NCBI GenBank assembly: GCA_001767195.1
Contig: MEKU01000056.1
Coordinates: 1 to 34,535 of the forward strand
Length of the DNA: 34,535 nucleotides
Direction: 5' to 3'
Source: Acidobacteria bacterium RIFCSPLOWO2_02_FULL_67_21
GTDB lineage: Bacteria > Acidobacteriota > Vicinamibacteria > Vicinamibacterales > UBA2999
Shown here: piece by piece, positions 1 to 34,535 of the stretch
Position numbering within the stretch: position 1 is the stretch's first letter
Layout of the letters: every line of letters begins with the position of its first letter
Notes under the pieces: model-generated
What the model was told of the DNA's origin: nothing
The model's database searches: none
What the model saw: the letters and a program-made list of their open reading frames with translations, nothing else
Translations under genes and position numbers: made by a program

Positions 1-2678
<2,678 letters not shown>

Positions 2679-2945
2679 AGCCTGTGGTGACCTCTCAGCG
2701 GAGCGGCTGTCCGCGGTTTACCAAGATCCTCTTTTGGGAGGAGTAGAAGAGATAAAGAATTATATAGGAAAGAAGTCGTGTTACAAAACCGTCTCCGTGA
2801 GAATTAGTCCTTGCAGTCCAATAACTTAACGTGTGGATAAATCTGTGGATCCTCGGGGTGAATCTGGCGGGTATTTCTTCTGAAGATCCGCCTCCGAAAA
2901 GCATCCACACGAGCGATCGACCAGCCGCTGTGAAGGTGGTCGAAA
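2679..2945. other. dnaA-dnaN intergenic region, probable origin sub-region
   Basis: Contains one perfect DnaA box (TGTGGATAA, 2832-2840, the reverse of TTATCCACA) and two 7/9 matches: TGTGGATCC at 2844-2852 and GCATCCACA at 2901-2909. A markedly A+T-rich stretch at about 2741-2790 stands out against the GC-rich surroundings and could be the DNA unwinding element. The layout (dnaA, DnaA boxes, A+T-rich patch, dnaN) matches the unwinding half of bipartite origins such as that of Bacillus subtilis. The role is inferred. Confidence 0.65.
2759..2786 (-). promoter_or_regulatory. Probable sigma-70 promoter of dnaN
   Basis: Read on the minus strand: -35 TTGTAA (2786-2781), a 16-base spacer, and a perfect -10 TATAAT (2764-2759). 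Transcription would start near 2752, giving a leader of about 75 bases before the dnaN ATG at 2678. The promoter lies in the only clearly A+T-rich patch of this intergenic region and next to DnaA boxes, so control by DnaA is plausible. The promoter call is by motif only. Confidence 0.7.
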
Positions 2946-4283
2946 TCAGCGAAACGACTCCAGAAAGTTACTCATCAGGCTGTTGAAATCTCCGTCGCGC
3001 TTGCGGAGTTCTTCGACCTTCTTCAACGAATGAATGACGGTCGAATGGTGCTTGCCTCCAAAGCTGCGCCCGATCTCCGGCAGCGAGGCATTCGTCAGGT
3101 TCTTGCAGAGATACATGGCAATCTGCCTGGGCATCGCCACTGATTTGGAGTTGTTCCGCGACTTCAGGTCGCCGACCTTCAGCTGATAGTAGTCGGACAC
3201 GAACCGCTGAATCGTCTCGATCGTGACGGCCTTCTGGTCCTGATCGGTCACGTTCTTGAGCACGTCCTGCGCCAATTCAAGAGACACCTCGCGGCCGGTC
3301 AGCGACGCGTAGGCAATCAGGCGGATCAGCGATCCTTCGAGCTCGCGGATGTTGGATTTGATGCGTCCGGCGATGTACATCGCCACGCTGTCGGAGAGCG
3401 GCACTCCCTCGGCCTCCGCTTTCCGCTTGAGAATGGCGACCCGTGTTTCGATGTCGGGGGGATGAATGTCGGCGATGAGGCCCCACTCAAACCGCGACCG
3501 CAGACGCTCTTCAAGGGCGGGAATTTCGTGAGGCGGATGGTCGCTGCTCAGCACGATCTGCTTCTGCGCGTCGTACAGCGCGTTGAAGGTGTGGAAGAAC
3601 TCGGTCTGTGTCCCCTCCTTGCCGGAGACAAACTGAATATCGTCGACCAGCAACACATCGACCGACCGATAGCGCTCGCGGAACTCCAGAATCCGGTCGT
3701 ACCGCAGCGCGTTGATCATCTCGTTCATGAAGCGCTCCGACGAGATGTACGTCAGGCGCAGCGACGGATCGTGCCGAAACACATACTGCCCCACAGCGTG
3801 CATGAGGTGTGTCTTGCCGAGCCCTACCCCGCCGTAGATGAAGAGCGGGTTGTACGAACGCGACGGCGCTTCAGCCACCGCGCGGCAGGCGGCGTGAGCA
3901 AACTGATTTGATGGTCCGACGATGAAGGTGTCGAACGTGTAGCGCGGGTTCAACCCTGCCGAACTCGGCGTGGTTTCCACCTCCTCGGCCGCCGCCTCGG
4001 GAACTTCTGGCGGGTCGTCGACGGCCACAGCAGGAAGCGGACCACCCTCAGCCACAAATACCAGGGAGGCGCCCGTGCGGCGCACCTCGGCGAGCGCCTC
4101 CGAGAGCACCACGGAGTAGTGCTTTGTTAGCCAGTCCTTGAAGAGGAGATTCGGCACGCGCACCGTGATGGCGTTGCCGCCGTCGGCCACAAACGCGGTC
4201 GGCTTGAACCAGGTGTAGAAGCTGTGCCGGTTAACCTTGGTTTCAACGCGGGCGAGAATCTGGTCCCAGATGCTGCCGTCCAT
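2946..4283 (-). CDS. dnaA: Chromosomal replication initiator DnaA
   Basis: AAA+ ATPase that binds DnaA boxes and opens the origin. 445 residues, normal length. Domain I is at the N-terminus (WDQILARVETKVNRHSFYTWFKPT), followed by a short acidic, Ala/Pro-rich linker (about 85-110). The AAA+ domain has Walker A GGVGLGKT (151-158) and Walker B LLVDD (211-215). The domain IV DNA-binding signature is MPRQIAMYLCKNLT with a downstream GGKHHSTVIHS. The ATG at 4283 is fixed by an in-frame TAG two codons upstream. No strong Shine-Dalgarno is visible, so translation may be weak. Divergent from rpmH, with DnaA boxes on both sides of the gene, which suggests autoregulation. Confidence 0.98.
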   Translation of the reverse strand: MDGSIWDQILARVETKVNRHSFYTWFKPTAFVADGGNAITVRVPNLLFKDWLTKHYSVVLSEALAEVRRTGASLVFVAEGGPLPAVAVDDPPEVPEAAAEEVETTPSSAGLNPRYTFDTFIVGPSNQFAHAACRAVAEAPSRSYNPLFIYGGVGLGKTHLMHAVGQYVFRHDPSLRLTYISSERFMNEMINALRYDRILEFRERYRSVDVLLVDDIQFVSGKEGTQTEFFHTFNALYDAQKQIVLSSDHPPHEIPALEERLRSRFEWGLIADIHPPDIETRVAILKRKAEAEGVPLSDSVAMYIAGRIKSNIRELEGSLIRLIAYASLTGREVSLELAQDVLKNVTDQDQKAVTIETIQRFVSDYYQLKVGDLKSRNNSKSVAMPRQIAMYLCKNLTNASLPEIGRSFGGKHHSTVIHSLKKVEELRKRDGDFNSLMSNFLESFR

Positions 4284-4403
4284 GCGCTAAGCCCACAAAA
4301 TCACGGGAACCCCCAGCTTTCGCCTTAGCCCAGTTTGGCTTTCGCCTCGCAAAAAAAGGCCAGAATTAAGAGAAATTCGCTCCAAACCCAGCCAGGGAGG
4401 CTG

Positions 4404-4435
4404 TTTTCCACAGTGTTTTCCACAGGTGTGGAAAA
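4404..4435. promoter_or_regulatory. DnaA-box cluster (three TTTTCCACA boxes)
   Basis: Boxes at 4404-4412 (+), 4416-4424 (+) and 4427-4435 (-), each 8/9 to the TTATCCACA consensus and identical to one another. The near-helical spacing favours cooperative DnaA binding. They lie about 120 bases upstream of dnaA and could serve both origin function and dnaA autoregulation. Confidence 0.75.
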
Positions 4436-4570
4436 CTTGGGGAAGAAACCGAAGGTGCTGGTCATCGCTACGGAACACCAGACGGTCGGACCGGGAATGT
4501 AGCACACCACGGGAAGCCTGGCGCCGCGTCGCGAATCGTTCCGAAACAGACGCACGCAGGCGCAGATGCG

Positions 4571-4600
4571 TTGACACCCAACGGGAGCGACGATTAGTAT
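4571..4600 (+). promoter_or_regulatory. Probable sigma-70 promoter of rpmH
   Basis: TTGACA (4571-4576), an 18-base spacer, TAGTAT (4595-4600). The predicted start near 4607 leaves a leader of about 85 bases before rpmH. It probably drives the rpmH-rnpA-yidD-yidC unit. Confidence 0.7.
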
Positions 4601-4691
4601 TGAAGATTCCGCGTATGCATGCGCGGCACACAGACCAGTCTGCGCTCGAGCCGCGAGTCGTGCTTCGGCGGGGCCAGCGACAGGGACCAGC

Positions 4692-4844
4692 ATGAAAGGC
4701 AAGCGCACCTTCCAGCCCAACACTCGCCGCCGAAAGAAGACACACGGTTTTCTGGTCAGAATGGCGACCAAGAACGGCCGGATCGTACTCAAACGGCGCC
4801 GGGCGAAAGGTCGAAGGAAGCTGACCGTCGCTGACGAGGGATAA
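4692..4844 (+). CDS. rpmH: 50S ribosomal protein L34
   Basis: Small basic protein of the large ribosomal subunit. 50 residues; the family is usually 44-46. It shows the hallmark run [21 protein letters not shown], then [14 protein letters not shown] and KLT, so nearly the whole protein is signature. The C-terminus carries a short acidic addition (VADEG). First gene of the rightward cluster, 16 bases before rnpA, in the classic rpmH-rnpA-yidD-yidC order next to dnaA. Confidence 0.97.
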
Positions 4845-4860
4845 GCGCCCGGAGGCCGGC

Positions 4861-5289
4861 ATGAGCGGCCAGGCCCTTCGACGGAGCTCAGGGCAAGCGC
4901 TGCCCGCTTCGCAGCGGATCCGTCGGCGGCCTGAGTTCGAGCGCGTCTACAAAGAAGGCGCACGGGTGCACGGCCGCCTGATGACGTTGTTCCTGCTGCC
5001 GAACGGGCGAAGCACTCCTCGGCTGGGAGTGGCGGCCACTCGGAAGCTGGGCCCGGCGGTCGATCGCAACCGCGCCAAGCGCCTGGCCCGCGAGGTCTTT
5101 CGGCGCAGAAAGGTGGCCACTGGGCTCGATGTCGTCGTCGTTCCCCGCCGGGAAATGCTCGATGCTCCCTTTGAAAGCATTGAGGCCGATTACCACGCCA
5201 CACTCGAACGCGGAGGACGTCGAGTTGGCGCCTCCCGCCGAGCCTCGCCTCGCCGCCGCCCTGATCCTAAGGCTGCTGAAAGCGTATAA
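4861..5289 (+). CDS. rnpA: Ribonuclease P protein component
   Basis: Basic protein that assists the RNase P RNA in maturing tRNA 5' ends. 142 residues, longer than the usual 110-125. The core is clear: SQRIRRRPEFERVYKEGARVHG at about residues 17-38, and the signature GPAVDRNRAKRLAREVFR with the RNR motif at about 64-81. GGAGG at 4851-4855, five bases before the ATG at 4861, supports this start. The extra N-terminus (about residues 3-14) is encoded by a short palindrome, GCCCTTCGAC...GCTCAGGGC (4873-4894), of a kind that recurs near 26450. The C-terminus is a basic tail overlapping yidD by 65 bases. Confidence 0.93.
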   Translation: MSGQALRRSSGQALPASQRIRRRPEFERVYKEGARVHGRLMTLFLLPNGRSTPRLGVAATRKLGPAVDRNRAKRLAREVFRRRKVATGLDVVVVPRREMLDAPFESIEADYHATLERGGRRVGASRRASPRRRPDPKAAESV

Positions 5290-5518
5290 AGTCCTTATTT
5301 CGCCTTTGTTTACAGGCTGCTGCCGCTATTACCCGTCGTGCTCAGACTACGCCCGGGAGGCGGTTCTGATCCACGGCGCCGTGCGCGGGCTGTGGCTCGC
5401 GGGCCGTCGTCTGGTGCGTTGTCAGCCATTTGGAGGCAGCGGTGTGGATCCGGTGCCTCGCTGTACATCCGGCCGCCGGTCGCGCCCCGGCCCCGGCCAG
5501 ACCGCCTTCGAAAGCTGA
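5225..5518 (+). CDS. yidD: Membrane protein insertion efficiency factor YidD
   Basis: Small membrane-associated protein that aids YidC-dependent insertion. Core: LILRLLKAYKVLISPLF, then the signature CCRYYPSCSDYAREAV with its cysteines, and RCQPFGGSGVDPVP. A TTG start at 5225 is chosen because a perfect GGAGG (5212-5216) lies 8 bases upstream. An ATG at 5129 in the same frame would add 32 residues unlike the family and buried in rnpA. With TTG the protein has 97 residues, family-like apart from a basic Arg/Pro tail of about 25 residues. The start lies inside rnpA (65-base overlap), suggesting translational coupling. It ends three bases before yidC. Confidence 0.92.
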   Translation: MAPPAEPRLAAALILRLLKAYKVLISPLFTGCCRYYPSCSDYAREAVLIHGAVRGLWLAGRRLVRCQPFGGSGVDPVPRCTSGRRSRPGPGQTAFES

Positions 5519-5521
5519 GGA

Positions 5522-7261
5522 ATGGAACGCCGGGTCCTGATCGCCGTCATTTTGTCGTTCCTGGTGCTCTACGCGTACCAGGCGCTGTTTGTCCCGCCGC
5601 CGCCGGCTTCGAGCCGTGTCGAGCCGCCGCCGCCGGCCGCCGCACCATCGGCGCCGCAGACGCCCGCGCCACCCGAAGCCCCTGTTACGGCGCCGGCACC
5701 GCCGGCACCGCCGGCGCCGCAGGCGGTGACTGGCGATACGACCGAGCGGGAAATCGCCGTCGAGGCCGCGACTGTGAGCGGCGCGCTGTCGAACCGCGGA
5801 GCCCAGATCATCCGCTGGCGGCTGAGCGGGTATCGCGACGGTCAGGGCCGTCCGGTCGATCTGGTGCCTTCCGCGCTGCCGCCAGGCCAGCCGACGCCGT
5901 TTGCGCTCCGCGTGGACGACGAGGAGATCACGCGCCGGCTGAACACGGCGCTGTATCGCGTGTCCGGCGACTCCGGCGGCCGCTTCGACGCGGCGTCGGG
6001 CGAGGCGGCCCTCGTCTTCGAATACGAGGACGCGTCCGGGCTTCGGGCCCGGAAGGAATTCCGCTTCGATCCAGACAATTATCTGATCCGGTTCTCGGCC
6101 GCGGTCACAGTGGGCGACCGCGTGCTGAATCCGGTCATTCTGTGGGGACCGGGCCTCGGTGATATCGGCGCCGTGACCGGCGGCGGCAGCTTCTTCACCG
6201 GCAATTACGCCCAGCCGCCGCAGGCGATCTACCACCGGGACGGCGACGTCGAACGGATCGCGGCGGCCGACAGCGCCGCGCAGCCGGTTCACGAAGGCCA
6301 GTTCCGGTTTGCCGGGGTGGACGATCAGTATTTTCTCGCGGCGGCGGTGAACCCTGGGTCGGCGAGGCTGGAATTCCGTCCGGTCACGCTGCCCGGTGCC
6401 GGCGAGACGCAGCGGCAGCTCCTGTCGCAGGCGATTCAGTTTCCCCAGCCGCCGCAGGATGTCCGCTTCTTCTACGGCCCGAAGCAGTTCGATCTGTTGC
6501 GATCGGTTGACGCCGAGCTGGTGCGCGCGATCAACTTCGGGATATTCGGCTTTCTGGCCGTGCCGCTGCTCGGAGCGCTGCAGTGGATTCACGGGTTCGT
6601 CGGCAACTACGGCTGGGCGATCGTGCTGCTGACCATCCTGATCAACATCGCCATCTTCCCGCTGCGCCACAAGAGCGTCGTCTCGATGCGTAAGATGCAG
6701 GCGGTGCAGCCCCAGCTCAAGGCCATCCAGGACCGCTATGCGGGGCTGAAGGTCACCGATCCGGCGCGGCAGAAGATGAACACGGAGATCATGAATCTCT
6801 ACCGGGAGAAGGGCGTCAATCCGGCGAGCGGCTGCGTGCCGATGGTGCTCCAGTTTCCGGTTCTCCTGGCGTTCTACTCGATGCTGTCGCAGTCGATCGA
6901 GCTCCGGGGCGCCGAGTTCGGGTTGTGGATCCGCGATCTGTCGCAGCCCGATCCGTACTACGTGATCCCGGTGCTGATGGCGGTGACGATGTTCTGGCAG
7001 ACGAAGATCACGCCGACGACGGCGGACCCGGCGCAGCAGCGGATCATGCTGCTCATGCCGCTGATGTTCACCGTGTTCTTTCTCTGGGCGCCGAGCGGAC
7101 TGGTCATCTACTGGTTTGTGAGCAATCTCTGGGCGATCGGCCAGCAGTACTTCACCACCTGGCTCATCGGGCCGGCCCTGGCGCCGGCTTCGCGGCCGCC
7201 GGCCGAACGCCGGATGAAGAGCGCAGGCGCCGGCCGCACGCCCGACGCGGAGAAACACTAG
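5522..7261 (+). CDS. yidC: Membrane protein insertase YidC, Gram-negative type
   Basis: Inserts and folds inner-membrane proteins with or without SecYEG. 579 residues. Transmembrane segment 1 is at about 4-23 (VLIAVILSFLVLYAYQALF), followed by a Pro/Ala linker (about 24-67), a large beta-type periplasmic domain (about 70-330), then the conserved insertase core. That core includes NYGWAIVLLTILINIAIFPL, MRKMQAVQPQLKAIQDRY, NPASGCVPMVLQFPVLLAFY and GLVIYWFVSNLWAIGQQY. The position that carries the hydrophilic-groove arginine in E. coli and B. subtilis reads as Asn (about N375), an unusual substitution. A strong GC-rich double hairpin follows directly. Confidence 0.97.
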   Translation: MERRVLIAVILSFLVLYAYQALFVPPPPASSRVEPPPPAAAPSAPQTPAPPEAPVTAPAPPAPPAPQAVTGDTTEREIAVEAATVSGALSNRGAQIIRWRLSGYRDGQGRPVDLVPSALPPGQPTPFALRVDDEEITRRLNTALYRVSGDSGGRFDAASGEAALVFEYEDASGLRARKEFRFDPDNYLIRFSAAVTVGDRVLNPVILWGPGLGDIGAVTGGGSFFTGNYAQPPQAIYHRDGDVERIAAADSAAQPVHEGQFRFAGVDDQYFLAAAVNPGSARLEFRPVTLPGAGETQRQLLSQAIQFPQPPQDVRFFYGPKQFDLLRSVDAELVRAINFGIFGFLAVPLLGALQWIHGFVGNYGWAIVLLTILINIAIFPLRHKSVVSMRKMQAVQPQLKAIQDRYAGLKVTDPARQKMNTEIMNLYREKGVNPASGCVPMVLQFPVLLAFYSMLSQSIELRGAEFGLWIRDLSQPDPYYVIPVLMAVTMFWQTKITPTTADPAQQRIMLLMPLMFTVFFLWAPSGLVIYWFVSNLWAIGQQYFTTWLIGPALAPASRPPAERRMKSAGAGRTPDAEKH

Positions 7262-7266
7262 GCGGA

Positions 7267-7322
7267 AGGCGGACCTGAAGGTCCGCCTCTTCGGACGGAG
7301 AGGCGGGTCTTGAGACCCGCCT
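7267..7322. repeat. Double-hairpin palindromic element after yidC
   Basis: Two perfect hairpins in tandem. The first has arms AGGCGGACC / GGTCCGCCT (7267-7275, 7280-7288) around a TGAA loop. The second has arms AGGCGGGTC / GACCCGCCT (7301-7309, 7314-7322) around a TTGA loop. They are separated by 12 bases ending in CGGAG. There is no T-tract, so this is not a classical terminator. A closely similar pair lies inside the mfd coding region at 25148-25217, showing that it is a dispersed element. Confidence 0.85.
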
Positions 7323-7332
7323 GAGAACGGAT

Positions 7333-7782
7333 ATGTCATTGACCACCGACATCACTGATTTCGTCCAGAGGATTGTGAGCGCGATGGGCATGTCGCTCAC
7401 CGTACGCATCGAGGAGACGCCGGACGGCACGCGCATCAATCTCGAGGGCGAGGATGGCGGCACGCTCGTCCGCAGCGGAGGGGAAGGGCTGCAGGCGCTC
7501 CAGCACATCGTCGCGACCGCCTTCCGCAGGCAGCTCGGCGACGATCACCGGATCGTCATCGACTGCAACGGCTTCCGCAAGGACAAGGACGCGGAGCTGC
7601 GGCAGATGGCCCAGTTCATCGCCGAGAAGGCGCGGTCGACCGGCATGCCCCAGGAGATGGGGCCGCTCAATCCGTACGAACGCCGGATCGTGCATCTCGC
7701 GATTGCCGAAGATCCGACGGTCACGTCGGAGAGTATCGGCGACGCGTTCATGAAGACGGTGATCATCTCAGCTAGTCGGTAG
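7333..7782 (+). CDS. jag: Jag/KhpB-like KH-R3H RNA-binding protein
   Basis: Single-strand nucleic-acid-binding protein usually encoded after yidC. 149 residues with no N-terminal Jag-N domain. A KH-type segment at about 40-68 (GGTLVRSGGEGLQALQHIVATAF) is followed by an R3H domain with the diagnostic Arg-x3-His (NPYERRIVHLAI, R117 and H121). The KH loop that is normally G-x-x-G has lost its first glycine (R-S-G-G), which may weaken binding. The last codons and stop lie inside a GGTAGCC-type repeat, so the C-terminus is partly repeat-derived. Confidence 0.88.
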   Translation: MSLTTDITDFVQRIVSAMGMSLTVRIEETPDGTRINLEGEDGGTLVRSGGEGLQALQHIVATAFRRQLGDDHRIVIDCNGFRKDKDAELRQMAQFIAEKARSTGMPQEMGPLNPYERRIVHLAIAEDPTVTSESIGDAFMKTVIISASR

Positions 7783-7853
7783 CCGGTAGCCTGTAGCTGG
7801 TAGCAAGAACACGGAGGCTTTGGCCACCGGCTACCACCTACCGCCTACCAGCT
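7779..7853. repeat. GGTAG-type inverted repeat between jag and mnmE
   Basis: Contains two pairs of perfect 9-base inverted repeats: GTAGCCGGT (7779-7787) with ACCGGCTAC (7826-7834), and AGCTGGTAG (7795-7803) with CTACCAGCT (7845-7853). The left arm is rich in CGGTAG/TGGTAG units and includes the jag stop codon. Probably a dispersed palindromic element. It leaves only seven bases before the mnmE ATG and no clear ribosome-binding site. Confidence 0.75.
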
Positions 7854-7860
7854 GGGCTCC

Positions 7861-9246
7861 ATGTTCTCGACCGAAGACTCCATCGTCGCCATCGCGACGC
7901 CGCCCGGGCGCGGGGGGATCGGAGTCGTGCGGATCAGCGGCGCGTCATCGCTCCGGATTGCCGCTGGCATCCTCGACCATCCCGAGCCGTTGCGGCCGCG
8001 GCACGCGACCTACACCCGCATCCGCCGAAATGGCGCGGGTCCGAGCGACGAAGTCATCGCCACCTATTTTCCCGGGCCACGCTCGTACACCGGTGAGTTC
8101 GTCGTCGAGATCAGCGCGCACGGAAGCCCCGTGGTGCTCCGGGGCATCCTGGATCGCGCGGTTGCCGCAGGCGCCCGTCTCGCCGAGCCGGGCGAGTTCA
8201 CGCTCCGGGCGTTTCTGAACGGCAAGCGCGACCTCGTGCAGGCCGAAGCGGTCGCGGATCTGATCGATGCGGCGACCCCGCTTCAGGCGCGCGTCGCGTT
8301 CGATCAGCTGGAGGGGACGCTGACGGCGCAAATTGGCGAGATCGATCGCCAGTTGTTCGATCTGATCGCCCGGCTCGAGGCGTCGCTTGATTTTCCGGAC
8401 GAGGGGTACCACTTCGTCGAGCCGGCTGAAATCGTCCGGCGCATCGGATGCGTCGTGCAGACGCTCGAACGGCTGCTGGCCAGCGCCCCCCGCGGCCGCC
8501 TCATTCGCGAAGGTGCGACCGTGGTCGTGGCAGGGCGCCCGAATGTCGGCAAGTCCAGCATCTTCAACAGGCTCGTCGGCGCCGAACGCGCCATCGTCAC
8601 CGATGTGGCCGGCACCACGCGGGACCTGATTGCCGAGCGCGTCGACGTGGAAGGTCTCGCCGTCACCATGGTCGACACCGCCGGCTGCCGCGAGGCCGGC
8701 GACAGGGTAGAGCGCGAGGGAGTGATGCGGGCGGCGCGCGCGCGTGAAGTGGCCGACGTGCTGCTGGTCATCATCGATGGAAGTGTTCCGCTGATGAGCG
8801 AAGACGAACGGCTGCTCGCGGAGACGGCGGCGCGGCCACGAGTGGTGGTCGTCAACAAGGTGGATCTTCCGCCAGCACGTGACACGAACCCTTCGGGTTC
8901 GCACGGCGAGCCTGACACGGCTCACCCCACGACCCTCGTCCGTGTGTCGGCGAGGACGGGAGCAGGGTTCGAGCACCTGCGCGACGCGATCGTCGCCGGG
9001 CTCACGGGCCGCGAGTCGCTGCGCGACCCCGCAATGATTTCCAATGCGCGGCACATCGCCCTGCTCGAGCAGGCGCGCGCGAGCCTCGTGGCTGCACGCG
9101 CATCATCGGAAGCGGGCGAGGCGCCTGAAGAAATCCTGCTGGCCGACCTGCAGGCTGCGCGCGCGCGCTTCGATGAGGTGGTCGGCACGCGGACCAGCGA
9201 GGATGTGCTCAGGCACATCTTCGAGCGATTCTGTATCGGGAAGTAG
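7861..9246 (+). CDS. mnmE: tRNA modification GTPase MnmE
   Basis: With MnmG, installs the carboxymethylaminomethyl group on U34 of certain tRNAs. 461 residues. The N-terminal tetrahydrofolate-binding region starts EDSIVAIATPPGRGGIGVVRISG. The G domain shows G1 GRPNVGKSS (about 225-233), DVAGTTRD, DTAGCREAGDRVEREGV and G4 NKVD, and the protein ends in the catalytic CIGK motif. Between G4 and the SARTG motif, about 15 residues (near 342-357) are encoded by palindromes (8885-8926) that match an element in the wzt-like gene. In E. coli this is a variable loop, so function is probably kept. Followed by a perfect 28-base palindrome, then mnmG. Confidence 0.97.
   Translation: MFSTEDSIVAIATPPGRGGIGVVRISGASSLRIAAGILDHPEPLRPRHATYTRIRRNGAGPSDEVIATYFPGPRSYTGEFVVEISAHGSPVVLRGILDRAVAAGARLAEPGEFTLRAFLNGKRDLVQAEAVADLIDAATPLQARVAFDQLEGTLTAQIGEIDRQLFDLIARLEASLDFPDEGYHFVEPAEIVRRIGCVVQTLERLLASAPRGRLIREGATVVVAGRPNVGKSSIFNRLVGAERAIVTDVAGTTRDLIAERVDVEGLAVTMVDTAGCREAGDRVEREGVMRAARAREVADVLLVIIDGSVPLMSEDERLLAETAARPRVVVVNKVDLPPARDTNPSGSHGEPDTAHPTTLVRVSARTGAGFEHLRDAIVAGLTGRESLRDPAMISNARHIALLEQARASLVAARASSEAGEAPEEILLADLQAARARFDEVVGTRTSEDVLRHIFERFCIGK
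8885..8930. repeat. In-frame palindromic element inside mnmE
   Basis: Hairpin CGAACCC-TTC-GGGTTCG (8885-8901) is followed by GGCGAGCC...GGCTCACC (8905-8926). The 17 bases GACACGGCTCACCCCAC (8914-8930) recur with one change at 20763-20779 in the wzt-like gene, read in the same frame (D-T-A-H/R-P-T). Confidence 0.8.
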
Positions 9247-9249
9247 ATG

Positions 9250-9317
9250 GTCCGCCTGAAGGCGCCTTCAGGCGGACACTACGTACCATCCGTCGTAGTG
9301 TCCGGCTTTAGCTGGAC
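9250..9317. repeat. Palindromic elements between mnmE and mnmG
   Basis: A perfect palindrome of 28 bases spans 9250-9277 (half-site GTCCGCCTGAAGGC). It is followed by ACTACGTAC (9278-9286) and a second inverted repeat GTCCGGCT-TT-AGCTGGAC (9300-9317, one mismatch). ACTACGTAC and GTCCGGC...GCCGGAC motifs recur at 12856-12900 and 21778-21804. The element fills almost the whole 83-base spacer and lacks a T-tract. Confidence 0.8.
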
Positions 9318-9329
9318 CGAACGGAAAGC

Positions 9330-11195
9330 ATGCGATTTGACGTCATCGTCGTCGGCGCCGGACACGCGGGGGTCGAGGCGGCGTACGCCGCGGCGCGGCT
9401 TGGATGCAGCGTCGGCCTTTGCACGTTGTCGCGCGAGACCGTCGCGCACATGCCGTGCAATCCCGCCGTCGGCGGCACCGCAAAAGGCCATCTCGTCCGG
9501 GAGATCGATGCCCTTGGCGGTCTCATGGGCCGCGCGATCGATGCGACGGGCATTCAGTTCAAGCTGCTCAATCGGAGCCGCGGCCCGGCTGTCTGGTCGC
9601 CCAGGGCGCAGGCCGACAAGCAGCGCTACGCGTTGTGGGTCACCGAAGCGCTCGAACGCGAGCCGAACATTTCGTGGATCTTCGGGAGAGCGGGACGGAT
9701 CGAGGTCGAGCACCAGCGAGTCGTCGCGCTCGCCATGGAGGACGGCGATCGGCACGAGTGTCGCGCGCTGGTCATCACGACGGGCACGTTCCTGAATGGC
9801 CTGATCCACATCGGCAGCGAGCAGCAGCCGGCGGGCCGCCACGGTGAGCCGCCGTCGCGCGAGATGGCGATATCAATCCGGTCGTTCGGCTTCGAGATGG
9901 GCCGCCTCAAGACGGGAACGCCGCCACGGCTGCATCGCGATAGCATCGATTTCCAGCGCGCCGCGAGCGACGGGGTGTTCGTCGAGGAACCGGGCGACGA
10001 GCAGCCGGTGCCGTTCTCGTTTTCAACCAGGGCCGCGTTGCGCAATCAAGTGCGCTGCTGGCTACTGCACACCAACGACGCCGTTCGCGATCTCGTTCGC
10101 GGCAACATCGGCAGCAGCCCGCTCTACAACGGCCAGATTCAGGGCATCGGCCCTCGGTACTGCCCATCGCTCGAGGACAAGATCATGCGGTTTCCCGATC
10201 GGGAGCGGCACCAGATCTACCTCGAGCCCGAAGGGCTCGACGTGGACGACATCTACGTGAACGGCTTCTCGATGTCGCTCCCACGGGAGGTCCAGGAGAA
10301 GCTCGTACACGCACTTCCAGGCCTGGAATCAGCATCCATCCTTCGACCCGGATATGCAGTTGAATATGATTTCGTCCAGCCGACCGGGCTCAGGTCGACG
10401 CTCGAGACCCACCGTGTGGGACGGCTGTTCTTTGCAGGACAGATGAACGGGACGTCGGGCTACGAGGAGGCTGCGGCACAAGGGCTGATGGCCGGGATCA
10501 ACGCTTCGCGGGCGGCGCGCGGCGACGGTCCCTTCACGCTGGGACGGGCCGAGGCATACATCGGCATTCTCGTCGACGACCTGATTACCCGCGGGTGTCT
10601 CGAGCCCTATCGGATGTTCACATCCAGGGCAGAGCATCGGCTGCTGCTCCGGATCGACAACGCCGACCTGCGGCTTACACCGGCCGGGCGGCGGCTCGGC
10701 CTGATCGACGAGGAGTCCTGGGCGCGCTTCGAAGCAAGACGCGAGCGCCACGCTCGCAACCTCGACACGCTGAATCGAACGCTCGTTCGCACCAGCCGGG
10801 GCGAGCGCGTTGCCGCGAGCATGCTCCTGCGGAGGCCGGGCGAGCGGCTCGAGTCGCTCATGCAACGGGGAGAAGTCGCTCTCGACGTGGACGGGGTCAC
10901 CAGGGATCTCGACCTCGCCAGCATCGCGAACGAAGTCAAGTACGAGGGGTATCTGAAGCAGGAGGCGGCGCGCGCCGAACGCATGCGCCGGCAGGAGCGC
11001 AGGCGGATCCCGGAGGGCTTTGCCTTCGCGCAGGTTCCGGGGCTGTCGCGGGAGGTCGTCCACTGGCTTTCGCAGATTCGGCCCGAAACGCTCGGCCAGG
11101 CGTCGAGGATTCCTGGCGTGACGCCGGCCGCCGTTGCCGTGCTCGGCGTGTATCTCGACAGGCCGGCCGTAGCGAGACGCCTTGACCAGCCGTGA
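9330..11195 (+). CDS. mnmG: tRNA uridine-5-carboxymethylaminomethyl synthase MnmG
   Basis: FAD enzyme that partners MnmE in modifying wobble uridine (also called GidA). 621 residues, normal length. The FAD dinucleotide-binding motif VVGAGHAGVEAA begins at about residue 7. The family signatures PCNPAVGGTAKGHLVREID and KTGTPPRL follow, with the central RPGYAVEYDFV and GQMNGTSGYEEAAAQGL, and the C-terminal tRNA/MnmE-binding helical domain from about 480. The ATG at 9330 has only a weak GGAAA upstream. The last 14 bases overlap the rsmG start. Confidence 0.97.
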   Translation: MRFDVIVVGAGHAGVEAAYAAARLGCSVGLCTLSRETVAHMPCNPAVGGTAKGHLVREIDALGGLMGRAIDATGIQFKLLNRSRGPAVWSPRAQADKQRYALWVTEALEREPNISWIFGRAGRIEVEHQRVVALAMEDGDRHECRALVITTGTFLNGLIHIGSEQQPAGRHGEPPSREMAISIRSFGFEMGRLKTGTPPRLHRDSIDFQRAASDGVFVEEPGDEQPVPFSFSTRAALRNQVRCWLLHTNDAVRDLVRGNIGSSPLYNGQIQGIGPRYCPSLEDKIMRFPDRERHQIYLEPEGLDVDDIYVNGFSMSLPREVQEKLVHALPGLESASILRPGYAVEYDFVQPTGLRSTLETHRVGRLFFAGQMNGTSGYEEAAAQGLMAGINASRAARGDGPFTLGRAEAYIGILVDDLITRGCLEPYRMFTSRAEHRLLLRIDNADLRLTPAGRRLGLIDEESWARFEARRERHARNLDTLNRTLVRTSRGERVAASMLLRRPGERLESLMQRGEVALDVDGVTRDLDLASIANEVKYEGYLKQEAARAERMRRQERRRIPEGFAFAQVPGLSREVVHWLSQIRPETLGQASRIPGVTPAAVAVLGVYLDRPAVARRLDQP

Positions 11196-11871
11196 GTTCA
11201 TCGACAAGCTGACCCGGCGCGCCCGCCGCGTGGGGGTCGCGATCGATCCGGACCTGGCGCGGAGGTTCGAAGCCTATTTCCGCGTGCTCGCCGTCTGGAA
11301 TGCCAAGATCAACCTCACCGGGTGGAAGTTGACGGAGTTTGCGCCGGACGCAATCGATCGGTTGCTGGTTGAACCGCTGGTGGCCGCGCGCTACGTCCCC
11401 TCATCTGCCACCCGCATGCTGGACATTGGCAGCGGCGGAGGTTCGCCGGCGATTCCGATGGCGCTCTCGCTTCCGCGCCTGCGCCTGACGATGGTCGAGT
11501 CCAAGATGCGGAAATCGGTGTTTTTGCGCGAAGCGGTCCGTGTGGTGGAGCTGGATGGCGCGGAGGTCGTGACCGCCAGGTTCGAGGAACTCCTGACGCG
11601 GCCCGATCTCCACGAAGCGCACGACCTGGTCACGATTCGGGCGGTCAGGCTCGAGCCACGCACGTTGATGACGCTTCAGGCATTTGTGAAACCAGGGGGA
11701 CTCCTCTTCCTGTTCCGTGGCTCCACCGCAGCGGACCCCTCCGAGACAGTCACGCCCCCCCTCGCGTGGAAGGCCACATATCCGCTCCTCGAGTCCGCAC
11801 GAAGCCGCCTGGTTCTTGTCGAAAAACATACCATCGGTCGCAGTGTTCCACGTGGAACACCCAATCCATAG
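11182..11871 (+). CDS. rsmG: 16S rRNA (guanine527-N7)-methyltransferase RsmG
   Basis: SAM-dependent methyltransferase acting on 16S rRNA (also called GidB). 229 residues. The SAM motif MLDIGSGGGSPAIPMAL at about 75-91 is followed by the family's VESKMRKSVFLREAVRVV. The N-terminal WNAKINLTGWK matches the family's WN..NLT motif. A TTG start at 11182, inside the end of mnmG, is the only start that keeps the conserved N-terminus. The final codons (S-V-P-R-G-T-P) are themselves a parS site, so coding and segregation signals overlap. Confidence 0.95.
   Translation: MTSREFIDKLTRRARRVGVAIDPDLARRFEAYFRVLAVWNAKINLTGWKLTEFAPDAIDRLLVEPLVAARYVPSSATRMLDIGSGGGSPAIPMALSLPRLRLTMVESKMRKSVFLREAVRVVELDGAEVVTARFEELLTRPDLHEAHDLVTIRAVRLEPRTLMTLQAFVKPGGLLFLFRGSTAADPSETVTPPLAWKATYPLLESARSRLVLVEKHTIGRSVPRGTPNP
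11844..11859. promoter_or_regulatory. parS: parS centromere site 1
   Basis: TGTTCCACGTGGAACA, a perfect 16-base palindrome and a recognised form of the bacterial parS consensus TGTTNCACGTGAAACA. It lies inside the last codons of rsmG, about 150 bases before parA. ParB would load here and spread to form the segregation complex. Confidence 0.93.
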
Positions 11872-11896
11872 GATGACATTCGGTTTTTGTTCGTAT

Positions 11897-11912
11897 CGTT
11901 CCACGTGAAACA
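11897..11912. promoter_or_regulatory. parS: parS centromere site 2
   Basis: CGTTCCACGTGAAACA matches the parS consensus except for its first base. The central CACGTG and both flanks are kept. It is 53 bases from site 1 and just upstream of the parA promoter, so ParB binding may also repress parAB. Confidence 0.9.
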
Positions 11913-11918
11913 ATCATC

Positions 11919-11947
11919 TTGACGGTGATCTAGAAAGGTACTAGAGT
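11919..11947 (+). promoter_or_regulatory. Probable sigma-70 promoter of parA
   Basis: TTGACG (11919-11924), a 17-base spacer, TAGAGT (11942-11947). It is only 7 bases downstream of parS site 2, so ParB could occlude it. The leader before parA is about 55 bases. Confidence 0.6.
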
Positions 11948-12009
11948 TTGTTTTACTTGCTCTGCCCACATGCGGACGCCCAGAAGAGACATAGCATAAA
12001 GTTGGTCAT

Positions 12010-12798
12010 ATGACAGATCAAATTCGCCACGCCAGGACCGTCGCCGTTGCCAACCAGAAGGGTGGCGTCGGCAAGACGACCACCGCGATCAATCTCGCCA
12101 CATCGCTGGCGCTCGACGGCATGCGCGTGCTGCTGATTGACATCGATCCGCAAGGCAACCTGACGAGCGGCGTCGGACTGAAAGGACAGCAGGCGCCCGC
12201 CGGCACCATCTACGAAGCGCTCCTGACCGAGGCGCCGCCCGAGTCGTTCGTGCTCAGCACGAGCGTGGAGAACCTCTCGCTGATTCCCGCCGACCGCAAT
12301 CTGACCGGCGCGGAGATCGAACTGGTCAGCGTGCCCGCGAGAGAGCAGCGGCTCCGGCGTGTCATTGAACCGCTGCGCGGCCGGTACGACCTGATCTTCG
12401 TCGACTGCCCGCCATCGCTCGGCCTGCTCACCCTCAACGCGCTCGTCGCCTCCGACGCGGTACTGATCCCACTGCACTGCGAATACTTCGCGCTCGAGGG
12501 CCTGGCCGATCTCGTCGGCACGATGCGCCGCGTGCGCAGCGCGCTCAATCCGGCGCTCGATATCGAAGGCGTACTGCTGACGATGTACGACGATCGCACG
12601 AACCTTGGGCAGCTCGTCGCGCGCGATGTCCGCGAGTTCTTCAAGGAGAAGGTGTTCGAGACGATCATTCCGCGCAACGTGCGTCTCGGCGAGGCGCCGA
12701 GCCACGGCATCCCGGCCGTGCTCTACGATGCGAAATCGCGCGGCGCCGCCGCGTACGTCGCGCTGGCGCGCGAGTTGCGCGCACGGCACGCGGCGTAA
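12010..12798 (+). CDS. parA: Chromosome-partitioning ATPase ParA (Soj)
   Basis: Walker-type ATPase that positions ParB-parS complexes. 262 residues. Deviant Walker A KGGVGKTT (17-24) with the signature lysine, followed by LLIDIDPQGNLTSGVG and the Walker B region LIFVDCPPSLGLLTLNAL. The C-terminus is EAPSHGIPAVLYDAKSRGA, typical of chromosomal Soj. It follows rsmG and two parS sites, as in many bacteria, and is separated from parB by a 184-base spacer holding a palindromic element. Confidence 0.96.
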   Translation: MTDQIRHARTVAVANQKGGVGKTTTAINLATSLALDGMRVLLIDIDPQGNLTSGVGLKGQQAPAGTIYEALLTEAPPESFVLSTSVENLSLIPADRNLTGAEIELVSVPAREQRLRRVIEPLRGRYDLIFVDCPPSLGLLTLNALVASDAVLIPLHCEYFALEGLADLVGTMRRVRSALNPALDIEGVLLTMYDDRTNLGQLVARDVREFFKEKVFETIIPRNVRLGEAPSHGIPAVLYDAKSRGAAAYVALARELRARHAA

Positions 12799-12837
12799 CC
12801 GGAGTGCCGAGAGTGCCTGAGGTGCCTGAAGTGCTTG

Positions 12838-12937
12838 GAACCGGTTTCATAACCGACGTAGTGCCCGGCTTTAGCCGGGCTGAAGCCCGGCACTACGTAC
12901 CGAAATTGGCGGCCAAAGTCGGTTATGAAACCGGTTC
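12838..12937. repeat. 100-base palindromic element with 20-base terminal inverted repeats
   Basis: Perfect terminal inverted repeats GAACCGGTTTCATAACCGAC (12838-12857) and its complement (12918-12937) enclose a nested inverted repeat ACGTAGTGCC (12856-12865) / GGCACTACGT (12889-12898). The centre GGCTTTAGCCGGGCTGAAGCC is near-palindromic. The ACTACGTAC end links it to the elements at 9278 and 21795. It resembles a small MITE or REP-type unit. It is flanked on the left by GTGCCTGAG-like short repeats (12804-12835). Confidence 0.85.
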
Positions 12938-12982
12938 TGGAGTGGCTGACATGCTCAGGCGAGTACGCGAGGAGACACCACG

Positions 12983-13861
12983 ATGATGGAACGACGCCCT
13001 GCGCTCGGCAAAGGCCTGAGCGCCCTGATTCCCGACGCGCCGGAGCCGCCCCGCACCGGCGCCGTCGACGTCGACATCGATCAGATTGCGCCGAGCGAGC
13101 ACCAGCCACGCGTGACGCTGGACGACGAGAAGCTCGACGAGCTGGCGGCGTCGATCCGAAGCAACGGGATCATTCAGCCGATCCTCGTGCGGCGCACCGG
13201 CGCGACCTATCGCATCATCGCCGGCGAGCGGCGCTGGCGCGCCGCACAGCGAGCCGGGCTCCTCAAGGTTCCGGTGGTCGTGCGCAACGTGCCCGACGGC
13301 GCCGAGCGCCAGCTCCTGGAGCTGGCGCTGGTCGAGAATCTGCAGCGGGAAGACCTCAACCCGATCGATGAGGCGCTCGCGTATCAGCGCCTCGCCGACG
13401 AGTTTGGCCTCACGCAGGATCAGATCGCCGCCGCCGTCGGCAAAGACCGGACGTCGGTCGCCAATTATCTGCGTCTGCTCCGCCTGCCGGAGGAAGTGCG
13501 CGGCGCGCTCGCGTCCGGATCGCTGTCGATGGGGCACGCGCGTGCGCTCCTGGCGCTCCCCGACGCCGCCGCCCAGCGCCAGGCGGCGCGCGATGTGATC
13601 GCGCGGGCGCTGTCGGTGCGCGACACCGAAGCGCTCGCCAGGAAGCTCGCCGCGCCGTCCCGCCCCGGCGCGGCGGTCGCCGCGCCCGATGTCCACACGC
13701 GCGCGGCCGAAGAGCGCCTGCGCTTCGCGCTCGGCACGAAAGTCCGCATCATCCGCCGTCGGACGGGCGGCGCCATCGAGATCGCGTTCGGCTCCGAAGC
13801 CGAGTTGAACCGGCTCTACGAACAGCTCACCGACACCGGCAGATCGCCAGCCTCCGAGTAG
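12983..13861 (+). CDS. parB: Chromosome-partitioning protein ParB (Spo0J)
   Basis: CTP-dependent DNA clamp that loads at parS. 292 residues. N-terminal ParA-contact segment RRPALGKGLSALIP, then the ParB/Srx CTPase motifs GERRWRA (81-87) and ENLQREDLNP (118-127). A helix-turn-helix lies around 144-165 (LTQDQIAAAVGKDRTSVANYLRLL), followed by a C-terminal dimerisation region. AGGAGA at 12970-12975, seven bases before the ATG at 12983, supports the start. It is followed by the ATP synthase operon rather than the more usual neighbours. Confidence 0.96.
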   Translation: MMERRPALGKGLSALIPDAPEPPRTGAVDVDIDQIAPSEHQPRVTLDDEKLDELAASIRSNGIIQPILVRRTGATYRIIAGERRWRAAQRAGLLKVPVVVRNVPDGAERQLLELALVENLQREDLNPIDEALAYQRLADEFGLTQDQIAAAVGKDRTSVANYLRLLRLPEEVRGALASGSLSMGHARALLALPDAAAQRQAARDVIARALSVRDTEALARKLAAPSRPGAAVAAPDVHTRAAEERLRFALGTKVRIIRRRTGGAIEIAFGSEAELNRLYEQLTDTGRSPASE

Positions 13862-13881
13862 TTTTTCTGTGCTATAAAAGA

Positions 13882-13908
13882 GAGCTTGTGCCATTGAGGT
13901 ACAAGCTC
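13882..13908. promoter_or_regulatory. Stem-loop in the atpH leader, with a -10-like motif upstream
   Basis: Arms GAGCTTGTGCC (13882-13892) and GGTACAAGCTC (13898-13908) form an 11-pair stem, one of them a G-U, with loop ATTGA. It ends 14 bases before the atpH ATG. TATAAA at 13873-13878 could be a -10 element but no good -35 is visible. There is no T-tract, so it is more likely a leader structure affecting translation or stability than a terminator. Confidence 0.55.
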
Positions 13909-13922
13909 GGAATGATGAACTC

Positions 13923-14468
13923 ATGAGCACTCGTGCGTCCGCCGCCCGCTACGCGCGAGCCCTCCTCGACGTCGTCCTTCAGGAAGGCAACCCGGAGCAG
14001 GTGGAGCAGGAGCTGACGGCATTTGCCGATCTGGTGGCCCGCACGCCGCAGCTCCAGCGGGTCTTTGCGAACCCCGTGGTCGCCGCGGCGGCGAAACGAG
14101 GCGTGGTCGAGGGTCTCCTGGCGCGCGTGACCGTGTCGGCGCCGCTCGGCAAGCTGCTGGTGCTGCTGGCCGAACGCGACCGGCTGACGATCGTCGGCGA
14201 GCTGGCGGCCGCCTATCACGCGCGGCTCATGGAGCATCGCCGCGTCGTGCGCGCCGACGTGACGAGCGCGGCGCCCATTTCCTCCGAGCGCGTGAGCCAG
14301 CTGCAGCAGCGGCTCGCGCAGGCCACCGGGCGACAGGTCGTCATGACCACGCGGGTCGATCCGTCGCTCATCGGCGGCATGGTCGCGCGCGTTGGCGGCG
14401 TCGTCTACGACGGCAGCATCGCGGCGCAGCTCGAACGAATGAAGGAGCGGCTGGGGCGGTCTGGCTAA
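13923..14468 (+). CDS. atpH: ATP synthase F1 delta subunit
   Basis: Stator subunit joining F1 to the peripheral stalk. 181 residues, normal length. Typical helical N-terminus [19 protein letters not shown] and the C-terminal family pattern with I-G-G-M...V-G-G-x-V-Y-D-G-S at about 155-171. First gene of an F1-only operon. The usual upstream Fo genes (a, c and b subunits) are not here; parB is. Confidence 0.95.
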
Positions 14469-14506
14469 CTCCTCACGCCTGGCCCCTGCCCCCGACAAGG
14501 ATCGAT

Positions 14507-16036
14507 ATGGACATCAGAGCCGAAGAAATTTCCAAGATCATCCGCGAACAGATCGGCAGCTTCGCGGTCGAAGTCGACGTCGCCGAGGTTGGCAGCGTGA
14601 TCTCCATCGGCGACGGCATCGCGCGGCTGCACGGCATCGAGCGCGCGATGGCGGGCGAGATGCTCGAGTTTCCGCACGGGGTGTTCGGCATCGCGCTGAA
14701 CCTCGAAGAAGACAGCGTCGGCACGGTGCTGCTCGGCGACTTCACGGCGATCAAGGAAGGGGACGTGGTCAAGCGGACGGGACGCATCATTTCGGTGCCG
14801 GTCGGCGACGAGCTGCTCGGGCGCGTCGTCAACGCGCTCGGCCAGCCGCTCGACGGGAAAGGACCGATTCAGAGCAAGCAGTTCCTGCCGATCGAGCGCC
14901 TCGCGCCTGGCGTCGTCGATCGACAGCCGGTGAAAGAGCCGCTGCAGACGGGCCTCAAGGCGATTGACGGGATGGTGCCGATCGGGCGCGGGCAGCGGGA
15001 GCTGATTATCGGCGATCGTCAGACCGGCAAGACCGCGGTGGCCGTCGACACGATCATCAACCAGCGCGACACGGGCGTCATCTGCATCTACAACGCGATC
15101 GGGCAGAAGCAGTCGACGGTCGCGCAGGTCGTCCGCACGCTCGAAGAGTACGGGGCGATGAGCTACACGATCGTCGTGGCGGCTGCGGCGTCCGATCCGG
15201 CGCCGATGCTGTACATCAGTCCGTATTCCGCGTGCGCCATCGGCGAGTACTTCCGCGACGGCGGCCGCCACGCGCTGGTCGTCTATGACGACCTGTCGAA
15301 GCACGCACAGTCGTACCGCGAAATCTCGCTGCTCCTCCGCCGGCCGCCGGGGCGCGAGGCGTATCCCGGCGACGTGTTCTACCTGCACTCGCGGCTGCTC
15401 GAGCGCGCGGCCAAGCTGAACAAGGAGCTGGGCGGGGGATCGCTCACGTCGCTCCCCATCATCGAAACGCAGGCGGGCGACCTCTCGGCGTACATCCCGA
15501 CGAACGTGATCTCGATCACCGACGGGCAGATCTTCCTGGAAAGCGACCTGTTCCATCAGGGCGTCCGGCCCGCCATCAACGTCGGCAACTCGGTCTCGCG
15601 CGTGGGCGGCTCCGCCCAGATCCGCGCCATGCGGCAGGTGGCCGGCTCGCTCCGGCTCGATCTCGCGCAGTACCGCGAGCTCGCCGCGTTCGCGCAGTTC
15701 GGCAGCGACCTCGACAAGGCGACGCAGGCCCAGCTCAATCGCGGCCGACGGCTGGTCGAGATCCTCAAGCAGCCGCAGTATCAGCCGGTGCCGGTCCAGA
15801 AGCAGGTGGCGATCATCTACGCGGCGACGAAGGGCCATCTCGACGGCGTCGACATCGAGCAGGTGCACCGGTACGAGGAGGAGCTGTACCGCTTCCTCGA
15901 CAGCCGGCACCCCGACGTGCTCACGGGCATCGCCGAGAAGAAGATTCTCGACGACGAGCTGAAGGCGAAGCTGGAGGCCAGCCTCGTAGAGTTCGGCCGG
16001 CAGTTCACCGGCACGATCCAGGCGGCGGTGGCGTAG
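14507..16036 (+). CDS. atpA: ATP synthase F1 alpha subunit
   Basis: Non-catalytic nucleotide-binding subunit of F1. 509 residues. N-terminus [17 protein letters not shown], Walker A GDRQTGKT at 169-176 and the alpha signature around [17 protein letters not shown]. The start ATG follows an AAGG-type site. It lies 38 bases after atpH and four before atpG, consistent with one transcript. Confidence 0.98.
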
Positions 16037-16040
16037 CCCC

Positions 16041-16937
16041 ATGCCGTCCCTGATCGACCTGCGGCGGCGGATCCGGGCCGTCAAATCGACCCAGCAGATC
16101 ACCAAGGCGATGAAGATGATCGCCGCCTCGCGCCTCAAGCGCGCGCAGGATCGCGTGATCGCGGCGCGGCCGTACGCGCAGCGGATGATGCAGGTGCTGC
16201 ACGGCCTGGCGGCCCGGGTCGATCCGGACGCGCATCCGCTGCTGCGACCCGGCGCGGAATCGGGACGCCCGCTGGCGATCGTCGTCACGGCGGACCGCGG
16301 CCTGTGCGGCAGTTTCAATTCGAACGTCATCAAGGCGGCGGGCCAGTTCATCATCAGCGAGGGACGATCGGGCGAGGTGACGCTCGGGCTCATCGGCCGC
16401 AAGGGGCGCGATTTCTTCCGGCGGCGCGGGTTCGACGTGCGGGTCGAGCAGACCGGCATTTTCCAGCGTCTCTCGTACGTGCACGCGCTCGAGATCGCCA
16501 ACGCCGCCATCGACGAGTTCGTCTCGGGGCGCGCGTCGCGCGTCTATCTCATCTACAACGAGTTCAAGTCGGTGATGACGCAGCGCCTGGCCACCGAGCA
16601 GTTGCTGCCGATCCCTCGGATCCCACCCAACGGCGCAGGCGCCGTGGGGGCCCCGGGGATCGACGGCGATGCGACGGCGGGGGCGGAGTACCTGTACGAG
16701 CCGAACGCCGAGGCCATCTTCAGCGAGCTGCTCCCCCGGTACGTGCAGGCGCAGGTCTACCGGGCGCTGCTCGAATCGAACGCGGCGTTCTTCGCGGCGC
16801 AGATGACCGCGATGGATGCGGCGACCCGGAACTCGTCGGAGATGATCGACAGCCTGACGCTCTACATGAACAAGGTCCGGCAGGCCGCGATCACGAGGGA
16901 AATCATCGAGGTCGTCTCGGGCGCCTCGGCGACGTAG
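16041..16937 (+). CDS. atpG: ATP synthase F1 gamma subunit
   Basis: Central rotor shaft of F1. 298 residues. Conserved N-terminal coiled coil LRRRIRAVKSTQQITKAMKMIAASRL and the C-terminal helix with A-M-D-A-A-T-R-N and LYMNKVRQAAITREIIEVVSGA, both diagnostic. The middle has TADRGLCGSFNSNVIK. Starts four bases after atpA and is followed by a 132-base spacer with two hairpins before atpD. Confidence 0.97.
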   Translation: MPSLIDLRRRIRAVKSTQQITKAMKMIAASRLKRAQDRVIAARPYAQRMMQVLHGLAARVDPDAHPLLRPGAESGRPLAIVVTADRGLCGSFNSNVIKAAGQFIISEGRSGEVTLGLIGRKGRDFFRRRGFDVRVEQTGIFQRLSYVHALEIANAAIDEFVSGRASRVYLIYNEFKSVMTQRLATEQLLPIPRIPPNGAGAVGAPGIDGDATAGAEYLYEPNAEAIFSELLPRYVQAQVYRALLESNAAFFAAQMTAMDAATRNSSEMIDSLTLYMNKVRQAAITREIIEVVSGASAT

Positions 16938-18530
<1,593 letters not shown>

Positions 18531-18532
18531 TA

Positions 18533-18616
18533 ACCACGACGGACACGAAGGTCGCGAAGAACACGAATGCGAAATAGAGATCTTCGTGACCTTCGAAGCC
18601 TTCGTGACTTCGTGGT
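18533..18616. repeat. ACCACGA-type inverted element between atpD and atpC
   Basis: Begins ACCACGACGGACACGAAGGTCGC and ends CTTCGTGACTTCGTGGT. The two halves are imperfect inverted repeats built of ACGAAGG/CCTTCGT units. The same family appears at 19855-19918 between the two ABC transporter genes. It occupies nearly the whole atpD-atpC spacer. Confidence 0.82.
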
Positions 18617-18625
18617 GAAGGTCTA

Positions 18626-19048
18626 ATGGCTATACCCACAAAGCTCGCGCTCGAGATCGTCACGCCGGACCGGGCGCTCGTCCGGGCGGACGTCGACGAG
18701 CTCCAGGTGCCCGGGTCCGAGGGATACCTCGGCATCCTGCCGGGCCACACACCGCTGCTGTCCTCGCTCACGGTCGGCGAGCTCTGGTACCGCGTCGGCC
18801 AGGAGAGGCACTACCTGGCGATTGCCGGCGGATTCGTCGAGGTGCTGCCCGACCGGGTGACGGTGCTGGCGCAGATTGCCGAACGCGCGCAGGACATCGA
18901 CGTGGCGCGGGCGGAGGCGGCCAGGAAGCGGGCGGAAGAGCGGCTCGCGCGCCCCTCGGGCGAGCTCGATTTCGAGCGGGCCCGCATCGCGATGATGAAG
19001 TCGCTGATCCGGCTGCAGGTGGCCTCGAGAGCAAGGACGAGGGTATAA
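18626..19048 (+). CDS. atpC: ATP synthase F1 epsilon subunit
   Basis: Regulatory rotor subunit. 140 residues. Beta-sandwich N-domain with LALEIVTPDRALVRADVDELQVPGSEGYLGILPGHTPLL and a two-helix C-terminal domain (about 88-140). Last gene of the F1 operon. No good Shine-Dalgarno is obvious because the ACCACGA element abuts the start. Confidence 0.96.
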   Translation: MAIPTKLALEIVTPDRALVRADVDELQVPGSEGYLGILPGHTPLLSSLTVGELWYRVGQERHYLAIAGGFVEVLPDRVTVLAQIAERAQDIDVARAEAARKRAEERLARPSGELDFERARIAMMKSLIRLQVASRARTRV

Positions 19049-19055
19049 CAGAGGT

Positions 19056-19850
19056 CTGCTCTCCAGCCTCCGCCACCTTCTTCGCTATCGCGCGCTGATC
19101 CAGAGCCTGGTGGCCCGGGAGCTGAAGGCGCGCTACCGCGGGTCCGTCCTCGGCGTCTTCTGGTCGTTCGTCAATCCGCTGCTCCTGCTCCTCGTCTACA
19201 CCTTTGTCTTCACGGTCGTGCTGCCCGGCGTGCACCCGCCGGAGCTCCAGCCGTTCGCCATCTTCATGTTCTGCGGCATTCTGCCGTGGGCCTGGTTCTC
19301 CTCATCGCTGCTGGAGGCGTCCAACGTCCTCATCGCCGGCGGGACGCTGATTCGCAAGGTGCTGTTCCCCGCCGAGGTGCTGCCGATCGTCACGGTGCTG
19401 GCGGGCCTCGTGCACTTCTGCCTCGGCCTGCCGATCCTGGCGGCGTTTCTCCTCTACTACCAGGTGCCGATCGTCTGGTCCGATCTGCTGTGGTTTCCCG
19501 TCATCGTGGCGACGCAGCTCGTGCTCACGCTCGGCCTGGCCCTGCTGCTCTCGGCGCTGGCGGTTCACTTCCGGGACCTCCGCGATCTGCTGTCGAACCT
19601 GCTCACGCTCTGGTTCTTCGCCACGCCGATCATTTACGCGCTGTCGCAGGCGCCGGCCTCCGTGCGGCGGTTCCTCCTGCTGAACCCCTTCACGCACCTG
19701 GCGGTGTCGTACCAGGAGGTGCTCTTCCGGGCGGGGCGCTTCACCGACTGGCCGCGGCTGCTGGCGGTGGCCGCCGCCTCGCTCGTCGTGCTGGCGATCG
19801 GCTACCTCGTCTTCGACCGACTCAGAGATACGCTTGCAGAGGAAGTGTGA
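19056..19850 (+). CDS. ABC-2 type permease of a polysaccharide exporter (Wzm/TagG-like)
   Basis: Membrane subunit of an ABC exporter for O-antigen-like or other lipid-linked glycans. Core LVARELKARYRGSVLGVFWSFVNPLLLLLVYTFVF is typical of the ABC-2/Wzm family. About six transmembrane segments follow, and the end LNPFTHLAVSYQEVLFRAGRFTDW is also characteristic. The conserved amphipathic N-terminus (SSLRHLLRYRALIQSLVARELK) lies upstream of the first ordinary start, GTG at 19110. In frame there is no ATG, GTG or TTG between the stop at 19005 and 19110. CTG at 19056, eight bases after atpC, is therefore the likely start and is the one given here. Gene identity is firm; the start is uncertain. Confidence 0.85.
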   Translation: MLSSLRHLLRYRALIQSLVARELKARYRGSVLGVFWSFVNPLLLLLVYTFVFTVVLPGVHPPELQPFAIFMFCGILPWAWFSSSLLEASNVLIAGGTLIRKVLFPAEVLPIVTVLAGLVHFCLGLPILAAFLLYYQVPIVWSDLLWFPVIVATQLVLTLGLALLLSALAVHFRDLRDLLSNLLTLWFFATPIIYALSQAPASVRRFLLLNPFTHLAVSYQEVLFRAGRFTDWPRLLAVAAASLVVLAIGYLVFDRLRDTLAEEV

Positions 19851-19854
19851 ACAC

Positions 19855-19918
19855 AACCACGAAGGTCACGAAGATCGCGAAGACCACGAATATCTTAATG
19901 TTCGTGTCCTTCGTGGTT
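19855..19918. repeat. ACCACGA-type inverted element between the two ABC genes
   Basis: Perfect 11-base terminal inverted repeat AACCACGAAGG (19855-19865) / CCTTCGTGGTT (19908-19918) with internal ACGAAG units. Same family as 18533-18616. It fills the spacer between the permease stop and the ATPase start. Confidence 0.83.
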
Positions 19919-19928
19919 CCGTCCTGAT

Positions 19929-21287
19929 ATGAACGCGATTGAGGTGCGGGACGTTCGAAAGACGTACCGCCGGTACGGCCGGCGGAAGCAGTTCGGGACG
20001 CTGAAGAGCGCGCTGCTCTCGGGCCGGATCGTGCGTGACCTCAGGCCGGACCAGACATTCGATGCGCTCCACGGCGTGTCGTTCGACGTCCCGGCCGGGG
20101 AGACGCTCGGCCTCATCGGGCGGAACGGCTCGGGCAAGAGCACCCTGTTGAAGCTCCTCGCCGGCATCGGACGCCCGACCTCCGGCACCGTGCGCGTCGC
20201 CGGCCGCATCTCCGCGCTGATCGAGCTGGGCGCCGGCTTCCACCCGGAGATTTCGGGCCGCGAGAACGTGTACATCAACGGCATGATGCTGGGCCTGTCG
20301 AAGCGCGACATCGCGGCCCGCTTCGACGAGATCGTGGCGTTTGCGGAGCTCGAGGACTTCATCGACGCGCCGGTCAAGACCTATTCATCCGGCATGTACA
20401 TGCGGCTCGGCTTTGCCGTGGCCATTCACGTGGATCCCGATGTGCTGCTCGTCGACGAAGTGCTGGCGGTGGGCGACGAGACGTTCACGCACAAGTGCCT
20501 GGACAAGTTCGCGGAGTTCCGCCGCCGCGGACGCACGGTCCTGCTCGTTACGCACGCCCTCGACCTGGTGACGCGCTTCTGCGACCGCGCGCTCTGGCTC
20601 GACGCGGGCGGCGTCCGCGTCCAGGGCGACCCGCGGCGGGTGGTCGACGCGTATCTGCAGGACGTGGCAAAGGCGGAGGATGCGGCGCTCGCCCGCGAGC
20701 CTGACCGCCTGCGCGCACGAAGTGCGCTTCGGCGAGTCTCGCCGCGGCCCTTGGCGGAGGCGGACACGGCTCGCCCCACACGCGACCAGGTGAGCGATGA
20801 GCCGCCGGATATGTATCGCGCAGCCGAGGGGCGGTGGGGGTCGCGCGAGGTGGAAATCATCGGCGTCGACCTCGTGGACCGCGACGGCCGCACCGCCCAC
20901 GTCTTTGCGTCTGGCGACCCGGTGGAGATCCGGCTGCAGGTGCATGCCGGCCGCCCCGTGGACGATCTGGTGTTCGGCGTCGGCATCTTCAACGCCGAAG
21001 GAGTCTGCTGCTACGGGACGAATACCGCCATCGACGGCGCCAGGTCGGCCTCGATACAGGGGACGGGCGAGGTGCGGTTCTCGATTGAGCGGCTGGATCT
21101 GGTCGAAGGGAGCTACAAGCTCGACGTGGCCGCCCACCGCCAGAACGGCGCGGCGTACGACTACCACCGCCTGCTTCACACGATTCGGGTGACCTCGCGC
21201 CTGAAGGAAGCCGGCATCTTCAGGCCGCCTCACCGCTGGAGTGTTTCAGGCGGCGTCCGCCTCGAAGGCATGGGCAGCGGCGCCTGA
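19929..21287 (+). CDS. ABC ATPase of a polysaccharide exporter with C-terminal glycan-binding domain (Wzt-like)
   Basis: ATP-hydrolysing subunit pairing with the upstream permease. 452 residues. The nucleotide-binding domain is at 1-250: Walker A GRNGSGKST (64-72), the Wzt/TagH-type GAGFHPEISGRENV, signature TYSSGMYMRLGFA (151-163), Walker B DVLLVDEVLAVGD (171-183). A C-terminal beta-sandwich domain runs from about 290 (REVEIIGVDLVDRDG...FASGDPVEIRL) and resembles the Wzt substrate-binding domain. The linker (about 255-285) is partly encoded by a palindromic element that shares a 17-mer with mnmE. The substrate cannot be told from sequence; a cell-surface glycan is likely. Confidence 0.9.
   Translation: MNAIEVRDVRKTYRRYGRRKQFGTLKSALLSGRIVRDLRPDQTFDALHGVSFDVPAGETLGLIGRNGSGKSTLLKLLAGIGRPTSGTVRVAGRISALIELGAGFHPEISGRENVYINGMMLGLSKRDIAARFDEIVAFAELEDFIDAPVKTYSSGMYMRLGFAVAIHVDPDVLLVDEVLAVGDETFTHKCLDKFAEFRRRGRTVLLVTHALDLVTRFCDRALWLDAGGVRVQGDPRRVVDAYLQDVAKAEDAALAREPDRLRARSALRRVSPRPLAEADTARPTRDQVSDEPPDMYRAAEGRWGSREVEIIGVDLVDRDGRTAHVFASGDPVEIRLQVHAGRPVDDLVFGVGIFNAEGVCCYGTNTAIDGARSASIQGTGEVRFSIERLDLVEGSYKLDVAAHRQNGAAYDYHRLLHTIRVTSRLKEAGIFRPPHRWSVSGGVRLEGMGSGA
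20713..20779. repeat. In-frame palindromic element inside the wzt-like gene
   Basis: Hairpin GCGCAC-GAA-GTGCGC (20713-20727) is followed by GGCGAG...CGCC and then GACACGGCTCGCCCCAC (20763-20779). That last stretch matches 8914-8930 of mnmE at 16 of 17 bases. It encodes part of the flexible linker between the ATPase and glycan-binding domains. Confidence 0.75.
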
Positions 21288-21292
21288 GCCCC

Positions 21293-21787
21293 GTGAAGCC
21301 GCAGGCTCCGCTCCGTCTTCTGTCCCGCGACGAGGCGGCCGCGTTTGCCGGAGAGATCCGGTCCGCCGGCGGCACGCTGGTGTTTACCAACGGCGTCTTC
21401 GATCTGCTGCATCCGGGGCACGTTCGCTACCTGCAGGACGCGCGGGCGCTCGGCAGCGCACTCGTCGTCGGCCTCAATTCGGATCGCTCGGTCCGCGCCA
21501 TCAAGGGGCCCGACCGGCCGATCAATCCCGAGCACGAACGCGCCGAAGTGCTCCTGGGGCTCGCGTGCGTTGACGCGGTCGTCATCTTCGATGACGCCAC
21601 GCCGCAGGCCGTGATCGGCGCGCTGCAGCCGGACGTGCTGGCGAAGGGGGCGGACTGGGCGATCGAGCAGATTGTCGGCCGCGACGTCGTTGAGGGGCGT
21701 GGGGGGCGCGTCGTGCGGGTCACGCTGTCGCCGGGCCATTCCACATCCGAGCTGATCAAACAAGTGCGCGCATCGAGGTCCGGCTGA
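21293..21787 (+). CDS. rfaE2: D-glycero-beta-D-manno-heptose 1-phosphate adenylyltransferase (HldE C-terminal/RfaE2 type)
   Basis: Nucleotidyltransferase that activates heptose-1-phosphate to ADP-heptose for lipopolysaccharide core or related glycans. 164 residues, the size of the stand-alone RfaE2 enzyme; no kinase domain is attached. Motifs: GTLVFTNGVFDLLHPGHVRYL with the HxGH active site at 40-43, GLNSDRSVRAIKGPDRPIN, and the C-terminal G-H-S-T-S...IKQV. The GTG start at 21293 lies five bases after the ABC ATPase. The last codons and the stop come from a GTCCGGC-TGAA-GCCGGAC palindrome. The link to the exporter upstream fits surface-glycan synthesis. Confidence 0.9.
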   Translation: MKPQAPLRLLSRDEAAAFAGEIRSAGGTLVFTNGVFDLLHPGHVRYLQDARALGSALVVGLNSDRSVRAIKGPDRPINPEHERAEVLLGLACVDAVVIFDDATPQAVIGALQPDVLAKGADWAIEQIVGRDVVEGRGGRVVRVTLSPGHSTSELIKQVRASRSG

Positions 21788-21860
21788 AGCCGGACACTCC
21801 GTACGTGGTATGTGACAATGAAGCGTTGGCCGGCCCACCGGGGGAGCTTCCTGGTGGGCC
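21778..21860. repeat. Palindrome at the rfaE2 stop and a hairpin before mfd
   Basis: GTCCGGC-TGAA-GCCGGAC (21778-21795) contains the rfaE2 stop codon and is followed by ACTCCGTACG, akin to ACTACGTAC at 9278 and 12892. A second hairpin has arms GGCCCACC (21832-21839) and GGTGGGCC (21853-21860), 15 bases before the mfd ATG, without a T-tract. Confidence 0.7.
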
Positions 21861-21875
21861 TGTTCGCGTGTACGC

Positions 21876-25370
<3,495 letters not shown>

Positions 25371-25395
25371 AATATTGATTTTGCAGGAGATGTTC

Positions 25396-26448
25396 ATGCG
25401 TAACCGTATCGTGGCCGTTGCGGTCGCCCTCCTGGCGATACTCGCAGTGGTTCCCACCGGGGCGGAAATCATCGAGCAGGTGCTCGTCAACGTCAACGGC
25501 GACATCCTGACGAAAACCGAGTTCGAGACCCGTCAGGTCGCCACGCTGCGCAACCGGCCCGAGCTGGCCAACGTGACGCCGGACAGCCCGGCGCTCCGCC
25601 AGGCCATTGCCGAGGTCACGCCCCAGCTCATCCTGGAGGCGGTCGACGAGCTACTGCTCATCCAGCGCGGCCGGGAGCTCGGACTCGCGCTGGGGGACGA
25701 GCAGTTCAAGAGCATCCTCGACAACATCAAGAAGTCGAACAACCTCGAAGAGGAGGAACAGTTCCAGGCCGCGCTCAAGCAGGAGGGGCTGACGATGGAC
25801 GACCTGCGCCGCAATCTCGAACGGCAGATGCTGGCCTCCGAGGCGCAGCGGCGCGACATCTTCGACAAGATCAGCGTCACGGAGGCGGAGGCGCGGGCGC
25901 ACTACGACGCGCACATGCAGGAGTTCACGACCCCGTCCGAGCTCACGCTGCGGGAGATCCTCATTGAAGTGCCGACCAGCGATCGCGGCGTCAACGTCGC
26001 GCAGGACGACGAGGCGCTGGCGGAGGCCGAGGATGTCCGGAAGCGGCTGCTCGCGGGCGAGCCGTTCGCGCGGCTGGCGGCCGAGCACTCGGATGCGCCG
26101 TCGAAGGCCAACGGCGGGTTGATCGGGCCCATCAAGCGCGAGGAGCTCGCCGAGGCGCTGCAGCAGCGGCTCGACGGGTTGAAGGTCGGCGACCTCACCG
26201 ATGTGATCCGGACGCAGCGGGGCTATCAGATCCTGAAGCTCGAGTCGCGCACCGAAACCCGCATACGGTCCTTCGATGACGCCCGCAGCGACATCAGCAC
26301 CAGTGTGGCCAACGAGAAGATGGCGGGCGAGCGTACCAAGTATCTGGAACGGCTCCGCAGCCAGGCGACGATCACGTGGCGCAACGACGAGCTGAAGCGC
26401 GCGTACGAACGCGCGCTGGCGGAGCGGACGAAGGCCCTGGCGGGATGA
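25396..26448 (+). CDS. SurA-like periplasmic peptidyl-prolyl isomerase/chaperone
   Basis: Secreted foldase for envelope proteins. 350 residues from the ATG at 25396, which has AGGAG six bases upstream (25385-25389). Signal peptide RNRIVAVAVALLAILAVVPTGA at about 2-23. SurA-type helical N-domain (VNGDILTKTEFETRQ) and one parvulin domain at about 181-280 (LREILIEV...FARLAAEHSDAPSKANGGLIGPI...GYQILKLESR). E. coli SurA has two parvulin domains; only one is present here, as in many SurA-like proteins. The stop codon lies in a palindrome (26441-26471). The symbol is left blank because orthology with surA is not certain. Confidence 0.87.
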   Translation: MRNRIVAVAVALLAILAVVPTGAEIIEQVLVNVNGDILTKTEFETRQVATLRNRPELANVTPDSPALRQAIAEVTPQLILEAVDELLLIQRGRELGLALGDEQFKSILDNIKKSNNLEEEEQFQAALKQEGLTMDDLRRNLERQMLASEAQRRDIFDKISVTEAEARAHYDAHMQEFTTPSELTLREILIEVPTSDRGVNVAQDDEALAEAEDVRKRLLAGEPFARLAAEHSDAPSKANGGLIGPIKREELAEALQQRLDGLKVGDLTDVIRTQRGYQILKLESRTETRIRSFDDARSDISTSVANEKMAGERTKYLERLRSQATITWRNDELKRAYERALAERTKALAG

Positions 26449-26495
26449 CCCTTCGACAGGCTCAGGGTCATCCCGAGTGCGGGGTCGAGGGATGA
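26441..26495. repeat. Palindrome spanning the surA-like stop and the nusG-like start
   Basis: Perfect arms GGATGACCCT (26441-26450) and AGGGTCATCC (26462-26471) with the core TTCGACAGGCTC. A further GGATGACC lies at 26488-26495. The left arm supplies the TGA stop of the upstream gene; the last copy supplies the ATG of the downstream gene. Its CCCTTCGAC...GCTCAGGG core is shared with the palindrome in rnpA (4873-4894). Confidence 0.8.
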
Positions 26496-26983
26496 CCGGC
26501 GCATGGTTCGCGCTCTGGACGCGGTCGCGCCATGAACAGGTCGTCCGCGAGCAGCTCGAGCGCAGGCACATCGAGGCCTTCCTGCCGACCATCACGCGGT
26601 GGAGCCGGTGGAAGGATCGCAAGAAGAAGATCGACTGGCCGCTGTTCCCCGGCTACTGCTTCGCGCGGTTCGACCCGAGCGAGCGGCTGCCGATCCTCAA
26701 GTGCACCGGGGTCGTCAACATCGTGTCATTCGAGGGCGAGCCCGCGCCCATCCCCGAACACGAGATCGCGGGCATCAGACAGCTGGTCGAAAGCGATCTC
26801 GCGTACGATCCCTGCCCGATGATCCACGAGGGGATGATGGTGGAGGTCATGCACGGGCCGCTCAAGGGCGTCGTCGGCCGGCTCGTCCGCAAGGGCTCGC
26901 ACGCGCGTCTCGTGCTGTCGGTCGATCTGATCGGACAGGCCGTCAGCGTCGAGGTCGACGCGGCCGACGTGCGGGCATACTAG
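26492..26983 (+). CDS. NusG-family transcription elongation/antitermination paralogue (RfaH/UpxY-like)
   Basis: Specialised NusG paralogue that would bind RNA polymerase and promote transcription of long operons. 163 residues from the ATG at 26492. NGN domain at about 1-95 (WFALWTRSRHEQVVREQLERRHIEAFLPT, then PLFPGYCFARF) and a C-terminal KOW domain at about 110-160 (EGMMVEVMHGPLKGVVGRLVRKG). A GTG at 26477 could add five residues, but it falls inside the palindrome. Sequence style and size fit the UpxY/RfaH group rather than housekeeping NusG, which normally sits beside secE and rplK. It overlaps dusB by one base. Targets are unknown; the nearby glycan exporter is a natural candidate. Confidence 0.86.
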   Translation: MTGAWFALWTRSRHEQVVREQLERRHIEAFLPTITRWSRWKDRKKKIDWPLFPGYCFARFDPSERLPILKCTGVVNIVSFEGEPAPIPEHEIAGIRQLVESDLAYDPCPMIHEGMMVEVMHGPLKGVVGRLVRKGSHARLVLSVDLIGQAVSVEVDAADVRAY

Positions 26984-28056
26984 TGAAGATCGGCCACGTC
27001 GCCCTCTCGTCGCCGTTCGTCGTCGCCCCGATGGCGGGGATGACGGATACGGCCTTTCGCCGGCTGGTGAAGCGCCAGGGCGGCTGCGGCCTGGTGGTCA
27101 CCGAAATGGTCTCCTCCGAGGGGCTCGTCCGCGGCATCGACCGGACGCTCGAGTATGCGGAGTACACCGAAGAAGAGCGGCCGGTGTCCATCCAGATCTT
27201 CGGCGGCGATCCCGCCAAGATGGCGGCCGCCGCGCAGATCGTCGAAGGGATGGGCGCCGACATCGTCGACGTCAATATGGGATGTCCCGTCCCGAAGATC
27301 GCCAGACACAGCGCGGGCTGCAGCCTGATGCGCGAGCCGGAGCAGGCGGCCGCAATCATCGACGCGATGGCGCGCGCCGTGAAGATTCCCGTGACCGTGA
27401 AGATGCGTGCCGGCTGGAACGATCGCGCGCGGAACGCGCCCGAGCTCGCGCGCCGGATGCAGGATGCCGGCGCGGCCGCCGTCGCCATCCACGGGCGGAC
27501 CGCCGAGCAGTCCTACTCGGGCAGCGCCGACTGGGACCTGGTGGAACGCGTCGCGGCCGATCTGAGCGTGCCCGTCCTCGGCAGCGGTGATTGCATCGAG
27601 CCGGCGCACGTGGTCGAGCGGCTGCACCGCGGTGTCAGCGGCGTCCTCGTCGGCCGCGGCGTGCTCCGCAACCCGTGGATCCTGGCGCAGGCGTCGGACC
27701 TCGCCGCGGGCGTCCCGCCGCGGGATATCACGCGTGAGGAGCGGGGGACGTTCCTGTACGACTATCTCGAGCTGCTGCTCAGCGAGCGCGTGAACGAGCA
27801 GGAGGGATTCCGCCACGTCGCGCCGGGCACGGCTGCTCCTGGCGCAGGCCGGGTCCTTTCGGACCCGGCTGGTGTGGCGCGCGGGCGCGAGCGCTGGGTG
27901 ATCAACAAGATCCGCGCGCTGAGCACCTGGTATTCGAAGGGATTCGACGGCGGTTCCCACTTCCGCGCCCGCGTGAACCGCGCCGCCAGTCTCGCCGAGC
28001 TCCGCGAGATCATCGACGAGTTCTTCTTCGCCGCCGCTGTCTCTACGACCAACTGA
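26983..28056 (+). CDS. dusB: tRNA-dihydrouridine synthase (DusB-like)
   Basis: FMN enzyme that reduces uridines in tRNA. 357 residues, longer than the usual about 320-335. Motifs: VVAPMAGMTDTAFRRL, EMVSSEGL, PVSIQIFGGDP, the active-site cysteine in VNMGCPVPKI, VKMRAGW, AIHGRTAEQSYSGSADW and LVGRGVLRNPWI. The GTG start at 26983 overlaps the previous stop (TAGTG). About 20 residues near 278-300 are encoded around a perfect hairpin (27848-27869), lengthening the C-terminal helical domain before KIRALSTWYSKGFDGGSHFR. Confidence 0.94.
   Translation: MKIGHVALSSPFVVAPMAGMTDTAFRRLVKRQGGCGLVVTEMVSSEGLVRGIDRTLEYAEYTEEERPVSIQIFGGDPAKMAAAAQIVEGMGADIVDVNMGCPVPKIARHSAGCSLMREPEQAAAIIDAMARAVKIPVTVKMRAGWNDRARNAPELARRMQDAGAAAVAIHGRTAEQSYSGSADWDLVERVAADLSVPVLGSGDCIEPAHVVERLHRGVSGVLVGRGVLRNPWILAQASDLAAGVPPRDITREERGTFLYDYLELLLSERVNEQEGFRHVAPGTAAPGAGRVLSDPAGVARGRERWVINKIRALSTWYSKGFDGGSHFRARVNRAASLAELREIIDEFFFAAAVSTTN
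27848..27869. repeat. In-frame hairpin inside dusB
   Basis: GCCGGGTCC-TTTC-GGACCCGGC, perfect 9-base arms with a 4-base loop. The core is shared with the atpG-atpD hairpin at 17012. It encodes Gly/Arg/Pro/Ala-rich residues absent from typical DusB. Confidence 0.75.
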
Positions 28057-28260
28057 GGGCTATACGGGCCGGCCCAGAGGGCGCCCATCCAAGCGCGCGC
28101 CGGATGAGCTTCCGGAGCGTGCGCATTCGCCGGCGACGGGTGTGACTCTTCATCGAGGTCCCGCCACTCCAAGCGGTATGCCAGGAGGCTGGAGACGGGA
28201 TCAGGGAGCAGGAACCAGGGAGCAGGCGTCGGAGGGCAGGATTAGGGAAAAGAACTGCAG
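28057..28260. other. Convergent intergenic region between dusB and the Dabb gene
   Basis: About 204 bases without a gene. A weak hairpin CCGGA...TCCGG (28100-28115) has GC-rich flanks and could act as a bidirectional terminator, but there is no T-tract. An exact 11-base direct repeat CAGGGAGCAGG lies at 28202-28212 and 28216-28226. Nothing else recognised. Confidence 0.5.
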
Positions 28261-28617
28261 TTAATGCGCATCCGGCAGCAGGGCTGCCAGCCCGGCCGCA
28301 CCGTCCTCCAGATGGAAGTCGTACATCAGTGCCTCTTCGAACGCGCTGAAGAAGCGGGCGGCCAGCTGCTCGTGGGCAGGGTGGTCGAGATAGGCGGCGA
28401 GCCCGCCGGCGTCGTCGAACTCGATGACCGCGGCGTACGGATAGTCGGCGCGCATGGCGGCTTCGTAGGCGCGGCCCACGCGCACACGCCGGCCCACGCG
28501 CGCCCGGCGGATCGACGGAATCTCCCGCAGGGCCGTGGCGAAAGCCGCCGCGAGCGACTCACGGGCCGCAGGCGCCAGGTGCGGGTGCGGACGAAAGAGC
28601 ACCACGTGCGCGATCAT
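28261..28617 (-). CDS. Stress-responsive alpha/beta-barrel (Dabb) domain protein
   Basis: 118 residues. The N-terminus MIAHVVLFRPHPH, with the family's H-V-V-L-F start, the middle pattern YPYAAVIEFDDAGGLAAYLDHPAHEQLAARF, and the size match the Dabb (dimeric alpha/beta-barrel) family. Members range from plant stress proteins to bacterial proteins of unknown role; no catalytic function is claimed. The ATG overlaps the stop of the upstream gene (ATGA, 28614-28617), so it is translationally coupled as the third gene of the ntrC-type operon. Confidence 0.85.
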   Translation of the reverse strand: MIAHVVLFRPHPHLAPAARESLAAAFATALREIPSIRRARVGRRVRVGRAYEAAMRADYPYAAVIEFDDAGGLAAYLDHPAHEQLAARFFSAFEEALMYDFHLEDGAAGLAALLPDAH

Positions 28618-29210
28618 GACCGCCGGCCGCCAGGCGTGCGGTGACGGCCCGCGCCTCCGGGCGGGCGCGGCCGGGCGGGGCGGGGCCCGGCGGGGAGTGG
28701 CCGTGCAGGGCGCGCCGGCCGGCCGCCCGCCTTTGCGAGCGGGGCGCCATGCGGTTTCTCACGAGGCGCCGCAGGACGGCCTGAACGATACGGCGGTCTC
28801 GCCGGCGGATGCCGAGCCGCTCCCGGAGGTCCCACCTTCGGCCTGGGCTCGGAAGCACCCGTCGCACTCCGACGCTCCCGCCGCTCGAATCGTTCCTCGC
28901 GGCGCTTGCGGTTGCCGGCCTGCTTGGCGTCCTTGAACGGCTGCCGCGGGTCGCGGTGAGCGCCGCCCGGCCGCCAGTCGCGGCCCCGGCCGGCCCTGTC
29001 GGGCCCCGCCGCGCGACGCAGCTCCGCTGCCTGCCGCGCCTCCTCGGGCGACGCCCACAGGCGTCCGCGTGCGAAGTACTTCATCTCCGCGTCGGGATGC
29101 TTTTCCTGAATGCGACGGAACGTCGGTAGCAGCTCTTCGCGAAGCGCGGCGCGGAACGCGGTCGGCAGGCCGCCCGCAAGAATAGTCCAGTACGCAAAGC
29201 GTGGTGGCAT
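28614..29210 (-). CDS. Unrecognised protein with a conserved-looking N-domain and a basic Arg/Pro-rich tail
   Basis: 198 residues, function unknown. Residues 1-92 look globular: MPPRFAYWTILAGGLPTAFRAALREELLP, then AEMKYFARGRLWASPEEA and GRDWRPGGAHRDPRQPF. I have an impression of having seen similar small proteins in other environmental Gram-negatives, but cannot name a family. From about 93 the protein becomes low-complexity, rich in Arg, Pro, Gly and Ala, with a net strong positive charge, and is probably disordered; nucleic-acid binding is possible but unproven. The start codon directly abuts the stop of the sigma-54 activator gene, and the stop overlaps the Dabb start, so the three form one operon. 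Confidence 0.7.
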   Translation of the reverse strand: MPPRFAYWTILAGGLPTAFRAALREELLPTFRRIQEKHPDAEMKYFARGRLWASPEEARQAAELRRAAGPDRAGRGRDWRPGGAHRDPRQPFKDAKQAGNRKRREERFERRERRSATGASEPRPKVGPPGAARHPPARPPYRSGRPAAPREKPHGAPLAKAGGRPARPARPLPAGPRPARPRPPGGAGRHRTPGGRRS

Positions 29211-30587
<1,377 letters not shown>

Positions 30588-30660
30588 GGAGTCGCCAATA
30601 TTTTGACACAGGACGTGCCTCGCCCGTTTTCGAGGGGTCCTGGGAGCCGTCTAAGGATTG

Positions 30661-30690
30661 TGTATGTCCCTGCCGATACAGGTCTTGTAT
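30661..30690. promoter_or_regulatory. TGTAT/ATACA operator-like repeats in the divergent spacer
   Basis: TGTAT (30661-30665), ATACA (30676-30680) and TGTAT (30686-30690) form two overlapping inverted pairs in the spacer between the NtrC-type gene and the HTH gene, the last overlapping the HTH gene's ATG. Possible autoregulatory operator of the HTH protein. Motif-based only; a clear promoter for either gene was not found. Confidence 0.35.
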
Positions 30691-30907
30691 GGAGCGCCAA
30701 ACCCTCTCGATCATGAAGGCCTGCGAAGCGGTGGGCGTCAGCCGGCGGACGATCTACAACTGGATATCCGCCGGAAAGGTGGAGTACGTCAGGACCGCCG
30801 GCGGCTCGATCCGCATCTTTGCGGATACGCTGTGGCGCGATGCCAGCCCCAGCCCGTCACGAACAGCATCGCCGAGCGCGACGACGGCTGCCGGGCGCCA
30901 CGCGTGA
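30689..30907 (+). CDS. Small excisionase/MerR-type helix-turn-helix protein
   Basis: 72 residues. An HTH of the HTH_17/excisionase kind at about 7-30 (SIMKACEAVGVSRRTIYNWISAGK) is followed by a wing (VEYVRTAGGSIRIFADTLWR), then a Ser/Pro/Ala-rich tail. The frame continues upstream, but this ATG begins the recognisable domain; no Shine-Dalgarno is evident. Divergent from the NtrC-type regulator, and its stop overlaps the GTG start of the next gene by four bases. No integrase is nearby, so it is more likely a transcription regulator than a recombination directionality factor. Confidence 0.8.
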   Translation: MERQTLSIMKACEAVGVSRRTIYNWISAGKVEYVRTAGGSIRIFADTLWRDASPSPSRTASPSATTAAGRHA

Positions 30908-31149
30908 ACCTGTCGTCGGCGATGCCGGAACGGGCGGAGGAACCAGTGGACGATCGGCTGGAGTTCAGACGCCTGTTCCACCAGTTGAACAACCAGCTTG
31001 GGATAATCCTGGCCCACGCGGAACTGCTCGAATCAAAGGCCTCCGAGGAGTCGACACGCGTGCGGGCGGCGCAGGTCGTCGCCAGCGTGCTGGAGGCGAT
31101 GACCACCGCCCGCGAAATTCGCCGGCGCGCGGAACCCGCCGGCGTTTGA
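30904..31149 (+). CDS. Stand-alone HisKA/DHp-like hairpin protein, no ATPase domain
   Basis: 81 residues. After a charged N-terminus (1-20), LEFRRLFHQLNNQLGIILAHAELLES resembles the H-box helix of histidine kinases (H26; compare HELNNPLATIL in the kinase at 32.3-33.9 kb). A second helix ending AMTTAREIRRRAE follows. That is the length of a DHp two-helix hairpin, but no catalytic ATP-binding domain follows before the stop. The residue after His is Gln rather than Glu/Asp and the usual Pro is Gln, so autokinase partners or phosphotransfer may differ from the norm. The GTG start overlaps the HTH gene stop (GTGA), indicating coupled expression. It could act as a phosphotransfer hub or as an inhibitor by heterodimerising with a kinase; both are inferences. 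Confidence 0.65.
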   Translation: MNLSSAMPERAEEPVDDRLEFRRLFHQLNNQLGIILAHAELLESKASEESTRVRAAQVVASVLEAMTTAREIRRRAEPAGV

Positions 31150-31461
31150 AGCCGGTTCGTTCCGAATCAGCACACAGAAGGCTGTCTCGGCAGGCTTCTG
31201 TTCAACGCGGCGAATAATACTATTTTTGTAATTCGATACGTCAAATAAATGGCGACACGGAGGCCTCTTATCGCCAATGGTTTGACGATTTGCCTTGATC
31301 CCGGTCTCGCCGCGATTACAATCCGGACTCCCTGGATTATCCATAACGTGCAGAAATAAGAAGTACTTACTGTTTCAGCACGCGGTGTCATCCGGTTGAC
31401 GACGAGTGCGGCTCTGCCATTGGTACCTACGTTGCCTACCCCGTGCGCCGGAGGTCACTGC
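31150..31461. other. Intergenic region before the sigma factor gene
   Basis: About 312 bases, noticeably A+T-richer than the genes around it. It holds a possible weak terminator (CAGAAG...CTTCTG, 31175-31200, with an interrupted inner stem), a probable promoter at 31295-31322, and a TGGAT-T-ATCCA palindrome (31333-31343). No small ORF or RNA gene is recognised; an unannotated small RNA is possible but unsupported. Confidence 0.5.
31295..31322 (+). promoter_or_regulatory. Possible sigma-70 promoter of the sigma factor gene
   Basis: TTGATC (31295-31300), a 16-base spacer, TACAAT (31317-31322). It would give an unusually long leader of about 135 bases before the ATG at 31462, leaving room for leader control. 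Confidence 0.45.
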
Positions 31462-32484
31462 ATGCGTCCCCCCAGAGGCAAGGCCGAGCGGCGCGTGGTT
31501 GCCGCGCTCCCGTTCGTCGAACAGCTCGCACGGCGCGTTGCGGCGACCATGCCGCACTCCATCGATATCGGGGACCTGGTGCAGGACGGGGTGATTGGCC
31601 TCATCGACGCGGCGCACCGGTTTGACGAAGCGCGCGGCATCAAGTTCGAGACGTTTGCCGAGCGGCGGGTCCGCGGCGCGATGATCGACGCGCTGCGCAA
31701 GGATGCATGGCCGCGCGGCGTCCGGCGGCAGCGGCGGGAGCTCGAAGCGGCGCGCGAGCAGCTGCGCCGGGAGCTCGGCTGCGAGCCGTCGCTGGCGGAC
31801 CTGGCGGCCAAGGTCGGGTCCGACGAGAAGCGTCTGGGGCGGACGATCGTTCGCATCCACACCATCGAGTCGACCTCGCCGCTGGCGAACAACGAGCACA
31901 ACGAGTCGTCGTTGCCTGCGACGCTGCTCCCCGCCGAACCCGAGCAGCCCGATCGGGCCTACGAGCGCGAGGAGACCAAGGCGCGAATCTATGCCGCCAT
32001 CGCCTCACTGCCGCCGCGGGAGCAGAAGGTGATCGGCCTGTACTACTACGGCGAAGCGACGATGAAGCAGATCGGCGCCGAAATCGGGGTGAATGAGTCG
32101 CGCGTGTCGCAGCTTCACGCGCGCGCCATCCGGCGCCTGCGCGACGCGCTCGGGTCAGCCGTGCAGCCGGCGGAAGCGGCGGCCGTGATACGGAACGCGA
32201 TCCTGGCGTTCCAGCAGAAGCCCAGGATGGCCAAGGCCACGCTCGAGGGGCGCGGATGGACCGCCAGCGGCGGCGGGGCGGTCACGCCGGGTCACGGCGT
32301 GGTTGTTCCTTACGCCAGCGTCTCGCGCACGGCGCGCAGCAAGTCGCCGAGCCGGAACGGCTTGGCCAGCCAGCGGCAGCCGCTGTCGTCGAGAAAGCGC
32401 TCGGCGTCGGTGCCCGCCACGTCGCCGGTCACGAAGATGATGCGGCGCGCCAGCGCGGGCGTCGCGGCGGCAATCGCCCGATAG
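31462..32484 (+). CDS. RNA polymerase sigma factor of the FliA/WhiG (sigma-28) type with long C-terminal tail
   Basis: Alternative sigma factor. 340 residues from the ATG at 31462, chosen for GGAGGT (31450-31455) six or seven bases upstream. Region 2 (DIGDLVQDGVIGLIDAAHRFDEARGIKF, about 36-62, then FAERRVRGAMIDALRKDAWPRGVRR) is typical of FliA/WhiG. Region 3 is at about 92-130. Region 4 ends with the HTH MKQIGAEIGVNESRVSQLHARAIRRLRD (about 201-228). Family members are about 240-260 residues; the remaining about 90 residues are low-complexity. The last 175 bases are antisense to the receiver domain of the convergent kinase, so the tail may be an accident of a lost stop or a real extension. No flagellar genes are in the window. 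Confidence 0.88.
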   Translation: MRPPRGKAERRVVAALPFVEQLARRVAATMPHSIDIGDLVQDGVIGLIDAAHRFDEARGIKFETFAERRVRGAMIDALRKDAWPRGVRRQRRELEAAREQLRRELGCEPSLADLAAKVGSDEKRLGRTIVRIHTIESTSPLANNEHNESSLPATLLPAEPEQPDRAYEREETKARIYAAIASLPPREQKVIGLYYYGEATMKQIGAEIGVNESRVSQLHARAIRRLRDALGSAVQPAEAAAVIRNAILAFQQKPRMAKATLEGRGWTASGGGAVTPGHGVVVPYASVSRTARSKSPSRNGLASQRQPLSSRKRSASVPATSPVTKMMRRASAGVAAAIAR

Positions 32485-33884
32485 AACGTCATTCCGTCGA
32501 CGCGCGGCATCTTCAGGTCGCAGACGATCACGTCATACGTCTTCTGCCGCACGCGGGCGAGGGCCTCTTCGCCGTCGGCGGCATGGTCCACCAGCAGCCC
32601 TGCATCGGTGAGCGCGTCGCCGAGCGCCGTGGCGAGCGCCCGCTCGTCCTCGACGAGCAGCACGGCCGCTCCGCGCACCGCCTCCATGGACGGCGCTGCG
32701 GGACGGAGCGAACGCGCCGGCGCGTCGGATCCGCTGACCGGCAGCTCCACGATGAAGGAGGCGCCCCGGCCCGGCCGCGAGTCGACACGGATCCGCCCGC
32801 CATGCTCCTGCATGATGGCGTAGGCGACGGTCAGCCCCAGCCCCGTGCCCTCCCCGACCTCCTTGGTCGTGAAGAACGGGTCGAAAATCTTGGTGCGCAT
32901 CTCCACGGGCACGCCGGGGCCGTCGTCGCTGACCTCGAGCGCCACCGAGTCGTCGTCGCCGTTGTGCCAGGTCCGCACGACGAGCGAGCCGCGGCCGTTC
33001 GCCGAGAGCATCGCCTGTTCGGCGTTGATCACGAGATTGAGCAGCACCTGCTGGATCTGATGGGGGTCGGCGAACACGCTGGGAAGCCCCGACGCCAGCG
33101 CCGTGACCACCTCGACGTTGGTCAGCCGGTGCTCGTCCGCGCGCAGGCCGAGCGTGTCGGTCACGACCTGGTTGAGGTCGATCATCGTGCGCGTCGACTG
33201 GCGCTTGCGCGCGAAGGTCAGGAGATTGCGGACGATGCGGGCCGCCCGGTCCGCCTCCCCGAGAATGACATCGACGCCGCGCCGCGTGGCCTGGTCCAGC
33301 TCCTTGTCGGCGAGCCGCTCCGCCCAGCTCAGGATGGTGGCGAGGGGGTTGTTCAGCTCATGCGCGACGCCGGAAATCGTCTGCCCGAGCGCGGCCAGCT
33401 TCTCCGCCTGCAGCAGCTGCTGATAGAGATCGCGCGACTGATCGTCGAGCTTCTTCCGCTCGCTGACGTCGCGAAGCAGCGCCTCGACGATCAGGCCGCC
33501 GGATCGATCGCGCTCGGCGCTGGCGGTGACTTCCACCCACAGGCTGGAGCCGTCGAGGCGGCGCATGCGCAGCAGGTACCCCGTGACCGCGCCTTCGACG
33601 CCGAGCCGTTCGAACAACGCGCCCCGGGCCGCGGGGTCGGCGAACCGGTCGGGAGCAAACGGCGCGATCGCCGCATCCGGCGTCGCGGCGTCGTAGCCGA
33701 ACATCGCTCGCAGACAGGGATTGGCGGCCAGCGTCTCACCGCCGGTCCCTTCGCGGCCGACCGAGCCGATGAAGACGCCCTCGCGCACCGCTTCGAACAG
33801 CCGCGCCACCGCGCGCGATCGGGAGCGGGGCGGGGAGGATCGTGTGGATCTGGCGGGCACGGGGCGACGATTATAGGGCTTCAA
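32310..33884 (-). CDS. Hybrid sensor histidine kinase with C-terminal receiver
   Basis: Cytosolic signalling kinase; no transmembrane segment visible. 524 residues as called. PAS domain at about 25-140, then HisKA with H175 in SGVAHELNNPLATIL. HATPase_c motifs: N-box NLVINAEQAM, DDGPGV, FDPFFTTKEVGEGTGLGL. C-terminal receiver with acidic residues in LLVEDE, phospho-acceptor D456 (CDLKMPRVDG) and K in AKPF. The TTG start at 33884 is uncertain. A perfect minus-strand TATAAT (33875-33870) lies within its first codons, and a GTG at 33860 just inside would give a protein starting at PARSTRSS. It converges with, and overlaps, the sigma factor gene. Confidence 0.92.
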   Translation of the reverse strand: MKPYNRRPVPARSTRSSPPRSRSRAVARLFEAVREGVFIGSVGREGTGGETLAANPCLRAMFGYDAATPDAAIAPFAPDRFADPAARGALFERLGVEGAVTGYLLRMRRLDGSSLWVEVTASAERDRSGGLIVEALLRDVSERKKLDDQSRDLYQQLLQAEKLAALGQTISGVAHELNNPLATILSWAERLADKELDQATRRGVDVILGEADRAARIVRNLLTFARKRQSTRTMIDLNQVVTDTLGLRADEHRLTNVEVVTALASGLPSVFADPHQIQQVLLNLVINAEQAMLSANGRGSLVVRTWHNGDDDSVALEVSDDGPGVPVEMRTKIFDPFFTTKEVGEGTGLGLTVAYAIMQEHGGRIRVDSRPGRGASFIVELPVSGSDAPARSLRPAAPSMEAVRGAAVLLVEDERALATALGDALTDAGLLVDHAADGEEALARVRQKTYDVIVCDLKMPRVDGMTFYRAIAAATPALARRIIFVTGDVAGTDAERFLDDSGCRWLAKPFRLGDLLRAVRETLA

Positions 33885-33889
33885 TGTGC

Positions 33890-33918
33890 TTGACAGTGCT
33901 GCGGGGCGGCTCTAGGCT
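33890..33918 (+). promoter_or_regulatory. Probable sigma-70 promoter of the final gene
   Basis: TTGACA (33890-33895), a 17-base spacer, TAGGCT (33913-33918). Predicted start near 33925, about 38 bases before the ATG at 33963. Good -35 and spacing, fair -10. Confidence 0.65.
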
Positions 33919-33962
33919 GTCGCGAGTCACCCCCCCACCCGAGCGTCCTTGGCAGCAGCTCC

Positions 33963-34535
33963 ATGCGGCTGATCGATCGTAACGACATCATCCTGCTCGT
34001 CGGGCTGACCGTGGCGCTCTTCGCCATCGTCTCACGGCCGCTCGCGCAGGTGCTCGAGTACGCGCGGGAGATCGATCAGGGCTGGGGCCTTCAGCTCGTG
34101 CCCGGCCTGGTCATCCTCGCCTTCGTGTTCATCGTTCACCAGATCCGCAAGCGGCATGAAATACGGGCGGAGGCACTGACCGCCGCGGCCGAGGCCCGCC
34201 AGGCGACGGCGCGCGCGGAAGAGATGGCCCGGCTCGTCGCGTTCGGGCAGGCGCTCGGCGAGTCCCTGGACCACCAGGCGATCGGCGGGGTGGCGAAGAC
34301 CCAGCTGCCGACGCTCGCGGAGGGACGGCCCGCGTGGGCGATGGCGCTGAGCGGAGGCCAGTGGCGCCCGCTGGCGGTGGTGGCCGACCGGTCGCTCGCG
34401 GAATGCGAAGTCGCGGCGCAGCAGGCGCTGAGCGAGCTGGAGGGGCGTCCGCCGCCCGCGCGTGGGGCCGCGGTGCCCGGCGACGTCTGTTTTCCGATGG
34501 TGGTCGGGCGGGAGCCGGTCGGCGTGCTCGGCGTC
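33963..34535 (+). CDS. Membrane-anchored sensor protein, probably GAF-containing, 3' end outside the window
   Basis: The first 191 residues are visible. Two transmembrane segments at about 9-24 (IILLVGLTVALFAIVS) and 44-61 (LQLVPGLVILAFVFIVHQ) are followed by a charged, Ala/Glu-rich coiled-coil (about 62-95). A domain beginning LVAFGQALGESLDHQAIGGVAKTQLPTL has a GAF-like layout (helix, then VCFPMVVGREPVGVLGV near the window end). The output domain is beyond the window; a histidine kinase or diguanylate cyclase is likely, given the neighbouring regulators. Weak ribosome-binding site. Confidence 0.72.
   Translation, partial: MRLIDRNDIILLVGLTVALFAIVSRPLAQVLEYAREIDQGWGLQLVPGLVILAFVFIVHQIRKRHEIRAEALTAAAEARQATARAEEMARLVAFGQALGESLDHQAIGGVAKTQLPTLAEGRPAWAMALSGGQWRPLAVVADRSLAECEVAAQQALSELEGRPPPARGAAVPGDVCFPMVVGREPVGVLGV

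Follow-up and report, generated by a model that had tools for sequence, protein, structure and literature searches.

The 81-residue protein (81-mer) encoded on a 34,535-nucleotide stretch of DNA from Acidobacteria bacterium RIFCSPLOWO2_02_FULL_67_21, referred to here as the window, is by ancestry a conserved DHp protein without a CA domain. We infer with modest confidence, chemistry and partners included, that it would be a histidine phosphotransfer protein and would exchange phosphate, inside a feedback loop, with both receivers of the cassette in which it is encoded. The cassette consists of an NtrC-type response regulator, a small HTH protein, the 81-mer, a FliA/WhiG-family sigma factor and a hybrid kinase (Table 1), and this order, with the same strands, recurred in nearly all loci examined; in the f10 genomes, the HTH, DHp and sigma genes are found together, and the regulator and the kinase are encoded elsewhere. 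As the initial annotation had described, the gene opposite the HTH-DHp pair encodes an NtrC-type regulator and is divergent from the pair, a place that is conserved, and the GTG start of the 81-mer frame overlaps the TGA stop of the HTH frame (GTGA). The 3′ ends of the sigma gene and the hybrid kinase gene also overlap. The same annotation had overlooked the sigma gene and had stated that no kinase lies nearby, which is wrong: the hybrid kinase gene, located behind the sigma gene, is a conserved member of the cassette. On the strand opposite the regulator gene, a 454-residue open frame is probably a by-product of high G+C content; comparable long antisense frames extend into the HTH or the DHp gene in relatives. 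A few kilobases upstream, genes for a PpiC/SurA-type foldase and a NusG-like protein keep their neighbourhood in many relatives.

Table 1. Genes, key codons and DNA elements of the cassette and its surroundings, in window coordinates.
Feature	Position	Strand	Basis or remark
PpiC/SurA-type foldase and NusG-like genes	25375-26983		upstream neighbours
NtrC-type response regulator	29211-30587	-	receiver, AAA+ with GAFTGA, Fis-type HTH (Pfam)
454-aa open frame	29352-30716	+	antisense to the regulator gene
Palindrome GCCAATATTTTGAC	30594-30607		adjoins the regulator start; may be bound by the regulator
FliA-type promoter CTAA-N18-CCGATA	30651-30678	+	before the HTH-DHp operon
72-aa excisionase-type HTH protein	30689-30907	+	HTH_17 / TIGR01764
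81-aa bare DHp protein (81-mer)	30904-31149	+	67-member alignment, AF2 hairpin, profile match to kinase DHp
His26 codon of the 81-mer	30979-30981	+	
Asn30 codon of the 81-mer	30991-30993	+	
Degenerate palindrome GTCAAATAAATGGC	31240-31253		upstream of the sigma gene; position fits intact copies in relatives
Palindrome GCCAATGGTTTGAC	31273-31286		possible enhancer site, ~135 bp ahead of the sigma-54 promoter
TAAGT...ACTTA-like element	31330-31375		between the palindromes and the sigma-54 promoter
Sigma-54 promoter TGGTACCTACGTTGC	31421-31435	+	upstream of the sigma gene
FliA/WhiG-family sigma factor	31462-32484	+	TIGR02479
Hybrid kinase PAS-HisKA-HATPase-receiver	32310-33884	-	Pfam

The single 81-mer matched no Pfam family, and searches of Pfam and NCBIfam gave nothing useful. 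Even among the 67 aligned members of its family, only 14 matched Pfam HisKA, weakly (best E 0.0049), and the 81-mer of the window was not among them, which leaves it short of the curated cut-off; its relation to HisKA rests on profile comparison. When the family profile was compared one to one with the cassette kinase, it aligned to the kinase DHp, His on His, with a probability of 95.7 and an E-value of 9e-9. Within the source genome, this kinase was also the protein that the 81-mer matched best after itself, albeit weakly, and outside the class the family profile found mainly DHp regions of long, kinase-sized frames. Short profile matches were set aside where the frame was no credible gene (L121 and L122) or the context was not telling (L120). 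The AF2 monomer of the 81-mer is a helical hairpin (helices 17-45 and 49-76) with a mean pLDDT of 94-98 over residues 21-70 and, together with the His-on-His profile match, supports the bare DHp-like hairpin proposed at the outset. Searching PDB sequences with the family profile gave chance-level matches only, one of them on a kinase H-box. Foldseek and VIA-align offsets placed His26 on DesK residue 188 and on residue 293 of the GacS DHp, both of which we take to be phospho-histidines; because hairpins are common, such structure searches add little to the identity of the 81-mer and were used for the position of the His only. No HATPase/CA match was found in the 81 residues, so the protein is not a complete sensor histidine kinase. 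None of the 67 members gave an HPt (PF01627) match, and the SPOB_a profile was touched by one of them (E 0.061).

Invariant across the 67 homologues are H26, L28, N30, L32, L36, E40, R54 and A65. Conservation of His26 had been set beforehand as a test that could refute the initial annotation, and the residue is present in every aligned sequence. The family accordingly has the HisKA-type phospho-acceptor His with Thr or Asn at H+4 (67/67 His and Asn) and lacks the acidic residue that follows the His in that type: the next position is Arg in 47 members, Gln in 13, Asp in 2 and another residue in 5. The 81-mer of the window has Gln there and no ATPase domain, both as first noted. Asp follows the His only in L058 and L074 (65/67 are non-acidic), and these two homologues count against our preferred reading.

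The 81-mer was present in 133 of the 193 genomes of the class, nearly always in one copy and mostly at 45-75% identity, and the HTH gene in 124/193; DHp absence in G045, G092, G105 and G129 is possibly a contig-end artefact. Relatives carrying taxon labels are mostly Acidobacteria, several of them of group 6. With class-wide conservation, the His kept in 67/67 and the gene order maintained, the 81-mer and its HTH neighbour are far beyond a chance observation. The HTH protein matched HTH_17 (E 2.9e-8). It also matched TIGR01764 (‘excise’) with an E-value of 1.6e-9 and a domain score of 38 bits, above the cut-off of 28.8; ‘excise’ is the name of the domain and no evidence for an excisionase. A mobile-element reading of this HTH protein was rejected because the cassette is kept in place class-wide.

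In the regulator, the receiver, the sigma-54 AAA+ domain with GAFTGA and the Fis-type HTH are all present, making it a complete NtrC-type protein, and its phospho-acceptor Asp is kept in 67/67 aligned sequences. The phospho-His, N-box and G1 Asp of the hybrid kinase are conserved in the alignment, and its receiver Asp is present in 61/64 aligned sequences, the other three being gapped. The sigma protein scored 199 bits against TIGR02479, above the curated cut-off of 189.6, which places it in the FliA/WhiG family, and RpoN is encoded in the source genome.

The intergenic DNA of the cassette carries two kinds of promoter. A sigma-54 promoter precedes the sigma gene in 50/54 loci, compared with 0.5 expected from shuffles. 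HTH-DHp is preceded by a FliA-type promoter, CTAA-N15-18-CCGATA, whose CCGATA box is present in 47/49 loci (1.8 expected). The whole FliA-type pattern has three sites in the source genome. Loci without the HTH gene, f15 included, carry the CCGATA box before the DHp gene, mostly as the whole promoter. Palindromes of the form GTCAA-N4-TTGAC or TTGGC lie ahead of the sigma-54 promoter, with one or more strict copies in 33/54 loci (0.2 expected), and also occur in the regulator-HTH interval in 22/49 loci (0.1 expected); of the eight sites in the source genome, two lie inside the cassette, and no sigma-54 promoter was found near the other six. The regulator may bind these palindromes, and the cassette sigma factor would read the FliA-type promoter, the basis for the latter being the consensus. 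The predicted circuit would run from the kinase to the regulator, the sigma-54 promoter, the FliA-type sigma factor and finally the HTH and DHp proteins. With the sigma gene behind a sigma-54 promoter and HTH-DHp behind a FliA-type one, the DHp protein stands downstream of the regulator, which is probably the target it acts on. The TAAGT...ACTTA-like element listed in Table 1 recurs in many loci, f15 included, and is perhaps a DNA-bending or HTH site.

Natural losses of the DHp gene bear on its relation to the kinase receiver. One older clade, within f14 (G181-G185), has lost the DHp gene but not the kinase core, regulator or sigma-54 promoter; in G181 the kinase receiver is deleted, and in G182-G185 the Mg-binding Asp of this receiver is replaced by His, Asn or Glu. 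No receiver decay was found among loci with both DHp and a complete kinase frame. Counted per genome, decay affects 5/9 genomes without DHp versus 0/~56 with it (Fisher p 1.5e-5), a value that overstates the association because the five belong to a single clade in the tree, duplicates occur among the DHp-bearing loci, and the other four of the nine comprise G070, which has no readable kinase gene, and G131, G134 and G144, whose receivers are intact. These last three, which have lost DHp (a decayed remnant is visible in G134), count against a link, as does the phospho-acceptor Asp that G182-G185 keep in the kinase receiver. Given the single-clade decay and the intact-receiver exceptions, we therefore regard the evidence for a link between DHp and the kinase receiver as moderate.

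According to the mechanism that we favour, the 81-mer would be a stand-alone DHp unable to autophosphorylate, and a phosphoryl group would move between its His26 and two receivers, one in the NtrC-type regulator and the other at the C-terminus of the hybrid kinase. With its gene at the end of the cascade that it acts upon, it would close a feedback loop. In HisKA proteins, the acid after the His is needed for kinase and not for phosphatase activity, whereas Thr or Asn at H+4 is needed for phosphatase and not for kinase activity (PMC3510030). A DHp without an ATPase domain can dephosphorylate its regulator (PMC5727384), and earlier work, as cited in that paper, describes EnvZ DHp pieces doing so. 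With the acid lost, the Asn kept and this DHp-only precedent, phosphotransfer or phosphatase chemistry is plausible for the 81-mer and autophosphorylation is not. Phosphoryl exchange is further suggested by the invariance of His26 and Asn30, the profile match to a kinase DHp, the cassette order, both promoters and the receiver decay in f14, as well as by independent bare DHps beside NtrC-type regulators (L119 and L126). The feedback would be negative if the DHp protein draws phosphate off the regulator, the drained phosphate going to the kinase receiver or being hydrolysed with the help of Asn30; towards this direction we lean only slightly, because the DHp protein appears late in the cascade and its loss leaves the remaining circuit in place. 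The DHp hairpin, the invariant His, the lost acid and the NtrC neighbour stand from the initial interpretation, and its missing kinase and its HTH-DHp unit do not.

Of the alternatives, the strongest shares the phosphotransfer claim and differs in direction: phosphate would pass in a His-Asp-His-Asp relay from the kinase via the 81-mer to the NtrC-type regulator, as from CckA via ChpT. We consider this clearly less probable, although the kinase His, the kinase receiver Asp, the DHp His and the regulator Asp are all conserved and give the four-step count, CckA is one of the kinases that the cassette kinase resembles (E 1.5e-65, with a score short of the curated cut-off), and the kinase receiver has decayed in the clade without DHp. 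Since the DHp protein is made late in the cascade, such a relay would amount to positive feedback locking the switch on, and a step made only after activation would require a basal supply. The circuit, sigma-54 promoter included, moreover survives DHp loss, which argues that the regulator is activated there without DHp. Late expression would equally suit an inhibitor, and a DHp can bind a region of another kinase, as in the RetS-GacS DHp complex among the structure matches; the 81-mer could accordingly block signalling without carrying phosphate, either by docking on the regulator or by pairing with the cassette kinase at its DHp. Such a decoy is unlikely, as it need not keep a phospho-acceptor His and an H+4 Asn in 67/67 sequences and would leave the kinase-receiver decay in the DHp-less clade unexplained.

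The remaining alternative, that the 81-mer dimerises with the HTH protein and acts only at DNA, draws on the overlap of the two genes and their usual joint conservation, the latter a further test set beforehand, which likewise did not refute the initial annotation. The two can nevertheless occur apart: in family f15 and in G162, no HTH is detectable upstream of DHp, and G070, G134, G144 and G181 keep HTH without DHp. This makes the dimerisation reading very improbable, and the pair is not supported as the functional unit initially proposed. DHp is accompanied more steadily by the regulator and hybrid kinase genes and by the sigma gene.

Among known systems, Spo0B of Bacillus takes its phosphate from a separate receiver protein, Spo0F, and has a C-terminal CA-like domain, which the 81-mer does not. 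It is a DHp-like phosphotransferase without autophosphorylation (PMC11210211), and in ChpT a DHp serves as phosphotransferase between the receiver of a hybrid kinase and a response regulator (PMC9981736), the role proposed here for the 81-mer. ChpT keeps a degenerate CA domain, whereas the 81-mer has none and ends after helix 2, so that the succession of a DHp and a degenerate CA-like domain seen in both proteins is missing. The proposed target of the 81-mer also differs in being an NtrC-type regulator, and its gene lies in a cassette behind a FliA-type promoter. On our best reading, the 81-mer would work like ChpT or Spo0B; it is a member of neither family. Isolated DHps of EnvZ and HK853 with phosphatase activity are laboratory fragments (PMC5727384), whereas the 81-mer is the product of a natural gene conserved class-wide. 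HPt proteins likewise carry a phosphotransfer His on a helical bundle without an ATPase; the 81-mer differs in having no HPt profile match and an H-box of the HisKA type, and the one HPt match in the source genome falls in another protein.

Flagellar hierarchies combine a kinase, an NtrC-type regulator, a sigma-54 promoter and a FliA-family sigma factor with CCGATA-type promoters, the same component set as the cassette. A flagellar reading of the FliA-type sigma factor was rejected because no FliP was found in the source genome, in which no flagellum is therefore expected. The FliA-type pattern precedes a REC-PilZ gene in the source genome and relatives (13/30 loci; L148:1501-2259; C41:50729 in the own genome), a PilO-like gene (pilO) in the source genome (L147, C5:2185) and three relatives (L183, L184 and L185), and a lytic transglycosylase gene in four relatives (L163, L170, L182 and L187) and not in the source genome. 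Per-genome counts of the pattern were not above the reversed control, so that only the shared positions support these targets. The REC-PilZ gene is a possible target of the cassette sigma factor, and the output of the circuit may, as a lead, be type IV pili or the cell surface.

Small DHp-like proteins are also encoded in flagellar operons of other Acidobacteriota (L116:5880-6089, -; L117:5057-5305, -; L118:4837-5247, +), directly after flgE in L116 and L118 and ahead of fliL/fliN/fliO/fliP-type genes in all three. Further bare DHps adjoin NtrC-type regulators in G124 (L119:5044-5265, -), where the gene is flanked by the regulator and a second kinase and has a hybrid kinase ahead of it, and in G040 (L126:4632-5153, +), where it lies just before the regulator.

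To our knowledge, the relay phosphotransferases on record are either HPt proteins or pseudo-kinases whose CA domain is dead, and the literature that we searched reports no natural DHp-only protein and no such cassette. We tentatively suggest that proteins of phosphotransfer or phosphatase function may include CA-less DHps as a kind so far overlooked, placed here under a sigma factor switched on by the protein's own target in a conserved phospho-feedback loop, with the copies in G124, in G040 and between flgE and fliL as further uses. A conserved natural protein consisting of the DHp hairpin only would be a minimal form of relay phosphotransferase. The cassette packs a sensor, a regulator, two sigma levels and feedback into ~5 kb and is conserved across a poorly known bacterial class.
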